From NCBI RefSeq assembly GCF_024584435.1, contig NZ_CP102197.1:868001-932000 (forward strand): 64,000 nucleotides of DNA, given 5' to 3'. The notes under the pieces are model-generated. The model was not told the origin of the DNA. It saw nothing but the letters and a program-made list of their open reading frames with translations, and made no database searches. Positions 1 through 64,000 of the stretch are shown in pieces. Each line of letters opens with the position of its first letter. The stretch's first letter is position 1. The stretch comes from Schaalia odontolytica. Lineage in GTDB: Bacteria; Actinomycetota; Actinomycetes; Actinomycetales; Actinomycetaceae. A program made the position numbers and the translations under genes.

Positions 1-137
1 ACCGCGTCAGGGCATGCCTTAGGTGCCGCGTACGCGGCCTCGCCGGGCGTTATCAGTTGGCTGAGACCAAAGAAACTCAGAGCCAACGCAAGTGTGGCAA
101 GAAGTGCGCCCAGGTGGCGCCGCTTCAGAGCAGTCAT
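1..137 (-). CDS. Secreted protein, N-terminal part only (cut by window edge)
   Basis: Only the first 45 codons are present; the gene continues beyond the left edge. The ATG at 137 follows an AGGAG Shine-Dalgarno sequence about 5 nt upstream. The peptide starts MTALKRRHLG, then has a hydrophobic stretch (about residues 10-27) and an AYA-AP site near residue 38, which is a classical Sec signal peptide with signal peptidase I cleavage. There is no lipobox cysteine at the cleavage site. A good promoter lies at 188-217. The mature domain is outside the window, so no function can be given. Confidence 0.75.
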   Translation of the reverse strand, partial: MTALKRRHLGALLATLALALSFFGLSQLITPGEAAYAAPKACPDA

Positions 138-187
138 GGATTACTCCTGTCAATAGGATGTGCGACAGCGTCGCTTCACACCGTGCC

Positions 188-217
188 AGTCTATGCCAAC
201 CCCTGCAACGTGGTCAA
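188..217 (-). promoter_or_regulatory. Sigma-70-type promoter of the secreted protein gene
   Basis: On the minus strand TTGACC (217-212) and TAGACT (193-188) are separated by 18 nt. This would start transcription near 181 and give a leader of about 44 nt before the ATG at 137. Confidence 0.55.
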
Positions 218-533
218 CAATCAGAGAAAGGGGTCTCTCACAGGCTGCGCACATGGGATGCGACAAGGATGTCGAAAGGCGCTATAGCTGGACTTGCTCA
301 TTTACTGTCATGTTTTGCGCTCTGTCCGCTCCCGCCCCATCATGGGGCGACGCGAGCACGCATGACGACAAGCGTCAGGATTCGACACGTCACCAATGAC
401 AAGGACGCACAGAGGTCTTGTCACAGAATTTCAAGGAGGCACCCGGGACCCCATCCGCACCATTGCACGGCAGCACAGAGGGACGAAGCAACCCCGTCCG
501 ACATCGTCGCAGCGGTCAAACGGCAATGCAAAG
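218..533. other. Intergenic stretch without a supportable gene
   Basis: No reading frame here looks like protein on either strand, and the base composition is less GC-rich than the surroundings. The only structure seen is a short palindrome near 333-349 (GCCCCAT/ATGGGGC type), which could be a weak hairpin. Confidence 0.5.
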
Positions 534-559
534 AAGCCGGATCCATAAGGATCCGGCTT
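534..559 (-). terminator. Rho-independent terminator of the tRNA operon
   Basis: There is a perfect 11-bp inverted repeat (534-544 and 549-559) with a 4-nt ATAA loop. The stem ends in CTT and the minus-strand transcript continues with a T. It lies 3 nt beyond the encoded CCA of the last tRNA. Confidence 0.75.
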
Positions 560-562
560 GCG

Positions 563-637
563 TGGTGGGCGATACTGGGATCGAACCAGTGACCTCTTCC
601 GTGTGAAGGAAGCGCGCTACCCCTGCGCCAATCGCCC
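563..637 (-). tRNA. tRNA-Val (anticodon CAC)
   Basis: It folds as a normal cloverleaf: 7-bp acceptor stem GGGCGAT/ATCGCCC, anticodon stem CTTCC/GGAAG, loop TTCACAC (anticodon CAC), and T-arm with GTTCGATCC. CCA is encoded at 565-563, unlike in the other four tRNAs here. It reads GUG codons and is last in the operon. Confidence 0.93.
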
Positions 638-638
638 G

Positions 639-709
639 AGGTGGGTACGGGATTCGAACCCGTGTATACGGCTTTGCAGGCCGCTGCCTCGCCTCTCGGC
701 CAACCCACC
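639..709 (-). tRNA. tRNA-Cys (anticodon GCA)
   Basis: Acceptor stem GGTGGGT/ACCCACC, anticodon loop containing TGCAAAG (anticodon GCA), T-loop GTTCGAATC, discriminator T. CCA is not encoded. At 71 nt it has the compact D-arm usual for actinobacterial tRNA-Cys. Confidence 0.93.
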
Positions 710-743
710 ACGCCCAATGGGATCGTGAGGATTCCCGATTGAG

Positions 744-816
744 AGCGGATGACGGGACTCGAACCCGCGACCCTCACCTTGGCAAGGTGATGCTCTACCA
801 ACTGAGCCACATCCGC
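744..816 (-). tRNA. tRNA-Gly (anticodon GCC), copy 1
   Basis: Acceptor stem GCGGATG/CATCCGC, anticodon loop TTGCCAA (anticodon GCC), T-loop GTTCGAGTC. CCA is not encoded. By eye it is identical over its full length to the copy at 945-1017. Confidence 0.93.
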
Positions 817-871
817 GTGAACCGCTTGTGCGGCCGGGCACTGCCCGCCAATCCTGTGACCAGGATGACCG

Positions 872-943
872 TGGGCGATACTGGGATCGAACCAGTGACC
901 TCTTCCGTGTCAGGGAAGCGCGCTCCCGCTGCGCCAATCGCCC
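872..943 (-). tRNA. tRNA-Val (anticodon GAC)
   Basis: It has the same acceptor, T-arm and anticodon stem as the tRNA-Val at 563-637, but the anticodon loop is CTGACAC (anticodon GAC) and the D-loop differs. CCA is not encoded. The close similarity suggests the two valine tRNAs arose by duplication. Confidence 0.93.
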
Positions 944-944
944 G

Positions 945-1017
945 AGCGGATGACGGGACTCGAACCCGCGACCCTCACCTTGGCAAGGTGATGCTCTACC
1001 AACTGAGCCACATCCGC
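945..1017 (-). tRNA. tRNA-Gly (anticodon GCC), copy 2
   Basis: This is an identical second copy of the tRNA-Gly at 744-816 and the first gene of the five-tRNA operon. It lies one base from tRNA-Val(GAC), so the transcript must be cut apart by tRNA-processing nucleases. Confidence 0.93.
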
Positions 1018-1055
1018 GTTTCTCAGAACGCCACGCGTTCTTCGCAACGGGTAAA

Positions 1056-1085
1056 ACCTTAACAGACCTCCCCCCAGGAACGCAA
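1056..1085 (-). promoter_or_regulatory. Probable promoter of the tRNA operon
   Basis: On the minus strand TTGCGT (1085-1080) and TAAGGT (1061-1056) are separated by 18 nt. They lie about 40 nt upstream of the first tRNA. Confidence 0.4.
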
Positions 1086-1169
1086 AACCAACATGCAGTT
1101 ATCCAAGTCACAGACATTGCTCGGGAACATTCCTGCCGACAGCCACGCTTTCGTGCCACTCTTACATCT

Positions 1170-3281
<2,112 letters not shown>

Positions 3282-3386
3282 CTTCGCACCCCCAATCGAC
3301 GCAGCGGTTTTCCCGACACGCGTACCGACTACTTATCGAGATGATGATCGGCGGCGCGTCTGGACCCGAAGCCGTGATGACACCCG

Positions 3387-3392
3387 TACGAT
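3387..3392 (+). promoter_or_regulatory. -10 box for leaderless transcription of the DUF3000 gene
   Basis: TACGAT lies 7 nt before the GTG start at 3400 and no Shine-Dalgarno sequence precedes that GTG. Transcription starting about 7 nt downstream of the hexamer would put the start codon at the 5' end. No convincing -35 is seen. Confidence 0.45.
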
Positions 3393-3399
3393 TTGAATT

Positions 3400-3954
3400 G
3401 TGAACGAAAACGCGGTGCCCGAGGAGTTTGTACGGGCTCTGCTGTCCCTGCGACAGGCCGACCACCTGCCGCACATACTCCTCGAGGAGGTTTCCCCACC
3501 TCGACGTCTCGCGCCCTTCACGGCGGCACTCGCGATGCGGACGACAGACGAGGATGACGCGGGACAGCCCCTGTCGACTGGTCGGATGGTGATCCTGCAT
3601 GATCCGGTGGGGCAGATTGGTTGGAACGGCACGTTCCGTGTCGTGAGCCAGCTGCGCGCCCAGATCGACGCGGACATGATGGGAGATCCCCTGCTCGCGG
3701 AGGGCGTGTGGGGATGGACCCTCGACTGCTTGCACGTCGCCGGCGCGGGGCTCCATGACCTGACCGGTACCGTCACGCGAGAGATGAGCGAGACCTTCGG
3801 CGGCCTCGAGTTGCGGGGCTCCTCCCTCTTTGTTGACGTGCGCGCCTCGTGGACTCCCAACAGCGAGCACCTTGGCGAGCACCTATCCGGATGGGCCGAC
3901 GTGATGCGCCGGACGGCCGGCATCGTTCCCGCCCGTCATCTTGAAGGAGTCTGA
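3400..3954 (+). CDS. DUF3000 family protein
   Basis: This 184 aa cytoplasmic protein has no signal peptide or membrane segment and matches the actinobacterial DUF3000 family as I remember it (short N-terminal helix, then a conserved core with GVWGWTLDCL). The function is unknown. It sits directly upstream of ribonuclease D: its stop (TGA 3952-3954) abuts the GTG of rnd, and its last codons carry the GAAGGAG Shine-Dalgarno for rnd. This pairing is conserved in mycobacteria, which suggests a linked role in RNA metabolism, though that is inference. The GTG start at 3400 is probably leaderless. Confidence 0.8.
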   Translation: MNENAVPEEFVRALLSLRQADHLPHILLEEVSPPRRLAPFTAALAMRTTDEDDAGQPLSTGRMVILHDPVGQIGWNGTFRVVSQLRAQIDADMMGDPLLAEGVWGWTLDCLHVAGAGLHDLTGTVTREMSETFGGLELRGSSLFVDVRASWTPNSEHLGEHLSGWADVMRRTAGIVPARHLEGV

Positions 3955-5199
3955 GTGCGAGTCAACAATGGCGGCCGCCTGCCGGTCGGCGACACGGATG
4001 ATCCCGAAGTCATCGCACAGCCACGCGGGGGCACCCCCGCCATCGTCGATACTCCCTCCGGCCTGGACGACGCGGCGAAAGCGCTTGCACTCGGGCGGGC
4101 ACCGGTCGCGCTCGATGTCGAGCGCGCGCAGGGTTTTCGCTATGGCTCCGACCCCTACCTGGTGCAAATACGCCGTGAGGACGTCGGCACGTTCCTGATC
4201 GACACGCACGCCCTGCCCGATCTGTCGGCCCTCGCGCCGGGGGTCGACGATGTCTGGCTCCTGCACGACTGCCTGCAGGATCTGCCGAACCTGCGCCAGG
4301 TCGGGTTGGTTCCCTCCTCGCTGTTTGACACCGAGATTGCCGCACGCCTGGTGGGCTTGGAGCGCTTCGGCTTGGCTGCGGTCGCCGAGCAGGTGCTGGG
4401 CCTGGGCCTGGTCAAGGATCACCAGGCGTCTGATTGGTCGCTGCGTCCCCTCCCTCCCGAATGGCTGCGCTACGCGGCGTTGGACGTGGAGCTGCTGACG
4501 GAGCTGTACTACCGCCTGTCCAAGAGGCTCGATCAGATGGGTCGCTGGGAGTGGGCGCAGCAGGAGTTCAGCCACGCCCTCTCGGTCCGCCCCTCCCCCG
4601 CCAAGCCGGATCGCTGGCGCTCGCTGCCGGGAGCGGGCAAGGTCCGTAGCCGCCGGGGACTCGCGGTCCTTCAGGCGCTGTGGGAAACCCGCGAGGAAAT
4701 TGCCCGACGCGTCGACATCTCCCCGGGTCGCTTGGTGCGCAACGCCGCCCTCGTGCGCGCGGCATCCGCGCCGCCCAGGAATCGGCGCGCGCTCATGAGT
4801 ATCAACGAGTTCCGCTCCCCTTTCGCTCGCCAGTTCGAAGACGAGTGGATGCGCGCCCTGGCACGCGTCAGGGCGATGACCGAGGACGAGCTTCCACCCG
4901 CCCGCCGGCCCGTCCAACCGGGTTCGATTCCCGAGCCCCGTCAGTGGAATCGAATCGACGAGGCGGCGGCCGCGCGGCTGGGTACGGTGCGCGCCGCGGT
5001 GGCGTCGGTCGCCTCGCAACTGGGGCTGGCCCCCGAAGTGGTCCTCGCACCTCAGGTGCAGCGCTACCTGGCGTGGGCGCCCCTCGATCCCTCCCGTCCC
5101 TCCGGGGACGAAGTCGAGGAACGCATGGTGAACCGGGGCGCGAGAGACTGGCAGATCGACCTGACTCTCGACCCGATCTGCGACGCTCTCGGCGTCTGA
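3955..5199 (+). CDS. rnd: Ribonuclease D (3'-5' exonuclease, HRDC domain)
   Basis: This is a DEDD-superfamily 3'-5' exoribonuclease acting in maturation or turnover of tRNA and other stable RNA. Residues about 45-200 form the exonuclease domain: ALDVER (D-x-E of Exo I), WLLHDCLQDL (Exo II Asp), and YAALDVELL (Exo III Y...D). An HRDC-like helical region follows at about 220-300, then an Arg/Pro-rich C-terminal part of about 100 aa. The GTG at 3955 directly follows the DUF3000 stop, with GAAGGAG 7-10 nt upstream. It converges on dxs, with only 9 nt between the two stops. Confidence 0.88.
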   Translation: MRVNNGGRLPVGDTDDPEVIAQPRGGTPAIVDTPSGLDDAAKALALGRAPVALDVERAQGFRYGSDPYLVQIRREDVGTFLIDTHALPDLSALAPGVDDVWLLHDCLQDLPNLRQVGLVPSSLFDTEIAARLVGLERFGLAAVAEQVLGLGLVKDHQASDWSLRPLPPEWLRYAALDVELLTELYYRLSKRLDQMGRWEWAQQEFSHALSVRPSPAKPDRWRSLPGAGKVRSRRGLAVLQALWETREEIARRVDISPGRLVRNAALVRAASAPPRNRRALMSINEFRSPFARQFEDEWMRALARVRAMTEDELPPARRPVQPGSIPEPRQWNRIDEAAAARLGTVRAAVASVASQLGLAPEVVLAPQVQRYLAWAPLDPSRPSGDEVEERMVNRGARDWQIDLTLDPICDALGV

Positions 5200-5208
5200 G
5201 TCGCTCCC

Positions 5209-7116
5209 CTAGCAGCGCGCGAGACGTTCGACCTGCGCTCGGACCGCGGCCTCGATACCGTCCGCGTCGTATCCGAAGTCCTTGATCATCTCGGAGCGGT
5301 CCCCGTGCTCGGGAAGAACCTGGGGAACTCCCAGGCATCGAACGGGAATGCCGGCGTCGAAGAGGCTGTCCCTGAGGGCCCAACCGAAGCCCCCCTGAAC
5401 GATCCCGTCCTCAACCGCGATGACGGCGTCGAAGCCGAGCGCGAGCGAGGCCAGATCCGGGCTGATGGGAACCAGCCACCGGGGATCGACCACGGTGACG
5501 GATATGCCATCGTCGATAAGTCGACGTGCAGCGGTGATCGCGTCGGGCACGCACGCCCCCGTGCCGACGATGAGCACGCGGGCACGGCAGGGCGCCACCT
5601 CCTCGTCGAGGAGCACGTCGACGTCGCCCACTCGCCGCAACGCGGGCATCGGTTCGGGCAGAGCCCCCTTCCTGTAGCGCAGGACGGTGGGTGCATCGTC
5701 CACGCTGATTGCCTCACGCAGCTCCTCGCGCAAGGTGTCCTCGTCTCTGGGGGCGGCCAGGCGCAGGCCGGGGATCAGCGAACACATGGCGATGTCCCAC
5801 ACGCCGTTGTGGGATGCCCCGTCGGATCCGGTGATTCCCGCGCGATCGAGGATAAAGGTGACGCCGGCGCGATGGAGCGCAACGTCCATGAGGAGCTGAT
5901 CGAACCCTCGGTTCAAGAACGTGGCGTAGAGCGCAACAACGGGGTGCGCCCCTTCATAGGCCATGCCGGCGGCCGACGTCACCGCTTCGGCCTCGGCAAT
6001 GCCGACGTCTATCACGCGACCGGGGAACGCCTCATGCATGGGTCCAAGCCCCACCGGCTGCATCATCGCGGCCGTGATGCCCACGATGTCCTCGCGCGTG
6101 GCGGCCAGGGAGCGAATCTCGTCGGCAAAGACGCTCGTGAAGCCAAAGCGTTCGGGAGCGACGGGCAGTCCGGTCTCGGGGTGGATGGGGCCGACCGCGT
6201 GGAAGCGGTCCGCGATGTTCTCCTCGGCGGGCGTGTAGCCGCGTCCCTTCTCGGTGATCACGTGCACGAGGACGGGCTGGTCGAGGGAACGCGCGCGCCT
6301 CAGCGCGGTCTCGACCGCCGCGATGTCGTGGCCATTGACGGGGCCCACGTACTTCAGGCCGAGGTCCTCGAACATGACCTGGGGGTTGAGAGCGTCCTTG
6401 ATTCCCGTCTTCAGGCCGTGGAGAGCGTCGTAGGCGGCGCGCCCCGGAATGCCCTTGCTGAGAAGATGCTGCTTCCCCCACGCGAGGGCACGCTCGTAGC
6501 CCGCGGACGTGCGCAGGGCATCCAGGTGAGTGGCCAGGCCTCCGATCGTGGGGGCGTAGGAGCGACCGTTGTCGTTGATAATGATCGCGATGCGCCGGTT
6601 CTTCGAGGTCGCGATGTTGTTGAGGGCCTCCCAGGCCATTCCGCCGGTCAGCGCGCCGTCTCCGATGACGGCGACCGTCCACGTGCGATCCCCGCGCCGA
6701 TGCTTCTCCCGCGAGATCCCATCGACCCACGCCAGCGACGACGACGCGTGAGAGGATTCGACGACGTCGTGCTCAGACTCGGAGCGAGACGGGTAACCCG
6801 ACAGGCCGCCCGGGCAACGCAGCGAGGAAAAATCTTGGCGTCCCGTCAGGAGCTTGTGCACGTATGCCTGATGGCCCGTGTCGAACACGATCGTGTCCTG
6901 CGGCGAACGGAAGACGCGGTGCATACCGATCGTGAGTTCAACCACTCCAAGGTTGGGTCCCAGGTGCCCTCCGGTACGAGAGACGTTATCGATCAGGAAC
7001 TCCCGAATCTGGCGCGCCAGCTCATCCAGCTGTCCGGGATCGAGGCGGCGCAGCTCCCGCGGTGCGGTGCAGCGCGACAACAGGTCGCGAGACTCTTGTG
7101 CTCCAGACATGAGCAC
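5209..7116 (-). CDS. dxs: 1-deoxy-D-xylulose-5-phosphate synthase
   Basis: This thiamine-diphosphate enzyme condenses pyruvate and glyceraldehyde 3-phosphate into DXP, the first step of the MEP isoprenoid pathway. The 635 aa length is normal. Visible motifs: DTGHQAYVHK near residue 80, the ThDP/Mg motif GDGALTGG with downstream NN near 150-180, GHDIAAVE, and the transketolase C-terminal domain (TVVDPRWLVP). The ATG at 7116 and a second one two codons in (7110) are both possible starts. Its position beside DUF3000-rnd matches dxs1 next to Rv2680-Rv2681 in mycobacteria, as I remember it. Confidence 0.95.
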   Translation of the reverse strand: MLMSGAQESRDLLSRCTAPRELRRLDPGQLDELARQIREFLIDNVSRTGGHLGPNLGVVELTIGMHRVFRSPQDTIVFDTGHQAYVHKLLTGRQDFSSLRCPGGLSGYPSRSESEHDVVESSHASSSLAWVDGISREKHRRGDRTWTVAVIGDGALTGGMAWEALNNIATSKNRRIAIIINDNGRSYAPTIGGLATHLDALRTSAGYERALAWGKQHLLSKGIPGRAAYDALHGLKTGIKDALNPQVMFEDLGLKYVGPVNGHDIAAVETALRRARSLDQPVLVHVITEKGRGYTPAEENIADRFHAVGPIHPETGLPVAPERFGFTSVFADEIRSLAATREDIVGITAAMMQPVGLGPMHEAFPGRVIDVGIAEAEAVTSAAGMAYEGAHPVVALYATFLNRGFDQLLMDVALHRAGVTFILDRAGITGSDGASHNGVWDIAMCSLIPGLRLAAPRDEDTLREELREAISVDDAPTVLRYRKGALPEPMPALRRVGDVDVLLDEEVAPCRARVLIVGTGACVPDAITAARRLIDDGISVTVVDPRWLVPISPDLASLALGFDAVIAVEDGIVQGGFGWALRDSLFDAGIPVRCLGVPQVLPEHGDRSEMIKDFGYDADGIEAAVRAQVERLARC

Positions 7117-7242
7117 CAGTGTAGTTCCCTCCGCGTCTCATCTACGCGTCAAAGCGGGATCCTCTCCCGTGGGATCCGCGCAGGCGGGAGACGCGAGCAC
7201 TAAGATGGGAACGTAGGCTCGCCATACGCTCAAGGAGGCACT

Positions 7243-9243
7243 ATGTCCGTCACCGTCGCTCCTCACGGCATTTGGAAGTCCCCCATTACGGGTGATTCCT
7301 TCACTGCGCGTTCGGTCACCCTCTCCCAGGTCCGGGTTGATGGACCGGACACCTACTGGGTGGAGGGTCATCCCCTGGAGGGAGGCCGTGGCACGCTGCT
7401 GCGGCGGCGCGGGACAGGCGAGACGGGCGAGGTTCTGCCCCTCATTGACGGGGTTCGCCTGCCCGACGTGGGCACGCGCGTGCACGAGTACGGCGGCAAG
7501 GCATACGCCGTCCACCACGGGGTCATCGTCTTCTCCGACCGCACCGACGGTCGCGTCTACGCCTACGACACCTCCGACCCGCGCCGAGGGGTGCGCCCCC
7601 TGACGACCCTGTCGAAGGTCCGCTACGGTGACTTCTGGATCGCGGACGTACGTGACCTCGTGTACGCGGTCGCCGAGGACCACTCGGGGCCGGGCGAACC
7701 CGTCAACTCCATCGTCGCGATCCCCCTGGACGGCTCCGCAGCGCGTGACGACAGTGCCATCATCCCCGTTTTTGGCGGGACGGACTTCGCTCAGGCACCC
7801 GTCGTGTCCCCCGACGGGACAAAGCTCGCGTGGATCTCGTGGAACCATCCGAACATGCCATGGACGTCCTCGCAGCTGCGGGTTGCCTCGCTGACCTTTG
7901 AGGGGCGGATCGACCGCGAGGTCGTCCTCGTCGATCAGCCGGGCGTGTGCGTCTACGAGCCGCGGTGGACGCTGGACGGGGACCTCATCCACGTTGACGA
8001 TTCCTCCTCCTGGGCCAACCTGTACCGCACCCAGGGTTTTGTCTGGAACGAAGGGGAGGATCCCAACGCCTGGACGACGCGGCTACGCACCCGCTCCCTG
8101 CATCCGGGGCGCAGAGCTTTCTCCCACCCCCACTGGCAGCTGGGCCTGCACTCCTACGACAACTACGACAACGACCTTCTCGTCTGCTCCTGGGTCGAGG
8201 ACCAGGAGTGGCATATCGGCACCGTGCGCGTCGACAACGGCATGGCCGAGGAGTGGGCAACCGGTTGGTGGCCGATCGGCAACGTCGCAGCGGCCGACGG
8301 TCGCGTCGTGTTCCTAGCGGACTCCGCCACGCACACGCCCGCGATCATCGAGGTCTCGCGCGGCAAGACAAAGGTTCTGCGCCCCTCCTCCGAGGCGGAA
8401 GTGCCCGCTGCCCTCATCTCGACGGCGCAGATGCTCACGTGGAAGACCTCCGACGGCGAGGAATCGCACGGCCTCTACTACGCGCCCGTCAACCCCGACT
8501 TCCGGGCACCGGACGGGGAGCTTCCTCCCCTGATCGTCAACGTGCACGGCGGGCCGACCAGCGCCAGCCGACCCGGCCTGTCGGTTCCCTTCCAGTATTG
8601 GACGAGCCGCGGCTTCGCTGTCCTCGACGTCAACTTCCGGGGATCGACGTCCTTTGGCCGCGCCTACCGTCAGAAGCTCAACGGCCAGTGGGGCGTCATG
8701 GACGTCCAGGACTGCGTTGACGGCGCCCAGTACCTGATCGACCTGGGGTACGTCGATCCGAAGAGGATTGCCATTCGTGGCAGCTCCTCCGGTGGTTTCA
8801 CGGCGCTCAATGCCCTGGCTTCCTCGGATGTTTTCACCGCGGGCGCCTCCTTCTACGGAATTGCCGACCTGGTGAAGCTGGCGCAGAGCAGCCACAAGTT
8901 CGAGTCGCACTACGATCAACTGCTGATCGGATCGGACGATGTGTCGGACCCGGTGTGGGCCCAGCGTTCCCCGATCAACCGTGTCGATCAGATCCACGCT
9001 CCTCTGCTGCTCCTTCACGGTGGCGAGGACCCCGTCGTGCCCGCCGCTCAGGCGGAGGAGATGTACGAGGCTCTGCGGGCAGGCGGTAACGCGGTGGCGC
9101 TCAAGCTCTACCAGGGTGAGGGGCACGGATTCCGTTCCGCCGTCAACATCAAGGACGCATGGCAGACCGAGCTCTCGTTCTACCGCACCGTGTGGGGCAT
9201 CGCCACCGACGCCCCCATCCACGTCGAGATCGCGAACCTGTGA
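7243..9243 (+). CDS. S9 family peptidase (dipeptidyl-aminopeptidase/acylaminoacyl-peptidase type)
   Basis: This cytoplasmic serine peptidase would cleave short peptides. The N-terminal ~400 residues form a beta-propeller. The C-terminal alpha/beta-hydrolase domain carries VHGGPT (oxyanion region), the nucleophile elbow RGSSSGGF (Ser about 514), the Asp in GGEDPVVP and the His in GEGHGF. At 666 aa it fits the S9C group. AAGGAGG lies 6 nt before the ATG. There is no signal peptide. The stop overlaps the probable GTG start of the ClC gene, so the two may be co-transcribed despite having no obvious shared function. Confidence 0.9.
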   Translation: MSVTVAPHGIWKSPITGDSFTARSVTLSQVRVDGPDTYWVEGHPLEGGRGTLLRRRGTGETGEVLPLIDGVRLPDVGTRVHEYGGKAYAVHHGVIVFSDRTDGRVYAYDTSDPRRGVRPLTTLSKVRYGDFWIADVRDLVYAVAEDHSGPGEPVNSIVAIPLDGSAARDDSAIIPVFGGTDFAQAPVVSPDGTKLAWISWNHPNMPWTSSQLRVASLTFEGRIDREVVLVDQPGVCVYEPRWTLDGDLIHVDDSSSWANLYRTQGFVWNEGEDPNAWTTRLRTRSLHPGRRAFSHPHWQLGLHSYDNYDNDLLVCSWVEDQEWHIGTVRVDNGMAEEWATGWWPIGNVAAADGRVVFLADSATHTPAIIEVSRGKTKVLRPSSEAEVPAALISTAQMLTWKTSDGEESHGLYYAPVNPDFRAPDGELPPLIVNVHGGPTSASRPGLSVPFQYWTSRGFAVLDVNFRGSTSFGRAYRQKLNGQWGVMDVQDCVDGAQYLIDLGYVDPKRIAIRGSSSGGFTALNALASSDVFTAGASFYGIADLVKLAQSSHKFESHYDQLLIGSDDVSDPVWAQRSPINRVDQIHAPLLLLHGGEDPVVPAAQAEEMYEALRAGGNAVALKLYQGEGHGFRSAVNIKDAWQTELSFYRTVWGIATDAPIHVEIANL

Positions 9244-11075
9244 CGCGGCGTCCTCAATCCCCGCAGCCCGGTCGGTCGGCTGCGGGGATTCGCGTGAGGG
9301 TCGGCCACACGGTCGCCGCGCACCGATCCCTGCTCGGCATTGCTGCGGCCGTGGTGGGCGCCGTCGTCGGCGCCGCGGCGGTCCTGTTTAACTTTGCGAT
9401 TCGAGCGTGGACGTGGGTATCCACGGGCTTCACCGAGTACACGACCCACATCGGGTCGCCGCACGGGGTCTGGGGATGGGCTCCCTGGCTCTTCCTCCTC
9501 CTCTCCCCCGCGCTGGCCGGAGCGGTCTACGGTCCGCTCATTCAGCGTTTCGCCCCCAGCGCGAAGGGCCACGGCATTCCGGAGGTCATGCTCGCGGTGC
9601 GCCGCAAGGGCGGACGCATTCCCGGGCGTGTCGCGGTCGTGAAGATCGTGTCCTCGGCGCTGACGATCGGATCGGGTGGCTCCGCTGGGCGCGAGGGGCC
9701 CATCGTGCAGGTGGGGGCATCGCTGGGATCAACGATCGCCTCGTGGCTCGGGATGCCGGTCTCCCGAGTGGTGTTGCTTGCCTCGTGCGGGTCGGCGGCC
9801 GGCATCGCGGCCACCTTTCACGCGCCGCTGGCCGGCGCGGTGTTTGCGCTTGAGGTGATTCTCACGGAGTTCACGGCGGAGACCTTCGGTTTCGTCGTTC
9901 TCTCGGCGGTCAGCTCCTCGATGGTTGCCCGCATCCTTCAGGGCGATGAGATGGTGGTGCGCGTCGCGAGTGACCTGTCTTTCGCCTCTCAGACGGACAT
10001 GTGGTGGGTGGCGCTGCTGGGACTCGTCGCGGGCATGTGCGGACTGGGATTCTCCAAGCTCCTCTACGCGTGCGAGGACGCGATCGACTGGCTGTGGGCG
10101 CGCACGCGCCTGCCGCAGTGGGCGCGCCCGGCGGTCCTCGGCCTCGTGCTCGGCGCGGGCCTGGTCGCGTTCCCGTACATGTTCGGGTCGGGTTATCCGC
10201 TGGAGGAGGATGCCATCGCGGGCAACTTCTCGGTTGCCTTCCTGCTGGCCCTGATGCTCGGGCGCGCCCTGTACACCGCCTTCACGATCGGAATGGGCGG
10301 GTCGGGCGGAGTCTTCGCGCCCACTCTCTTCATCGGAGCGATGGCGGGCGCAGCCTTCGGGGACGTCGTCTCCCCGCTGTCCGCTTCGCCCGTCGGTGTC
10401 TTCGCGGTGGTGGGCATGGGTGCCGCATTTGCGGGTGCGGCCCGCGCCCCCATGACGGCCGTTCTCATCATCGTGGAGATGACGGGGCAATTCTCCCTCA
10501 TCCTGCCGATGATGTTGGCGGTCGTCATCGCCACGGGAGCCTCGCGTTTCCTGACCCGCGCGACCATCTACACCGAGAAGCTGCGTCGGCGCGGGGACGT
10601 GTTGGACGACCCGGTGGAGGGAACTCTCCTGGGCACGCGGGTGGCCTCGCAGTGGATGACGCACGCCCCCGAGGTTCTCGCCGCCTCCGCCTCGGTTGCC
10701 TCGGCCCTGTCGGCGCTGCGCCGCACGAAGGAGAGCGCGCTGCCGGTGGTCGACGGCGGTCGCTTCGTTGGCTTGGTGTCCTCACTGCGTCTGGCCGAAC
10801 TCACCCAGGAGGGTGGTTCGCTCGACTCCCCGCTCTCCGATCTTCCCCTCATTGACGAGGCGGTGCCCGACGGCGCTCCCCCCACCAAGGTCCTTGAGGC
10901 GCTGCGGCGCACGGGCCTGCAGGCCCTGCCCGTCCTGGACAATCAACGCCGCGTCGTTGGCTGGGTCTCCGAGCGTGACCTGGTGGATCGCATGTACCGC
11001 GACCAGCGCCGCGCGATCGCGGCCCGCACGCAGACCTCATGGGGGTCGCGCCTGAAGGAGCGCCGGGCGAGGTGA
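9240..11075 (+). CDS. ClC-family chloride channel/transporter with CBS domains
   Basis: This is a membrane chloride/proton antiporter or channel. About ten hydrophobic helices span residues 20-440. Signature motifs are GSGGSAGREGP (near 145, with the gating Glu) and GGSGGVFAP (near 355). Two CBS domains (about 470-600) form a cytosolic regulatory tail. The GTG at 9240 overlaps the upstream stop (GTGA) and gives 611 aa; a GTG at 9294 would give a protein 18 residues shorter. The hydrophobic core begins after both, so the start is uncertain. The gating Glu is consistent with transporter-type gating, but transporter versus channel cannot be settled by eye. Confidence 0.88.
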   Translation: MTRRPQSPQPGRSAAGIRVRVGHTVAAHRSLLGIAAAVVGAVVGAAAVLFNFAIRAWTWVSTGFTEYTTHIGSPHGVWGWAPWLFLLLSPALAGAVYGPLIQRFAPSAKGHGIPEVMLAVRRKGGRIPGRVAVVKIVSSALTIGSGGSAGREGPIVQVGASLGSTIASWLGMPVSRVVLLASCGSAAGIAATFHAPLAGAVFALEVILTEFTAETFGFVVLSAVSSSMVARILQGDEMVVRVASDLSFASQTDMWWVALLGLVAGMCGLGFSKLLYACEDAIDWLWARTRLPQWARPAVLGLVLGAGLVAFPYMFGSGYPLEEDAIAGNFSVAFLLALMLGRALYTAFTIGMGGSGGVFAPTLFIGAMAGAAFGDVVSPLSASPVGVFAVVGMGAAFAGAARAPMTAVLIIVEMTGQFSLILPMMLAVVIATGASRFLTRATIYTEKLRRRGDVLDDPVEGTLLGTRVASQWMTHAPEVLAASASVASALSALRRTKESALPVVDGGRFVGLVSSLRLAELTQEGGSLDSPLSDLPLIDEAVPDGAPPTKVLEALRRTGLQALPVLDNQRRVVGWVSERDLVDRMYRDQRRAIAARTQTSWGSRLKERRAR

Positions 11076-11082
11076 GGAGTGC

Positions 11083-12432
11083 TCACCGCGACAGGACCGA
11101 GACCATCTCCACGTGGTGCGTGTGGGGGAATAGGTCCCAGGCCTGCAGGCTCGCCAGGGTGTAGCCGCACTCGGTGAGTGCGCGCAGGTCGCGCGCTCCG
11201 GCCGCCGGGTCGCAGGACACCAGGACGACGCGAGGAGCACCTGTGGCCGCGATTGCCTCGCATACCTCGGCTCCCGCACCGGCGCGCGGCGGATCGGCTA
11301 CAACCACGTCGGGCACGGCACCCAGCTGGCCCGACAGGTCGACGACTCCCTCACGATCCACGTTTCCGGCGAACGCGTCCACCCAGTCAAAGGCCGCGAG
11401 GTTCTCGCCCGCATCACACACGGCACCCTCGTCGCCCTCAAGCGTCACGACGTGCCCTGACTCGCCGACGGCACGCGCGAGCGGCACGGAAAACAAGCCC
11501 GCGCCCGAGTACAGCTCCATGATCGCACGCCCAGCCCCGGCCTCGTGGGCACCAAAAGCCGCAGCCAGCACGGCGTTCGCGAGCACCTCGGCGCCGCACA
11601 CGTGCGTCTGCCAGAAACCGGAGGGGCGCACGTAGTACGACTCGACGCCGGAGCCAAGCGGCACGTTCCAGCGCAACACATCGACGTCGATACGCACGCC
11701 GTCGGCGGCGTACGTGTCCTCGCCGATCAGGACGACGGGCTCACCGCCGGAGGGGGCCACCGCGCGCACGCGGTCCCCCGGCTTCCACAGATGACGCCAC
11801 GGCGTGTCCTCATCGAACAGCCCGAGCTCGCGGATCGCGGGCACAGCAAGCGGCATGTCCTCGAGCGCGATCACGCGGCGTCCGCGGAACTCGTGCATGC
11901 CGGCGCGACCATCCGCGTCGATGACGACGTCAATGCGAGAGCGACGACCGGTCGGCGGATCGCCCGGGTCCTCATCGCCCGGCGCGGGAGTGACACGCAC
12001 TCCCCCGAGGGCGTCCACGGCGTCGGCCAGAGCCTCGCCGCCCACGCGGCGCAGCTGCCCGGCGATCACCCGGGACTTCCAGTCGCGCTGAGCGGCGGGC
12101 GTCAGGTGCGCGAGTTCTCCGCCACCGACGCCTCCCGGACCGGCCTGGGGCCACACGGAGGGGACCCGATCGGGCGATGCCTCGACGACCTCGACGACGT
12201 CGGCCCACGCGAGCTTCTTCTGGACGGCGGTCACCCGCGCACGGACAACCTCACCTGGTGCCGCGTGGCGCACGAAGACGACACGCCCGCTCTCGTCGCG
12301 GGCGACGCAGGCGCCGCCGTGTGCGGGCTCGCCGACGGTCAGGCGAAGGACCTCGCCGATGCCCTCACGGGGCTGCGCGAGAGCGGGACGGCGGCGCGGG
12401 GAGGGACGGCGACGCGAGGGGCGAGGACTCAC
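11083..12432 (-). CDS. TRAM-domain RNA (uracil-5)-methyltransferase, RlmC/RlmD/TrmA type
   Basis: This SAM-dependent enzyme would methylate uridine in 23S rRNA or tRNA. A basic N-terminus is followed by a TRAM domain (about 25-85). The Rossmann domain has MELYSGAGLFS (SAM binding), VVVADPPRAG and VLVSCDPAAGARD (catalytic Cys), ending in DLFPHTHHVEMV, the family's C-terminal signature. The cysteine cluster that binds [4Fe-4S] in E. coli RlmD is absent, as in other actinobacterial members. The GTG start overlaps the stop of the upstream transporter (GTGA), so the pair is translationally coupled. The target uridine cannot be told. Confidence 0.87.
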   Translation of the reverse strand: MSPRPSRRRPSPRRRPALAQPREGIGEVLRLTVGEPAHGGACVARDESGRVVFVRHAAPGEVVRARVTAVQKKLAWADVVEVVEASPDRVPSVWPQAGPGGVGGGELAHLTPAAQRDWKSRVIAGQLRRVGGEALADAVDALGGVRVTPAPGDEDPGDPPTGRRSRIDVVIDADGRAGMHEFRGRRVIALEDMPLAVPAIRELGLFDEDTPWRHLWKPGDRVRAVAPSGGEPVVLIGEDTYAADGVRIDVDVLRWNVPLGSGVESYYVRPSGFWQTHVCGAEVLANAVLAAAFGAHEAGAGRAIMELYSGAGLFSVPLARAVGESGHVVTLEGDEGAVCDAGENLAAFDWVDAFAGNVDREGVVDLSGQLGAVPDVVVADPPRAGAGAEVCEAIAATGAPRVVLVSCDPAAGARDLRALTECGYTLASLQAWDLFPHTHHVEMVSVLSR

Positions 12433-14489
12433 GGGGCCTCCTGGGAGGATCGCTCCGCAACGCGCGCCACGCTCGAGGTGCCGACCTCGGGTGCGGGGAC
12501 GCGCAGGAACGGGTCGTTGACGCGCTGGCGGCCCTCCACGACATCGTCCTCGCCGAGCTTCCAGGGCACGACCGTGATGACGACCCCGGGAACGTCAAGC
12601 AGCGCGGCGCGCAGTCGCAGGGCCGACTGGTTGTGCAGGAGATTCTCCCACCAGTGGGTCACCAGGAACTGAGGCATGTAGACGACGAGCATCTCGGTGG
12701 GCGTTGCGCGGCGGCGAGAACGCACGTACTGCACGATCACCGAGGAAATGTCGCGGTAGGGAGCCGACAGAAGCGTCAGCGGCACGGGCAGGCCCGACTC
12801 CTTCCACTGGCGCAGGATCTTGTTCTCCTCCTCGTCGTCTGCCGCGACCGAGACCAGTTCGATGGAGGTGGGCGAGGAGGCTCTCGCCGCCGCGACCGCA
12901 CGCATGGCGGGGCGGGACAGTGAGGAGACCAGGACGAGAGCGCGCACGCGGGTGGGCAGCGCTCGGCGCGCGTTCCAGTCGTCCACGCGCAGCTGGGCGC
13001 TCACCGTCTCGTAGTGCCGATGGATCGAGATCTGCACGCCGAAGGCGATCGCAATCATCAGCAGGGTGATCCACGCGCCGTGCGTGAACTTCGTGGCCAG
13101 CACGATCAGCAGAACCAGGCCCGTCATCATGAAACCGACGATGTTGACGGCCCGAGATCGCAGGACGGCCATGCGTTCCTGACCCGACTGGCGCGAGCGA
13201 AGCTGCTTGTTCCAGTGACGGATCATTCCCAGCTGGGAGAGGGTGAAGGAGATGAACACACCGACGACGTAGAGCTGGATGAGGCGCGTCGTCTCCGCGT
13301 GGAAGCCGACGATCAGCGCGATCGCGGCGACGGTCAGCACGACGATGCCGTTGGAGTAGGACAGTCGATCGCCTCGGCGCACCATCTGGTGGGGAAGGAA
13401 GGAGTCCTTCGACAGGACCGAGGCCAGGGTGGGGAATCCGTTGAAGGCCGTGTTTCCGGCCAGGACGAGGATGAACCCGGTGACGACGGTGATGAGGATG
13501 AACGGGATCGACCCCTGGCCGAAGACGGCCGAGGCAATCTGGGAAATCGCGGGGTTGATGGGCGTGTTCTCCGCGACGGCCCGTCCCCCGTCGGTGAGCT
13601 GCGCGGCCGGATCGTCGACGATCTTGACCCCGGTTGCCCTGGCGAGCACGAGGATGGAGATCATCATCGACGCCGCGATCATCCCCAGCATCGCCAGGGT
13701 CGCCGCCGCGTTGCGGGACTTGGGCCGACGGAACATGGGCACGCCGTTGGAGATCGCCTCGACACCCGTCAGCGCCGCGCAACCGGAGGAGAAGGCACGC
13801 ATCAGGAGGAACGCGCCGGCGAGCCCGGCCAGGCCGTCGGTGTGACCGGGGGCGGCAACCAGGTCGTAGGCCGCAGTCGGCGCAACCCCCAGCGTGCCGG
13901 TCGCCATCTTCGCGAAGCCGACGACGATCATGAGCCCAATGGCCAGCATGTACACGTAGGTGGGCACGGCGAAGGCGCCACCGGCCTCGCGGGTTCCGCG
14001 CAGGTTCAGGGTCGCCAGGATCACGACGAGGCCGACCGCGATCGGCACCTCGTAGCCCGCCAGCGCGGGCACGGCGGTCGTGATGTAGTTCGCACCCGAC
14101 GAGATCGAGACCGCGACGGTGAGAATGTAGTCCACCAAGAGGGCCGAGGCCACGAGCAGACCCCAGGAGCGGCCGAGGTTCGTGGTGACGACCTCGTAGT
14201 CGCCGCCGCCGGAGGGGTAGGCGTGAACGGTCTGCCGGTAGGAAGCCACGACAACCGCGAGGACGAGCGCGACAACGGCGCCGACCCACACGGACTGCAG
14301 GGCCGCCATGGACCCGGCCAGCGCAAGGGTGAGAAGCACCTCGTCGGGAGCGTAGGCGACCGACGACAGAGCGTCGGAGGCGAAGATCGGCAGAGCGATA
14401 CGTTTGGGCAAAAGCTGGTGACCCATCGCGTCCGATCGCATCGGGCGCCCAATGAGCACGCGCTTCGCATAGGCCAACAAGTTCGTCAC
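12429..14489 (-). CDS. APC-superfamily permease, KimA-like potassium importer
   Basis: This membrane protein of 686 aa from the GTG at 14489 closely resembles Bacillus KimA (YdaO), a K+/H+ symporter: LIGRP.RS near the start, ASDALSSVAY, SYRQ..HAYP.GGG, LVDYILTVAVSIS, AFSSGC.ALTGVEAISN, RGDRL..SNGI and VGVF..FTLSQ. The C-terminal ~170 residues are cytosolic and end with the LLHNQSA motif also found in KimA. The neighbours are two TrkA/CeoB-type RCK proteins read divergently, which fits potassium. A hexamer TAGGCT lies 8 nt before the GTG and there is no leader, so a c-di-AMP riboswitch like that of Bacillus is unlikely. Many annotations would simply say amino acid permease. Confidence 0.82.
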   Translation of the reverse strand: MTNLLAYAKRVLIGRPMRSDAMGHQLLPKRIALPIFASDALSSVAYAPDEVLLTLALAGSMAALQSVWVGAVVALVLAVVVASYRQTVHAYPSGGGDYEVVTTNLGRSWGLLVASALLVDYILTVAVSISSGANYITTAVPALAGYEVPIAVGLVVILATLNLRGTREAGGAFAVPTYVYMLAIGLMIVVGFAKMATGTLGVAPTAAYDLVAAPGHTDGLAGLAGAFLLMRAFSSGCAALTGVEAISNGVPMFRRPKSRNAAATLAMLGMIAASMMISILVLARATGVKIVDDPAAQLTDGGRAVAENTPINPAISQIASAVFGQGSIPFILITVVTGFILVLAGNTAFNGFPTLASVLSKDSFLPHQMVRRGDRLSYSNGIVVLTVAAIALIVGFHAETTRLIQLYVVGVFISFTLSQLGMIRHWNKQLRSRQSGQERMAVLRSRAVNIVGFMMTGLVLLIVLATKFTHGAWITLLMIAIAFGVQISIHRHYETVSAQLRVDDWNARRALPTRVRALVLVSSLSRPAMRAVAAARASSPTSIELVSVAADDEEENKILRQWKESGLPVPLTLLSAPYRDISSVIVQYVRSRRRATPTEMLVVYMPQFLVTHWWENLLHNQSALRLRAALLDVPGVVITVVPWKLGEDDVVEGRQRVNDPFLRVPAPEVGTSSVARVAERSSQEAP

Positions 14490-14580
14490 AGTGTGTAAGC
14501 CTAGTCCACCCGGCGCCCGCGCGGCAGGGCTGGGCACGCACGGATGGCCACCGCGCCCGAGGCGGAGTAGGTTGGTAGTC
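14490..14580. promoter_or_regulatory. Divergent promoter region of kimA-like gene and ceoB
   Basis: Only 91 nt separate the two GTG codons. TAGGCT (14503-14498, minus) lies 8 nt before the permease GTG, and TAGGTT (14568-14573, plus) lies 7 nt before the ceoB GTG. Neither gene has a Shine-Dalgarno sequence, so both transcripts may be leaderless. Confidence 0.45.
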
Positions 14581-15246
14581 GTGCACTTTGTGATCATGGG
14601 TTGCGGGCGCGTCGGCGCCCGGTTGGCTTCAACGTTGGACGCCGCGGGGCATTCCGTGGCCGTCATTGACCAGGATTCCAAGGCTTTTTCGCGCCTTCCC
14701 TCGGACTTCTCGGGCCGTCGCGTCACGGGGGTGGGAATGGACCGGGACTGCCTGCGCCAGGCGAACATCAAGGAGGCCTACGCTTTCGCCGCCGTCTCCT
14801 CGGGTGATAACTCAAACATTATTGCCGCTCGCGTGGCCAGGGAGGTCTTCCACGTCGAGCACGTGGTCGCCCGAATCTACGATCCTGCGCGCGCCTACCT
14901 CTACGAGCGGCTGGGTATTCCGACCGTCGCCACGGTGCAGCGCACCGCAGAGTCGATGCTGCGGCGCATGCTTCCCCCCGACGCGTCGCTGACGTGGTCG
15001 CACCCAACCGGTTCGGTCGCGCTCGTGAACGCGACCCCCTCCCCCGGCTGGTACGGGCTGCGTTTCCCCGTCGTCGAGGAGCTGACGGGCTGCCGCATCG
15101 TCTTCACCTCGCGCCTCGGTTCGATCCGCACGGCCTCGCCCGACCTGGTGGTGCAGGAGCACGATCAGCTGTACTTTGCGATCAACGGGACCGAGACCGG
15201 GCCGCTGCGCGACCTGCTCGCGTCCGCGCCGAGGATGGAGGAGTGA
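14581..15246 (+). CDS. ceoB: TrkA-family RCK protein CeoB
   Basis: This peripheral cytosolic regulator of K+ transport has 221 aa. The N-terminal RCK_N Rossmann domain shows GCGRVGARLA (nucleotide-binding glycine loop) and an acidic VIDQD at the end of beta-2. The RCK_C region follows from about residue 130. The GTG at 14581 is preceded by a -10-like TAGGTT and no Shine-Dalgarno sequence. The next RCK gene follows within 3 nt. In actinobacteria these half-size TrkA proteins occur as a tandem pair beside this permease. Confidence 0.85.
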   Translation: MHFVIMGCGRVGARLASTLDAAGHSVAVIDQDSKAFSRLPSDFSGRRVTGVGMDRDCLRQANIKEAYAFAAVSSGDNSNIIAARVAREVFHVEHVVARIYDPARAYLYERLGIPTVATVQRTAESMLRRMLPPDASLTWSHPTGSVALVNATPSPGWYGLRFPVVEELTGCRIVFTSRLGSIRTASPDLVVQEHDQLYFAINGTETGPLRDLLASAPRMEE

Positions 15247-15248
15247 GC

Positions 15249-15962
15249 ATGAAGATCGTCATCGCAGGAGCAGGTTCGGTGGGCCGCAGCGTCGCGCTGG
15301 AGCTGCTGGCCCACGGCCACGACATTACGCTCATCGATCACACGCCCGAGAAGCTGCGGATCTCCTCGGTTGCTGACGCCGACTGGGTGCTCGCTGACGC
15401 GTGCTCCCCCGATGCGCTGCGCGACGCGGGCGTGGCCGAGGCCGACGTGATGGTTGCGGCCACGGGCGACGACAAGGCCAACCTGGTGATCTCACTGCTG
15501 GCCAAGACCGAGTTCGCGGTTCCCCGCGTTGTCGCCCGCCTGAACAATCCGAAGAACGAGTGGCTCTTCGACCAGGCGTGGGGCGTGGACGTGTCGGTGT
15601 CGACGCCTCGGATCATGACCTCACTCGTGGAGGAGGCGGTCTCGGTTGGCGTTCCCGTCAGGCTCTTTTCGTTCAACACGGCGGCCGTGTCAATGCACGC
15701 GCTGATCCTTCCGGAGGACTCGCCGGTCGTAGGCCGACGCGTGCATTCCCTGGAGCTTCCCGCGAACGCGGTGCTCGCGGCGCTGCTGCGTGATGGGCGT
15801 CCCATGAACCCCAGCGCCGACGACGTGTTCGAGGCCTCCGACGAGTTGCTCCTCCTGGTTCCCGACGCCGACAGCGAAGGCCTCGTGCGCCTGCGTCAGG
15901 CGGTGGCTTCTCCGACGTCGGAGGATTCGGAGGAATCGGAAGGAGAGTCGGCGGGGGCGTAG
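15249..15962 (+). CDS. ceoC: TrkA-family RCK protein CeoC
   Basis: This is the second RCK protein of the pair, 237 aa: IAGAGSVGRSVALEL at the N-terminus, VAATGDDKANLVI in the middle, an RCK_C domain at about 135-215, and an acidic Ser/Glu-rich tail. GGAGGAG lies just before the ATG at 15249. The last 67 nt overlap in antisense the 3' end of the DUF3159 gene. It probably works with CeoB as a heteromeric gating ring for the neighbouring potassium transporter, which is inference from the family. Confidence 0.85.
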   Translation: MKIVIAGAGSVGRSVALELLAHGHDITLIDHTPEKLRISSVADADWVLADACSPDALRDAGVAEADVMVAATGDDKANLVISLLAKTEFAVPRVVARLNNPKNEWLFDQAWGVDVSVSTPRIMTSLVEEAVSVGVPVRLFSFNTAAVSMHALILPEDSPVVGRRVHSLELPANAVLAALLRDGRPMNPSADDVFEASDELLLLVPDADSEGLVRLRQAVASPTSEDSEESEGESAGA

Positions 15963-16579
15963 CCGCGCAGGCCGCGCCAGGTTGCCCACGCGCCGAGCGC
16001 GAAGAGGGGCAGCCCCAGGGCGAGCTTCGCGACTCCGAGGGCCGCGACGGCGCCCGCTGCCCACAGGGGCGCCTGGACGGCAACTCGCAGGGCAAAGACT
16101 CCCGCCCACATCCACGTGAGCGATCCGCATCGGCGTCGCAGGGCCGCGTGCTGCGGGTCCCTGCGCCAGGTGGAGGGCAGCCCGACCAGGGTCGCGTAGA
16201 GACCGGCGACGATGCTGCGACGCGCGAGTGCGGAGGCAGCGAAGGCTAGGGACATCGCGACGTTGGTGAGGATGCCCCACACGAAGTAGTTCTCGCCTCG
16301 CCCGGTTGCCGCGGCGAAGATGACACCGATCGCGACGCCGAGGAAGCCCGAGAGCGCCTGTCTGGCGCCCTGACGCTGGATCAGGCGCACGGCGCAGGCG
16401 AGCAGTGCAACGGCGGAGGCCGCGACGAGGGTGGGCAGTAGCGCGTGGGTTGCGACGTACACAACGACGAACACCAGCCCGGGGGCGGAGGCCTCAATGA
16501 CGCCGCGGGTTCCACCCAGGGTCTGGGACCAGGAGAACTCCTCAGACGCGGACTGGCTCATCCAGCGCGGGGTGGGCAT
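15896..16579 (-). CDS. DUF3159 membrane protein
   Basis: This integral membrane protein of 227 aa has about five to six hydrophobic helices and the family motif GRGENYF..GI near residue 95. The Ser/Glu-rich tail is encoded opposite the end of ceoC. It is the last gene of the minus-strand operon DUF4193-DUF3710-OB-fold-DUF3159, and its ATG shares one base with the upstream stop (TGATG). The order matches Rv2693c-Rv2696c in mycobacteria, as I remember it. The function is unknown; a link to ion homeostasis is suggested only by the neighbouring K+ genes. Confidence 0.82.
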   Translation of the reverse strand: MPTPRWMSQSASEEFSWSQTLGGTRGVIEASAPGLVFVVVYVATHALLPTLVAASAVALLACAVRLIQRQGARQALSGFLGVAIGVIFAAATGRGENYFVWGILTNVAMSLAFAASALARRSIVAGLYATLVGLPSTWRRDPQHAALRRRCGSLTWMWAGVFALRVAVQAPLWAAGAVAALGVAKLALGLPLFALGAWATWRGLRGYAPADSPSDSSESSDVGEATA

Positions 16580-16959
16580 CAGCTCTCTCCGCCGATGACG
16601 CGGTACAGGGGGTTGATGATGACCATACGCTCCCCCACTCGTCCGACGGTCCCCTCGACCTCCAGGCGTTGGCCGACGCTCAGGCCGGGGATGGAGGATC
16701 GGCCCGGCCAGCGCAATTCCAGGGTATCCGTGCCGTCGTAGAGGGTCGCGACGAGGACACGCTGGCCTCCTTCCTCCGGCGGGTAGGTCATCCCCAGGAG
16801 AGTGCCGAACACGAGGGCGTGGCTCCGGTCTGCGATGTCGCGAATCGGGGTGACGCCTCGGGCGGCGCGGGCGGAATCCTCGTCGAGGGCGGCGTCCAGG
16901 GACCGCGCATCCTTATCGAGGCCCAGGGCGGCGCCGACGCGTGAGAGAAACGACCCCAT
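16579..16959 (-). CDS. OB-fold nucleic acid-binding domain protein (Rv2694c-like)
   Basis: This 126 aa cytosolic protein starts at the ATG at 16959, one base after the DUF3710 stop. Residues about 45-120 show an OB-fold-like run of beta strands (VLVATLYDGTDTLELRWPG, then VGQRLEVEGTV), the pattern of the tRNA-anticodon/RecG OB-fold family. The fold binds single-stranded nucleic acid in other proteins, but nothing here identifies a ligand. The position between DUF3159 and DUF3710 is conserved in actinobacteria. Confidence 0.8.
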   Translation of the reverse strand: MGSFLSRVGAALGLDKDARSLDAALDEDSARAARGVTPIRDIADRSHALVFGTLLGMTYPPEEGGQRVLVATLYDGTDTLELRWPGRSSIPGLSVGQRLEVEGTVGRVGERMVIINPLYRVIGGES

Positions 16960-16960
16960 G

Positions 16961-17593
16961 TCAGGCTTCCTGCGCGCCGACGGGAAGGCGGACGGGCAGC
17001 AGCTCCAGGCGCGTGCGCGGATGGTCGTCTCGGTGGACAACGATGCGGTCGATGACCTTCTCGATGTCGACGCCGACCTCCGCATTCGCGGCTGCGGGTC
17101 CGAGGATGTCGATGCGCGCGAACCAGCGGTCTCCTTCGCGCCCCAGGATGCGCATCCGCGAGGTCGCCGAACGCCCGTCCGGCATCTGCATGGGCATGTC
17201 GACGAGGAGCTCGTCGCCGTAGCGGGTGCGGATGTCGGCAACCTTGGCGTTCTGTTCCTCGAAGCCCTTGCGAATCTCTTCGCGCAGCTCCTCCCACACC
17301 CCTCCGGAGCGCGGCGCGGCCGCAACGCTCATCTGGATGCCGGAGTTGCCCAGGACGACGAGGATCTGCAGGACGGTCGTCCCGTCGTCCGCGACCTGGG
17401 TGCGCAGCTGCATTCCCTGAACGGCGGGGAACAGGATGGCTCCCATGTCGATGTAGCCTTCGGAGGTGTCGACCTCTCCGTAGTTTCGGGGGCCGGGTTC
17501 GCTCCAGATATCGGCGTCCTCGTCGGCAAGGCGAGGCAGTTCCTCCACCTGCTCGACCTCGCTCGGTGCTGTCTTCTTCTTGCGTCCGAACAT
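16961..17593 (-). CDS. DUF3710 family protein
   Basis: This 210 aa soluble protein starts MFGRKKKT, is acidic to about residue 45, and then has the family core with MGAILFP, LRTQVADDG, RTRYGDELLVD and RWFARIDILGPAA. No catalytic motif is recognised. The stop is one base before the OB-fold ATG and the start is 9 nt after the DUF4193 stop, so it is a tight operon. In M. tuberculosis and Streptomyces the gene upstream of DUF3710 is dut; here dut is absent and DUF4193 sits directly upstream. Confidence 0.85.
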   Translation of the reverse strand: MFGRKKKTAPSEVEQVEELPRLADEDADIWSEPGPRNYGEVDTSEGYIDMGAILFPAVQGMQLRTQVADDGTTVLQILVVLGNSGIQMSVAAAPRSGGVWEELREEIRKGFEEQNAKVADIRTRYGDELLVDMPMQMPDGRSATSRMRILGREGDRWFARIDILGPAAANAEVGVDIEKVIDRIVVHRDDHPRTRLELLPVRLPVGAQEA

Positions 17594-17602
17594 TGTCCTG
17601 CC

Positions 17603-17905
17603 TTAGAGCGCGCACTCGGTGCACACGGGGGCACCGTTTTCGTCCACGTGGTCAAGCTGTGAGGCGTGATGGACGAGGAAGCACTGCGAGCACGTGAACT
17701 CATCGTCCTGACGAGGAACGACGTGAACGGTGAGTTCTTCCTTGGACAGGTCCGCTCCGGGAAGCTCGAAGTTCTCGGCGGCCTCGTTCTCGTCCTCCTC
17801 GATCTCGGAGGAGCCTGCGTCGTTGCGGCGCGACTTGAGTTCTTCGATCGAGTCCTCTGCGACCTCGTCTTCATTCTTGCGTGGCGCATCGTAATCGGTT
17901 GCCAT
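17603..17905 (-). CDS. DUF4193 family zinc-ribbon protein
   Basis: This small acidic protein of 100 aa has a C-terminal zinc-ribbon-like pair of cysteine knuckles, CSQC and CTEC, separated by about 22 residues. The N-terminus MATDYDAPRK is characteristic of the family. AAAGGGG precedes the ATG at 17905. It is the first gene of the four-gene operon that runs to 15896. The zinc ribbon suggests nucleic-acid or protein binding; the function is unknown. Confidence 0.85.
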   Translation of the reverse strand: MATDYDAPRKNEDEVAEDSIEELKSRRNDAGSSEIEEDENEAAENFELPGADLSKEELTVHVVPRQDDEFTCSQCFLVHHASQLDHVDENGAPVCTECAL

Positions 17906-18070
17906 GGTATTCCCCTTTCACCCTCGAGCCGGATTGCGCGAGTGGCCTATGGGCAGGGAGGATAACACTTGTTCGACTAATGTGCCATCGTATGGGTGAC
18001 ACGCGCACGGCTACGCGACATTGTCAGCATAATTTGAGACGATTCGACCAGGACGTAAGAGGAGGAATCG

Positions 18071-19252
18071 ATGATTGAGCTCGAATTGCTCGGGACCAGC
18101 GCCGATGGCGAGTCCCTGGTGCTGACCGATGCACAGGGAGAACGCTACTCGGTGTTGATCTCGGACGAGCTCCGCGGCGCCACGCGGCGCGACCGGCCTC
18201 GGATCGAGGTCGCCCCGACGCGTCCCACGCTCGCTCCTCGCGACATTCAGGCACTCCTTCGGGCGGGCGCGACCCCCGAAGAGATCGCGGCGCAGCACGG
18301 GATGGACGCGGGCGCGGTGGAGCGTTTCGAGGCCCCCGTCCAGGCGGAGAAGGACTATGCACTCACGCGTGCGCGCGCCGTGCGCATCGGCGAGGGAGGG
18401 CCGACCATGGGCGACCTGGTTCTCGATCGCCTGGCAGCGCGCGGGGTGGATCCCTCGTCGCTGGAGTGGTCGGCGACCCGCGAGGTGTCCGAACCGTGGC
18501 AGATCGCCGTGACCTTCGTGCAGGGGGCAGCTGAGCACGCCGCGCACTGGAGTTTGTCGGCCTCGGGCACGCTCGAGGCGATCGACCAGGAGGCGCAGTG
18601 GCTTACCGAGCAGGTGTCCTCCTCCCCCACCGCCTCGATCTTCACTCCGCTGCCGCGCGCGGCCGCTCCCGATCCGGGTGGGGAGGATCTGCGTGCCCGC
18701 GAGGCCCTTGTCGACCAGCTCAACGCCGCCCGCGGCAAGCGCCAGAGGGTCGAGGTTGACCTGGGTGAGGAGGAGGACGAGGAAGCCGAGTACCTGGCTG
18801 CGATTTCCGCGCCCGAGCCCGAGGAACGGGAACCCGAGGCGTCGACTGGCCCGATTTCGGCGCGCATCTACTCGCTGGCCTCGGCGCGCACGAAGGGAGA
18901 GCCGAGCGACCAAGCCGAGGCCGCTTCCTCTCCTGCTCCTCCCGAGCCCCCCGCGGCGCGCCCGGCGCCGGACGATGCCGCGCCCGGGCACGCGGTCTCG
19001 CAGGGGGTCTTGCCGTGGCTGTCGGAGCCTTCTTCCCCCGACGCGGCCGCGGAGGAACCCGAGACACCGGCCATTCCGATGCGGGCGGTATCCCCCGAGG
19101 ATGCCTCGCCGACCGATGCGGGGGAGCCGCCGACTACCGGCTCGGTGGCCGCCCAGGCGGCGGCTCCCACGCGGATGGTTCGCCCCGCATCAAAGAAGGG
19201 GCGCCGGTCGGTCCCCAGCTGGGATGAGATCCTCTTCGGATCTAAGCCGTAG
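18071..19252 (+). CDS. sepH: Septation protein SepH (DUF3071)
   Basis: SepH stimulates FtsZ assembly at division sites in actinobacteria. The 393 aa protein has the conserved N-terminal DUF3071 domain (about 1-175, starting MIELELLG, with a helix-turn-helix-like LAPRDIQALLRAGATPEEIA). A long acidic Ala/Pro-rich linker follows, then the conserved C-terminal tail VPSWDEILFG (388-end), which matches the FtsZ-binding end of Streptomyces SepH. AAGAGGAGG lies 6-7 nt before the ATG. It is divergent from the DUF4193 operon. Confidence 0.92.
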   Translation: MIELELLGTSADGESLVLTDAQGERYSVLISDELRGATRRDRPRIEVAPTRPTLAPRDIQALLRAGATPEEIAAQHGMDAGAVERFEAPVQAEKDYALTRARAVRIGEGGPTMGDLVLDRLAARGVDPSSLEWSATREVSEPWQIAVTFVQGAAEHAAHWSLSASGTLEAIDQEAQWLTEQVSSSPTASIFTPLPRAAAPDPGGEDLRAREALVDQLNAARGKRQRVEVDLGEEEDEEAEYLAAISAPEPEEREPEASTGPISARIYSLASARTKGEPSDQAEAASSPAPPEPPAARPAPDDAAPGHAVSQGVLPWLSEPSSPDAAAEEPETPAIPMRAVSPEDASPTDAGEPPTTGSVAAQAAAPTRMVRPASKKGRRSVPSWDEILFGSKP

Positions 19253-19258
19253 GGCGCG

Positions 19259-20404
19259 TCAGGACAGGACGACCACCGGGATTCGCATCTCTGCGGACGT
19301 GAGGGACCCGTGGATGCCCGGCATCGCGATGGCCGACGCGCTCTGCGTGCGAGAGTCGACGACGCCGCCTCGTCCGCGCGCGAGGACCAGCAGGTCGCCG
19401 ATGACGTTCGCGCCGTCGCCTGCACCGATGAGCGCGCTCACGTCTGGCCCTGACAGGATCCATGCCCGCTCGCCCAGCGTCTCGCGCCAGCGTTCTTCCA
19501 CCCGGGCGCCCTGCCCCTCCTCGGCGTGTACGTGGACCGCGCGCGTCTCTCCGGCGACGATGCGCACGCCGTCGCGCAGGATGGGCGTGTGAGCGACGTC
19601 GATGAGGCTGGTCGACTCCACGTTGATCATGCCGTGGTCGGCGGTCACAACCGTGCGTACCCGGGCGGGAAGGCGGCGCAGCAGCGAGGAGAGCCCGGAG
19701 TCAAACTCTTCGAGCTGGGCGATCCACTCCTCGGATCCGACGCCGGCGTCGTGCCCCGCGTGGTCGATCTCGGACCAGTAGAGGTAGACGAGGGGCGTGC
19801 CCGCGCGCAGTTGAGCGAGCGCAGCGTTGACGCGCTCGCTCAGGGATTCGGCGGCCACGTGGCGGGCGCCGCGCAGGGCTGCCCCCGTCAGCCCCGAGCC
19901 CGCGAATCTCGCCGGTGAGATGACGGCGGAGTCAACCTGCCGCTCGGCGAGGCGCTCGAAGAACGTGGGTTTCGGCTGCCACGTGGCGGGCGCGGGCCCT
20001 CCCTGCATGGCGAGCAGGTTCATGACGCCGGAGCCGTATGCGACGGAGAAGCCCACCATGTTGGTGGCTCCGGGCCGCTCCCCTGTCCCGAAGGCGGTGA
20101 TCGCGGCCGCCGTCGTGGAGGGGACCACCGTGTGGATGGAGCGGATGTCCTCGCGCACGCGGCGCAGCACGGGCGTGTGCCCCATGTGGTCGAGCAGCAG
20201 CTCGTAGCCGAGGCCGTCGACGAGGATGAGGAGGAGCTGGCTGGCACCCGGCTCGATGCCCAGGTTCCGGGCGGCGCGCTGGTCGGCTCCGGGCAGGGAG
20301 GGGTCGATGGCGCACAGGGACGCCGGGATGACGTCGGTGATGACCGGGTCGGCGGCTCCCGGAAGATCGGCGCCGGGCAGGTTCAGCGTTCCCATGGCAC
20401 TCAT
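19259..20404 (-). CDS. Alkaline phosphatase/nucleotide pyrophosphatase family protein
   Basis: This 381 aa protein is of the type I phosphodiesterase/nucleotide pyrophosphatase fold. Metal and active-site motifs are ILVDGLGYELL (first Asp), VPSTTAAAI with the nucleophilic Thr in PSTT, EIDHAGHDAG (Asp/His) and TADHGMINV (Asp-His). No signal peptide is seen, so it is probably cytosolic. The ATG at 20404 overlaps the DUF5998 stop (ATGA). The sepH/NPP/DUF5998 neighbourhood recurs in other actinobacteria. The substrate is unknown. Confidence 0.85.
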   Translation of the reverse strand: MSAMGTLNLPGADLPGAADPVITDVIPASLCAIDPSLPGADQRAARNLGIEPGASQLLLILVDGLGYELLLDHMGHTPVLRRVREDIRSIHTVVPSTTAAAITAFGTGERPGATNMVGFSVAYGSGVMNLLAMQGGPAPATWQPKPTFFERLAERQVDSAVISPARFAGSGLTGAALRGARHVAAESLSERVNAALAQLRAGTPLVYLYWSEIDHAGHDAGVGSEEWIAQLEEFDSGLSSLLRRLPARVRTVVTADHGMINVESTSLIDVAHTPILRDGVRIVAGETRAVHVHAEEGQGARVEERWRETLGERAWILSGPDVSALIGAGDGANVIGDLLVLARGRGGVVDSRTQSASAIAMPGIHGSLTSAEMRIPVVVLS

Positions 20405-20952
20405 TGCGCGCCCTCCGCCCGGCTGCGGGTGCCGGATAGGTGCGCGATCCGTTCGACGAATGCGAGGCCTTCCGCCAGTGCGTCCTGGCCATCGGCGGCG
20501 GCGGAGATGCGAAAGGTCATGTCGTCGGGAAAAGAGGTGCCGGTGAAGCCGTGGTCGGCCACGCAGTGGGGATCCTCGCACTGCGCGGCTTCGATCTCGA
20601 GGCGCCTCGCTCCTCCCAGGTCCAGGGCAATCGTCATCTCGGTGAGCCCGGAGGCGTTCTCGGGGTCCGCGTAGACCTCCATCGTGGAATATCCGGCGAT
20701 GTCGCTGGCGCGGCGCACGGCCGTCGCAATGGAGACCGACCCGCCTTCCATTTCGTCCACGTGCAGCTGGATGATCGCTCGTTCGGTGAGCGAGGCGATG
20801 GTCAGGTGTCGGAAGACCGCGCCGCGGTCGAAGCCCGTGTCGACCTGGCACAGGGTGGCCAGAGGTTCGGCGCCTCCCAGCGCCCGACGCAGCGCGCTCT
20901 TGACTGCCCGGGGGTAGAAGCCGCCGCGTTCGATACGGGTCCATGTGTCCAT
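20401..20952 (-). CDS. DUF5998 family protein
   Basis: This cytosolic protein of 183 aa starts MDTWTRIERGGFYP, the usual start of DUF5998. Conserved blocks are a cysteine/His-rich ECEDP-like segment (CEDPHCVADHGFTG) and GTSFPDDMTFRISA. No enzymatic motif is recognised. CACAAT lies 6 nt before the ATG and no Shine-Dalgarno sequence is seen, so it may be leaderless. It is divergent from parC and co-oriented with the phosphatase-like gene. Confidence 0.82.
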   Translation of the reverse strand: MDTWTRIERGGFYPRAVKSALRRALGGAEPLATLCQVDTGFDRGAVFRHLTIASLTERAIIQLHVDEMEGGSVSIATAVRRASDIAGYSTMEVYADPENASGLTEMTIALDLGGARRLEIEAAQCEDPHCVADHGFTGTSFPDDMTFRISAAADGQDALAEGLAFVERIAHLSGTRSRAEGAQ

Positions 20953-21001
20953 CCACCAATTGTGCCCCGAAGCGGCGCGGCAGTCGAAATGAACGTCCGG
21001 C

Positions 21002-21018
21002 CGCGCAATAATTGCGCG
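21002..21018. promoter_or_regulatory. 8-bp-arm palindrome over the parC -10 region
   Basis: CGCGCAAT (21002-21009) and ATTGCGCG (21011-21018) form a near-perfect palindrome around one base. It contains AATAAT (21007-21012), which is 7 nt before the parC ATG, so a bound protein would block the putative leaderless promoter. Confidence 0.4.
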
Positions 21019-21019
21019 T

Positions 21020-23488
21020 ATGGCTAAGAAGGACCATGTCGTTGATATTCCCGAGGCGGACGAGAACATCTCCGAGATCGATGTCTCGGCGGAGATGCGC
21101 GGGTCTTTCTTGGAGTATGCGGTCTCGGTCATCTACGCCCGCGCCCTTCCCGATGCTCGCGATGGGCTCAAGCCCGTTCAGCGTCGCATCCTCTTCCAGA
21201 TGGATCAGATGGGGCTGCGCCCCGACAAGGGGCACGTGAAGTCCCAGCGCGTGGTCGGCGAGGTCATGGGCAAGCTTCACCCTCACGGCGATTCCGCGAT
21301 TTACGAGGCCCTGGTGCGCCTCGCCCAACCCTTCAACCTGCGGGTTCCCCTGGTGGACGGGCACGGCAACTTCGGTTCCCTGGACGACGGCCCGGCGGCT
21401 GCGCGTTACACGGAGGCGCGCATGGCCCCCTCCGCTGTGGATCTCGTGACCGGTCTGGATGAGGACACCGTCGACTTCGTGCCCAACTACGACAATCAGT
21501 TCATGCAGCCCGACGTGCTGCCCGCCGCGTTCCCCCAGCTCCTGGTCAACGGCGCGTCGGGCATCGCGGTGGGCATGGCCACCAACATCGCGCCGCACAA
21601 TCTCTGCGAGGCCATCGCCGGCGCGATTCACCTCCTGGATCATCCCTCGGCGAGCGTCGCCGACCTGATGCGCTACGTTCCCGGCCCTGACCTGCCCGAG
21701 GGCGGGGTCATCGTGGGCTTGGACGGTATCAAGGAGGCCTACGAGACGGGGCGCGGCGCGTTCAAGACGCGGGCGAAGGTGCAGATCGAGCGGGTGACGG
21801 CGCGCAAGATGGGCATCGTTGTCACCCAGCTGCCCTACATGGTGGGGCCGGAGAAGGTCATCGAGAAGATCAAGGAGAACGCCAGCGCGGGGCGCCTGAA
21901 GGGCATCTCGTCGGTGCAGAACCTGACCGACCGCGTCCACGGGCTTCGCCTGGTGATCGAGGTGAAGAACGGCTTCAACCCGGAGGCGGTGCTCCAGCAG
22001 CTGTATCAGCGCACCCCCTTGGAGGATTCCTTCTCGATCAACGCCGTCGCGCTGGTGGGCGGACAGCCGCGCACGCTGGGGCTCAAGGAGATACTTCAGG
22101 TCTTCCTCGATCATCGCCTGGACGTGACGACGCGTCGTAGTCGCTTCCGGCTGGGTAAGTGCGAGGATCGCCTGCACCTGGTGGAGGGCCTGCTGGTCGC
22201 GATCCTCGACATCGATGACGTGATCGCAATCATTCGTTCGTCCGACGATGCCGAGGTGGCCCGCGAGCGGTTGATGACGGCGTTTGACCTGTCCGAGGCT
22301 CAGGCAACCTACATCCTGGAGCTGAGGCTGCGGCGCCTGACGAAGTTCTCGCGCATCGAGTTGGAGTCCGAGCGTGACGATCTGTTGGTAAAGATCGCCC
22401 AGCTGCGCGAAATCCTGGACGATCCGGAGCTGCTGCGTGCCCTGGTGAAGAAGGAGCTGCGCGAGGTCTCCGATCGCCTCGGCACTCCCCGGCGCACCCT
22501 GCTGCTGGCGTCGACGGGAGCCCCCGTGGGTGCGGGTGCCGACGACGCAGCGCTGGCTGCGCTGCCGTCGGTGTCGCGTTCGGGCAAGGGCCTGGACCTG
22601 CAGATTCCGGACGACCCGTGCGTGGTGGTCCTGTCCTCGTCGGGCGCCCTCGCACGCGTCGAGGGCGGGGAACCGCTGGAGCCGGGTCCGCGGGCCGCCT
22701 CGGACGGGTGGCGCGCGCAGCTGGCGTCCTCGGTGCGCTCCCAGGTGGCCGTCGTCACCCAGGACGGCATCGCGCACCGCATCGACGTGGTTGACCTGCC
22801 TGCGCTCCCCCGTTTCGACACGGGCCTATCTCTGGCCGCGGCGATGCCCTCGGAGTTGTTGTTGCACACGGATTCGGCGCCGGTCGGCCTGTTGGATCCC
22901 GACGGCACGGATGTCGTGGCGATGGGCACGGCCCGTGGCACGGTCAAGCGCTTGCGCCCGGACGTGCTCCAGCGAGACGAGTGGGAGGTCATCGCCCTGG
23001 AGGACGGGGATCGCCTGGTGGGCTTCGATCGGTGCAGCGACGACGCGGACCTGGTGTTCATCTCGTCGGATGCCCAGCTGCTGCGCACGTCGGCGGCGAA
23101 GGTGCGCCCGCAGGGGCGCACCGCAGGCGGGATGGCTGGCATGAAGCTAAACGCGGGAGCCGAGGCCCTGGGTTTTTGGGTGGTAGAGGCTCCCATTGAC
23201 GCGGTCGTGGTGACGGTGGCGGCGGCGCTGGGGGCGCTGCCGGGCACGGGGCAGACGACCGTGAAGGTCACGCCCTTCGATTGCTACCCGGCGAAGGGGC
23301 GCGGCGGCCAGGGGGTGCGCTGCCAGCGTTTCCTGCGCGGGGAGGATCGGCTCGACATCGCGTGGGTGGGCACGAAGCCGGCACGCGCCGCTTCTGCGGA
23401 TGGTTCCCCCATCGAGCTGCCGACCGAGGACGAGCGCCGCGACGGCTCGGGCGTGCCGATCACCTTCGCGATCGCGTCGATCGGCTGA
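21020..23488 (+). CDS. parC: DNA topoisomerase IV subunit A
   Basis: This is the breakage-reunion subunit of a type IIA topoisomerase that decatenates chromosomes with ParE. The 822 aa protein contains the winged-helix/tower domains ([25 protein letters not shown], which covers the quinolone-resistance region), and the catalytic tyrosine in AARYTEAR (about 129). The C-terminal half is a beta-pinwheel. The gyrase-specific GyrA box is not seen (the nearest is [13 protein letters not shown] near the end), supporting ParC over GyrA. The parE gene lies 7 kb downstream on the other strand. The ATG at 21020 has a -10-like AATAAT but no Shine-Dalgarno sequence. Confidence 0.88.
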
Positions 23489-23510
23489 GGTTCTCGCTGC
23501 GAGCTCCGCG

Positions 23511-23544
23511 TGAGGGGCCATCGGACGGGAACGGCCGCCCCTCA
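23511..23544. terminator. Hairpin between parC and the subtilase gene
   Basis: Arms TGAGGGGC (23511-23518) and GCCCCTCA (23537-23544) enclose a GC-rich loop. It lies between two convergent genes and could serve both; there is no T-run. Confidence 0.45.
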
Positions 23545-23549
23545 TCGTC

Positions 23550-24764
23550 CTACTTGGCGTGGTAGCTCGGGCTGGTTCCGATGTGGGTCGGGTAGCCGTT
23601 CGCGGGGTTCTTGAGCGTGGTTTCGTCTATCCCCCGGTAGGTGTATGAGTTGTCGTTGACGATCTCGGTGGGATCCACGAGGCCGTCGGCGTATTGGCGC
23701 ACCTCGCCCGGGGTGGGGCTGCTTCCGCCTCCCTTGTCGGCCAGGGGGTTCTCGTCGGGCAGCTGCGTGGGGTCGGTGTTGAGGATCGCGCCGGGGTCGA
23801 TGCCGCCGTAGCCCGTGTACTGGTTCCACCCGTGGTCGGGGTTGAGTCCCGTCGTGACGAGGAGCTGGAGGAGCTGGTTGCTGGTGGCGTTGGGCCACTT
23901 TTGGCGTGCGAGGGCGAGCACGCCTGCGACGATGGGGGCAGAGACAGATGTGCCCGATACCTGAGCGACTCGTCCAGTGCCGTAGTCATGAACGGACAGG
24001 GGACCTCCGATTGCTGCTACTGTGACGCCCTGCCCCCAGGAGGAGTAGTCCTGCCTCGCGCTGTCGACGCCGATCGCGCTCACGCCGACGACGCCGGACC
24101 ACTTCGACAGCGCCGCATCGTTATCGTCCTGCGCGTCGTTGCCCACCGCCGCGGTGATGATGGCGCCCTGGGACATGGAACGAGCGATAGTCCATTTCAA
24201 CTCGTCGCTGTGTGAGTGGCTTGATGCCGAGAGGTTGATGATCTGGGCACCGTCGTTCATGGCAGCATTGAGCAGCCACGCGTACTTATGCTTGTCGAGC
24301 TGTGAACCAACCTGACAGTCGGAGGACGCTTGGTCACCGTCTTCCGTCGATGCCGTTCGATAGGTCAACAAGGTCGCTTCGGGTGCGATGCCGTAAGCAC
24401 TTGATACAAGAACCGAAGCAACTGACGTTCCGTGGCCTTTGGAGTGTGGTGACGAGGTGACCGTACACTGCGGTTTGTCAGAGATTGAAGCCCCGGAGAG
24501 CTCCACAGCTCCGGTATCCACCTCGCCGTCCAGCATTGCTATGGTCACACCCTTGCCCGTGTATCCTTTGGCGCGCGCCTGGTCCAGGTGGTAGTAGGCG
24601 AAGTAGGACTGGTCGGCGGCGGTGATCGGATCGGTGGCGCGCGCGGGGGGTGCGGGCAGGAAGGCACCCGCACACGCGAGCGCGGCCGCCAGCGCGGCGC
24701 AGCCCCCACTCCGTCGCCCGGGCCATCTCGTTGTCGTCAAGGTCACCATTGGCGCGGGTCCCAT
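23550..24764 (-). CDS. Secreted S8 serine peptidase (subtilisin/mycosin-like)
   Basis: This exported subtilase has 404 aa. A signal peptide of about 43 residues (Arg-rich start, Ala-rich core, ARA-TD) is followed by the peptidase domain with Asp79 (MLDGEVD), His111 (KGHGTSVAS), Asn209 (AVGND, oxyanion) and Ser273 (VSGTSVSAPI). The triad order D-H-S fits S8. The C-terminal ~90 residues are Pro/Asn/Gly-rich with no transmembrane helix, so unlike true MycP mycosins it is not anchored. No ESX genes (EccC, EsxA) are in the window. AGGAAGG precedes the ATG at 24764. It follows the glycine-rich protein gene by 44 nt, probably in one transcript. Confidence 0.87.
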   Translation of the reverse strand: MGPAPMVTLTTTRWPGRRSGGCAALAAALACAGAFLPAPPARATDPITAADQSYFAYYHLDQARAKGYTGKGVTIAMLDGEVDTGAVELSGASISDKPQCTVTSSPHSKGHGTSVASVLVSSAYGIAPEATLLTYRTASTEDGDQASSDCQVGSQLDKHKYAWLLNAAMNDGAQIINLSASSHSHSDELKWTIARSMSQGAIITAAVGNDAQDDNDAALSKWSGVVGVSAIGVDSARQDYSSWGQGVTVAAIGGPLSVHDYGTGRVAQVSGTSVSAPIVAGVLALARQKWPNATSNQLLQLLVTTGLNPDHGWNQYTGYGGIDPGAILNTDPTQLPDENPLADKGGGSSPTPGEVRQYADGLVDPTEIVNDNSYTYRGIDETTLKNPANGYPTHIGTSPSYHAK

Positions 24765-24808
24765 CCATCGTCCTTCCTGGGGGCGGGCGCGATGTCGCGA
24801 TCGGAGCC

Positions 24809-25447
24809 TTAGGTCTGCGACTGGGGGTTGACGTAGCCGGGCGGGATTCCGTCCTCGCAGTCGTCCACGCGGAAGGGCGTGTACTTGCGACGGGGCTTCT
24901 TCTTCTCGTCCTTGCCGGCGCCCGCTCCGGCTCCGCTGCCTCCCATGTAGCCTCCGGCTCCTTGAGCGGCTCCCCTGCCTGCGGCGACGGGGCCGCTGGA
25001 ACCACCGGGCACCCCGGTCGTCCCACCTACTCCGGGGCCGCCCGCGGTCGGTGCCCTATAGGCGCCGTAGCCCGGGCCCGAGTAGGACCCCACTCGCAGT
25101 GCCCCCGCTCCGGACAGTCCCACCTGGCCCGATCCTGTCAGTCCCGCCGCTCCCATGCGCGCCGCGCGGCCCAGGCCGAGGGCCCCCGCCCCGAGCACGC
25201 CGGCCCCTCCCAGGCGGGCGGCGAGGGCCGACTCGCTGCCGGGGCCTCCGTTGATACCCCACAGCGGGTGGTGGCGATCGGTGGGCGGGGCGGGAGCTCC
25301 GCCCTGCGCCCGCTCCATTGCGGCGAGGATTCGGGCCAATTCCTCCTGGTTTCCCGCCTCGGCGGCGGTGAATGCCTCGGCGGCGGTGTCGACGTTGCCC
25401 TGGAACTTCACGAAGCGCTTCTTCTGCCTGCGCAGGACGTCGGCCAC
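24809..25447 (-). CDS. Glycine-rich hypothetical protein, partner of the subtilase
   Basis: This 212 aa protein is not recognised. The N-terminal ~50 residues form a charged helix (RRQKKRFVKFQGN, then Glu/Ala-rich) that resembles the end of a WXG100-type helical hairpin. Residues 65-165 are low-complexity Gly/Ala/Pro. The tail is basic (KDEKKKPRRK) and ends with a conserved-looking block containing a single cysteine (VDDCEDGIPPGYVNP). There is no signal peptide. The GTG at 25447 has AGGAGG 6 nt upstream, and a good promoter lies at 25510-25538. The pairing with an exported protease hints at type VII-like export, which is inference only. Confidence 0.6.
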   Translation of the reverse strand: MADVLRRQKKRFVKFQGNVDTAAEAFTAAEAGNQEELARILAAMERAQGGAPAPPTDRHHPLWGINGGPGSESALAARLGGAGVLGAGALGLGRAARMGAAGLTGSGQVGLSGAGALRVGSYSGPGYGAYRAPTAGGPGVGGTTGVPGGSSGPVAAGRGAAQGAGGYMGGSGAGAGAGKDEKKKPRRKYTPFRVDDCEDGIPPGYVNPQSQT

Positions 25448-25509
25448 TGGCTACCTCCTGGAAGAACTCGCGCCGTGCAGTACGCGCGGCGCGTCGTGGG
25501 ACGACAGCA

Positions 25510-25538
25510 AGCATATGGTCAGGATCGCGAAATGACAA
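25510..25538 (-). promoter_or_regulatory. Promoter of the glycine-rich protein/subtilase pair
   Basis: On the minus strand TTGTCA (25538-25533) and TATGCT (25515-25510) are separated by exactly 17 nt. This is among the best sigma-70-like promoters in the window. The leader would be about 55 nt. Confidence 0.6.
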
Positions 25539-25690
25539 GCTCGCACGTGGCTGCCCCGATATCTGCGACGGCCCCTGAGTTTCCAACGCCTGCGTGATAG
25601 CTTCGCAACGCCCGTGCGATCGTGTCCCTCGGCCAAGGCACCTCATGGAGCGGCTCCAGGCGCGGGCGCGTCGGCGCGTGGCCGACACGG

Positions 25691-25720
25691 CGGGGGCCCG
25701 GCCACGTGGCCGGGCCCCCG
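25691..25720 (-). terminator. Terminator after the sugar kinase gene
   Basis: A perfect 15-bp-arm palindrome (25691-25705 and 25706-25720) made only of C/G apart from a central CACGTG, 21 nt beyond the kinase stop codon. It would form a very stable hairpin; a short U-tract is not seen. Confidence 0.7.
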
Positions 25721-25741
25721 CCCGCGCGTGCAAATGCGCCG

Positions 25742-26692
25742 TTAGCCGCGCAGCTTCGGGTCCGCGGCCAGGACGGAGGCAACCTCCTCGCGCGTGGGCG
25801 AGTAGGCGCCCGCGTGCAGGATCGTGATGCCGGAGGTGACGATGCCGCGGTGGATCGCGGGCAGGATCTGGTCCCACGACGCCTCGCGCAGGCGCTGCTT
25901 CGCCTCGCCGGACCCCAGGAGGTCGGCATCCAGCAGACCGGAGATGAGGCCCGCCATCAGGGAATCCCCGGCGCCCACCGTGTCCACGAGCTCAACGTCA
26001 AGGGGGTCGACGACGAGCATGTCGCGCTCGGCTTCGGTCTTGATGTACACGCCCCACGGACCTCGGGTGCACACGATCAGTGCCGGACCCGACTGGGACC
26101 ACTCGCGGATCACGTCCTCGACGGGACGGCCCGGGTAGAGCCACTCGAGGTCTTCGTCGGAGGCCTTGACGACATCCGCGAGGGCAACGATGGCCTCAAC
26201 GTGGGGGCGCGCCTCGTCGGGCGTGCCCAGCAGCGCGGGTCGAATGTTCGGGTCGTAGGAGACCGTGCCGCGGATGGCCTGGCGCTTGACCGCGGCTAGG
26301 ACCTTCTCGCCGCCGGGTTGCACGGCGACCGCATAGGAGCCCGTGTGCACGTGACCGACCGTGTCTGGGTCGTTGACAGCGGGCACATCCCACGACAGGT
26401 CGAACTCGTAGGTGGCGCGGCCACGCTCGTCCAGCGAGGCGTGCGCGACCGTGGTGAATTCGGCCGCGTCGCTGCCGGGGGTCAGGGTCACCCCGGCGTT
26501 CTGCGCGTGCTCGCGCACCTTCGCGCCGCGCGCGTCGTCCGCGAACCAGGTGGCTAGCTCACAGTCATGACCCAGGCGGGTCAAGCCGGCCGCAACGTTG
26601 AGCATCGAGCCGCCGACGACCTCGACGGGGGCGGTGTTTGGGCGAGTAATCTCATCGATGAGCGCTTCACCAATGTTCACGATCCTAGTCAT
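25742..26692 (-). CDS. PfkB-family carbohydrate kinase (fructokinase-like)
   Basis: This 316 aa ribokinase-family enzyme would phosphorylate a sugar at the expense of ATP. Motifs are the N-terminal GEALIDEI, VGGSMLNVA (sugar binding, PfkB-1 region), and DTVGAGDSLMAG (PfkB-2: catalytic Asp and anion hole). It overlaps the end of the upstream MFS sugar transporter by 8 nt, which suggests one operon for uptake and phosphorylation of the same sugar. Fructokinase is the best guess by overall pattern, but the substrate cannot be fixed by eye. Confidence 0.85.
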   Translation of the reverse strand: MTRIVNIGEALIDEITRPNTAPVEVVGGSMLNVAAGLTRLGHDCELATWFADDARGAKVREHAQNAGVTLTPGSDAAEFTTVAHASLDERGRATYEFDLSWDVPAVNDPDTVGHVHTGSYAVAVQPGGEKVLAAVKRQAIRGTVSYDPNIRPALLGTPDEARPHVEAIVALADVVKASDEDLEWLYPGRPVEDVIREWSQSGPALIVCTRGPWGVYIKTEAERDMLVVDPLDVELVDTVGAGDSLMAGLISGLLDADLLGSGEAKQRLREASWDQILPAIHRGIVTSGITILHAGAYSPTREEVASVLAADPKLRG

Positions 26693-28151
26693 TCGTCAAC
26701 CCCAGCTTCTCTTCCATTTCTTCCAGAGGAATGCCCTTCGTTTCGGGCATAACCTTCAGGACCCAGAATAGCTGACCGATCATGGCCAGGAAGAAGATTC
26801 CGAAGGCGAAACCCCCGCCCAGCTTATCCGCGAGCACGGGGAACGCGTAGGTAATGACGAAGGCGAACACCCAGTGCGTGAGCGACCCCAGAGACTGGCC
26901 GCGGGCGCGCACGCGGTTGGGGAAGATCTCCGAGATGAACACCCAGATGACCGAGCCCTGACCGAAGGCGTGCGAGGCGATGAAGGCGAGCAGGCCGACA
27001 AGAATCAGCCAGACCGGAACGGCGCTGCCTTCTTCGAAGACACCCCCCTTGTAGGCGAACATGATTGCCGACAGGAAGCCAAGCGAGATGAGGTAGCCGA
27101 TGGAGCCGACGATCATGAGCTGGCGCCGACCCAGCTTGTCGATGACGGTGAGGGCAGCCATCGTGGTGATCAGGTTCATGAGGCCGACGATGACGGAGGC
27201 AACGTAGGGGAATGCCGCGCCGAGCACCTCCTCGCCGCCGGCGAGCCTCATAACCTTGGGAGCGTAGTAGAGGATCGCGTTGATGCCGGAGAGCTGGTTG
27301 AACATCGCAATGCAGAAGGCCATGAGGATGACCTTGCGGTAGCGGCGCGTGAAGAAGGCAACCTTGCCGCCGGAAGCATCCTCGGCGATCTGCGCCTTTA
27401 TCTCGGCGATCTGCTCGTCGAACTCTGCCCGAGAGGTGGTGAGGCGTTCAGAAATCTTCACGGCCCGCTCCTCGCGACCGTTGGCCAGGAGCCAGCGAGG
27501 CGTCTCGGGAACGGTCGCCAGGAAGATGAGGAAGAAGACGGCCGGGACGGCCATGACGCCGAGCATCCAACGCCAGGCGATGTCCTCGTGTGCGATCTCG
27601 CGGATGATCGCGTTGGAGGCGTAGGCAAGGAGGATACCGAAGACGATGTTGAACTGGACCAAGCCGACCAGGCGCCCGCGCACGCGAGCGGGGGCGATCT
27701 CGGCGGTGTAGATGGGCGCGACCACGGAGGACAGTCCGACGCCGATGCCGCCGAGGAAGCGGAACAGCATGAAGAACGTGATCGGGAAGGAGGAAGACGC
27801 CTCGAATTTTCCGTCCCCAAGCGGGGTCAGCGTCGGAAGTGGGGCCAGGGCGGTCGCCAGGGCACCGACGCCAAAGAGAATGCCGATCCAGAAGAGAACG
27901 GGCTTACGGCCGAATCGGTCGGCGAGCTTACCGGCGATGATCGCGCCGATGATCGTTCCGATGGTCGCAATGGCGACGATCATGCCCTCGCCCGTGGAGG
28001 ATAGGGCATACAGCTTGGTGAGTTTCTCTTCTGCACCCGAGATGACGGCCGTGTCAAAGCCGAAGAGCAGACCGCCGAGGGAGGCGACGATGGCACTTCG
28101 AATGACCAATGGCGGAATGGATGTGGGTGGTGCTGACGGCTTCGTGGTCAT
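26685..28151 (-). CDS. MFS sugar porter
   Basis: This sugar:proton symporter of the SP family has 488 aa and 12 hydrophobic segments. Signatures are GGLLFGFDTAVISG at TM1, LADRFGRKPVL (loop 2-3), PETPRWLL at the end of TM6, QLSGINAILYYAPK in TM7, DKLGRRQLM (loop 8-9) and PETKGIPLEEME at the C-terminus. It is followed by the kinase with an 8-nt overlap. A palindromic operator candidate at 28229-28248 lies about 80 nt upstream, so induction by its sugar is likely. Confidence 0.9.
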   Translation of the reverse strand: MTTKPSAPPTSIPPLVIRSAIVASLGGLLFGFDTAVISGAEEKLTKLYALSSTGEGMIVAIATIGTIIGAIIAGKLADRFGRKPVLFWIGILFGVGALATALAPLPTLTPLGDGKFEASSSFPITFFMLFRFLGGIGVGLSSVVAPIYTAEIAPARVRGRLVGLVQFNIVFGILLAYASNAIIREIAHEDIAWRWMLGVMAVPAVFFLIFLATVPETPRWLLANGREERAVKISERLTTSRAEFDEQIAEIKAQIAEDASGGKVAFFTRRYRKVILMAFCIAMFNQLSGINAILYYAPKVMRLAGGEEVLGAAFPYVASVIVGLMNLITTMAALTVIDKLGRRQLMIVGSIGYLISLGFLSAIMFAYKGGVFEEGSAVPVWLILVGLLAFIASHAFGQGSVIWVFISEIFPNRVRARGQSLGSLTHWVFAFVITYAFPVLADKLGGGFAFGIFFLAMIGQLFWVLKVMPETKGIPLEEMEEKLGLTND

Positions 28152-28228
28152 AGTGTCTCCGCACTGTGTGGGTTTGGGACGCGCGTGGCGCCGAGGCCGA
28201 CTGGGGCCTCTGGTGCGAGCCTAGAAAA

Positions 28229-28248
28229 CTAATTGATCAGACAATTAG
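28229..28248. promoter_or_regulatory. Palindromic operator upstream of the sugar porter
   Basis: CTAATTG and CAATTAG are exact 7-bp arms separated by 6 nt (ATCAGA). The minus-strand TTGTCT inside it could be a -35 with TAGGCT downstream (15-nt spacing), so a repressor here would overlap RNA polymerase. The regulator gene is not in the window. Confidence 0.5.
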
Positions 28249-28315
28249 GACCTCTGCGGGATACTGCCCCACGTGGCGCCGTTTACCAACAACGCGCCGA
28301 CCCACACCTAATAGC

Positions 28316-28329
28316 TGTAAGCTCTTACA
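28316..28329. repeat. Short palindrome TGTAAG-CT-CTTACA
   Basis: An exact 6-bp-arm inverted repeat lies between the sugar porter start and the first GNAT gene. It may be a second operator or a small hairpin; it has no T-tract. Confidence 0.35.
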
Positions 28330-28371
28330 CAGGGGAGGCCCCCAAAAAGCATCCACTATGTGAAACGAGCG

Positions 28372-29394
28372 TCACACTTCGATCGCGTAGAGCCGCGTCT
28401 GCCCGACCGTGCGGAAACCCAGATAGTCGTACACGGCGAGCACGCCCGTATGGTTGGCCGAGCCCACCCCCGTCGCGGCGCGGTCCATGCCATCGCGGCG
28501 CTGGGCCCACATCGAGGCCAGGATCAGCGCGTCGGCGACGCGGCTGTCGCGCCACGCGGAGAGGACACCGAGCTGGTCAATGTAGCCCTCGCGCCACCCC
28601 AGGGCGACCCAATCCTGCTCGTAGCGTGAGGCCAGCAGGAAGCCGGCGACGCGCGGGCGATCACCGGTGCGATCCACGGCGACAAATGACCACTCGGGGG
28701 CAAACGCCGTACGTCCGTGCATCCACTGTTCCTGGGTGAGCGGGGGGCGCCCCCACTCGGACTCGTTGAGCCGGTTCGCGGCGCGCAGTGCGGGTTCCTC
28801 CCACTGCGGGCCCCAGGCCTCGATGCTCATGTAGGATCCCAGGTCGGGCACGGGCGGCAGATCGGCCAGCGACGCGCGCAGCTCGTAGTAGGTGCGCGCC
28901 CAGCGGAAGCCGTGAACCTTGAGCTGCGCCTCGAGATCGTCCTGGCCGGACTCCACGTGGCAGCTGATCTGGGCGGGGCCGTCCCCCTCCACCTCGGAGA
29001 GCATCTGGCGGGCCGTTCCCTCCTGCCAGTCCACGATCGCGCTTCCCAGGCCGATGCCTCGAAAGTCGGGGTCAACCCCGCCCACGCACACGCACTCGGC
29101 GCGGCCGGGAAAGCGCAGGACCACCTGGGCGAAGGCGACCATGCGTCCGGCCCCCAGGCCTCGTCTGACGATGCCCACGAGGCCTCTCCACTGCGAGGCC
29201 GAGGAGAGCATTTCCTCCACCTCCTCCGCGCTGGTGCGGTAGGGAGGGTTGTCGCGGGCCTCCATGCGGGCAAAGAGCGCGGCCAGGGCGCCGTGGTGTG
29301 CCCCCGTCAGGGGCTCCCACTCGATGCCGTGATGTTCACCCGGCAGGGGAACGAACTCGGGGGCATCGGCTCGCTGCGCGAGGGGAATGCTCAT
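28372..29394 (-). CDS. Double GNAT-domain N-acetyltransferase (copy 1)
   Basis: This 340 aa protein has two GNAT folds. The first (about 60-150) has the acetyl-CoA loop region RGIGLGSAIVDW. The second (about 180-340) has AWRDSRVADALI and ends with YDYLGFRTVGQTRLY. GGAGG lies 5 nt before the ATG. It is a tandem paralogue of the gene 17 nt upstream: both begin with LAQR, a Pro-rich segment and PLPGEH/PYPGNH, and share the domain plan. Two-domain GNATs include mycothiol synthase (MshD), but nothing here proves that substrate. Confidence 0.8.
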   Translation of the reverse strand: MSIPLAQRADAPEFVPLPGEHHGIEWEPLTGAHHGALAALFARMEARDNPPYRTSAEEVEEMLSSASQWRGLVGIVRRGLGAGRMVAFAQVVLRFPGRAECVCVGGVDPDFRGIGLGSAIVDWQEGTARQMLSEVEGDGPAQISCHVESGQDDLEAQLKVHGFRWARTYYELRASLADLPPVPDLGSYMSIEAWGPQWEEPALRAANRLNESEWGRPPLTQEQWMHGRTAFAPEWSFVAVDRTGDRPRVAGFLLASRYEQDWVALGWREGYIDQLGVLSAWRDSRVADALILASMWAQRRDGMDRAATGVGSANHTGVLAVYDYLGFRTVGQTRLYAIEV

Positions 29395-29411
29395 GCTCGC
29401 CTCCTTCCGGG

Positions 29412-30431
29412 CTATTGGTTGATCGTGTAGTAGACCTCGGCTGACTCGTCAACGAAACCGAGATGCTCGTAGATGCTGTGCGCGCCATCCGGGCCGGAGA
29501 GGTCGACGTCGAGGCCGATGCGTGAGACCCCCGAGGCCGATGCGGCGGCGACCGTGTTCCCCACGAGCGCGCTGGCGACCGACCGGCCCCGGTGTGCCTC
29601 GGCGACGCCGAGCAGGTAGATGTAGGCCTCGGGGCGGCCCGTTGCCACCCAGCGCTGGGCGGGGCGCCCCGTCATCGCGTAGCCGACGACGTCGCCGCCT
29701 GCGTCCACGGCGACGAAGGACCAGCGCGGGTCGAAGTGGTTCATGGCGTCGTCCCACCACAGGGAGCGCAGCGGGGAGCGGAACGCCTGCTGGAATGCTT
29801 CCATGTGGATGGCACGGATCTGGTCTTGGGCCACGCGGTTCCACGGAAGGATGCGGTAGCCGTGGCGAGCCTGCGGCGCGACCTCGCCTCCGGCCAGGTC
29901 GCGGTACATGACCTGGTAGATGCGTTTGGCGAAGAACCCGGCGGCGATGTAGAGGCGGCGCCGGTCGGTCATGTGCGCGTCGACGAGGTTGGAGATGGAG
30001 GCGGGGACCTCGGAGTCCGCTCCGAATGTTTCGACCAGCATCTGGCGGGCGCGCCCGTCCTGCCAGTACAGGAGGGCGCGGCCGACGCCACGGCCGCGCC
30101 AGTGGGGGTGGATGTAGGCGCTGACGATGGCGGTGGCCGCCTCGTGAATGCCGCGCAGGACGCGCACGGAGGCGACCGCGCAGATGCTCTGCTTGGCATC
30201 CAGGCCCACGATCGTGTCCACCCAGTCGCGCCCGTTTTCGCCTTCCATCATGTCGGCAATGTCGTCGACGCTGGTGCGGCGGATGGCGTCGTCGTCGCGT
30301 TCGATGAGCGAGATCAGCGCGTACACCGCGGGTGCGTCGCGGCCGATCATGGGCCGCCAGCGCAACCCGAGGTGGTTGCCCGGGTACGGGACGGACCCGG
30401 GCGGCGTGAGTCGCTGCGCAAGTCCTGTCAT
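29412..30431 (-). CDS. Double GNAT-domain N-acetyltransferase (copy 2)
   Basis: This 339 aa protein has the same layout as its downstream neighbour. The first domain has WRGRGVGRALLYWQDGRA, a clear Q/RxxGxG/A acetyl-CoA loop; the second has HRGRSVASALVGNT and ends YEHLGFVDESAEVYY. TAGGAT lies 6 nt before the ATG and could be either a -10 box of a leaderless transcript or a Shine-Dalgarno (AGGA). The two genes are 17 nt apart and likely co-transcribed; sequence divergence is large, so the duplication is old. Confidence 0.8.
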   Translation of the reverse strand: MTGLAQRLTPPGSVPYPGNHLGLRWRPMIGRDAPAVYALISLIERDDDAIRRTSVDDIADMMEGENGRDWVDTIVGLDAKQSICAVASVRVLRGIHEAATAIVSAYIHPHWRGRGVGRALLYWQDGRARQMLVETFGADSEVPASISNLVDAHMTDRRRLYIAAGFFAKRIYQVMYRDLAGGEVAPQARHGYRILPWNRVAQDQIRAIHMEAFQQAFRSPLRSLWWDDAMNHFDPRWSFVAVDAGGDVVGYAMTGRPAQRWVATGRPEAYIYLLGVAEAHRGRSVASALVGNTVAAASASGVSRIGLDVDLSGPDGAHSIYEHLGFVDESAEVYYTINQ

Positions 30432-30513
30432 GCCGACATCCTACCGGCTGTTCGGGCCTTTAGTCACACCGGCGGCGCACACGCGTGTGCGCCCGGGATT
30501 TCTCGCCGGTTTT

Positions 30514-32622
30514 CTAGGCGTCGATGCGCATGCGGTCCAGGCCCGCAGATTCCTCGACAATGAACTCTCGGCGCGGGCCGACGGTGGATCCCATGAGGAG
30601 CTCGAAGACGTCCTCGGCCTGGCGCAGGGCCTCCTCGTCGGCCAGGGTGATGCGACGCAGGGAGCGGTGGGCACGGTCCATCGTCGTCTCGGCCAGCTGG
30701 TCGGCATCCATTTCTCCCAGGCCCTTGTAGCGCTGGATGGGTTCCTTCCAGGTGCGGCCCGAGCGGCGCAGGGAGGCGAGCTTGCGGTGCAGCTCGTCCT
30801 CGGAGTAGGTGTAGACGTACTCGCGTTTCTTGCGGCCCTTGCCCGCCACTTCGATGCGGTGCAGGGGCGGGACGGCAGCGTAGATACGCCCGGCCTCGAT
30901 CATGGGGCGCATGTAGCGGAAGAAGAGGGTGAGCAGGAGGGTGCGGATGTGGGCGCCGTCCACGTCGGCGTCCGTCATGAGGATGACCTTGCCGTACCTG
31001 GCCTGGGACAGGTCGAAGGTGCGGCCCGACCCGGCGCCGATGACCTGGATGATGTTGGCGCATTCGGCGTTGGCCAGCATGTCGGCGGTGGATGCCTTCT
31101 GAACGTTGAGGATCTTGCCGCGGATCGGGAAGAGCGCCTGGTAGTGGGAGTTGCGCGCGGCCTTGGCCGTGCCCAGGGCGGAGTCTCCCTCGACGATGAA
31201 GAGCTCGGTTTCGGCGACGTCTTCGAGGCGACAGTCGGCGAGCTTGGCGGGCAGGGAGGAGGTTTCCAGGGCGTTCTTCTTGCGGGAGATCTCCTTGTGG
31301 ATGCGCGCGGAGACGCGGGCCTTCATCTCGCCGACGACCTTCTCCATGAGCAGGGAGGTCTGCTGCTTGTCGTCGCGCTTGGAGGAGGCGAACTTTGCTT
31401 TCAGCCAGTCGGTGACGACGCGGTTGACGACGGTGCGGATCTGCGGCGTCCCCAGTGTCTCCTTGGTTTGGCCTTCGAACTGCGGTTCGGGGAAGCGCAC
31501 GGTGACGACGGCCGTCATTCCGGCCTGCACGTCGTCCTTCTCGGGGCGCCCGTCCTTGGCTCCGACCTTGAGTTTGCGGGCATTCTTATCGATGGCGGCG
31601 CGCAGGGTTTTCAGGACGGCCTGCTCGAAGCCTGCGACGTGGGTGCCGCCCTTGGGGGTAGCGATGATGTTGACGAAGGAGCGCAGGTTCGTGTCGTATC
31701 CGATGCCCCACCGCAGGGCAACGTCGACGTCGCAGGTGCGCTCGACCTCGGTGGCGCGCAGGTGCCCGCTCTCGGGGTCAAGGACCTGAACGGTTTCGGA
31801 GTAGGTGCCGGACCCGGTGATGTGCCAGGTGTCGGTGACGGCGCCGTCGTTGGCGAGCCAGTTGGCAAAGTCGACGACTCCTCCGTCGAAGCGGAAGCTC
31901 TCGGTGATTTCCTCGTCGCCGCGCTCGTCGTAGCAGTTGATGGTCAGGCCGGGGACGAGGAACGCGGTCTGGCGGGCGCGCGCCAGAAGGTTTTCCCAGG
32001 AGAAGCCCTCGGTGGCGGGGAAGATCTGGAAGTCTGCCCAGTATCGCACGCGCGTGCCGGTCTGCGACTTCTTCACCTTACCCACCGTCTTGAGGGTCGA
32101 ACCGTCCACGAAGGGCCTGAAGGGCGAGTTGGGGGTGCGCTGCTTGGAGTCGTCGAACTCGCCGGGTTCGCCGCGGCGGAAGCACATTTCGTGGGTCTTC
32201 CCGCCGCGGTCGACCTGGACGTCGAGGCGGGCGGAGAGGGCGTTGACGACCGAGGCGCCGACGCCGTGGAGACCTCCGGAGGCCGCGTAGGAGCCGCCGC
32301 CGAACTTGCCGCCCGCATGGAGCTTGGTGTAGACGACCTCGACGCCGGTCAGACCCTGGCCGGGGACGATGTCGACGGGAATGCCGCGCCCGTTGTCTGC
32401 GACGGAGGCGGAGTGGTCGGGGTGCAGGCGCACGTCGATGGTGTCGCAGTACCCCTCAAGGGCCTCGTCGACGGCGTTGTCGATGATCTCCCACAGGCAG
32501 TGCATGAGGCCCCGGTGGTCGGTGGAGCCGATGTACATGCCGGGGCGCTTGCGCACGGCCTCAAGCCCCTCGAGGACCGAGAGGTGTCGCGCGTTGTAGT
32601 CGGATGCGTCGGTAGGAGTCAC
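30514..32622 (-). CDS. parE: DNA topoisomerase IV subunit B
   Basis: This is the ATPase subunit partnering ParC, about 702 aa. The GHKL ATPase shows EIIDNAVDEA, DNGRGIPVD and GGLHGVGASVVNAL. The transducer domain is followed by TOPRIM with FIVEGDSALG and MTDADVDGAHI, and the C-terminus has RYKGLGEMDADQL. ATGs at 32634 and 32631 are in frame, but TATGAT (32635-32630) overlaps them and sits exactly 7 nt before the GTG at 32622. I therefore take that GTG as a leaderless start, with four residues fewer. Confidence 0.9.
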   Translation of the reverse strand: MTPTDASDYNARHLSVLEGLEAVRKRPGMYIGSTDHRGLMHCLWEIIDNAVDEALEGYCDTIDVRLHPDHSASVADNGRGIPVDIVPGQGLTGVEVVYTKLHAGGKFGGGSYAASGGLHGVGASVVNALSARLDVQVDRGGKTHEMCFRRGEPGEFDDSKQRTPNSPFRPFVDGSTLKTVGKVKKSQTGTRVRYWADFQIFPATEGFSWENLLARARQTAFLVPGLTINCYDERGDEEITESFRFDGGVVDFANWLANDGAVTDTWHITGSGTYSETVQVLDPESGHLRATEVERTCDVDVALRWGIGYDTNLRSFVNIIATPKGGTHVAGFEQAVLKTLRAAIDKNARKLKVGAKDGRPEKDDVQAGMTAVVTVRFPEPQFEGQTKETLGTPQIRTVVNRVVTDWLKAKFASSKRDDKQQTSLLMEKVVGEMKARVSARIHKEISRKKNALETSSLPAKLADCRLEDVAETELFIVEGDSALGTAKAARNSHYQALFPIRGKILNVQKASTADMLANAECANIIQVIGAGSGRTFDLSQARYGKVILMTDADVDGAHIRTLLLTLFFRYMRPMIEAGRIYAAVPPLHRIEVAGKGRKKREYVYTYSEDELHRKLASLRRSGRTWKEPIQRYKGLGEMDADQLAETTMDRAHRSLRRITLADEEALRQAEDVFELLMGSTVGPRREFIVEESAGLDRMRIDA

Positions 32623-32871
32623 GTGGTGCATCATAGGTGCCCGTGTCCTCGTTTGTGGCCCTCTGCGGGCGTGGCGCGGCTTCTGGGACGCTTTCCACGC
32701 TTGGCGAGGCATCGGTCGCTTTGCACTGATGGGCGCTGTTTCGGGGGCACGTGGACACTCGCGGCGGCGGCCCGATTCTCCCCCACCGCGAACGTTGGGC
32801 GGGCGGTGGCCAGATTGCGCCGCCGGTGAACAGGGGTGCGCGGGGGCACTGTCATGGTGTGTGATGGAAAC

Positions 32872-33087
32872 ATGAACGCATGGACTCTTGAACGCCCCGC
32901 ATTGGACGGGCCTCAGCTGAACGCGGGGAATCGCTGCGACGTGTGCGGCGCGCGCGCGTGGGTTCGCGCGACCATGCCCTCGGGGGGCCAGCTGTTCTTC
33001 TGCGGCCACCACGCCAACGAGCACCTGCCCTCCCTGGTGGGCTCCGGCGCCCAGATCCTGGACGAGCGCCACTTCATGACCGACTGA
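32872..33087 (+). CDS. DUF7455 small zinc-finger-like protein
   Basis: This protein of 71 aa from the ATG at 32872 has a CDVCGA knuckle and a downstream FCGHHANEH with further metal ligands, so it probably binds one zinc ion. It fits the short actinobacterial DUF7455 family. TGTGAT lies 6 nt before the ATG with no good Shine-Dalgarno sequence, so it may be leaderless. It is divergent from parE and followed by a GC-rich hairpin. The function is unknown. Confidence 0.78.
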   Translation: MNAWTLERPALDGPQLNAGNRCDVCGARAWVRATMPSGGQLFFCGHHANEHLPSLVGSGAQILDERHFMTD

Positions 33088-33092
33088 ACCGC

Positions 33093-33118
33093 GGCCCCGC
33101 CCCCGTGCGGGCGGGGCC
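33093..33118 (+). terminator. Terminator hairpin after the DUF7455 gene
   Basis: Exact 10-bp arms GGCCCCGCCC (33093-33102) and GGGCGGGGCC (33109-33118) with a 6-nt loop lie 6 nt after the stop codon. No U-run follows. Confidence 0.6.
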
Positions 33119-33252
33119 GGCGACGAGGCGTGGGCGGGGACCAACGGGTCCCCGCCCGCACCTTTCCTCTCTGTGTCAGCATGCGTCCTGTCACAAAGAC
33201 GCACTTCCTCGGCGATTTCATGAGACGACATCGCGCACCTGTCAAAACTACC

Positions 33253-33289
33253 GTGATACAGTTGCGTATCACTGTCGGGCACATACAGT
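33253..33289 (+). promoter_or_regulatory. Operator/promoter of the ABC exporter operon
   Basis: GTGATAC-N6-GTATCAC (33253-33272) is an exact palindrome. It overlaps a -35-like TTGCGT (33262-33267) with TACAGT (33284-33289) 16 nt further on. A second repeat CACTGT...ACAGTG (33270-33290) overlaps the -10. This layout suits repression by a TetR- or MarR-type protein, which is not encoded nearby. Confidence 0.5.
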
Positions 33290-33328
33290 GGTGGACCGAC
33301 ACCCTGCGCCCCCTAATGGAGCTCACAC

Positions 33329-34429
33329 ATGAAAATAGCGTGGAACGAAATTAAATACCAACCAAAGAAGTTCATTCTCATTGAGTTTCTGATCGCCACG
33401 CTCATGTTCATGGTCGTGTTCCTCTCCGGCCTTACCAACGGCCTCGCATCCTCCGTATCCGCGCAGATCCAGAACTACGGGTCCGCGACGTACATCTTGT
33501 CGACGGACTCCGAGGGCGTCATCCCCTATTCGTCCGTGACGGAAGAGGACATCGAGGAGCTGGAAGCTCGCGGCTTGTCGGACTACGCAGGCCTAGTCAT
33601 CCAGCGAGCCGCCATCACCCGCAGCGATGACTCCAACACCCTGGACATCACCTACTTCGCGACAGACCATAACGAGGACGGCACTCTCGAGCCCGCGGTC
33701 ATCGACTCCGACGTGAGCGCGTCCGAACTCAAGGAGAACGAGGTCATCCTGGATCGCGCGTTTGAGGACGAGGGGATCCGCGTGGGCGACCAGGTGATCG
33801 ACAAGATGTCCGAGCAGGCGCTGACCGTCGTTGCTTTCGCGAAGAACGCCAACTATGGCTACAGCGACATCGGCTTCGTGTCCTCGCAGACCTATGCGGC
33901 GATGCGCACGAAGACCGACCCTAACTACCAGTGGCAGGCTCAGACGATCGTCACCGCGAAGGAGGTAATGGCCGACGATCTGTCCAGCGACCTGATGGCG
34001 GCCGATCGCGAGCAGGTTATCGACAAGATTCCCGGATACAAGGCTCAGAACCTGACCTTGAAGATGATCACCTGGGTGCTTCTCGTGGCCTCGTCGTCCA
34101 TCCTCGGCGTGTTCTTCTACATCCTGACTCTTCAGAAGCTACGGCAATTCGGCGTGTTGAAGGCAATCGGCATGCGGATGCGGACCATCACCTACATCCA
34201 GATCTCTCAGCTGACGATCATTTCGTTGATCGGCATGACGATCGGGCTGGGCCTGGCGGCTCTCGCGGCCCCATTCTTGCCAAGTACCGTCCCGTCCATC
34301 ATGACGCTCTCGGACACCGTGATAGTCGCGGTGAGTTTCGTCGTGACCTCGATCCTGTGCGGCGCGCTGTCGCTACTCAAGATCAAGAAGGTGGACCCCA
34401 TCGACGTCATCGGCGGAAACGGAGAATAA
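33329..34429 (+). CDS. FtsX-like ABC transporter permease, HrtB-like
   Basis: This 366 aa permease has four transmembrane helices: one at about 15-37, a large extracytoplasmic MacB-type domain (about 40-230), then three at about 245-355. The start MKIAWNEIKYQPKKFILIE, FLSGLTNGL and the end KKVDPIDVI resemble HrtB/DevC-type permeases; HrtBA exports haem in Gram-positive bacteria. Its ATPase follows after one base. Codon use (AAA, ATA, AAC-rich) is visibly less GC-biased than in the neighbours, suggesting acquisition by transfer. Haem as substrate is inference. Confidence 0.8.
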   Translation: MKIAWNEIKYQPKKFILIEFLIATLMFMVVFLSGLTNGLASSVSAQIQNYGSATYILSTDSEGVIPYSSVTEEDIEELEARGLSDYAGLVIQRAAITRSDDSNTLDITYFATDHNEDGTLEPAVIDSDVSASELKENEVILDRAFEDEGIRVGDQVIDKMSEQALTVVAFAKNANYGYSDIGFVSSQTYAAMRTKTDPNYQWQAQTIVTAKEVMADDLSSDLMAADREQVIDKIPGYKAQNLTLKMITWVLLVASSSILGVFFYILTLQKLRQFGVLKAIGMRMRTITYIQISQLTIISLIGMTIGLGLAALAAPFLPSTVPSIMTLSDTVIVAVSFVVTSILCGALSLLKIKKVDPIDVIGGNGE

Positions 34430-34430
34430 A

Positions 34431-35114
34431 ATGGCGATCATCGAACTGGACAACATCGGAAAGTCCTACGCCGACGGCGACGAGATCCACCACGTGCTCA
34501 GCGGGCTGAACCTACGCGTCGACAACGGCGAATTCGTGGCGATCCTGGGACCCTCCGGTTCCGGTAAGTCCACCCTGCTATCCATCGCGGGACTGCTTCT
34601 GTCGGCCGACGAGGGGAGCATCAGCATCGCCGGACAGGATCTGACCAAGCTGAGCCAGAGGCAGTGGACGCGTAAGCGTTTGGAACTCCTTGGCTTCATC
34701 TTCCAGGATCACCAGCTGCTGCCTTACATGAGGATCGGCGACCAACTTGAACTGGTTGCCAAGCTCAAGGGCGAGAAGGACAAGCATAAGCGCCACGCGG
34801 AGGTACTTTCCCTCATGACAAACCTGGGTATCGAGGAGTCGTATCGCAAGTACCCGCGCCAGATGTCGGGCGGGCAGAAGCAGCGCGCGGCCATCGCGCG
34901 CGCCTTCATAGGCAACCCGCAGCTAATTTTGGCCGATGAGCCGACGGCGAGCCTGGACCCGGATCGCGGCCAGGAGATCGCGCAGCTGATCAGCAAGGAA
35001 GTCAAGTCCACCCACAAGTGCGCCATCATGGTGACCCACGATCGCTCGATCCTCCCCTACGTGGACACGATCTACGAACTCAAGCACGGCACGCTGACAA
35101 GGCTCGCGGCCTGA
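34431..35114 (+). CDS. ABC transporter ATPase, HrtA-like
   Basis: This 227 aa nucleotide-binding subunit of the MacB/LolD/HrtA group has Walker A GPSGSGKST (about 40-48), Q-loop FQDHQ, signature MSGGQKQRAAIARAF, Walker B LILADEPTASLD and the switch His in MVTHD. It lies one base after the permease stop, with no accessory membrane-fusion protein, which is the two-component HrtBA layout. A strong terminator follows. Like the permease it is less GC-rich than surrounding genes. Confidence 0.87.
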   Translation: MAIIELDNIGKSYADGDEIHHVLSGLNLRVDNGEFVAILGPSGSGKSTLLSIAGLLLSADEGSISIAGQDLTKLSQRQWTRKRLELLGFIFQDHQLLPYMRIGDQLELVAKLKGEKDKHKRHAEVLSLMTNLGIEESYRKYPRQMSGGQKQRAAIARAFIGNPQLILADEPTASLDPDRGQEIAQLISKEVKSTHKCAIMVTHDRSILPYVDTIYELKHGTLTRLAA

Positions 35115-35154
35115 GCGCGTCGGGTGCTCCACGCACATAGCAGCGGCGGTGACG

Positions 35155-35193
35155 GTGCGGATCTCCTGGGCTCTGCTTTCAGGAGATCCGCAC
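35155..35193. terminator. Strong bidirectional terminator
   Basis: Perfect 14-bp arms (35155-35168 and 35180-35193) enclose an 11-nt loop, followed on the plus strand by TGCTTTAT. It separates the ABC exporter operon from the convergent toxin-antitoxin operon, which ends 5 nt away. Confidence 0.8.
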
Positions 35194-35197
35194 TGCT

Positions 35198-35485
35198 TTA
35201 TGCCTTCAGCGCCAGCAGGCCGTCAGAAATGAAACGACGCACAAGCTCACTGCGAGTTTGTCCGAGTTCCCCGGCAGCCTCGTCGAGCTCTCGAACTAAG
35301 GATTCCGGCAGGCGCGTGCCGACCGGCATCGTATCCTCACCGAAGAGCTGCGGACGACCCGGCAGGACCTTCCACGATCCGTCGCATTCGCCCGCTTCGA
35401 AGCGCTGAGCATCTGCTTCAAGATCAGCGTCGGTAACGGTGATCCCTCCCGCGAGACGGTAGGTCCCCTCTTGCTTCTTGCTCAT
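35198..35485 (-). CDS. Ribbon-helix-helix antitoxin-like protein
   Basis: This 95 aa protein has a C-terminal ribbon-helix-helix motif: a short strand TMPVGTRLP, then two helices (ESLVRELDEAAGELGQ and SELVRRFISDGLLAL), as in CopG-type antitoxins that bind DNA as dimers. The N-terminal ~50 residues are acidic and could wrap a toxin. Its ATG overlaps the stop of the upstream gene (ATGA), so toxin and antitoxin are coupled, with the toxin first. It lies in the less GC-rich patch and is a plausible acquired module. Confidence 0.7.
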   Translation of the reverse strand: MSKKQEGTYRLAGGITVTDADLEADAQRFEAGECDGSWKVLPGRPQLFGEDTMPVGTRLPESLVRELDEAAGELGQTRSELVRRFISDGLLALKA

Positions 35486-35769
35486 TGCCCTCTCCTCTCA
35501 GGTCCAAATATTTCGGTCATCATTTTCTTTGAAGGTGGAGTCATCGCGTGATAGATGAGAATGCTGCCGTCTTCCTGGAGCGCGGCAAGGAGTTCGAGCA
35601 GTCTCCCGTTCCTGTCGTATCCCAGTGCTGCGTATGCGGGCCAGTACGGAGAGTCCACGCGTTCGGCGCATTCGACTGCATACACCCAGGCATGAATCGT
35701 ATCTTCCTCCTCGATCTCAGGATGACGCGCGCTCACACGTGGATGCACAACAACCGGCACTTCCATCAT
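35482..35769 (-). CDS. Putative toxin of an RHH toxin-antitoxin pair
   Basis: This 95 aa protein has HPRVSARHPEIEEED near the start, YAALGYDRNGRLLELL in the middle and ILIYHAMTPPSKKMM near the end, a pattern shared by small RelE/BrnT-like proteins encoded with RHH partners. Conserved His, Asp, Arg and the HAM-PPS-K block could form an RNase site. GGGGAGG lies 7 nt before the ATG at 35769 (35766 is an alternative). A palindrome upstream (35800-35817) may be an autoregulation site. Toxicity is inferred from gene pairing and family resemblance only. Confidence 0.6.
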   Translation of the reverse strand: MMEVPVVVHPRVSARHPEIEEEDTIHAWVYAVECAERVDSPYWPAYAALGYDRNGRLLELLAALQEDGSILIYHAMTPPSKKMMTEIFGPERRGQ

Positions 35770-35799
35770 CGCCTCACCTCCCCGCGATCATGCCGCCAA

Positions 35800-35817
35800 T
35801 TTCGTTAACAAAATTCT
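35800..35817. promoter_or_regulatory. Palindromic operator of the toxin-antitoxin pair
   Basis: AATTT-N-GTTAAC-N-AAATT is an 18-bp AT-rich palindrome. It is adjacent to TAGAAT (35820-35815, minus), a possible -10. RHH antitoxins commonly repress their own operon from such sites. Confidence 0.45.
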
Positions 35818-35905
35818 AACACTGCCCTCACGGGGCCGCTGGTCAATGCAATCGAAGGTCGAACGAAGCCAGGGAGGCGACCGCCGACCCGAAAGGGCTT
35901 CTCCC

Positions 35906-38900
35906 CTAGTCCGCCAAGCGCTGGGACACCACCGTCGTGACGCCGTCGCGCATCGTGACGCCGTAGAGGGCGTCGGCGATCTCCATCGTGCGCTTCTGGT
36001 GCGTAATCACGATCAGCTGGGAGGTCTGCTGCAGCTCCTTGAAGATGGCGAGCAGGCGCGTCAGGTTCACGTCGTCCAGGGCTGCCTCAACCTCGTCCAT
36101 CACGTAGAACGGGGAGGGGCGCGCCTTGAAGATCGCCACCAAAAAGGCAATGGCCGCCAGGGAGCGCTCCCCGCCCGACAGGAGCGAGAGACGCTTGACC
36201 TTCTTGCCGGCCGGCCGCGCCTCGATCTCGATGCCGGTGGAGAGCATGTCGTCCGGCTCGGTGAGCACCAGGTCGCCGTGACCGCCGGGGAAGAGCACAC
36301 CGAACACGTGCTCGAATTGCTCGCGCGTTGAGGCAAAGGCCGACGCGAAGGACTCCTGCACCAGGCGGTCCACGTCCGCCACGATGCGCAGCAGGTCCGC
36401 CTTCGACTTCTTCAGGTCCTGGACCTGGTCCACCAGGAACTTGTGCCGCGCGGCCAGCGCCTCGTGCTCCTCAAGCGCCAGCGGGTTTACGCGTCCCAGC
36501 TTCTCCAGCTCCCGCTGCGCCTTGGCAAGCGCCCGCTCCTGTTCCGCGCGCACGTACGCGCTCGGCTCGGCCCCCACCGCCTCCTCCACCTTGTCGGGAT
36601 CCAGGGGAAGCACCGGCACCATCACCTGCGGCCCAAACTCCTCCAGGAGCTGGTCCGGTTCCAGCGACAGCTCCTCCAGGGCGCGCCTCTGCACGTCCTC
36701 CACGCGCAATCGCGTCTGCTCCACGGCGAGCTGCCCCCGGTGGGCAGCACTGGCCGCCTCGGCCAGCTCCGCGCCCATCGCATCAATCGCCCGGCGTGCA
36801 TCCGACACCTCCTGGGAGACCTCCACGCGCCGCTCGCTCAGACGGTCGCGCTCGGACGCCGCCCGCTCAAGCGCCCGCTCCGCCGCCTCCAAGGCCACGC
36901 GCGCCGCCGCCTCCACGTCCGAGGCCGTGGCCAGCTCCGCCTTGCGCGCCGCCTCGCGCGCCGCATAGCGGGAGCGTTCCTCCCGCTCGGCTGCCGCCGC
37001 CTGGCGCAGGGACCGGGCGCGCGAGGACGCACGCCTGGACTGTTCCTCGAGCGCACGCAAGGCAAGGCGCGCCTCGTTCTCCGCCTCCCGCGCCTCGCGC
37101 GCCGCGCGCGAGGCGCCCTGCGCGCCCGCCTGCGCGTCCTCCAGGGATTCGGGGGGACCCGCCGTGTCGGCGCCCTCGAGGCGTGCTCGCGCGGCCACCT
37201 CCCGTTCGCGCGCCCACTCGACCTGCTCGTCGGCCCGGCGCGCGGAGTCTCGAGCGCGCTCAGCCTCGGCGCGCGCCGCCTGCGCCGCCGACTGCGCGCG
37301 GGCCAGTACCTCGGCCTCCTTGGCCCGCTGCGCGTCCTCCTCGCGCAGGGCCTTCAGGGCGTCGTTCGCCTCCCTGATGCGCTGATCCAGGTCGGCGTTG
37401 GCCTCATCGAGGCGCGCGGACACCTCCGCCATACGCCGCCCGGCCTGCCCAGCCTGGCGATCGGCCTCCTCGTAGTCGGCGCGCACTGACAGCACGGACG
37501 AGGCCTGGCGGCCTCCCTCTATCGACCAGGGACGCAGCACATCCCCGTCTCTCGTGACGACCGCGCGCACGCCCGGCAGGGCGAGCACGCACTCCGCCTG
37601 CTCCCTATCGCAGGAGACGACCCCGTCGAGGAGGCACGCGAGCTGGGCGGCCGCGCCCTCGCACGAGGCCACCGAGGCAAGCCACACGGCGCCCTCCGGC
37701 AGGTCGGGAAGGCGGGAAGGGTCCGCTCCGCTCGGTGCGGGTGCATCGCCTCGCCGCTGCCCCTCCTGCGCAGCGACGACGAGCCTGAGGGAACGCCCCG
37801 CGGCGCGCGCCTGCTCCAGCTCGCCCATCCCCCGGTCCAGGGAGTCGACGACGGCGGCGTCTGCGAAGGGAGCGAGGGCGGCGGCAACCGCGTCCTCGTA
37901 TCCGGCCCTCACCCGCAGGAGGGGCGCGACCTGGCCGAGCACTCCGGCGCGTCCGAGGAGCTCGGCGGTGCCGTCCTCGGGGGTGAGCAGCTGGGCGAGC
38001 GCATCCCTGCGTGCCTCCCAGCGGGCGCGCTCCGCCCGGGCCTCGCGTTCGACGCCCAGCAGCTCGTCCACGCGGGCGCGCGCTGCGTCTCGCGCCGCCA
38101 CCGCGCGGGCGTGAGCGTCGGCGGCTCCCCCACCTTCCTCGCCGGGAGCCGCAGGACCGGTCGCAGACGCGGGATTGTCCGCGGGAGCGGGAGCGGGAAG
38201 ATCCGAGGCCGCCTTCTCCGCCCGCTCGTCGGCGGCCCGGCAGGCGCCCCACGCTCGCTCAGCCTCGGCGAGCGCCGCCTCCAGGCGCGACGACGCGGTC
38301 GAGGCATCCCCCGTGAGCCGCGCAACCTTCTCGCGGTGGTCGGCGATCACCCGGTTGACTCGCGCCAGTTCACGCGACGCGCTCTCGTCCGCGTCCTCGG
38401 CCTCCGCGCGGGCGCGGGTGGCCTCGGCGAGCGCGCTGCGGGCGGCTTCGACCTGACCGGCCAGCTCGGCGTCCTCGCGCCCCGCCCGTCGGGCCCGCTC
38501 CTCCAACGCCTCGGGTTCCTCGCCGCTCGGCGCGGGCTCCGCGGTTGCTTTCATGGCCACCTTCTGGGAGGCGGCCATGAGCGTGCCGCGCAGGCGTTCC
38601 GTCAGCGTCGTGAGCTCCTGCCAGTGGGTGGACGCGCGCTCCAGGGCCGGCGAGGCCGCCCTCTCGGCATCCTCCAGGCACGCCAGCTCCGCGCGGGAAG
38701 CCGCGATTCGTTCCTCAAGGGACGCCCGCAGCGCCGTCGTCTCTTCGTCCGAGGCCTGGAGCGCCGCCAGCTTCGCACGCGCCGACGCCAGGTCATCCGC
38801 CAGCAGCCGGGCCTTCGCGTCGCGCACGCGTGCCTGAATGAGGGAGGCCCTCTTCGCCAGGCGAGCGGCGCGGGCCAGGGGGCCGAGCTGGCGGTGGATC

Positions 38901-39490
38901 TCGTTGGTCAGGTCCAGGACGCGCACGAGGTTTGCGTCCATGTCCGCCAGTTTCTTCAGCGCACGCTCCTTGCGGCGCCTGTGCTTGAGGACCCCGGCGG
39001 CCTCCTCGATGAAGCCGCGCCGCTCCTCGGGAGTCGAGGACAGGATCGCGTCGAGCTGCCCCTGGCCGACGATGACGTGCATCTGGCGGCCCATGCCCGT
39101 GTCGGAGAGCAGCTCCTGGACGTCCAGGAGGCGCACGGGCGTGCCGTTGATGGAATACTCCGACCCGCCGCCGCGGAACAGGGTGCGGCTGATCGTGACC
39201 TCCGAGTACTCAATGTCGAGCAGCCCGCCGGTGTTGTCGATCGTCAGGTCCACCTGGGCGCGCCCCAGCGCCGCGCGCCCGGATGTCCCCGCAAAGATGA
39301 CGTCCGCCATCTGGCCGCCGCGCAGCGCGCGGGCGCCCTGCTCGCCCATCACCCAGGCGAGCGCATCAACGACATTCGACTTACCCGACCCGTTGGGGCC
39401 CACGACGCACGTGATGCCCGGCTGGAGCGCGAGCGTGGTCGCGCTGGCGAAGGACTTGAACCCCCGCAGCGTCAGGTTCTTGAGGTACAC
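35906..39490 (-). CDS. smc: Chromosome segregation ATPase SMC
   Basis: This 1194 aa SMC protein would organise the chromosome with ScpAB. Walker A GPNGSGKSNV at 31-40 lies in the N-terminal head, with coiled coil at about 170-490, a hinge near 510-650 (VRAGYEDAVAAALAPF, AVWLASV), a second coiled coil at about 660-1000, and the C-terminal head with LSGGERSLAAIAF and Walker B FYVMDEVEAALDD. The arms are unusually Ala/Glu/Arg-rich. It lacks the ftsY/scpAB neighbours often seen. Length and motifs are complete. Confidence 0.95.
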   Translation of the reverse strand: MYLKNLTLRGFKSFASATTLALQPGITCVVGPNGSGKSNVVDALAWVMGEQGARALRGGQMADVIFAGTSGRAALGRAQVDLTIDNTGGLLDIEYSEVTISRTLFRGGGSEYSINGTPVRLLDVQELLSDTGMGRQMHVIVGQGQLDAILSSTPEERRGFIEEAAGVLKHRRRKERALKKLADMDANLVRVLDLTNEIHRQLGPLARAARLAKRASLIQARVRDAKARLLADDLASARAKLAALQASDEETTALRASLEERIAASRAELACLEDAERAASPALERASTHWQELTTLTERLRGTLMAASQKVAMKATAEPAPSGEEPEALEERARRAGREDAELAGQVEAARSALAEATRARAEAEDADESASRELARVNRVIADHREKVARLTGDASTASSRLEAALAEAERAWGACRAADERAEKAASDLPAPAPADNPASATGPAAPGEEGGGAADAHARAVAARDAARARVDELLGVEREARAERARWEARRDALAQLLTPEDGTAELLGRAGVLGQVAPLLRVRAGYEDAVAAALAPFADAAVVDSLDRGMGELEQARAAGRSLRLVVAAQEGQRRGDAPAPSGADPSRLPDLPEGAVWLASVASCEGAAAQLACLLDGVVSCDREQAECVLALPGVRAVVTRDGDVLRPWSIEGGRQASSVLSVRADYEEADRQAGQAGRRMAEVSARLDEANADLDQRIREANDALKALREEDAQRAKEAEVLARAQSAAQAARAEAERARDSARRADEQVEWAREREVAARARLEGADTAGPPESLEDAQAGAQGASRAAREAREAENEARLALRALEEQSRRASSRARSLRQAAAAEREERSRYAAREAARKAELATASDVEAAARVALEAAERALERAASERDRLSERRVEVSQEVSDARRAIDAMGAELAEAASAAHRGQLAVEQTRLRVEDVQRRALEELSLEPDQLLEEFGPQVMVPVLPLDPDKVEEAVGAEPSAYVRAEQERALAKAQRELEKLGRVNPLALEEHEALAARHKFLVDQVQDLKKSKADLLRIVADVDRLVQESFASAFASTREQFEHVFGVLFPGGHGDLVLTEPDDMLSTGIEIEARPAGKKVKRLSLLSGGERSLAAIAFLVAIFKARPSPFYVMDEVEAALDDVNLTRLLAIFKELQQTSQLIVITHQKRTMEIADALYGVTMRDGVTTVVSQRLAD

Positions 39491-39510
39491 CCTTGCAGGT
39501 TACCGGCGGC

Positions 39511-39981
39511 CTAGTAAATCTCCGGGAACCACAGGGAGATTTCGCGCTTTGCGTTCTCCACCGAGTCCGAACCGTGGATCAGGTTCTCCATGTGGGGGCT
39601 GTTCCAGGCGCGGCCCAGGTCTCCGCGGATCGTGCCCGCGGGCGCCGTCGTCGGGTCGGTCGATCCCATGAGGACGCGCATGCCCTCGACGACACGCTGT
39701 CCCTCCACGATGATGGCGACAACCGGGCCGGAGCTCATGAACTCCAGGAGACCGGCGAAGAAAGGCTTGTCCTTGTGGTCGGCGTAGTGCTCGGCCAGCA
39801 GGTCACGCGAGGCGACCATCAGCTTCAGCCCCTTGATCGTGTACCCCTTGGCCTCGATACGCCGCAGGATCTCACCGGTGAGGCCGCGCTCGTAACCGTC
39901 GGGCTTGACGACGATGAGGGTGTGCTCCAGGGTCGGGTCAAGCAGGTGCTGCGGCTCCAGCAGAACACTCTTGGCGGTCAC
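39511..39981 (-). CDS. ndk: Nucleoside diphosphate kinase
   Basis: This enzyme transfers the gamma-phosphate between nucleotides through a phosphohistidine. The 156 aa protein shows VVKPDGYERG near the start, the active-site His136 in NLIHGSDS, and ends EISLWFPE. The GTG at 39981 overlaps the dhaM stop (GTGA) and has AAGGAG 6 nt upstream, which adds about 18 residues before the usual start of the family. It is thus the fourth gene of dhaK-dhaL-dhaM-ndk. In other actinobacteria ndk follows folC, so the dha genes look inserted between them. Confidence 0.93.
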   Translation of the reverse strand: MTAKSVLLEPQHLLDPTLEHTLIVVKPDGYERGLTGEILRRIEAKGYTIKGLKLMVASRDLLAEHYADHKDKPFFAGLLEFMSSGPVVAIIVEGQRVVEGMRVLMGSTDPTTAPAGTIRGDLGRAWNSPHMENLIHGSDSVENAKREISLWFPEIY

Positions 39982-40742
39982 GTTGTCTCCTTCAGTTCAC
40001 ACGTGTGGTTGTCGGTCCTCTCAAGCATATCTGTCAAGGCCGCCACGGCCCGTGTGGCATCGGCCCCAGTGGCCTCGATGAGGACGCGTTGGCCTTGGGT
40101 GACGCCGAGCGCCATGAGTTCCAGCACCGATCCCCCGTCGGCCCCGTTGACGGTGACGTCGGCGTCGAAGGAGGCGGCCAGGCGCACGAAGGCCGCAGCC
40201 GGTCGTGCGTGCAATCCCACCGGATCGGCCACGACGGCCTCGCCGCGCGCCCGCGGCTCCGACAACACCGACGCGGCCGGGGTTCCCTCCCCCGCGCGCG
40301 GCGCACCGGCGGCCCCGGGCGCGCCCGGGGCGTCGATATCCTCCATGCGCGGGGCGAGCGAGGCGGCAACGGCCGCCACCTGGTCGAGGTCATCGCCGAG
40401 CTGGGCGCGCACGGCCGAGGCAACCGCCCCCTCGACGAGGGCCGTGTCGATGAAGCGGATATGCTCGGCTTCGTCGCTCATGTCGATGACGGATTCGACG
40501 GTCATCGTGGCCGATCCGAGGTCGGTCAGGACGATGACGCCGCCGCCCTCCCCCGTGGCCTCCTCCAGGGCCGCCTCGACGGCTGCCTCGACCCGGTCGT
40601 AGGAGGTGCCGATGCGGCCGTCCTCCGTTCCCCCGGCAGCCTCGAAGTGCACGTCGGGGGCCATCTGGGCGGCCAGCTCGGCGACGCCGGTGGCGAGGGC
40701 TGCGGAGTGAGAGACGATGACGAAGGCAACGCGGGCGCTCAT
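39978..40742 (-). CDS. dhaM: PTS-dependent dihydroxyacetone kinase phosphotransferase DhaM (EIIA-HPr)
   Basis: DhaM passes phosphate from the PTS to DhaL-bound ADP. In this 254 aa protein residues 1-130 are the mannose-type EIIA domain with His12 (VIVSHSAALA). After a Pro/Ala linker, residues 165-254 are an HPr domain with the phospho-acceptor His178 in VGLHARPAAAF. The EI-like third domain of E. coli DhaM is absent, as in many Gram-positive forms, so EI must come from elsewhere. Its ATG overlaps the dhaL stop (ATGA). Confidence 0.92.
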   Translation of the reverse strand: MSARVAFVIVSHSAALATGVAELAAQMAPDVHFEAAGGTEDGRIGTSYDRVEAAVEAALEEATGEGGGVIVLTDLGSATMTVESVIDMSDEAEHIRFIDTALVEGAVASAVRAQLGDDLDQVAAVAASLAPRMEDIDAPGAPGAAGAPRAGEGTPAASVLSEPRARGEAVVADPVGLHARPAAAFVRLAASFDADVTVNGADGGSVLELMALGVTQGQRVLIEATGADATRAVAALTDMLERTDNHTCELKETT

Positions 40743-41389
40743 GCGCCCTCCTGCCCTGCGGCCCCGCGGGCGGCTGCCCGCAGGATGAGGGAGGTGGAGA
40801 CGGCACCGGGGTCGAGGTGCCCGATGGAGCGCTCGCCCAGGTAGGAGGCCCGCCCCTTCGTGGCGCGCAGGGGCTCGGTGGCCCGCGCTCCGGCCTCGGC
40901 GGCAGTCGCCGCCGCCTCGAGGACAGCAGAGGCGTCGCCCCCCGCGGCTACGGCCGCCCGGGCCGCCTCGCACGCGGGGCTCCACGCGTCCACCATCGTC
41001 TTCTCTCCCGTCGTGGCCTTGCCTCGCGCCTGGATGCCCTCGAGGGCGCCCGCGATGATGGCGGCAACGCCCGCACCGTCCAGCTCCCCACCGCCGGCCG
41101 CGGCCTTGGAGGCGCGCAAGAAGGCGGTACCGTACAAGGGCCCGGCGGCGCCCCCCACCGTCGACATGAGGGTCTTTGCGACCGTCTTGAGCACGCCTGA
41201 GATGTCCGCGTCCTCCGCGCTCTCCAGGGCCGCGAGCGCTGCGGTGAAGCCGCGATCCATGTTCTCCCCGTGGTCCCCGTCCCCGATGGCACGGTCCAGG
41301 TCGATGAGGTAGTCCCTGTGGGAGGCCACGTCCGCGGCCGCCAGTGTGATCCACCGCCGCGCCCACGCGGCGTCAACGCGCGTCGTCAT
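40739..41389 (-). CDS. dhaL: Dihydroxyacetone kinase ADP-binding subunit DhaL
   Basis: DhaL carries tightly bound ADP that is rephosphorylated by DhaM and used to phosphorylate dihydroxyacetone on DhaK. The 216 aa protein shows DLDRAIGDGDHGENM (Mg-binding aspartates), STVGGAAGPLYGTAF, GEKTMVDAW and HLDPGAVS. I start at the ATG at 41389. An in-frame ATG at 41410 overlaps the dhaK stop (ATGA) and would add seven residues; coupling favours it, family alignment favours 41389. Confidence 0.92.
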   Translation of the reverse strand: MTTRVDAAWARRWITLAAADVASHRDYLIDLDRAIGDGDHGENMDRGFTAALAALESAEDADISGVLKTVAKTLMSTVGGAAGPLYGTAFLRASKAAAGGGELDGAGVAAIIAGALEGIQARGKATTGEKTMVDAWSPACEAARAAVAAGGDASAVLEAAATAAEAGARATEPLRATKGRASYLGERSIGHLDPGAVSTSLILRAAARGAAGQEGA

Positions 41390-41406
41390 TGCTGCCCGTC
41401 CCTCGC

Positions 41407-42399
41407 TCATTTCCAGGCGACCGTGTTGACGGGCGCGTCGAAGAGCTCGAGCAGCTCCTCGTCGGCGCGCATGAGGGTGACGGACACGCCGGGCATCTCG
41501 AGGCTGGTCACGTAGTTGCCGACCATCTGGCGTGCGATGTCGATGCCATCCGTGGCCAGGAGGGCCGCCAGGGCGCGGAAGCAGATGTAGAGCTCGGACG
41601 CGGGGGTTCCGCCCATTCCGTTGACCAGGGCCACGACGCGCTCGCCGCTCGTCAGGGCGAGGTCGTCGCGCACGCGCTCGTAGAGTTCGGCGATAAGGGT
41701 GTCGGCACTCTCCATGGTTCCGCGGCGGTAGCCGGGTTCGCCGTGGATGCCGATGCCCAGCTCGATCTCGTCCTCGCCCAGCTCGAAGGAGGGCTTGCCC
41801 GCGTGGGGCACGGTGCACGGCCCCAGGGCCAGGCCCATGGAGCGGGTCTGTTCGTTGACCTTGGTCGCGATGCGCACCACCTCCTCCAGGGTGTCTCCTC
41901 GTTCGGCTGCCGCTCCGGCGATCTTCTCCACGAAGATCGTTCCGGCCACGCCGCGTCGGCCCGCCGTGTAGAGGGAGTCTTCGACGGCCACGTCGTCGTT
42001 GACGACGACGGTGGCGACCGTGATGTCCTCCATGTCGGCCAGCTCGGCCGCCGTCTCGAAGTTGAGGACGTCGCCGGTGTAGTTCTTGACGATGTGTAGG
42101 ACGCCGGCCCCGTGGTCTGCTGCCTTCGTGGCCTCCAGGATCGGGTCGGGGGTGGGCGAGGTGAACACGGCTCCCGGGACCGCCGCGTCGAGCATGCCGA
42201 GGCCGACAAAGCCAGCGTGTAGGGGTTCATGACCGGATCCTCCGCCCGAGACGAGGCCGACTGTGCCCTCAGCCTTGGGGGCGCGGCGGGTGACGAAATC
42301 GGGGTCGAGGTGCACGTCGACGAGGTCGTGGTGGGCCAGGGCGAACCCTTCGAGGGTTTCGCGCACGACGGCGTGAACATCGTTGACGAGCTTCTTCAT
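41407..42399 (-). CDS. dhaK: Dihydroxyacetone kinase subunit DhaK
   Basis: DhaK binds dihydroxyacetone covalently through a histidine and phosphorylates it to DHAP. The 330 aa protein has SGGGSGHEPLHAGFVG (substrate loop), NYTGDVLNF, and the hemiaminal His219 in GIGIHGEPG. AGGAGG lies 4 nt before the ATG at 42399, which decides this start over an ATG 24 nt upstream. It is the first gene of dhaKLM-ndk. With glpABC near the window end it indicates glycerol/DHA use under anaerobic conditions; no glycerol dehydrogenase is present here. Confidence 0.94.
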   Translation of the reverse strand: MKKLVNDVHAVVRETLEGFALAHHDLVDVHLDPDFVTRRAPKAEGTVGLVSGGGSGHEPLHAGFVGLGMLDAAVPGAVFTSPTPDPILEATKAADHGAGVLHIVKNYTGDVLNFETAAELADMEDITVATVVVNDDVAVEDSLYTAGRRGVAGTIFVEKIAGAAAERGDTLEEVVRIATKVNEQTRSMGLALGPCTVPHAGKPSFELGEDEIELGIGIHGEPGYRRGTMESADTLIAELYERVRDDLALTSGERVVALVNGMGGTPASELYICFRALAALLATDGIDIARQMVGNYVTSLEMPGVSVTLMRADEELLELFDAPVNTVAWK

Positions 42400-42469
42400 G
42401 ATGCCTCCTTGCACATTGCTCATCTGTACTTGTCTGCGTGATCAATCGTGCCACCTTTGAGCACGAAAT

Positions 42470-42511
42470 CCCAACCGTGGCGGCCGCCACGATGCGGGCG
42501 CCACGGTTGGG
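42470..42511 (-). terminator. Terminator after folC
   Basis: Exact 13-bp arms (42470-42482 and 42499-42511) enclose a 16-nt loop, 8 nt beyond the folC stop on the minus strand. The sequence after the hairpin reads GATTTCG. It separates folC from dhaK. Confidence 0.65.
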
Positions 42512-42518
42512 GGACCCC

Positions 42519-44189
42519 CTAGCGCGGGGATTGTCCGGCCAGAGCCAGCATCTGCCCTGCCAGCACGACCGAGCCAAACACGAGCACGCCGCTGCGATCC
42601 GCGGGCTGCGCCCCGGCCTCGGCGATCTGCGCTGCACGATCGACCGCGTCGGCGAGCGAGTCGCGCACATCTACCCGGTCGGGACCGAAGACCTCGGAGG
42701 CGATCTCGGCCAGGCGCACGACATCGGCCGCACGCTCGCCGCTCATCTGCGTGACGACCAGATGATCGAGGAAGGGCTCGACCTCGGACAGGACCCCCTC
42801 GACGTCCTTGTCCCCCATCGCCGAGTAGACGCCGACGATCCGGCCGAGGGCGAAGGAGGATTCGATGGCCTCGCGCAGCGTCGCAGCACCCGCGGGGTTG
42901 TGGGCGGCGTCCACGATGATCGTGGGCGAGTGGCGCACGACCTGCATGCGTCCGGGGCTGGAGGCGTTCATGAGGCCCTGCTCGACGATGCGGCCATCCA
43001 AGCCCCGTCCCCCCATAAAGGACTCGACGGCGACCAGGGCGGCCGCTGCGTTGTGCGCCTGGTACTGGCCGAAGAGGGGCACGAAGACATCCTCGTAGAG
43101 GGCGGAGGGGGTGCGAATGGTGACCATCTGGCCGCCGACGCCCATCTGGCGCTCCACGACCTCGAAGTCCCTGCCCTCCACGCGCGCGATGGCGTCCACG
43201 GACCGGGCCCGCTCGAGGAGAATGTCGAGGACTTCCTCCTCCTGAGCCATGATGACGACGACCTGGCCGGGTTTGATGATGCCGGCCTTCTCCCGCGCGA
43301 TGTCGCGAATCGTGGATCCGAGCCACCTGGTGTGGTCCAGGGCGATGGGGGTGATGACGGCGACGCCGGCGTCGATGACGTTGGTGGAGTCCCATCGCCC
43401 GCCCATTCCGACCTCGACGACGGCAGCATCGACCGGGTAGTCGGCGAAGGCCGCGTAGGCCATGATCGTGAAGACCTCGAAGAAGGACAGTCGGGGGCCG
43501 CCCTGTCGCTGGCTGCGCTCGTCCACCATGTCGACGTAGGGCGCGATGTCCTCCCAGGCACGCACGAAGCCCTCGCGCGTGATCGGGCGACCCTCCAGGC
43601 AGATGCGCTCGCGCACGTCCAGGAGGTGCGGGCTCGTGAACCGGCCGGTCTTCATGCCGAAAGCGGTCAGCAGCGAGTCGATCATGCGCGAGGTGGAGGT
43701 CTTGCCATTCGTGCCCGTGATGTGGATCGACGGGTAGGAGTTTTGCGGGTCGCCCAGGATATCCAGGGCGAGCCTCACGCGCTTCAGCGTGGGATCGATG
43801 TCGTGTTCGGGTGCGCGTTCCACGATCGAGCGGTAGATCTCCTCCACGCGCGCGTCCAGGGCGACGTCGTCCTGAGCCTTCGCGAGCGCAGCATCGTGGG
43901 AGGCACGCTCATCGCGTGCCTCGGCGGCGTCGTCGGCGAAGTCCTCGTCCACCTCACCCTCGATCTCTGCGAGGACGGAGGGGTCGGGACCCAGCAGCAG
44001 CGAGTGCTCGACGAGGGCGCGCAGCGCGGCCTCGCGTTCGCTTTCCTCAGCCTGAGGGTCGATGCCCTCCCCCGCCTCCGTTTCGTCGGCCTCGTCGGCC
44101 GCCTCCAGGTAGGGGATGAGGTCGGCCGGGATGCCGCCGCGCTGGTCCTCGTTGGTGGTGTCTTCCCCGAAGAACGATTCGCCTGCCAT
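42519..44189 (-). CDS. folC: Folylpolyglutamate synthase/dihydrofolate synthase
   Basis: This Mur-ligase-fold enzyme adds glutamate to dihydropteroate and folates using ATP. Motifs are ITGTNGKTSTSRM (P-loop, about 157-169), TSPHL (folate side), YAAFADYPVDAAVVEVGMGG, and the C-terminal domain with VDAAHNPAGA. The 556 aa protein is about 100 residues longer than usual because of an N-terminal acidic extension (Glu/Asp/Ala-rich, residues 1-115) of unknown role. GGAGG precedes the ATG, supporting the long start. TACACT at 44224-44219 may be its -10. Confidence 0.9.
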   Translation of the reverse strand: MAGESFFGEDTTNEDQRGGIPADLIPYLEAADEADETEAGEGIDPQAEESEREAALRALVEHSLLLGPDPSVLAEIEGEVDEDFADDAAEARDERASHDAALAKAQDDVALDARVEEIYRSIVERAPEHDIDPTLKRVRLALDILGDPQNSYPSIHITGTNGKTSTSRMIDSLLTAFGMKTGRFTSPHLLDVRERICLEGRPITREGFVRAWEDIAPYVDMVDERSQRQGGPRLSFFEVFTIMAYAAFADYPVDAAVVEVGMGGRWDSTNVIDAGVAVITPIALDHTRWLGSTIRDIAREKAGIIKPGQVVVIMAQEEEVLDILLERARSVDAIARVEGRDFEVVERQMGVGGQMVTIRTPSALYEDVFVPLFGQYQAHNAAAALVAVESFMGGRGLDGRIVEQGLMNASSPGRMQVVRHSPTIIVDAAHNPAGAATLREAIESSFALGRIVGVYSAMGDKDVEGVLSEVEPFLDHLVVTQMSGERAADVVRLAEIASEVFGPDRVDVRDSLADAVDRAAQIAEAGAQPADRSGVLVFGSVVLAGQMLALAGQSPR

Positions 44190-44328
44190 GTTTCCTCCGT
44201 TCTCTCAGTGTCCCCAGTAGTGTATCTGCAGTGACGAGGAGCGCGGCCTGTACTGCCCGTCACGGCATTCACGTAGCCACTAGACTGTGTCGCGAGGGGT
44301 AGGCTTCCCTCGCAAGAAGGAGACACTC

Positions 44329-44805
44329 ATGGGCAAGTGGTTTGGTCAGGCCGCCGAGATTGAGGCGCTGCGCGCCGAGAATCATCAGTTGAGGGGCCAG
44401 GTGGAGAGCCTGGAGGCACGCCTGCGCGCAGCGTACGGCGAGGCCGGGATCACCGCGCTCTCGCAGGAAGCGCCCGCTCCTTCCGGGGGCGGCGAGGCTG
44501 GCCCCACCGTCCCTCCCGTTGGGGTGGGTGTAGCGGAGCTGACCGAGGCCGAGCGTGCGCTGGTGGCCTCGGGCCGCAAGATCGCAGCCATCAAGGCCTA
44601 CAAGGATCGCACCGGGGCTGACCTGTTGCACGCCAAGGAGCTCATTGACGAGGCCGCGGCGATCAAGCGAGTGAGCCCGAACCTGACCGAGGAGGAACTC
44701 GCGCTGGTGGCCTCGGGCCGCACGGTCGAAGCCGTCAAGGCCTACAAGGATCGCACCGGCGTGAGCCTCAAGCAGGCAAAGGCGGCCATTGACGCGGCGC
44801 GTTGA
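44329..44805 (+). CDS. Protein with two L7/L12 C-terminal-like repeats
   Basis: This 158 aa protein has an N-terminal coiled coil (AEIEALRAENHQLRGQVESLE), a Gly/Pro linker, and two repeats of about 40 residues (about 78-115 and 120-158). The repeats share LVASGRKIAAIKAYKDRTG and LVASGRTVEAVKAYKDRTG, followed by an AK..I.EA end. The pattern matches the C-terminal domain of ribosomal protein L7/L12 (VIKAVR..TGLGLKEAK), the site that recruits translation factors. AAGAAGGAG precedes the ATG. TAGACT (44281-44286) may be the -10. The function is unknown; binding to a translation factor is speculation. Confidence 0.7.
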   Translation: MGKWFGQAAEIEALRAENHQLRGQVESLEARLRAAYGEAGITALSQEAPAPSGGGEAGPTVPPVGVGVAELTEAERALVASGRKIAAIKAYKDRTGADLLHAKELIDEAAAIKRVSPNLTEEELALVASGRTVEAVKAYKDRTGVSLKQAKAAIDAAR

Positions 44806-44845
44806 CCATACTCCCCCAACCGCCCTCGATGAAAAGTGAGGTCCA

Positions 44846-45562
44846 ATGCCGCAAGAGCTACCTGCCTCCAACGACCGGGAACACATCGCGACCCAGAGCG
44901 CTTACTTTCTCACCCGAGCACCCGGCACCGGGGATATGTTGCCCAACTCAGAGGAAGGCCTGGGGGAACGCTACCGGTGCGGTGGCGATGTGACCATGTC
45001 CAGCGCGTGGCAGATGTCCCGTGGCACAGATCCCGAGATTCGCTCAACCAACGCATGGCTAGAGTCGCGCTATGCGGTACCCGGGTGGGGATACCCGGCG
45101 TGGCGAGAGGATCGAGACCACGCAGAGATCCCCAACAGCGACCGGTACTTCCTTGACAAGTCCGAGTTCATCAGGGCCTTCGATATCGACGGGCTAGACC
45201 ACATCGGCCATGTCGGTTTACGCACCCTGACCCCGATCATTAACGGAACAGTTTTCCCGTCGGAGTTTCGCTCGGGACCGCCCGCCAACTTCAACGAGCT
45301 ATACCGCCAGTTCCGCTTGACTCATGCGCCTCTCCCCGAGGACGTCGTTATCGAGATAAGCCTGCGCGATGAGGACATGGGATCCTTCGGGCAGACGCCG
45401 CAAGTGCGCGTCCTCGAGAGGGCGATGGCGGATAACTGGGTACCCATGACCATCGACGAACTGATTACGCAACGCATTATCGAAGGGGTCTCAGAGCATG
45501 TTGGAGAAGTTAGAGACGTTGATTGGGAATCTCTGTACGGGTACTTTCTTGGCCCAAGCTGA
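44846..45562 (+). CDS. Hypothetical protein, possible orphan toxin domain (TNT-like)
   Basis: This 238 aa soluble protein has no signal peptide or trafficking domain. The C-terminal ~110 residues show weak similarity to the order of blocks in the tuberculosis necrotizing toxin (NAD-glycohydrolase) family: DRYFLDKSEF, FPSEFRSGPP, ELYRQFRLTHAPLPEDVV, FGQTPQVRVL and a final MTIDELITQRIIEGV. GTGAGGT lies a few bases before the ATG. The next gene overlaps it by 65 nt and could encode its immunity protein. The TNT link is a guess from pattern; without it this is simply hypothetical. Confidence 0.5.
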   Translation: MPQELPASNDREHIATQSAYFLTRAPGTGDMLPNSEEGLGERYRCGGDVTMSSAWQMSRGTDPEIRSTNAWLESRYAVPGWGYPAWREDRDHAEIPNSDRYFLDKSEFIRAFDIDGLDHIGHVGLRTLTPIINGTVFPSEFRSGPPANFNELYRQFRLTHAPLPEDVVIEISLRDEDMGSFGQTPQVRVLERAMADNWVPMTIDELITQRIIEGVSEHVGEVRDVDWESLYGYFLGPS

Positions 45563-46094
45563 CTTTCAGGACGGCCACGGATACTCATTTTCGAGCTACA
45601 ACACCGACTTTTTCGCAGTGTGGGAAACGTCGGGCAGCTACCGCTTCAGTTGGTCCGAACGCCACCCCAGCGCACGCTTTACGATGGAGACGCGTAGCGA
45701 CGTCATGGCCTCGTACATGCTGATCACCGAACTCGGTGCCCGACGACGGGCCAGTCTGTGGTTTCCGCCCATCGTCATCCCCGGCGAAGCGCCATCGGAT
45801 CAACGCTGGAAGGTCTCAAAAACCCGCTGGCCGCGAGTCACGCGTTACACGAGCACCACCGATCCCACGATGAGTGTCGAAGCGACAAACAGCCTCGAAC
45901 TGCGCAGGCTTCTCTTTTCCACACAATTCCCCGACGAGGACTACCTGGAATCCTACATGTACCCGGATGCCTATCCCCTCTTGCACCCGTATCTTTCCTC
46001 GATCACACCCTATCTGCAGCATCTGCATGACGCCGGCGTCGTCCTGCCGGAACAACCCGGCTACTACGGCTTCTCAGACACGCTGACGCTCTAG
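45498..46094 (+). CDS. Hypothetical protein, possible immunity protein
   Basis: This soluble protein of 198 aa overlaps the end of the upstream gene by 65 nt in another frame. It is rich in aromatic residues and has short blocks SGSYRFSWSERHPSA and TDPTMSVEATNSLELRRLLF that recall the immunity proteins paired with TNT-type toxins (Imm61-like). No enzymatic motif is seen. The ATG at 45498 is the only good start before the conserved-looking part. The strong terminator at 46165 closes the transcript. The assignment rests on gene pairing and weak resemblance. Confidence 0.5.
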   Translation: MLEKLETLIGNLCTGTFLAQADFQDGHGYSFSSYNTDFFAVWETSGSYRFSWSERHPSARFTMETRSDVMASYMLITELGARRRASLWFPPIVIPGEAPSDQRWKVSKTRWPRVTRYTSTTDPTMSVEATNSLELRRLLFSTQFPDEDYLESYMYPDAYPLLHPYLSSITPYLQHLHDAGVVLPEQPGYYGFSDTLTL

Positions 46095-46164
46095 CGTCTC
46101 CTCACACGCGGGCAAACGACCAGCCACCGCCATAAGAGGGACCTCTCGCGGGTCAGACGCGTCA

Positions 46165-46204
46165 GTGGGCGGGCTCGGGAGTAGTTTCCCTCGAGCCCGC
46201 CCAC
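46165..46204. terminator. Bidirectional terminator between immunity-like gene and ileS
   Basis: Exact 13-bp arms GTGGGCGGGCTCG (46165-46177) and CGAGCCCGCCCAC (46192-46204) enclose a 14-nt loop with a TTT. It lies between two convergent genes. Confidence 0.75.
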
Positions 46205-46212
46205 CGGTTCAC

Positions 46213-49200
46213 TCAGCGTTTGGCCACGCTCACGACGAGCTGGTCGCCGGCCCCGACCGCAACGGATAGCGCGAGGGTCTCCGCGGCGATCATGTCACGC
46301 CAGGCCTGAACGTCGGCCACGTGATCGGCGGGAACCGTCAGCGTCAGGTCGATGCGGTCCGCGATGTGCAGGCCAGCGCTCTTGCGCTCGTCCTGGACGG
46401 CGCGCACGACGTCGCGGGCGTAGCCCTCGGCCTCGAGCTCGGGGATCAGCTCCGTATCGAGCACGACGAAGGTGCCCGAGGGAAGCACATCCGCGACCTG
46501 GCCCTCGGCGGCGTCCACCGAGGTGGACACGGAGAACATGTCGCCCGTCAGCTCCAGCGGAGCGCCATCAAGCTGCACGCCCGGGAAGCGGCATGCGCCG
46601 TCCTCGGTGATCTCCCACTCGCCCGACTTCTGGGCCTTGAACAGCTGGCTCGTCAGCTTACGGAACGAGGGAGCGAAGGCGCGCGGGTTCAGGCTCAGCT
46701 CCGTGCGCACCCCGAGCCCCGAGTTCTCCGGGGAGCTAAACACCACGGACTTCACGTTCACCTCGGAGGCAATCAGGTCCGCGAAGGACTCCAGAGCCGC
46801 GTCGTTCTCGGAGACGACCTGCAGGGAGGCCAGCGGCTGGCGCACGCGCAGCTGGTGCGTCTTGCGCAGCGCGTGGGCGGCCGACACGATCGACCGAACC
46901 TCGTCCATCGCGGCGACGAGTTCTGGGGCATCCACGGCCTCGTCCAGGACCGGGAAGTCCGTCAGGTGCACGGACTCCCCTCCCGTCAGGCCCCGCCAGA
47001 TCTCCTCGCTCAGCAGCGGCAGCAGAGGCGCCGCCAGCTCCATGAGGGTCACGAGAGCCGTGTACAGCGTATCGAACGCGGCGCCGTCCTCGTCCCAGAA
47101 GCGCTGGCGCTGGGTGCGCACGTACCAGTTCGTCAGCACATCCAGGTAGTCGCGGATCAACTCGCACGCGCCGGCCACGTCGTAGCCGTCCAGCGCGCCG
47201 CGCACATCCTCGGCAAGGGTACGGGTGTGGGCCAGCAGGTAGCGGTCCATCTGCGCCAGCGCGGCCACGGCCTCGGGCGAGGACAGGTCGATGCGCTGAG
47301 CCTCGTACCCCTCGCCCCCGTTGCACGCGCCCGCGTACAGCGTGAAGAAGTAGTAGGTGTTCCAGATCGGCAGGAGCACCTGGCGGACGGTGTCGCGGAT
47401 CGACTCCTCCTTCACCATCAGGTTGCCGCCGCGCACGACGGGGCTCGACATGAGGAACCAGCGCATCGCGTCGGAGCCGTACTTGTTGAACACCTCGGAC
47501 ACATCCGGGTAGTTGCGCAGCGACTTGCTCATCTTCAGGCCGTCGTCGCCCAGGACAATGCCGTGGGAGACGCACGAGCGGAACGCGGGACGATCGAAGA
47601 GCGCAGTCGCCAGGACGTGCAGCGTGTAGAACCATCCGCGCGTCTGGCCGATGTACTCGACGATGAAGTCGCCCGGGTAGTGGTTCTCGAACCACTCCTG
47701 GTTTTCGAAGGGGTAGTGCACCTGCGCGAAGGGCATCGAGCCGGACTCGAACCAACAGTCGAACACGTCGGTGATGCGGCGCATCGTCGACTTACCCGTC
47801 GGGTCGTCCGGGTTCGGGCGTGTCAGGGAGTCGATGAAGGGACGGTGGAAGTCGGTGACCGTCACGCCGAAGTCGGCCTCCAACTCGGCAATCGAGCCAT
47901 ACACATCGGTGCGCGGGTAGGCGGGGTCGTCCGAAACCCACACGGGGATCGGTGCGCCCCAGAAGCGGTTACGCGAGATCGACCAGTCTCGGGCACCCTC
48001 CAGCCACTTGCCGAAAATGCCGTCCTTGGTGTGCGCGGGGGTCCAGGTGATCTCCTGGTTGAGCTCGACCATGCGGTCGCGGATCTGCGTGACCCGCACA
48101 AACCACGAGGACACTGCCTTGTACATAAGGGGCTTGCGACACCGCCAGCAGTGCGGGTAGGAGTGCACGTAGGACTTCTCCCGCACCAGGACGGCGCGGA
48201 TCGCTGGGTCGCGGCGCGCGATCGGTCCGGCCTGCTCGCGCAGGTCGGCCACCACGTAGCGGTTCGCGTCGAAGATCTGCATGCCCTCGTAATCGGGAAC
48301 CTCGGAGGTGAAGACGCCGCCCTCGTCGACGGGCAGGACCACGCCGATGCCGTACTCCATGCACGTCCACATGTCGTCCTCACCGAAGGCGGGCGCCTGG
48401 TGGACCAGGCCGGTGCCGTCCGTGGTCGTCACGTAGTCGGCGGCGATGATCGACCAGCCGTTGGGGCCGGGGGCGCCCCCCTCGGCGCGGCGCTCGGGGG
48501 TGTCGAAGTAGTCGTAGATCGGGTGGTAGTGGATGCCCACCAGCTCCGAACCCTTGTAGGTGGCCACGACAGCGGGTTCCTCGCCCAGCTCCTTGGCGTA
48601 GGAGGAGATCAGGTCGGTGGCGATGAGGACGCGCTCGCCCGCGAGGACACCCTCGTGGTCGGCAGCCACCTCGACGAGGGAGTACTCGATCTGTGGGCCC
48701 ACGGCGACGGCCGAGTTCGAGGGCAGGGTCCAGGGCGTGGTCGTCCAGATGAGGGCCAGCTCGGGGCGCGCCGAGTCCTCGCGCAGCTTGGTTTGAAGAC
48801 GCAGGCCGACGGTCACCGTGTTGTCGGTGCGATCCTGGTAGACCTCGTCGTCCATCTTGAGTTCGTGGTTGCTCAGCGGCGTGCGGTCGTTCCAGCAGTA
48901 GGGCAGGACGCGGTGGCCCTGGTAGGCCAGTCCCTTGTCGTAGAGCTGCTTGAATGCCCAGATCACGGACTCCGTGTAGGACATGTCGAGGGTCTTGTAG
49001 TCGTGCTCGAAGTCCACCCAGCGGGCCTGACGGGTGACGTAGTCTTCCCATTCCTTCGTGTAGCGCAGGACGGAGGAGCGGCAGGCCGCGTTGAAGGCCT
49101 CGATGCCGATGCCGCCCTCGCGGGTGATCTCGGTGACGTCCTCGATGCCGAGCTGGCGTTGGGCCTCGAGTTCGGCGGGCAGGCCGTGCGTGTCCCAGCC

Positions 49201-49491
49201 GAAGCGGCGCTCGACGCGGTGGCCCTTCATGGTCTGGTAGCGGCCCACCACGTCCTTGATGTAGCCGGTCAGGAGGTGACCGTAGTGGGGCAGGCCGTTG
49301 GCGAAAGGCGGACCATCGTAGAACACGAATTCGTTGCTGCCGTTCACTCCGGCCTCACGCATCTGAATGGACTTGCGGAAGGTGTCGTTGCTGGCCCAGA
49401 AGGCCAGCGTGCCGACCTCCATTGCGGGGAAGGAGGGGCTGGGGTCCACCTCTTCGTCCCGGTGGCGGGGGTAGAAGCCGTGCTTCGTCAT
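46213..49491 (-). CDS. ileS: Isoleucyl-tRNA synthetase
   Basis: This class I synthetase charges tRNA-Ile. The 1092 aa length is that of the longer, eukaryote-like (IleRS2) group. The HIGH element is HYGH in [14 protein letters not shown] (about 60-70), and KMSKS is intact in [10 protein letters not shown] (about 650). The CP1 editing domain (about 200-390) has TTPWTLPSN and a conserved DGTGLVH region. The anticodon-binding helical domain follows KMSKS. The C-terminal region lacks a zinc finger. The preceding T-box responds to uncharged tRNA-Ile. Confidence 0.95.
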
Positions 49492-49495
49492 GAGT

Positions 49496-49720
49496 GTCCT
49501 CGTCTCGCGCCTATACAGGGACGAGGACCGGCGTCGCCGGCACCCGCGGTACCACCCCGCTTGCCGCTCCCGAAGGCGCGGCCGCTTCGTTGGGGCTGTG
49601 TCGGGCCCGCCCGTCCGGTTCTACTGAAGGGGGGCGAGGCCGTGGTCGGCCGCCGCTCTCCTCGTTCTTCCGGATGCTCCCCGGTGATACCCCTGACGCG
49701 GGCCGGATCGTGGCGATAGC
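49496..49720 (-). promoter_or_regulatory. Translational T-box riboswitch of ileS
   Basis: On the minus strand the T-box GGTGGTACCGCGG is at 49556-49544. The stem I region around 49720-49620 carries the specifier AUC at 49688-49686 (Ile) in GUAUCACCGG, and GAAGAACGAGG lies downstream. Before the ATG a 9-bp hairpin pairs GTCCTCGTC (49528-49520) with GACGAGGAC (49504-49496). That second arm includes the GAGGA Shine-Dalgarno, so this hairpin is the sequestor; no U-run follows, so control is of translation rather than transcription, as in mycobacterial ileS. Confidence 0.88.
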
Positions 49721-49833
49721 CCAGTGTAGCGAAGGGAGGGAGGGCGCGCCCGCCGCGGGAGGGTTCTTGTGCCCACACTCTCTTCTCGGCGTGTGAGGGG
49801 AGCTGGCGTGGCACTCTGGCCTACAGTGGCTGG

Positions 49834-50844
49834 GTGACTCGAACAGACTCCGCGCGGCCGGTGCGCCCCTGGGGCGCCCTGGTGGGCACGTGCGCGCTCG
49901 TCGCCCTGGTTGCCGTGTGGGCGTTTCAGGAGGCGTTCTCCGACGTCGGCGTGCCGCTGGGGCGGGCTTCGACCATCGCAGTTGGAATGACTCTTCAGGC
50001 CGTCCCCTTCCTTCTCCTGGGTGTCCTGGTTGCCGAGCTCATCGAGGTGTACGCCTCCCCCGCCCTGATCGCGCGGGTGTTCCCCACGCGTTCCGTGGCA
50101 GCTATCGGCACCGCCCTCCTGTTCGCCTTCGCCCTTCCCGTGTGCGATTGCTCGGCGGTTCCGATCTTCCGCTCGCTCCTGCGCAAGGGCGTTCCGCTCT
50201 CCGCTGCGACCACGCTCATGCTCGCCTCTCCCGCCATCAACCCCCTGGTGGTCGCCTCCACCTGGTACGCATTTGGCTCGTGGGCGCTGGTCGGCGCACG
50301 CATCGCCCTCAGCGTCCTCGTCGCTCTCATCGTCGGCGCCTCGATGCTGGTTGCTCCCCCGCGCGCCCTGCGTGACCCCGACGGTCAGGGTCACGGCGAG
50401 CAGTGCGGCTGCTCACAGGAGTGCGCTCTGCCCGACCGGTCCGCATCCGGCGTGCTGGCGGCCACGGGCCGCTCCTTTGGCCGGATCCTTCCCTACCTCA
50501 TGGGCGGGGTGGCTGCCTCGACGCTGGCCCAGGTGGCGTGGCCGGTGTCCTCGCTGCTGTCGGGTCTGCCGGCTCCGGCCGCGCTGGCCGTCATGATGGC
50601 GGCTGGTTTCGCTCTCTCCCTGTGCTCCTCCTCCGACGCGGTAATCGCGCGTTCGTTGGCCTCGCTCGCTCCCTCGGGAGCGTTGATGGGTTTCATGGTG
50701 TTCGGTCCGATGATGGACGTGAAGAACGTTGCGCTGTTGTCCTCGCAGTTCCGCTCGTCGTTCGTCGCTCGTTTGTTGGTGACGGTGACGGCTGTCGCCG
50801 CGTGCGTGGTGGGCGTCTCGTGGTGGGCGGGGGTGCTGCCGTGA
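49834..50844 (+). CDS. DUF318/ArsP-like permease
   Basis: This 336 aa permease has about eight transmembrane helices. The duplicated halves each have the family's short motif: PVCDCSAVPI near residue 107 and LCSSSDAVIAR near 268. The cytosolic loop contains a cysteine cluster QCGCSQEC (about 190) that may bind a metal. It is co-transcribed with the TIGR03943 gene (GTGA overlap), the standard pairing in Gram-positives. The GTG at 49834 has TACAGT 6 nt upstream and no Shine-Dalgarno. The transported substrate is not known; As(III) efflux is only a family association. Confidence 0.82.
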   Translation: MTRTDSARPVRPWGALVGTCALVALVAVWAFQEAFSDVGVPLGRASTIAVGMTLQAVPFLLLGVLVAELIEVYASPALIARVFPTRSVAAIGTALLFAFALPVCDCSAVPIFRSLLRKGVPLSAATTLMLASPAINPLVVASTWYAFGSWALVGARIALSVLVALIVGASMLVAPPRALRDPDGQGHGEQCGCSQECALPDRSASGVLAATGRSFGRILPYLMGGVAASTLAQVAWPVSSLLSGLPAPAALAVMMAAGFALSLCSSSDAVIARSLASLAPSGALMGFMVFGPMMDVKNVALLSSQFRSSFVARLLVTVTAVAACVVGVSWWAGVLP

Positions 50845-51671
50845 GGCTGTTGGCTCGCATCGCTCCCGCCGCCGAGGCGCTTGCGCTGGCATGCTTGGGG
50901 GCCGTCCTCGCGTGGTTGTCCCTCTCTGGTAGGTACGCGTTCTTCGTTCCCCCGTCGGCGCGCCTGGGGATTCTCGCCTCGGGGGTGGGGTTGCTCGCGT
51001 GCGCGCTTGCCTCGTCCTCGCGGGTGGGATCGGGCGGCGAGCCAAGCGGGACCTCCTCGCACCGTGCCCTGACGCGTGCGCTCGTGACCCTGCTGGCGAG
51101 CGTGCTTCTCGTTCTTCCCTTCCGGGTGTCCCCCTCCGAGCTGGCGTCCTCAGCTCTCACGTCTCGCGGCGCCAGCGAGGAGCAGGGAGCCGGGGATGGC
51201 GAGGACCCCTCGGGAGGCATGCCGTCACGTTCCGACGAGGCCCCCGCTTCCGGCGCCGACCAGAGCACGGGAGCGGACGCCTCGAGCGATGAGACGCTGA
51301 CGCTGACGACGGAGAACTTTTCCGCGCAGGTTGAGGAGCTGTCCTCTCGCGGCCGCGCACACGATGGCCAGAGGATCGATCTTGTCGGCTTCGTCATGAG
51401 CGAGGAGTCGGCCCGCGGCCAGGCGTCGATCCCGCGCATCACGACTCAGGAGAGCTTCGCGGTGGCACGCATGGCGATCTGGTGTTGCGCGGCCGACGCC
51501 TACGCGGTTGGTTTTGCTGTGCGCTGGGAGGGAGCCGCTCCCGCAGCGGACAGCTGGGTACACGTGACGGGAACGCTGCGGGTGCGAGGCTCCAAGGCCC
51601 TCGTCATCGAGGCGGATTCGGTAGAGGAGACGAACGCGCCGAATCCCGAGTTCGTCGTTCAGGCGAGATGA
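50841..51671 (+). CDS. TIGR03943 family membrane protein
   Basis: This 276 aa protein has three hydrophobic segments (about 5-26, 36-58, 72-96), a Ser/Glu/Gly-rich linker, and a soluble domain with RIDLVGFVM, IWCCAADAYAVGF and WVHVTGTLRV, as in TIGR03943/DUF1980. The WCCAADA motif has paired cysteines that might bind metal together with the permease loop. The GTG at 50841 overlaps the permease stop. The role is probably as an accessory to the permease. No metal regulator sits beside it. Confidence 0.82.
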   Translation: MRLLARIAPAAEALALACLGAVLAWLSLSGRYAFFVPPSARLGILASGVGLLACALASSSRVGSGGEPSGTSSHRALTRALVTLLASVLLVLPFRVSPSELASSALTSRGASEEQGAGDGEDPSGGMPSRSDEAPASGADQSTGADASSDETLTLTTENFSAQVEELSSRGRAHDGQRIDLVGFVMSEESARGQASIPRITTQESFAVARMAIWCCAADAYAVGFAVRWEGAAPAADSWVHVTGTLRVRGSKALVIEADSVEETNAPNPEFVVQAR

Positions 51672-51683
51672 CACCCAAGAAAA

Positions 51684-51699
51684 TGTGACCCAGATCATT
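51684..51699. promoter_or_regulatory. Possible CRP/GlxR-type site before the sulfatase operon
   Basis: TGTGA-N6-TCATT matches one half fully and the other in three of five positions of the TGTGA-N6-TCACA consensus. It lies about 105 nt before the MFS gene start. Confidence 0.3.
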
Positions 51700-51804
51700 G
51701 TTATGGATTATGACCGTGGCTTTGGACACAAAATCGTGAGCGTACGGTGAATGGAGCGCACACGGCAGGCGCGGGCGCACCACCTCCCCTTCAAGGACGA
51801 AGAC

Positions 51805-53250
51805 ATGTCATCGACACTCTCACCATCGCCTCGCGACAGGCAAGCGAGACGCTACGCAACGGGTCTCGCACTCATCGCAACACTCGGCCCCTTCTTCTAT
51901 GGCTTCGAGGGCATGGTCCTCAACGCCGCCATCAAAGCGGTGGGCTCCACCTTCGAGCTCGGGCCCATCCTGCAGGGCGTCGCCGGTGCGGCCGGCGTGA
52001 TCGGCGGCCTCATCGGGGCCCTTGGAGCGGGACGAATCTCCGACAGGATCGGACGCAAGACCACGCTCATGTGGGTCGGTCCCTTTCTCCTCGTTGAGGC
52101 GCTCCTCGGCCCCCTCTCTCCCCTCCTCGGTTCCCTCGGATACCCCTTCTTGCTCCTGACGCGCATCATCGGTGGCATCGGCTTCGGCGCGGCAACGACG
52201 GTCGCTCCCGGCTACGTCGCCGAGATCGCTCCCGCCGAGATCCGAGGCCGCCTCATCGGATTCCGCCAGCTCGCGATCATCCTCGGCCTGTTCCTTGCGG
52301 GCCTCATCAACACGGGAGTCGTTGCTCTCACGGGCGGCGCGGCCAAGCCCGCGTTCGGCGGCCTCATGACCTGGCAGGTGCTCTTCGCGTGCCTCATCAT
52401 CCCCGCCCTGCTCTTCGTCATCTTCACGGCAAGGATCCCAGAGTCTCCCCGCTACCTGGTTTCCGCGGGGCGACGCCAGGAGGCCGAAGCCGTGCTGGCC
52501 AAGCTGTGCGGAGAGGAGGATCCGGCGGTGCGCGTCGAGGCCATCGCGCAGTCCCTGGCCGTCACGGGTGGAGCGAAGCTCTCTATCGGGCAGATCCTCT
52601 CCTCGCAGTGGCGGGGCCTCGTGTTCATCGGCATGGCAATCGCCGCGTTCCAGCAGCTCACCGGCATCAACGGGGTATTCTTCTACTCGAATTCCCTCTT
52701 CGCCGCCGTTGGCTTCACCGAGTCGATGGCGCTGGCCCAGACGTTGCTCATCACCGCCTTTAAGATCGTCGGCGTCCTTTCCGGCATCATGCTAGTGGAC
52801 CGCGTGGGCCGCAAGCGCATGCTCATCTACGGCGGGACCCTCATTTTCGTCTCGCTCGGCGTCGTGGCCACGGTCTTTACGATCGCGCCCACGGTCGACG
52901 GAAAGCCCGATGTCGCCGACTCCCCCGTCCTGGCGTTCCTTGCGGTCGCCGCGCTGTGCACGTTCCTCCTGGGCTTCACCTCCTCCTGGGGCCCCATTTT
53001 CTCCATCGTCATGGGCGAGATGTTCCCCACCTCGATCCGCGGCGGCGCGATGTCGCTGGCCTCGGGCGCTGACTTCCTCGTCAACTTTCTCGTCGTCTTG
53101 CTGTTCCCTTTCCTCATCGCGTGGTCGCCGGCTGGAACCTACTGGATCTACTGCGCCTTCGGCATCCTCGCGGTCGCTTTCACGGCGAAGTTCCTGACCG
53201 AGACCAGCGGCACCGAGCTCGAGGACATGGACAAGGTTGTCTCCCGGTAG
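51805..53250 (+). CDS. MFS sugar transporter of the sulfatase operon
   Basis: This 481 aa sugar porter has 12 transmembrane segments: GFEGMVLNAAI at TM1, ISDRIGRKTTL (loop 2-3), PESPRYLV, QLTGINGVFFYSNS in TM7, DRVGRKRML (loop 8-9) and ETSGTELEDMDKV at the end. AAGGACG precedes the ATG at 51805. It is the first gene of the set that continues with the sulfatase 44 nt downstream. By analogy with the atsT gene of Bifidobacterium breve it would import a sulfated monosaccharide such as GlcNAc-6-sulfate. Confidence 0.88.
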   Translation: MSSTLSPSPRDRQARRYATGLALIATLGPFFYGFEGMVLNAAIKAVGSTFELGPILQGVAGAAGVIGGLIGALGAGRISDRIGRKTTLMWVGPFLLVEALLGPLSPLLGSLGYPFLLLTRIIGGIGFGAATTVAPGYVAEIAPAEIRGRLIGFRQLAIILGLFLAGLINTGVVALTGGAAKPAFGGLMTWQVLFACLIIPALLFVIFTARIPESPRYLVSAGRRQEAEAVLAKLCGEEDPAVRVEAIAQSLAVTGGAKLSIGQILSSQWRGLVFIGMAIAAFQQLTGINGVFFYSNSLFAAVGFTESMALAQTLLITAFKIVGVLSGIMLVDRVGRKRMLIYGGTLIFVSLGVVATVFTIAPTVDGKPDVADSPVLAFLAVAALCTFLLGFTSSWGPIFSIVMGEMFPTSIRGGAMSLASGADFLVNFLVVLLFPFLIAWSPAGTYWIYCAFGILAVAFTAKFLTETSGTELEDMDKVVSR

Positions 53251-53294
53251 GCCCCACTGATCCCCCTGATTTCACCGATAGAAAAGGCATTCCA

Positions 53295-54815
53295 ATGACC
53301 GATAAGACACGGGACATTCCCGACAACGTCCGAAACGTCCTGGTCATCATGACCGATCAGCACCGCACCGACACGATCGGCTGCCTGGGAAATCCGCACG
53401 CGCGCACTCCCGTCATCGACGCGATGGGCGAGTCGGGCTTTGCTTTCACCCGCTGCTTCACCCCAACCGCCATCTGCACCCCCGCGCGCGCCTCGCTGCT
53501 CACGGGCAAGCGCCCCGGCAAGCACCAGGTGCTCGCCAACCCGGAGTGGAACATCGCCTACCAGGTGTCGATTCCCGAGGGCACGTGGACCTACACCCAG
53601 GAGCTGCGCGACGCCGGATACAACGTCGGCATCGTTGGCAAGTATCACTGCGGATACAACCTGCCCGATAAGTTCGGCGCCGACGACGACACCTACTGGG
53701 GCGCCGAAAACCCCGTGGCCAACGACAAGTACGTGGCGTGGCTGGAAGCCAACGGCCTCCCTCCCGTGCGCGCCCACGACCTGTGGCGCGGCACGCTTCC
53801 CGGAGGACGGCCCGGGCACATCATCGCGGCGCGCCTTGAGCAACCCGAGGAGGCCACCTTCGAGCGCTTCCTGGCCGACCGCGCGATCGACAAGCTACGC
53901 GAGTACGCGGCTGATTGGAAGGACTCGGGTCAGCCCTTCTGCCTGGACGTCCATTTCTTCGGCCCGCATCTGCCCTACTTCCTGCCCGACGAGTGGTTCG
54001 ACCTCATCGATCCAGGCGACGTGGAGCTGCCGGAGAACTTCGGGGATTCCCTTATCGGCAAGCCCCCGATCCAGAGCAACTACGCGACGTACTGGTCGAC
54101 GTCTTCCTTCTCGAACGAGCAGTGGAAGAAGCTCATCGCGGTCTACTGGGGCTACACCGCCATGATCGACTACGAGATCGGGCGCATCATGGACGCGGCG
54201 CGCGAGCTCGGCGTCCTGGACGACACCGCCGTCTTCTTCTGCGCCGATCACGGGGAGTTCACCGGCTCGCACCGCCTCAACGACAAGGGACCGATGATGT
54301 ACGACGACATCTACAACGTCCCCTTCATCGCTCACATCCCGGGGGTTTCACGGGTCGGGCGCTCGGATGCGTTCGTGTCCCTCATCGATCTGCCTGCCAC
54401 GGTCCTGGACATCGCCGGCCTGGACACCTCCCTCGTCGAGGACGGTCGCTCGATCGTGGATCTGACGCGCGGAGAGGAGGTGGAAGGCTGGCGCGAGGAC
54501 ATCGTGTGCGAGTTCCACGGTCACCATTTCCCTCTCCAGCAGCGCATGCTGCGCACGAGAGACTTCAAGCTTGTGATCAACCCGGAGTCGATCAACGAGC
54601 TCTACGACCTGCGTCTGGATCCGTCCGAGATGAACAACGTGTACACCGTGCCGGTCTACGACGAGATTCGCCGGGACCTGGCAACGAACCTGTACCTGCA
54701 ACTGCGCCAGCGCGGGGACCACTCCTTCGCGAAGTGGATGGCGGCGATGACGGACTTCGACATCCCACTGGTCAATACCGCGCGCTCCGACCTCGACGAG
54801 GTCACGAGCGAGTGA
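53295..54815 (+). CDS. atsA: Cys-type sulfatase (arylsulfatase/glycan sulfatase family)
   Basis: This 506 aa sulfatase hydrolyses sulfate esters. The sequence CTPAR at 61-65 is the C-x-P-x-R signature whose Cys61 must be oxidised to formylglycine, followed by ASLLTGKRP. Metal ligands appear in MTDQHRTD (about 20-26) and FFCADHGEFTGSH (about 316-326). There is no signal peptide, so it is cytosolic and acts on an imported substrate. The maturase is encoded downstream. AAAGG precedes the ATG at 53295. The choice of GlcNAc-6-sulfate as substrate is inference from cluster analogy. Confidence 0.92.
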   Translation: MTDKTRDIPDNVRNVLVIMTDQHRTDTIGCLGNPHARTPVIDAMGESGFAFTRCFTPTAICTPARASLLTGKRPGKHQVLANPEWNIAYQVSIPEGTWTYTQELRDAGYNVGIVGKYHCGYNLPDKFGADDDTYWGAENPVANDKYVAWLEANGLPPVRAHDLWRGTLPGGRPGHIIAARLEQPEEATFERFLADRAIDKLREYAADWKDSGQPFCLDVHFFGPHLPYFLPDEWFDLIDPGDVELPENFGDSLIGKPPIQSNYATYWSTSSFSNEQWKKLIAVYWGYTAMIDYEIGRIMDAARELGVLDDTAVFFCADHGEFTGSHRLNDKGPMMYDDIYNVPFIAHIPGVSRVGRSDAFVSLIDLPATVLDIAGLDTSLVEDGRSIVDLTRGEEVEGWREDIVCEFHGHHFPLQQRMLRTRDFKLVINPESINELYDLRLDPSEMNNVYTVPVYDEIRRDLATNLYLQLRQRGDHSFAKWMAAMTDFDIPLVNTARSDLDEVTSE

Positions 54816-54820
54816 CGCGG

Positions 54821-54849
54821 CGCCTCGGCGGCGTCCCGCCGCCGAGGCG
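54821..54849 (+). terminator. Hairpin between sulfatase and ROK gene
   Basis: Exact 11-bp arms (54821-54831 and 54839-54849) enclose a 7-nt loop, 5 nt after the sulfatase stop. No T-run follows, so read-through into atsR is possible. Confidence 0.6.
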
Positions 54850-54953
54850 ATACGCGCAGCACACTTCAAGCAGTGACGCGTATCATAGAAGCAATCGACG
54901 AGGCCGGATTGCTCCGAGCAGGCATCAACACAGCGTATGTGGGAAGGAGAGAG

Positions 54954-56171
54954 ATGCACTACCTTACGCGCAGCCCCCTTCCCACCCTGGAGGATCGCAT
55001 CGTCGATCACCTGGCCAAGGCACCGGCGACGCGCTCCCAGCTGTGCGAGGCGCTCGACACGTCCCGCACGAACCTGGGACGCGCACTCGCCACGTTGCTC
55101 CGTGACGGATCGGTCTCGTCGGCGCGCACCAGCGCCACCGGACGCGGCCGACCCACCCAGCTCCTCATCCTCAATGCGACGGCGGTTCACAGCGTCGGGC
55201 TGAACGTCACGCGCACGTCCTGCGCCGGCGTCATGCTCTCGCGCAGCGGGGCTGTCCTGGCATCCGTTCACCTCGTGTCTCCCGCTTCTTCATCCCTGCT
55301 GGGATGCGTCGAGCAGACCTGCGAGGCGCTGGCCGCGAGCGCCGCCCGTCAGGGGGTGGACACCTCGGCGGTGCGCGCGGTTGGGGTCGGCGTCCCCATT
55401 CCGATGGGGCGTCACGCCACGGCCTCGCCCGACGCCTACCCGACGGTCGCCGAACTCACTCGCGTGACGCGCCGCTGGTGGGACCCGGTTCCGGTGGTTG
55501 ACAACACCGTGCGCATGGCGGCCCTCGCGGAGGCCATGTGGGGAGCCGGAACACAGATGTCCTCATTCATCTACCTGCGCCTGTCGGGAGGCGTGGGCGG
55601 CTGCGTCGTCTCTGATTTTAGGCTCGTTGGCGGCGCCGGCGGCCTGGCCGGGGAGCTGGGCCACATGACGGTGAATGCGAGTAGTTCCCCCTGCGTGTGC
55701 GGCAAACGCGGGTGCCTCGAAACCGTGGCGTCGCTGCCCGCTTTGTGCGAGCACGCCGGCGTGAGTGACATCGCGCAGCTGCGCTCGCGCGTCCTGGCGA
55801 AGGATGCGCGTGCGTGCGAGGGCCTTGACCGTGCAGTTGCGGCCATCGGATACGTACTCGGTTGCGCGGCGCTCCTCATCAATCCGGGTGCCATCATCTT
55901 GGCCGGGGAGATTGTGGATGCGTTCCCCTCCGTACTGGCAGCCGTGAGTGCTCGCATGCATAAGGAGCTGCTGCCTGTCATGCAGTGGGATATCGACGTG
56001 GTCGGCGCTTCCCTCGGCCCGCTGGGTGCCGCCCGGGCCAGCGCTTCCATCGCGTCTCATTCCGCCACGGCGGATGAGCCCACATCTGCCGCGCCCGCGG
56101 ACGGCTTGAGCGCACAGTGCCGGTCGGCCTCGTCCGCGCCTGCCCACAGTCGTGCCAAGGCAGCGCCGTGA
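54954..56171 (+). CDS. ROK-family transcriptional regulator
   Basis: This 405 aa regulator has a winged-helix DNA-binding domain (about 12-65: TRSQLCEALDTSRTNLG) and a ROK sugar-sensing domain with the zinc-binding motif CVCGKRGCLE (about 245) and GELGHM. It would repress or activate the sulfatase/transport genes in response to the sugar. GGAAGGAGA lies 5 nt before the ATG at 54954, which decides that start over a GTG at 54873. Its tail is Ala/Ser-rich and overlaps the next gene (GTGA). ROK regulators accompany GlcNAc systems (NagC-type). Confidence 0.87.
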   Translation: MHYLTRSPLPTLEDRIVDHLAKAPATRSQLCEALDTSRTNLGRALATLLRDGSVSSARTSATGRGRPTQLLILNATAVHSVGLNVTRTSCAGVMLSRSGAVLASVHLVSPASSSLLGCVEQTCEALAASAARQGVDTSAVRAVGVGVPIPMGRHATASPDAYPTVAELTRVTRRWWDPVPVVDNTVRMAALAEAMWGAGTQMSSFIYLRLSGGVGGCVVSDFRLVGGAGGLAGELGHMTVNASSSPCVCGKRGCLETVASLPALCEHAGVSDIAQLRSRVLAKDARACEGLDRAVAAIGYVLGCAALLINPGAIILAGEIVDAFPSVLAAVSARMHKELLPVMQWDIDVVGASLGPLGAARASASIASHSATADEPTSAAPADGLSAQCRSASSAPAHSRAKAAP

Positions 56172-57436
56172 GCCGATCGATCCCCTTCTCCGTGGTGACC
56201 AAACCGACGGGTGCCGCCTGCAACCTGGATTGCCAGTACTGCTTCTTCCTGTCCAAGGAGCTGCTCTATGATGCTGCCGCGCAGACCATGTCGGAGCAGA
56301 CCCTGGAGCGTTACGTGCGTGCGTTCTTAGACTCAAGCCCCGACGGCGAAGTCACGATGCTCTGGCAGGGCGGCGAACCGACCCTTCGGGGGCTCGCCTT
56401 CTTTGAGCGGATGGTACAGCTGTGTGAACTCCACCGTCGGCCCACCCAGCGCGTGCGCCACGCCTTGCAGACGAACGGCACTCTGATCACGCGCGAATGG
56501 GCGCGTTTCTTCGCCGACCACGACGTGCTCGTGGGGGTTTCCATTGACGGCCCAGCTGAGCTGCACGACGCGTATCGTCTCAATCGCGGCGGGCGCGGAA
56601 CGCACGCGATGGTCGTGCGCGGCTGGGAGCTGCTCGCGCAAGCGGGCGTGGAGACAAACATCCTGTGCACGGTCAACGCTGCCAACGAAGACCACGGCGA
56701 GGAGGTCTACCGGTATTTCCGTGACGAGCTGGGGGCACGCTACCTGCAGTTCATCCCCATTGTCGAGCGTGTACGCGCCGCCGACCTCGCCCAGGCGGAG
56801 CGCGGCTGGCGCTCGGGCACCTCCGCGCTCCTGTATCGCCAGGACGGGGACTGCGTGACCAGCCGTTCGACCTCGCCGCGCTCCTACGGTCGTTTCCTGT
56901 GCGACGTGTTCGATCAATGGCTGGCATCGGACGTGGGGCAGGTGTTCATCCAGGACGTGGACTCGACGCTCTCGGCCATGTTCGGTTCTGCCTCGGTGTG
57001 CGTGCACGCCCCCCGGTGCGGGGCGAACATGGCAATGGAGTTCAACGGCGACGTCTATGCCTGCGACCACTGGGTGGAACCCGAATGGCTCGTCGGCTCG
57101 ATCGAGTCCTCCTCGTTCGCCCGCCTCGCCGCCTCCGAGAAGATGCGTGAGTTCGCGCGCCTCAAGCCTGACCTGGATGAGGAGTGCCGCGCGTGCCCCC
57201 ACCTGCGGCTGTGTTGGGGCGGCTGCCCGAAGGATCGCTTCGTGGCGCGCCGAGACGGTAGGACACACAACTACCTGTGCGAGGGCTACCGCGCTTTCTA
57301 CGAGCATTCCACCCCCGCGCTGCGCGCCATCGGGATGCTCATCTCGGCGGGCAGGCCCGCCTCGGACATCATGAATCCGACGGTCGCTTCGTCGCTTCGA
57401 CTCACGCACTCCATGTCCGCAGGGAAGCAGCAATGA
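56168..57436 (+). CDS. atsB: Anaerobic sulfatase-maturating enzyme (radical SAM, anSME)
   Basis: This 422 aa radical SAM enzyme converts the sulfatase active-site Cys to formylglycine without oxygen. Cys18, Cys22 and Cys25 (CNLDCQYC) hold the radical SAM cluster. The SPASM-type C-terminal region has CGANMAMEFNGDVYACDHW and CRACPHLRLCWGGCPKD with a last Cys in YLCEGY, matching the two auxiliary [4Fe-4S] clusters of anSME. The GTG at 56168 overlaps the ROK stop and the end overlaps tauE (ATGA). Its presence explains how the Cys-type sulfatase is matured under anaerobic conditions. Confidence 0.93.
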   Translation: MSRSIPFSVVTKPTGAACNLDCQYCFFLSKELLYDAAAQTMSEQTLERYVRAFLDSSPDGEVTMLWQGGEPTLRGLAFFERMVQLCELHRRPTQRVRHALQTNGTLITREWARFFADHDVLVGVSIDGPAELHDAYRLNRGGRGTHAMVVRGWELLAQAGVETNILCTVNAANEDHGEEVYRYFRDELGARYLQFIPIVERVRAADLAQAERGWRSGTSALLYRQDGDCVTSRSTSPRSYGRFLCDVFDQWLASDVGQVFIQDVDSTLSAMFGSASVCVHAPRCGANMAMEFNGDVYACDHWVEPEWLVGSIESSSFARLAASEKMREFARLKPDLDEECRACPHLRLCWGGCPKDRFVARRDGRTHNYLCEGYRAFYEHSTPALRAIGMLISAGRPASDIMNPTVASSLRLTHSMSAGKQQ

Positions 57437-58221
57437 TCATTGAGGCGCTCCTCATCGGCGCATTCGTCGGCATCGTCGTCGGTTCGCTCGGAGCGGGAGG
57501 CGGCATCCTGTCGGTGCCGATTCTCGTCTACCTCCTCGGGCAGGACCCCCACCAGGCGACGGGCCTGTCGCTGATCATCGTGGGGCTCACGGCCGCCGTG
57601 TCGTTGGCGATGCGCGCTCGCGGCACCGACGTTGCGTGGCGCGAGGGCAGCCTTTTTGCCCTGGCGGGCCTGGCGGGGACATGGGCGGGATCCACCCTGG
57701 GTCCTCTCGTGTCCGCGTCCGCCCTCATGCTCTCGTTTTGCGCGCTCCTGGGTGTGGTCGCTCTCTTCATGGTGCGCTCGCACCTCTCCCCGGTGTCGTC
57801 GTTGCCAAAGGCTCCCGTCAGCCAGGCCGCCCCCTCGGGGGTCTCCGCGCTCGTGCGGGTCGTCGTCCTGGCGACAGCGACGGGCTTCCTGACCGGGTTC
57901 TTCGGAGTCGGCGGCGGTTTCGCGATCGTTCCCGCGTTGCACCTGGCGCTGCGCTATCCGATGAAGCGTGCCTCCGCCACTTCCCTGCTGGTCATGGTCA
58001 TCACGGCCGCTTTCGGTGTGGTCTCGCGCTCGCTCGCCGGCTCCTTCACGATCACCGCCGAGGCAGGGGTCATGGTCGCGCTGTTCACCGCGGCGTCCAT
58101 GGCTGGGGGCATCGTCGGCGCGAGGGTGACGACGCGGGTACCCAACAGGGTTCTCGGCCTCGTGTTCGCGGCCCTCTTGGTCGGCGTGGCCCTCTCCACG
58201 CTGGTGGCCACGCTCTCGTGA
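57433..58221 (+). CDS. TauE/SafE-family sulfite/sulfate exporter
   Basis: This 262 aa membrane protein has about eight hydrophobic helices. The GAGGGILSVPIL at the start and GVGGGFAIVPAL in the second half are the duplicated TauE/SafE motif. It overlaps the maturase stop (ATGA) and closes the operon. In this setting it probably exports the sulfate (or a derived sulfur anion) released by the sulfatase, which would stop the anion accumulating in the cell. That is inference from position. Confidence 0.88.
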   Translation: MIIEALLIGAFVGIVVGSLGAGGGILSVPILVYLLGQDPHQATGLSLIIVGLTAAVSLAMRARGTDVAWREGSLFALAGLAGTWAGSTLGPLVSASALMLSFCALLGVVALFMVRSHLSPVSSLPKAPVSQAAPSGVSALVRVVVLATATGFLTGFFGVGGGFAIVPALHLALRYPMKRASATSLLVMVITAAFGVVSRSLAGSFTITAEAGVMVALFTAASMAGGIVGARVTTRVPNRVLGLVFAALLVGVALSTLVATLS

Positions 58222-58258
58222 GCGGGCGTGCGAGACGCCGTGTCTCGCGCGCCCGCTC
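58220..58258. terminator. Bidirectional terminator after the sulfatase operon
   Basis: 17-bp arms (58220-58236 and 58242-58258) pair with one G-T wobble around a 5-nt loop. It lies between convergent genes. The first arm includes the last bases of the stop codon. Confidence 0.75.
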
Positions 58259-58261
58259 GCC

Positions 58262-58876
58262 CTAGTTGCTCGCGTTGCCGTGCGCCGAGGGGTCCTCGTC
58301 GCCCTGGGTACTGTGGCCGTCGCGGGGGCCCGAAGCGCCACCCGAACGATCGCGACCGGGAGGGCCGGGGCGGGTGTCCTGGTTGTCGCCTTGGGCCGGG
58401 TCCTCGCCCGAGGAGCCCGGGCCTCGTTCGTCCTGGCCCGGACCGCCGTTCTCATCGGACTCCCATTCCTCGTCTTCCTCGTCACCGCGGTCGAAGTACC
58501 CGTCCTGGTACCCCTGGTCGTAGTAGTCCTGGCCGTCTCCGACGATGGACGCGTGGGTGATCATGCCTGCCCCGAAGCCCACGGACAGGAGAGCCACGGC
58601 AACCACCGCTACCAGGACTCGTTTGATCCAGGGAGCTCTCCCCTCCTGCGCCTGGCCGTCGCCCCGCGCCTCCGGCTCGCGCCCCCGGGCGCTCTCTTCG
58701 GTGGGCGCACGGTACGCCGGAACCGGATCGGCGTGCGCGGCGGGCATCTGCGTCGTCTCGTTGAGGGGCGTGCTCGCCGGCAGTTCCTCGGTGCGATCCG
58801 CTCTCAGATCATCCGCCTGGGGCAGGATCGAGGTGCGCTCGGACTCGCCGGCCTGATTCTTGCGCTCGTCCGTCAC
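58262..58876 (-). CDS. Single-pass membrane protein with acidic extracytoplasmic tail
   Basis: This 204 aa protein is not recognised. Residues 1-82 are a polar cytosolic part rich in Glu/Ala/Pro, one transmembrane helix (about 84-106, VLVAVVAVALLSVGFGAGM) follows, and the outer part has a YYDQGYQDGYFDRG segment then a long acidic Gly/Pro/Ser-rich low-complexity tail. AAAGGAG lies 8 nt before the GTG at 58876, which decides the start. No catalytic motif is visible. It may be a surface-associated or division-related membrane protein. Confidence 0.65.
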   Translation of the reverse strand: MTDERKNQAGESERTSILPQADDLRADRTEELPASTPLNETTQMPAAHADPVPAYRAPTEESARGREPEARGDGQAQEGRAPWIKRVLVAVVAVALLSVGFGAGMITHASIVGDGQDYYDQGYQDGYFDRGDEEDEEWESDENGGPGQDERGPGSSGEDPAQGDNQDTRPGPPGRDRSGGASGPRDGHSTQGDEDPSAHGNASN

Positions 58877-59044
58877 GGGCAAGCTCCTTTCTGCTGATAC
58901 GTGGTTGTCTCAACGCTGACGATAGGACCGCGCGGTATGGGAGCGTTGTGTCCCTCCTGTGCTCTTCCCGTGAAAGCGGCGAGGCGCGCCTCGCGCGGGT
59001 CCTTCCTCGGCGGTGGGGGCACCTCAGCGACGAGGACGGTCTTC

Positions 59045-59800
59045 CTACGCTCGGGGCGAGGTTCTGGCCACGACGGTGTTCGTCGCCTGCGCGAGCGGAC
59101 GCACGATCATTGAGTCGATGTTGACGTGGCGGGGCCGCTCCAGCGTCCACACGATTGCTTCCGCGATGTCCTCGGCAACGAGCGGCTCCGCGCCCCCCTC
59201 GTAGACCCGGTCGGCTGCTTCCCGAGAGCCGAGTCGGTTGAGGGAGAACTCCTCGGTGCGCACCATTCCGGGGGCGATCTCGATGACGCGCACGGGTTCA
59301 CCCACGAGCTCGCGCCGCAGCGTGTTGGCGATGACGCGCTCGGCGTGCTTGGCGGCGACGTAGCCGCCGCCTCCCGGGTAGGTGTCGTGGGCGGCGGTCG
59401 AGGTCAGGAAGACGACGTCCCCTCCCCTGGCGCGCATCGTCGGCAGGAATGCGCGCGTGCACTGCAGCGCGGTGAGCACGTTGCGCTCGAACATCGCGCT
59501 CCACGCGGTGGGATCGGCCTCGGCAACCGGGTCAACGCCGATGGCTCCTCCGGCGTTGTTGACCAAGGCGTCCACGTGCCCGCGGTCCAGGACATGGGCG
59601 GCCAGCTCCTCCACCTGCGCTTCGTCGGTGAGATCCGCCGCCCAATACTCGCAGCCGATCTCCGTGGCGAGGGCTTCGAGGCGCTCGCGGCGCCGGGCCA
59701 CAGCCACGACCCTCCAGCCCCGCGTTGCCAAGAGGCGGGCGGTCGCCTGCCCGATTCCGGTGGAGGCTCCTGTGACGACGACGCGGCGAGAGTTGCTCAT
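59045..59800 (-). CDS. Short-chain dehydrogenase/reductase
   Basis: This NAD(P)-dependent oxidoreductase has 251 aa in a classical SDR fold: TGASTGIG (9-16, cofactor loop), NNAGG (about 80), the catalytic Ser in LTSTAAH, and YVAAK (Tyr-Lys). An Arg after the first beta-strand region (ARRRERL) suggests NADPH. It resembles serine 3-dehydrogenase/YdfG-type enzymes. The ATG at 59800 has TACACT 8 nt upstream (59814-59809) and no Shine-Dalgarno, so it may be leaderless. The substrate is unknown. Confidence 0.85.
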   Translation of the reverse strand: MSNSRRVVVTGASTGIGQATARLLATRGWRVVAVARRRERLEALATEIGCEYWAADLTDEAQVEELAAHVLDRGHVDALVNNAGGAIGVDPVAEADPTAWSAMFERNVLTALQCTRAFLPTMRARGGDVVFLTSTAAHDTYPGGGGYVAAKHAERVIANTLRRELVGEPVRVIEIAPGMVRTEEFSLNRLGSREAADRVYEGGAEPLVAEDIAEAIVWTLERPRHVNIDSMIVRPLAQATNTVVARTSPRA

Positions 59801-59859
59801 GGGTTGCAAGTGTATCCCCGGATGCACGTTATCGTGCGCCCGGGGAAGCCAACTCGCCC

Positions 59860-61143
59860 TCAGCCGTTGGGCAGGCCGTAGGCCTTATGAATGAGCCAGA
59901 TCGGGTGAACGACGTTCGCGCCCGTTGCGGTGCGCAGCTGCCAGCGGCAGGTCTCCGTGTCGCAGGCCGCCAGCTCGGCGTTGACCTGCTTGATGAAGTC
60001 GAAGACGGGAGCACCCACCGCTTGGGCGATCGCGTACTTCTCCTTCTTCATCCCGTAGGTTCCGGCGATCCCGCAGCAGGGCTGCTCAGAGTCCTTGACG
60101 GTGACTCCGGGAATGAGGCTCATCAGCTCGATCGCGGGCTTGCCCATGCCCTGGGACTTGAGTTGGCAGGGAGCGTGGTAGGGAATGGTGACGTCAATGC
60201 GCTGGAAGTCCGTGTCCAGCTCGCCCTGATCGTACAGGTGGAGCAGAAACTCGCAGATGTCCCACGTGCGTGAGCCCACGTCGCGCAGTTCGACAGTGTC
60301 CATTTCCAGGATCTCGTGGGCCTCGTGGCGGAGCATCCCGCCGCAGGACCCCGACGCCGAGATGATGGGTGCATCCCGGTTGACGCTGCGCAGGTCTCTC
60401 GTCAGCTTGGAGACGTACTTGCGCGCGTCGTCGTACAGGCCATTGGACTGCAGGGCCAGACCGCAGCAGCCGTGCTTGGGGACGAGGACCTCGTAGCCGA
60501 GGTGCTCGAGCACAAGAACCGAGTGGATGGAGGTCTCGACCTCGAAGTACTGGCCGGCGCACCCGTGGAAGAAGATGACCTGACCGCGAGTGCCAGAGGT
60601 CGGCAGCGGCGTGTGCTTCTTGAACCAGGATTCGAAGGTTCGTCCGTAGGCGCGCGGCATCGGTGCGGCGCGGTGCACTCCAATGATGGCTTCCATGGCC
60701 ATGCGGATCGGTTGAACGTCCAGCGCCCAGTTCGCGATTGGCGCCACGGGGGTCATCATGGTTCCGATCAGCGACGTGCGTCCGATGAGACGGTCGCGCA
60801 TCGGGATGCCGTGGGCTTCCTTCATGGCGGTGCGCCTGTGGTGGATGAGTTCCGTGACCTTCACTCCCTGCGGGCACACGAGCGTGCAGGTGCCGCACGA
60901 GGAGCAGTAGTCGATGGACTTGTCCACCATCTGTCCGTCCTTGCGGAAGCGTTCGGCCTGCGGGCCGGAGTATTTGGGGCCGCCGAAGAGATCGGTGACG
61001 CGCATGACGGGGCACTGCGTCTCGCAGATCGTGCACTTGACGCACGCGTCCAGGCTGGCTCGCAGTGCAGCGTCCCCCGTGAGGGACAAAACGTCACCCT
61101 CGTGGACGCTTGTGCCCATCAGCGTTGACATCTCCAGGGTCAT
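59860..61143 (-). CDS. glpC: Anaerobic glycerol-3-phosphate dehydrogenase subunit C
   Basis: This membrane-associated iron-sulfur subunit passes electrons from GlpAB to the quinone pool. The 427 aa protein has two [4Fe-4S] motifs in the N-terminus, CVKCTICETQCP and CSSCGTCTLVCP, and two CCG domains later: FFHGCAGQYFE with CCGLA, and YHAPCQLKSQG with CCGIAGTYG. Its ATG overlaps the glpB stop (ATGA). No large hydrophobic anchor is obvious. Confidence 0.93.
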   Translation of the reverse strand: MTLEMSTLMGTSVHEGDVLSLTGDAALRASLDACVKCTICETQCPVMRVTDLFGGPKYSGPQAERFRKDGQMVDKSIDYCSSCGTCTLVCPQGVKVTELIHHRRTAMKEAHGIPMRDRLIGRTSLIGTMMTPVAPIANWALDVQPIRMAMEAIIGVHRAAPMPRAYGRTFESWFKKHTPLPTSGTRGQVIFFHGCAGQYFEVETSIHSVLVLEHLGYEVLVPKHGCCGLALQSNGLYDDARKYVSKLTRDLRSVNRDAPIISASGSCGGMLRHEAHEILEMDTVELRDVGSRTWDICEFLLHLYDQGELDTDFQRIDVTIPYHAPCQLKSQGMGKPAIELMSLIPGVTVKDSEQPCCGIAGTYGMKKEKYAIAQAVGAPVFDFIKQVNAELAACDTETCRWQLRTATGANVVHPIWLIHKAYGLPNG

Positions 61144-62390
61144 GAGAGTTCCTCCACGATCGTCTCGACTGCCGCGAGCGCGCTGGCCAGCGCGATTCCT
61201 TCGCCGCTCTTTTCGCGCCAGCGGGTGGCTCCCGCTAGGTTTCCGCCAGCCGCGTACAGGTTGGTGTAGACCGGCGTGGAGTCGGCGCCAAGGACGCGCA
61301 TCGAGTCGTTGACGGCCAAGCCGGACAGGAAGAGGGGCTGGTCCTCTCCCCAGAAGTCTGCATGCAGGAGCTGGCCCTGGGCGCCCATGACGGGAAGGCC
61401 GCAGATGGTCTCGCGCACGGTGCCGTAGGAGTCCACGTCGAGGGCGCCCGATTCGAAGCCTCCCGCCGCCAGGATCAGGGAGCGAGTCGGAACTGTGGTG
61501 GGGCGCCCCGCGCTGGCGTACTCGACCGCCTCGACCCGTCCGTGGTTGGTGTGGACCGCGGTGATGGGGGACCCCGCGATGACGCGGGCTTTGCTCGAGG
61601 CGAGGCGGCTCAGGCGCGCGTTCAGTCGCATGCCCGGCACGCTCGGGGGTTGAATCGGGATTTCGAAGACGGGGTGGCCGAGCTTGTCGGCCAGGTCACG
61701 CCAGGCGCTGGGGTCCTCGAGGCCGAGCACTGCCGGCAGGCCCACGATCTCGGCATCGTCCAGGAGGGGGCGGATCTGGTCCGCCAGGCGAGCCCGGTTC
61801 TCCTCGTGGTCGAGGCTTCGGGCGTGGGTGGTGCCCGTGGAGTCGATCTCCCCGTCGCGGGCAACGTAGTCGACGCTGAGGGCGCGCGCCCGGATGAGCT
61901 GAGAGTCCGGACCGGCCTGCCTCGAGATGTTTTCGGCGACGAGGCCGGGGTAGAAGTCCTTGAATCGCGCCAGCCCCACGATGGCGTAGCGCGCGCCCGC
62001 TCGGGGGATGCCGGCCTCCATGGAGGGGGGGATGAGGCAGGTCGGGCGCAGCGCTCCGACGCCGGTGGGGATACGCACGTTGCGGTTTTCGTCGCCGACG
62101 AGGGCGTCGGGGCCGACGGTGTCGCGCAGCCATGCGACGGCAGAACCCACGCGCTCGGGGCTGAGGTGAGCGTAGGGGTGGGTGGGGCGGGAGGCCACAT
62201 GCGCGGCAAGTGCATCGAGGGGACGCTCGATCGGGTCGGGACCGTATCCGAGGATGTCGACGGTGCCCGCACCCAGCTGGATGCCCCCCACTCCCTTGGA
62301 GATGAGGGTGACGCTCAGGCCTGCGTCGGCGGCTTTGATCGCGGCGGCCAGTCCGGCCATGCCTGCGCCGATCACGACGACGTCTCTCAT
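61140..62390 (-). CDS. glpB: Anaerobic glycerol-3-phosphate dehydrogenase subunit B
   Basis: This flavoprotein subunit of 416 aa has GAGMAGLAAAIKA near the start (dinucleotide loop, residues 8-20) and an FAD-linked C-terminal end (NLYAAGGNLAGA). It acts with GlpA and GlpC. The ATG at 62390 overlaps the glpA stop. The order glpA-glpB-glpC is the classical operon order. Confidence 0.93.
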   Translation of the reverse strand: MRDVVVIGAGMAGLAAAIKAADAGLSVTLISKGVGGIQLGAGTVDILGYGPDPIERPLDALAAHVASRPTHPYAHLSPERVGSAVAWLRDTVGPDALVGDENRNVRIPTGVGALRPTCLIPPSMEAGIPRAGARYAIVGLARFKDFYPGLVAENISRQAGPDSQLIRARALSVDYVARDGEIDSTGTTHARSLDHEENRARLADQIRPLLDDAEIVGLPAVLGLEDPSAWRDLADKLGHPVFEIPIQPPSVPGMRLNARLSRLASSKARVIAGSPITAVHTNHGRVEAVEYASAGRPTTVPTRSLILAAGGFESGALDVDSYGTVRETICGLPVMGAQGQLLHADFWGEDQPLFLSGLAVNDSMRVLGADSTPVYTNLYAAGGNLAGATRWREKSGEGIALASALAAVETIVEELS

Positions 62391-63973
62391 CGGAGGACCT
62401 CCTGCTTCGGGACGGGCAGGTGCTCGACGTCGAGCGTGCCCTCGTGAATCCAGGCATCCAACGCGGCCTGCCTGGCCTGCTTGCCGTACAGGATGGGCCA
62501 CAGGCCTATCCAGCGGTTCTTGAGGAAGAGGCGAAGGAGCGCGTTGGCGCGCATCGAGTCGATATCTCCGCGCTCATGTGCGATGCCGGCGGCCCGCTGG
62601 GAGCAGAAGCCTCCCTGACAGGGGCCCATCCCGAGCCGCATCTGGCGTCGCACGTCGTCCAGTTGCCCCTTGGGCAGGGTGTCCATGACCTTCTCGAGCA
62701 TGCTTCGGGTGGCCATCTCGCACTCGCAGATGATCTGCTCGTGGGAGGGACCCTCGTTGCGTGATTCCACGTTGTCGAGGCGGTGGCCGATCGTGTAGAG
62801 GCGGGCTTCCTTGGCGGGCGGGACGGCCTCGGTGGCCGTCGTGCAGGGGCGCTGCTCCCCCATCTCGGCGCACATGATGTCGACGATGCGTTCGGCCATG
62901 AGCCGGTAGGTGGTGAGCTTGCCACCGGCGATCGTGAGCATCCCGTAGATGCCGTCGCGGGTGTTGTGGTCGATGATGCTCATGCCGCGGGCCATGTGAC
63001 GGGTGTCGGTGTCGGAGACCCGCGAGTCTTTGATGAGGGGGCGCGCGCCCGCCCAGGCGTGCACCGCGCGAGCCTTACGGAATCCGGGCACCATGGCCTC
63101 GCCGGAATCGAGCATCTGCTGGACCTGGTCGGCGGGGATGGAGAGCCGATCCGGGTCCTCGGCCTTCAGGTCGGTGGTGCCGATGATGCACACCGTGTGA
63201 TCTGGCACCAGGATGTCGCCGTCGGCGGGCCAGATGCACCGGTTGAGAACCGAGTGGCTGAGGCGGTGGTTCATGGCGATCATGATGCCCGCTCCGGGGA
63301 CGACATCGACGCCGTGGCACTGGGCCATCGCGGCAATCTGTCCCGCCCACGGGCCGCCGCAGTTGAGGACAAAGCCGCACTCGATGCGCAGATCTTCGCC
63401 CGCCCTCTCGTCGCGTACGATGACCGCGGCAACGCGATCGCCGTCGCGTTCGATGGAGGTCACGCGATGGTAGGTCAGGACGTGAGCGCCGTAGGCTTGC
63501 GCGGAGCGGATCGCTCCCCACACCATCTGCCATCCATCGACGGTCCCGTCCTCCACCGCAAACGCCCGCTTGATGCGCGGGTCTAGCCGAGGTTCGCGCT
63601 TGAGCGCTTCGGCGACGGAGATCTCGGCGGCGGGAACCTTCGCGGCGGCGGCGCGGGCGAGGAACTGGTCCGCGTAGTCTTCCTCGTCGTAGGCGGTCGT
63701 CACGAAGAGGCCTCCCGTGGCCTCGATAGCGTTGGAGTTGATGCGCTTGACGATCTCATTTTCTTCGGCGCATTCGGTGGCCGACTCGGGGTCGGAGGCG
63801 ATGTAGCGGGCGCCCGAGTGGAGGAGGCCGTGGAAGCGACCCGAGGTCCCCTGGGCGATGTCTGCCCGGTCAACGAGGACTACGGAGAAGCCGCGCATCG
63901 CGACGTCGCGGACTACTCCGGCGCCGGTGGATCCGCCACCGATGACGCACACGTCAGTGCGAAGTGTCTTCAC
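62387..63973 (-). CDS. glpA: Anaerobic glycerol-3-phosphate dehydrogenase subunit A
   Basis: This 528 aa FAD enzyme oxidises glycerol 3-phosphate to DHAP under anaerobic conditions. The N-terminal Rossmann motif is VIGGGSTGAGVVRD (10-23), with TSGRFHGLLHSGARY downstream. The C-terminal BFD-like [2Fe-2S] domain (about 420-480) has CECEMATRS and GPCQGGFCSQRAA. GTG start with AAGGGA 9 nt upstream. It is the first gene of glpABC; the promoter lies beyond the window edge. Confidence 0.94.
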   Translation of the reverse strand: MKTLRTDVCVIGGGSTGAGVVRDVAMRGFSVVLVDRADIAQGTSGRFHGLLHSGARYIASDPESATECAEENEIVKRINSNAIEATGGLFVTTAYDEEDYADQFLARAAAAKVPAAEISVAEALKREPRLDPRIKRAFAVEDGTVDGWQMVWGAIRSAQAYGAHVLTYHRVTSIERDGDRVAAVIVRDERAGEDLRIECGFVLNCGGPWAGQIAAMAQCHGVDVVPGAGIMIAMNHRLSHSVLNRCIWPADGDILVPDHTVCIIGTTDLKAEDPDRLSIPADQVQQMLDSGEAMVPGFRKARAVHAWAGARPLIKDSRVSDTDTRHMARGMSIIDHNTRDGIYGMLTIAGGKLTTYRLMAERIVDIMCAEMGEQRPCTTATEAVPPAKEARLYTIGHRLDNVESRNEGPSHEQIICECEMATRSMLEKVMDTLPKGQLDDVRRQMRLGMGPCQGGFCSQRAAGIAHERGDIDSMRANALLRLFLKNRWIGLWPILYGKQARQAALDAWIHEGTLDVEHLPVPKQEVLR

Positions 63974-64000
63974 CGTTCATTCCCTTCACGTCATCATGAG

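Follow-up and report, generated by a model that had tools for sequence, protein, structure and literature searches.

A putative N-acetylglucosamine-6-sulfate scavenging cassette in Schaalia odontolytica

Bifidobacterium breve grows on N-acetylglucosamine-6-sulfate (GlcNAc-6-S), and deletion of both nagA genes abolishes this growth; the ats2 cluster is repressed by AtsR2, with GlcNAc-6S as the reported effector. The genes of this cluster run in the order transporter (Bbr_0851), atsA2 (Bbr_0852), atsB2 (Bbr_0853) and a DUF81 protein (Bbr_0854), according to the available part of the published account (PMC5144078). In the accessible portion of another study, YLNR is given as the 6-sulfate motif of HexA-type GH20 hexosaminidases (PMC11659886). 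In the part available of a 2017 gut-genome survey (PMC5583593), Bacteroidetes and Akkermansia were the only reported carriers of GlcNAc-6-sulfatase genes, so the type of sulfatase described below was overlooked there, and nothing on actinobacterial GlcNAc-6-sulfatases was found in the accessible parts of PMC8379841, PMC5066984 and PMC10688832. In the open literature (subscription journals mostly outside coverage), searches found nothing on a Schaalia odontolytica sulfatase and mucin or on a Streptomyces sulfatase with aliphatic sulfonate, ROK and FGE, and no title on an Actinomyces GlcNAc-6-sulfate sulfatase with ROK and sulfate exporter; for Actinomyces odontolyticus and sulfatase, the species name was absent among the matches listed.

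The window analysed here, a 64,000-nucleotide stretch of the S. odontolytica genome, contains five open reading frames in the same direction that encode a sugar porter, a Cys-type sulfatase, a ROK regulator, an anaerobic sulfatase-maturating enzyme (anSME) and a TauE/SafE protein (Table 1). We consider it very likely that this locus is a scavenging cassette for GlcNAc-6-S; by analogy with ats2, its five genes probably take up a sulfated sugar that has been released from host mucus, desulfate it in the cytosol and get rid of the sulfate. The five-gene co-directional set, described in an earlier note, is real: all open reading frames are present, and profile scores confirmed all five families, with 300 bits for the porter against TIGR00879 (cut-off 237.8), 144 for the sulfatase against PF00884 with a further match to the SGSH_C domain, 112 for the regulator against PF00480, 420 for the anSME against TIGR03942 (cut-off 349.45) and 143 for the TauE/SafE protein against PF01925. 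The stop/start overlaps noted for the last three genes were borne out as well, each of 4 bases, GTGA between the ROK and anSME genes and ATGA between the anSME and TauE genes. Because porter, ROK, anSME and TauE are all kept around the sulfatase in 19 of 45 host-type loci of relatives, the grouping goes beyond chance.

Table 1. Features of the locus, in positions of the window.
Feature	Positions	Strand	Remarks
CRP/GlxR-like palindrome TGTGA-N6-TCATT	51684..51699	+	upstream of porter; two mismatches to TGTGA-N6-TCACA
MFS sugar porter	51805..53250	+	481 aa; TIGR00879 above cut-off
Formylglycine-type S1 sulfatase	53295..54815	+	506 aa; PF00884 and SGSH_C
Perfect hairpin with 11-bp stem	54822..54848	+	between sulfatase and ROK
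Second CRP-like near-palindrome AGTGACGCGTATCATA	54872..54887	+	before ROK gene; two mismatches
ROK-family transcriptional regulator	54954..56171	+	405 aa; PF00480
anSME, radical SAM/SPASM	56168..57436	+	422 aa; TIGR03942
TauE/SafE (DUF81) membrane protein	57433..58221	+	262 aa; PF01925

The ROK gene most likely starts at ATG 54954, since GGAAGGAG precedes it, with a longer reading frame opening at GTG 54873. From the ATG, the gap to the sulfatase gene measures 138 bases. Because a GC-rich hairpin lies in it, the locus may be split into two transcription units after the sulfatase; of the proposed single operon, the shared direction stands, and a single transcript is one of two possibilities. 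The hairpin occurs once in the window and in none of 100 shuffles, and across the loci L002-L006 its arms are nearly constant while the loop varies; the 146-nt stretch that contains it gave a fold z of -2.6, with 2 of 200 shuffles folding equally well. It was not among the results of a terminator scan of the locus that required a T run, and we propose that it might act as a partial terminator or processing element. No promoter was found in a sigma-70 scan of the locus.

For the porter, ATG 51805 is the most likely start codon, as AAGGA precedes it and the start is conserved in L002-L004. CRP-type sites are not enriched over the window as a whole (9 found, 15 expected). Upstream of the porter, a site with at most two mismatches was present in 18 of 29 regions from relatives, a set that includes close relatives, whereas 60 rounds of shuffling gave 3.0 such regions on average and never more than 7; given this conservation, the site may contribute catabolite control. 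The near-palindrome before the ROK gene is identical in L002-L006, all close relatives. A narrower palindrome considered as the ROK operator had sites in only 9 of 109 upstream regions, where 2 would be expected, and five of these were a single site shared unchanged by close relatives; it was dropped, and the broader CRP-type pattern gave a better fit. The regulator carries a C-x-C-G-x2-G-C-x-E signature and is 36% identical to the ROK protein of a Boudabousia locus (L030) over 369 columns, 34% to that of Streptomyces L080 over 342 and 29% to that of Gleimia L042 over 360; against the bifidobacterial ats2-type ROK of L031, identity was 30% over only 224 columns. Judged by position or by similarity, it is not the ats2 regulator, and it would keep the genes repressed unless bound by the sugar or its product.

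The best solved relatives of the porter are D-xylose symporter entries, and its counterparts in five Bifidobacteriaceae loci of ats2-like order are 63-66% identical; we propose that it is an AtsT-like importer of a sulfated sugar. In the anSME, said in the earlier note to have all the expected cysteines, the radical SAM motif CX3CX2C and eight further cysteines align with those of 4k36, and with these eight, which we take to be ligands of auxiliary clusters, both auxiliary cluster sites are present. As its family would predict, the enzyme should convert Cys61 of the sulfatase to formylglycine.

For the TauE/SafE protein, whose family was formerly called DUF81, we propose export of sulfate, which would be unusable by a cell without assimilatory sulfate reduction. 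It is unlikely, though the best placed of the alternatives, that the protein handles sulfite or another anion and sits in the operon incidentally: the TauE/SafE name refers to the export of sulfite and sulfoacetate, and a solved-structure search found no relative at E<=1, but 28 of the 45 host-type loci, in Actinomycetaceae, Bifidobacteriaceae and Corynebacterium, have a TauE-family member accompanying the cassette.

The sulfatase has the C-x-P-x-R motif and the metal and catalytic residues of formylglycine-dependent S1 sulfatases. Its motif is exactly the Cys61-T-P-A-R65 previously noted, and the set D21, Q22, C61, R65, K116, H118, H225, D318, H319 and K331, to which we assign individual roles from knowledge of the sulfatase family, is invariant in 16/16 aligned rows (window plus 15 relatives). 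No signal peptide is evident by eye. The analogy with ats2 drawn earlier proved right: the order in the available part of the published description matches, the Bbr_0846-0854 order recurs in L031, L032 and L035, and the sulfatase is 72-75% identical to Bifidobacteriaceae sulfatases in ats2-like synteny, a comparison that does not include B. breve AtsA2 itself.

GlcNAc-6-S is the likeliest substrate by gene context, because some related cassettes lie near YLNR-GH20 genes and the Actinomycetaceae genomes found with a YLNR-GH20 all have the sulfatase. In 5 of 45 host-type loci (L021, L026, L030, L038, where it is a fragment, and L043), such a GH20 is encoded at most about 8 kb away from the sulfatase. 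The sulfatase itself is spread patchily, in 46/213 Actinomycetaceae genomes and 15/36 genera, and among the 30 matches listed, all 12 Actinomycetaceae genomes with a YLNR-GH20 have it (Fisher p 3e-9); conversely, in 34 of the 46 sulfatase genomes, this one included, no YLNR-GH20 was found among the matches listed. Near the sulfatase, nagA occurs in 5/45 and nagB in 6/45 host-type loci. As a co-occurrence marker, nagB was discarded as uninformative, being nearly universal (199/213 Actinomycetaceae genomes).

A general module for sulfated monosaccharides, in which the sulfatase acts on another sugar or several (for example glucose or galactose with a 6-sulfate, or heparan sulfate-derived GlcNS-6S), seems improbable to us. 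In its favor, the DKR of the solved S1_11 GlcNAc-6-sulfatases 5g2v and 7p24, which we take to contain the Asp/Arg dyad for O4 recognition, aligns with DKG in the window sulfatase (D330-K-G-P); the arginine is missing, and membership of S1_11 was rejected. In a ranking of solved structures, PsS1_NC, an iota-carrageenan sulfatase, and others come closest in fold, the best relatives having about 26% identity; BT1918 (S1_46) takes rank 11, whereas the S1_11 enzymes BT3177 and BT4656 follow only at ranks 26 and 41. The metal set D21/Q22/D318/H319 is, we believe, reminiscent of promiscuous phosphonate monoester hydrolases. Against it stand the nag genes and YLNR-GH20s as neighbors or companions of the sulfatase and the GlcNAc-6-S phenotype of ats2 in the available part of its description. 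That the locus cleaves sulfate esters for sulfur supply, like Ssu/Tau-type systems, is most improbable: sulfonate-type importers do adjoin the sulfatase in Streptomyces and other relatives, and both binding proteins scanned (L080, L042) exceed the SsuA-family cut-off, but the regulators are ROK proteins and not the LysR types usual for sulfur, a TauE-family member occurs in 28 of the 45 host-type loci and in 0 of the 35 others, and a PF01507 profile search of this genome gave no match, which suggests that sulfate goes no further in this cell; this purpose was rejected for this genome.

Under the GlcNAc-6-S reading, other bacteria would release the sugar from sulfated mucin, the porter would import the sulfated monosaccharide, the sulfatase would desulfate it in the cytosol, and the resulting GlcNAc would be processed by a ROK kinase, NagA and NagB, whose genes would lie outside the locus. 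The kinase, nagA and nagB are absent from the open reading frames of the locus and its flanks; elsewhere the genome has nagB and a nagA-like gene that scores under the profile cut-off. Since the catalytic D-E pair is missing from the single GH20 match in this genome and the sulfatase is its only PF00884 match, we prefer scavenging of free sulfated sugar; the sulfated sugar thus holds from the earlier suggestion that the organism forages sulfated host glycans, and glycan foraging does not.

The importers vary among relatives. A sulfonate-type ABC importer takes the porter's place in some, and neither adjoins the sulfatase in 12 of 45 host-type loci, among them L005-L007, which nevertheless keep sulfatase, ROK, anSME and TauE. 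Beside more distant sulfatases (52-58% identity) lie GH43-like proteins and ABC importers of the sulfonate type; other sulfate esters may therefore be substrates within the wider family. Quite possibly, although we stop short of favoring it, the cytosolic GlcNAc-6-sulfatases of Actinobacteria form a lineage of their own outside S1_11, a core with exchangeable importers: free sugar would enter through an MFS porter, oligosaccharides through a sugar ABC system paired with an internal 6-sulfo-GlcNAcase (GH20 with YLNR) and, unexpectedly, a sulfated sugar through an ABC importer of the sulfonate/taurine type. The GH20 of the organism's own clade would be a pseudoenzyme lacking catalytic residues under purifying selection. 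The proposed cassette would extend GlcNAc-6-S scavenging, described in a gut bifidobacterium, to actinomycetes of the oral type and others associated with hosts, and offer the sulfatase with YLNR-GH20 as a testable marker for sulfated mucin sugar use outside Bacteroidota. It would also indicate a second way, in sequence terms, of recognizing GlcNAc-6-S, for which no close structure has been solved, and hint that ABC importers of the sulfonate type may transport sulfated sugars.

Compared to the S1_11 enzymes BT4656 and BT3177 of Bacteroides, the window sulfatase has the same formylglycine S1 fold and probably the same reaction on GlcNAc-6-S, at 21-22% identity in structural alignments; B. theta sulfatases are periplasmic or at the surface in the available part of PMC10154612, whereas ours has no evident signal peptide. 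The Ssu/Tau-type loci of Streptomyces, Promicromonospora and Actinomadura (L048-L081) carry a sulfatase 52-55% identical to the window's and, as here, a ROK match in every one, but have a sulfonate-family ABC importer instead of the porter, and the roughly 8 kb around their sulfatases yielded no TauE; the maturase is aerobic FGE in 24 of the 35 loci L047-L081 and anSME in none, in contrast to anSME in 36 and FGE in none of the 45 host-type loci. The ats2 cluster of B. breve UCC2003 (Bbr_0846-0854), in the available part of its description, has transporter, sulfatase, anSME and DUF81/TauE in the window's order, under ROK control. Its additional genes are nagA1, nagB2 and those for a ROK kinase and an aldose-1-epimerase, whereas the window locus has no linked nag genes; its ROK regulator lies upstream, whereas ours is a different one in mid-operon, inserted between sulfatase and anSME.

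The locus is well supported as a cassette for scavenging N-acetylglucosamine-6-sulfate (GlcNAc-6-S), known in kind and new in its details. Its gene content, conserved motifs and co-occurrence are directly observed, and we infer its substrate, transport direction, effector and sulfate export. The earlier note had proposed five same-direction genes of these families, and all five lie on the + strand with firm assignments, the last three joined by the stop/start overlaps it described, GTGA at ROK/anSME (anaerobic sulfatase-maturating enzyme) and ATGA at anSME/TauE. The Cys-type motif it read in the sulfatase is exact, C61-T-P-A-R65, with the expected active-site set, which does not vary across 16 aligned rows (the window and 15 relatives); likewise, the anSME keeps CX3CX2C and eight more cysteines matching 4k36 positions in the alignment.

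Genes of the sulfatase locus
Feature	Coordinates	Strand	Assignment
Sugar porter	51805-53250	+	firm family assignment
Sulfatase	53295-54815	+	firm family assignment
ROK regulator	54954-56171	+	firm family assignment
anSME	56168-57436	+	firm family assignment
TauE/SafE protein	57433-58221	+	firm family assignment

The window sulfatase, the sole PF00884 match in its genome (2.39 Mb, single contig), is 95% identical to the copies of Schaalia odontolytica (L003) and Actinomyces sp. HPA0247 (L004) and 96% identical to that of L002. The titles of L002, L006, L014 and L022 (Sanguibacter, Xylanimonas, Tissierella and Trueperella pyogenes, respectively) are probably wrong; their sulfatases are identical or nearly so to Schaalia/Actinomyces or Varibaculum copies, with like flanks. 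Just upstream of the cassette (49834-51671) lie an ArsP_1 (PF03773) permease and a TIGR03943/DUF1980 partner, a pair that adjoins it in Schaalia-type loci too.

The single five-gene operon proposed earlier is made less certain by the sulfatase-to-ROK gap. This gap measures 138 bases, given a ROK start at ATG 54954 (porter-to-sulfatase, 44 bases), and holds a perfect hairpin with an 11-bp stem, present once in the window, whose arms are nearly unchanged and whose loop varies in five related loci. CRP-like near-palindromes lie 5' of the porter and 5' of ROK, and together with the hairpin they make two transcription units under common CRP-type control possible. With up to two mismatches, a site precedes the porter in 18 of 29 regions (the window and 28 loci where the porter match is strong; 60 shuffle rounds, mean 3.0, maximum 7), although several of these rows come from close relatives and so do not count as independent. 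No such site was found upstream of the porter in five of six bifidobacterial-type rows (L031, L032, L034, L038 and L039), and across the whole window such sites were not enriched (9 observed, 15 expected).

Among the best 80 of 204 relatives, examined to about 8 kb with some shorter contigs, 45 host-type loci (L002-L046) come from Actinomycetaceae, Bifidobacteriaceae, Corynebacterium, Cutibacterium and Tessaracoccus. They carry the porter (29, including a partial match in L016), ROK family (39, including one kinase, L029), anSME (36) and TauE (28), all four in 19/45, along with sulfonate-type ABC permease (4), nagA (5), nagB (6) and GH20 (5); FGE, the aerobic counterpart of anSME, was found in none. 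Porter and sulfonate-type importer never occur together in these loci, and 12/45 have neither; L005, L006 and L007 keep sulfatase, ROK, anSME and TauE with no adjoining porter. The other 35 loci (L047-L081) have ROK (35), sulfonate-type ABC (34), FGE (24) and a GH43-like protein (25), and neither anSME nor TauE within about 8 kb; at the far end of L080 lies a 32% match to the porter. The GH43-like copy of L069 (PF04616, 64 bits) has an apparent Tat-type leader, and the substrate of this protein may reveal what soil relatives use. In L040-L043 and L048-L081, sulfonate/taurine-type ABC importers are linked to a ROK regulator and to sulfatases of this lineage, and in L080 and L042 the binding protein exceeds the SsuA-family cut-off; that such importers may serve the same sulfatase lineage is our boldest lead.

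Within Actinomycetaceae, 46 genomes out of 213, spread over 15 of 36 genera, carry the sulfatase at E<=1e-100, two copies being distant (G086 and G108, 49-54%). In G150, one of the 46, the gene (G150:C1:384823-385944) has two internal TGA stops, and in Pauljensenia hongkongensis (L045) the match is shortened; this decay is confined to single lineages. The Mobiluncus mulieris sulfatase nests in the bifidobacterial group of a tree whose bootstrap is not fully settled, and the Mobiluncus porci locus has a sulfonate-type importer, which suggests that both transfer and importer exchange occurred.

As to the sulfatase subfamily, DKR in 5g2v and 7p24, presumably the site of the S1_11 Asp/Arg dyad, aligns with DKG in the window enzyme. 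Foldseek with the sulfatase model ranked PsS1_NC first, BT1918 (S1_46) 11th and the S1_11 enzymes BT3177 and BT4656 26th and 41st. S1_11 identity was rejected on the DKG replacement. The model has pLDDT 82, with values below 50 at residues 83-87, 135-138, 259-265, 327-333 and 409-413, among others, stretches that probably include pocket regions. PMC10154612 gives the S1_11 recognition triad as an Asp/Arg dyad plus His.

Linkage to GH20 hexosaminidases with a YLNR motif provides a line independent of ats2, the Bifidobacterium breve cluster, for GlcNAc-6-S as substrate. According to PMC11659886, the 6-sulfate is bound in human HexA by the N and R of this motif. Five host-type loci encode a GH20 no more than about 8 kb from the sulfatase gene: in L021 and L026 the two adjoin, in L030 and L043 they lie farther apart, and in L038 the GH20 is a 210-aa fragment. 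All five have the D-E pair and YLNR, and the three N-termini inspected (L021, L026 and L030) show no evident signal peptide. Family-wide, 69/213 genomes match GH20, and the motif was read in 30 matches. Twenty-one are in sulfatase-positive genomes (12 YLNR, including G120, whose GH20 is L021_5 at the same coordinates; 4 variants, YFNK, YLNH, YFNQ and YLNH; 5 motif lost) and nine in sulfatase-negative genomes, none with YLNR. The association (Fisher p 3e-9, 213 genomes, unread ones counted as motif-less) is inflated by shared ancestry, and among the matches read no YLNR-GH20 was found for 34/46 sulfatase genomes. nagB is near-universal in the family and uninformative as a co-occurrence marker.

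In the window's own genome, the nagA-like gene scores 198 bits, below the curated cut-off of 225.65; nagB is above its cut-off and lies near a gene for a kinase-like protein of the ROK family, which scores too low to pass any of the NCBIfam kinase models listed. PF01507 is absent from this genome (14/14 control genomes match), so sulfate would be a waste product, consistent with an exporter. The sole GH20 match has lost the D-E pair, so no GH20-based GlcNAc-6-S release is expected from this genome. This protein (G000:C1:1224221-1225360; L085:8222-9361, also in L096 and L129) lacks the sulfate motif too, and four more genomes of Schaalia type (G161, G164, G165 and G168) encode related pseudoenzymes with intact frames. 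Their pairwise dN/dS is 0.13-0.29, with 7/10 pairs near synonymous saturation (dS 1.0-1.7), and they appear to be a conserved, non-catalytic GH20. As query within the genus (E<=1e-20), the protein found matches in 10/15 sulfatase-positive versus 1/20 sulfatase-negative genomes; the L026 GH20 as query gave weak matches (E<=1e-15 or better) in three further sulfatase-negative genomes (G151, G154 and G157).

The likeness to ats2 drawn in the earlier note stands for the core. The published order of Bbr_0846-0854, as given in PMC5144078, is nagA1, nagB2, ROK kinase, ROK regulator, epimerase, transporter, atsA2, atsB2 and DUF81 (TauE family) protein; L031, L032 and L035 contain all nine genes, ats2-like L034 lacks anSME and TauE, and the L039 contig ends early within an ats2-like order. 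B. breve is reported to grow on GlcNAc-6-S, and double nagA deletion abolishes this growth (PMC6045583); its ROK regulator AtsR2 acts as a repressor of the cluster, GlcNAc-6S being the effector (PMC9599254). The window ROK, however, resembles the ROKs of loci in Boudabousia, Gleimia and Streptomyces more closely than it does the bifidobacterial, ats2-type ROK, so the locus is a variant of ats2 rather than a strict ats2 cluster, with the core and probable working mode common to both.
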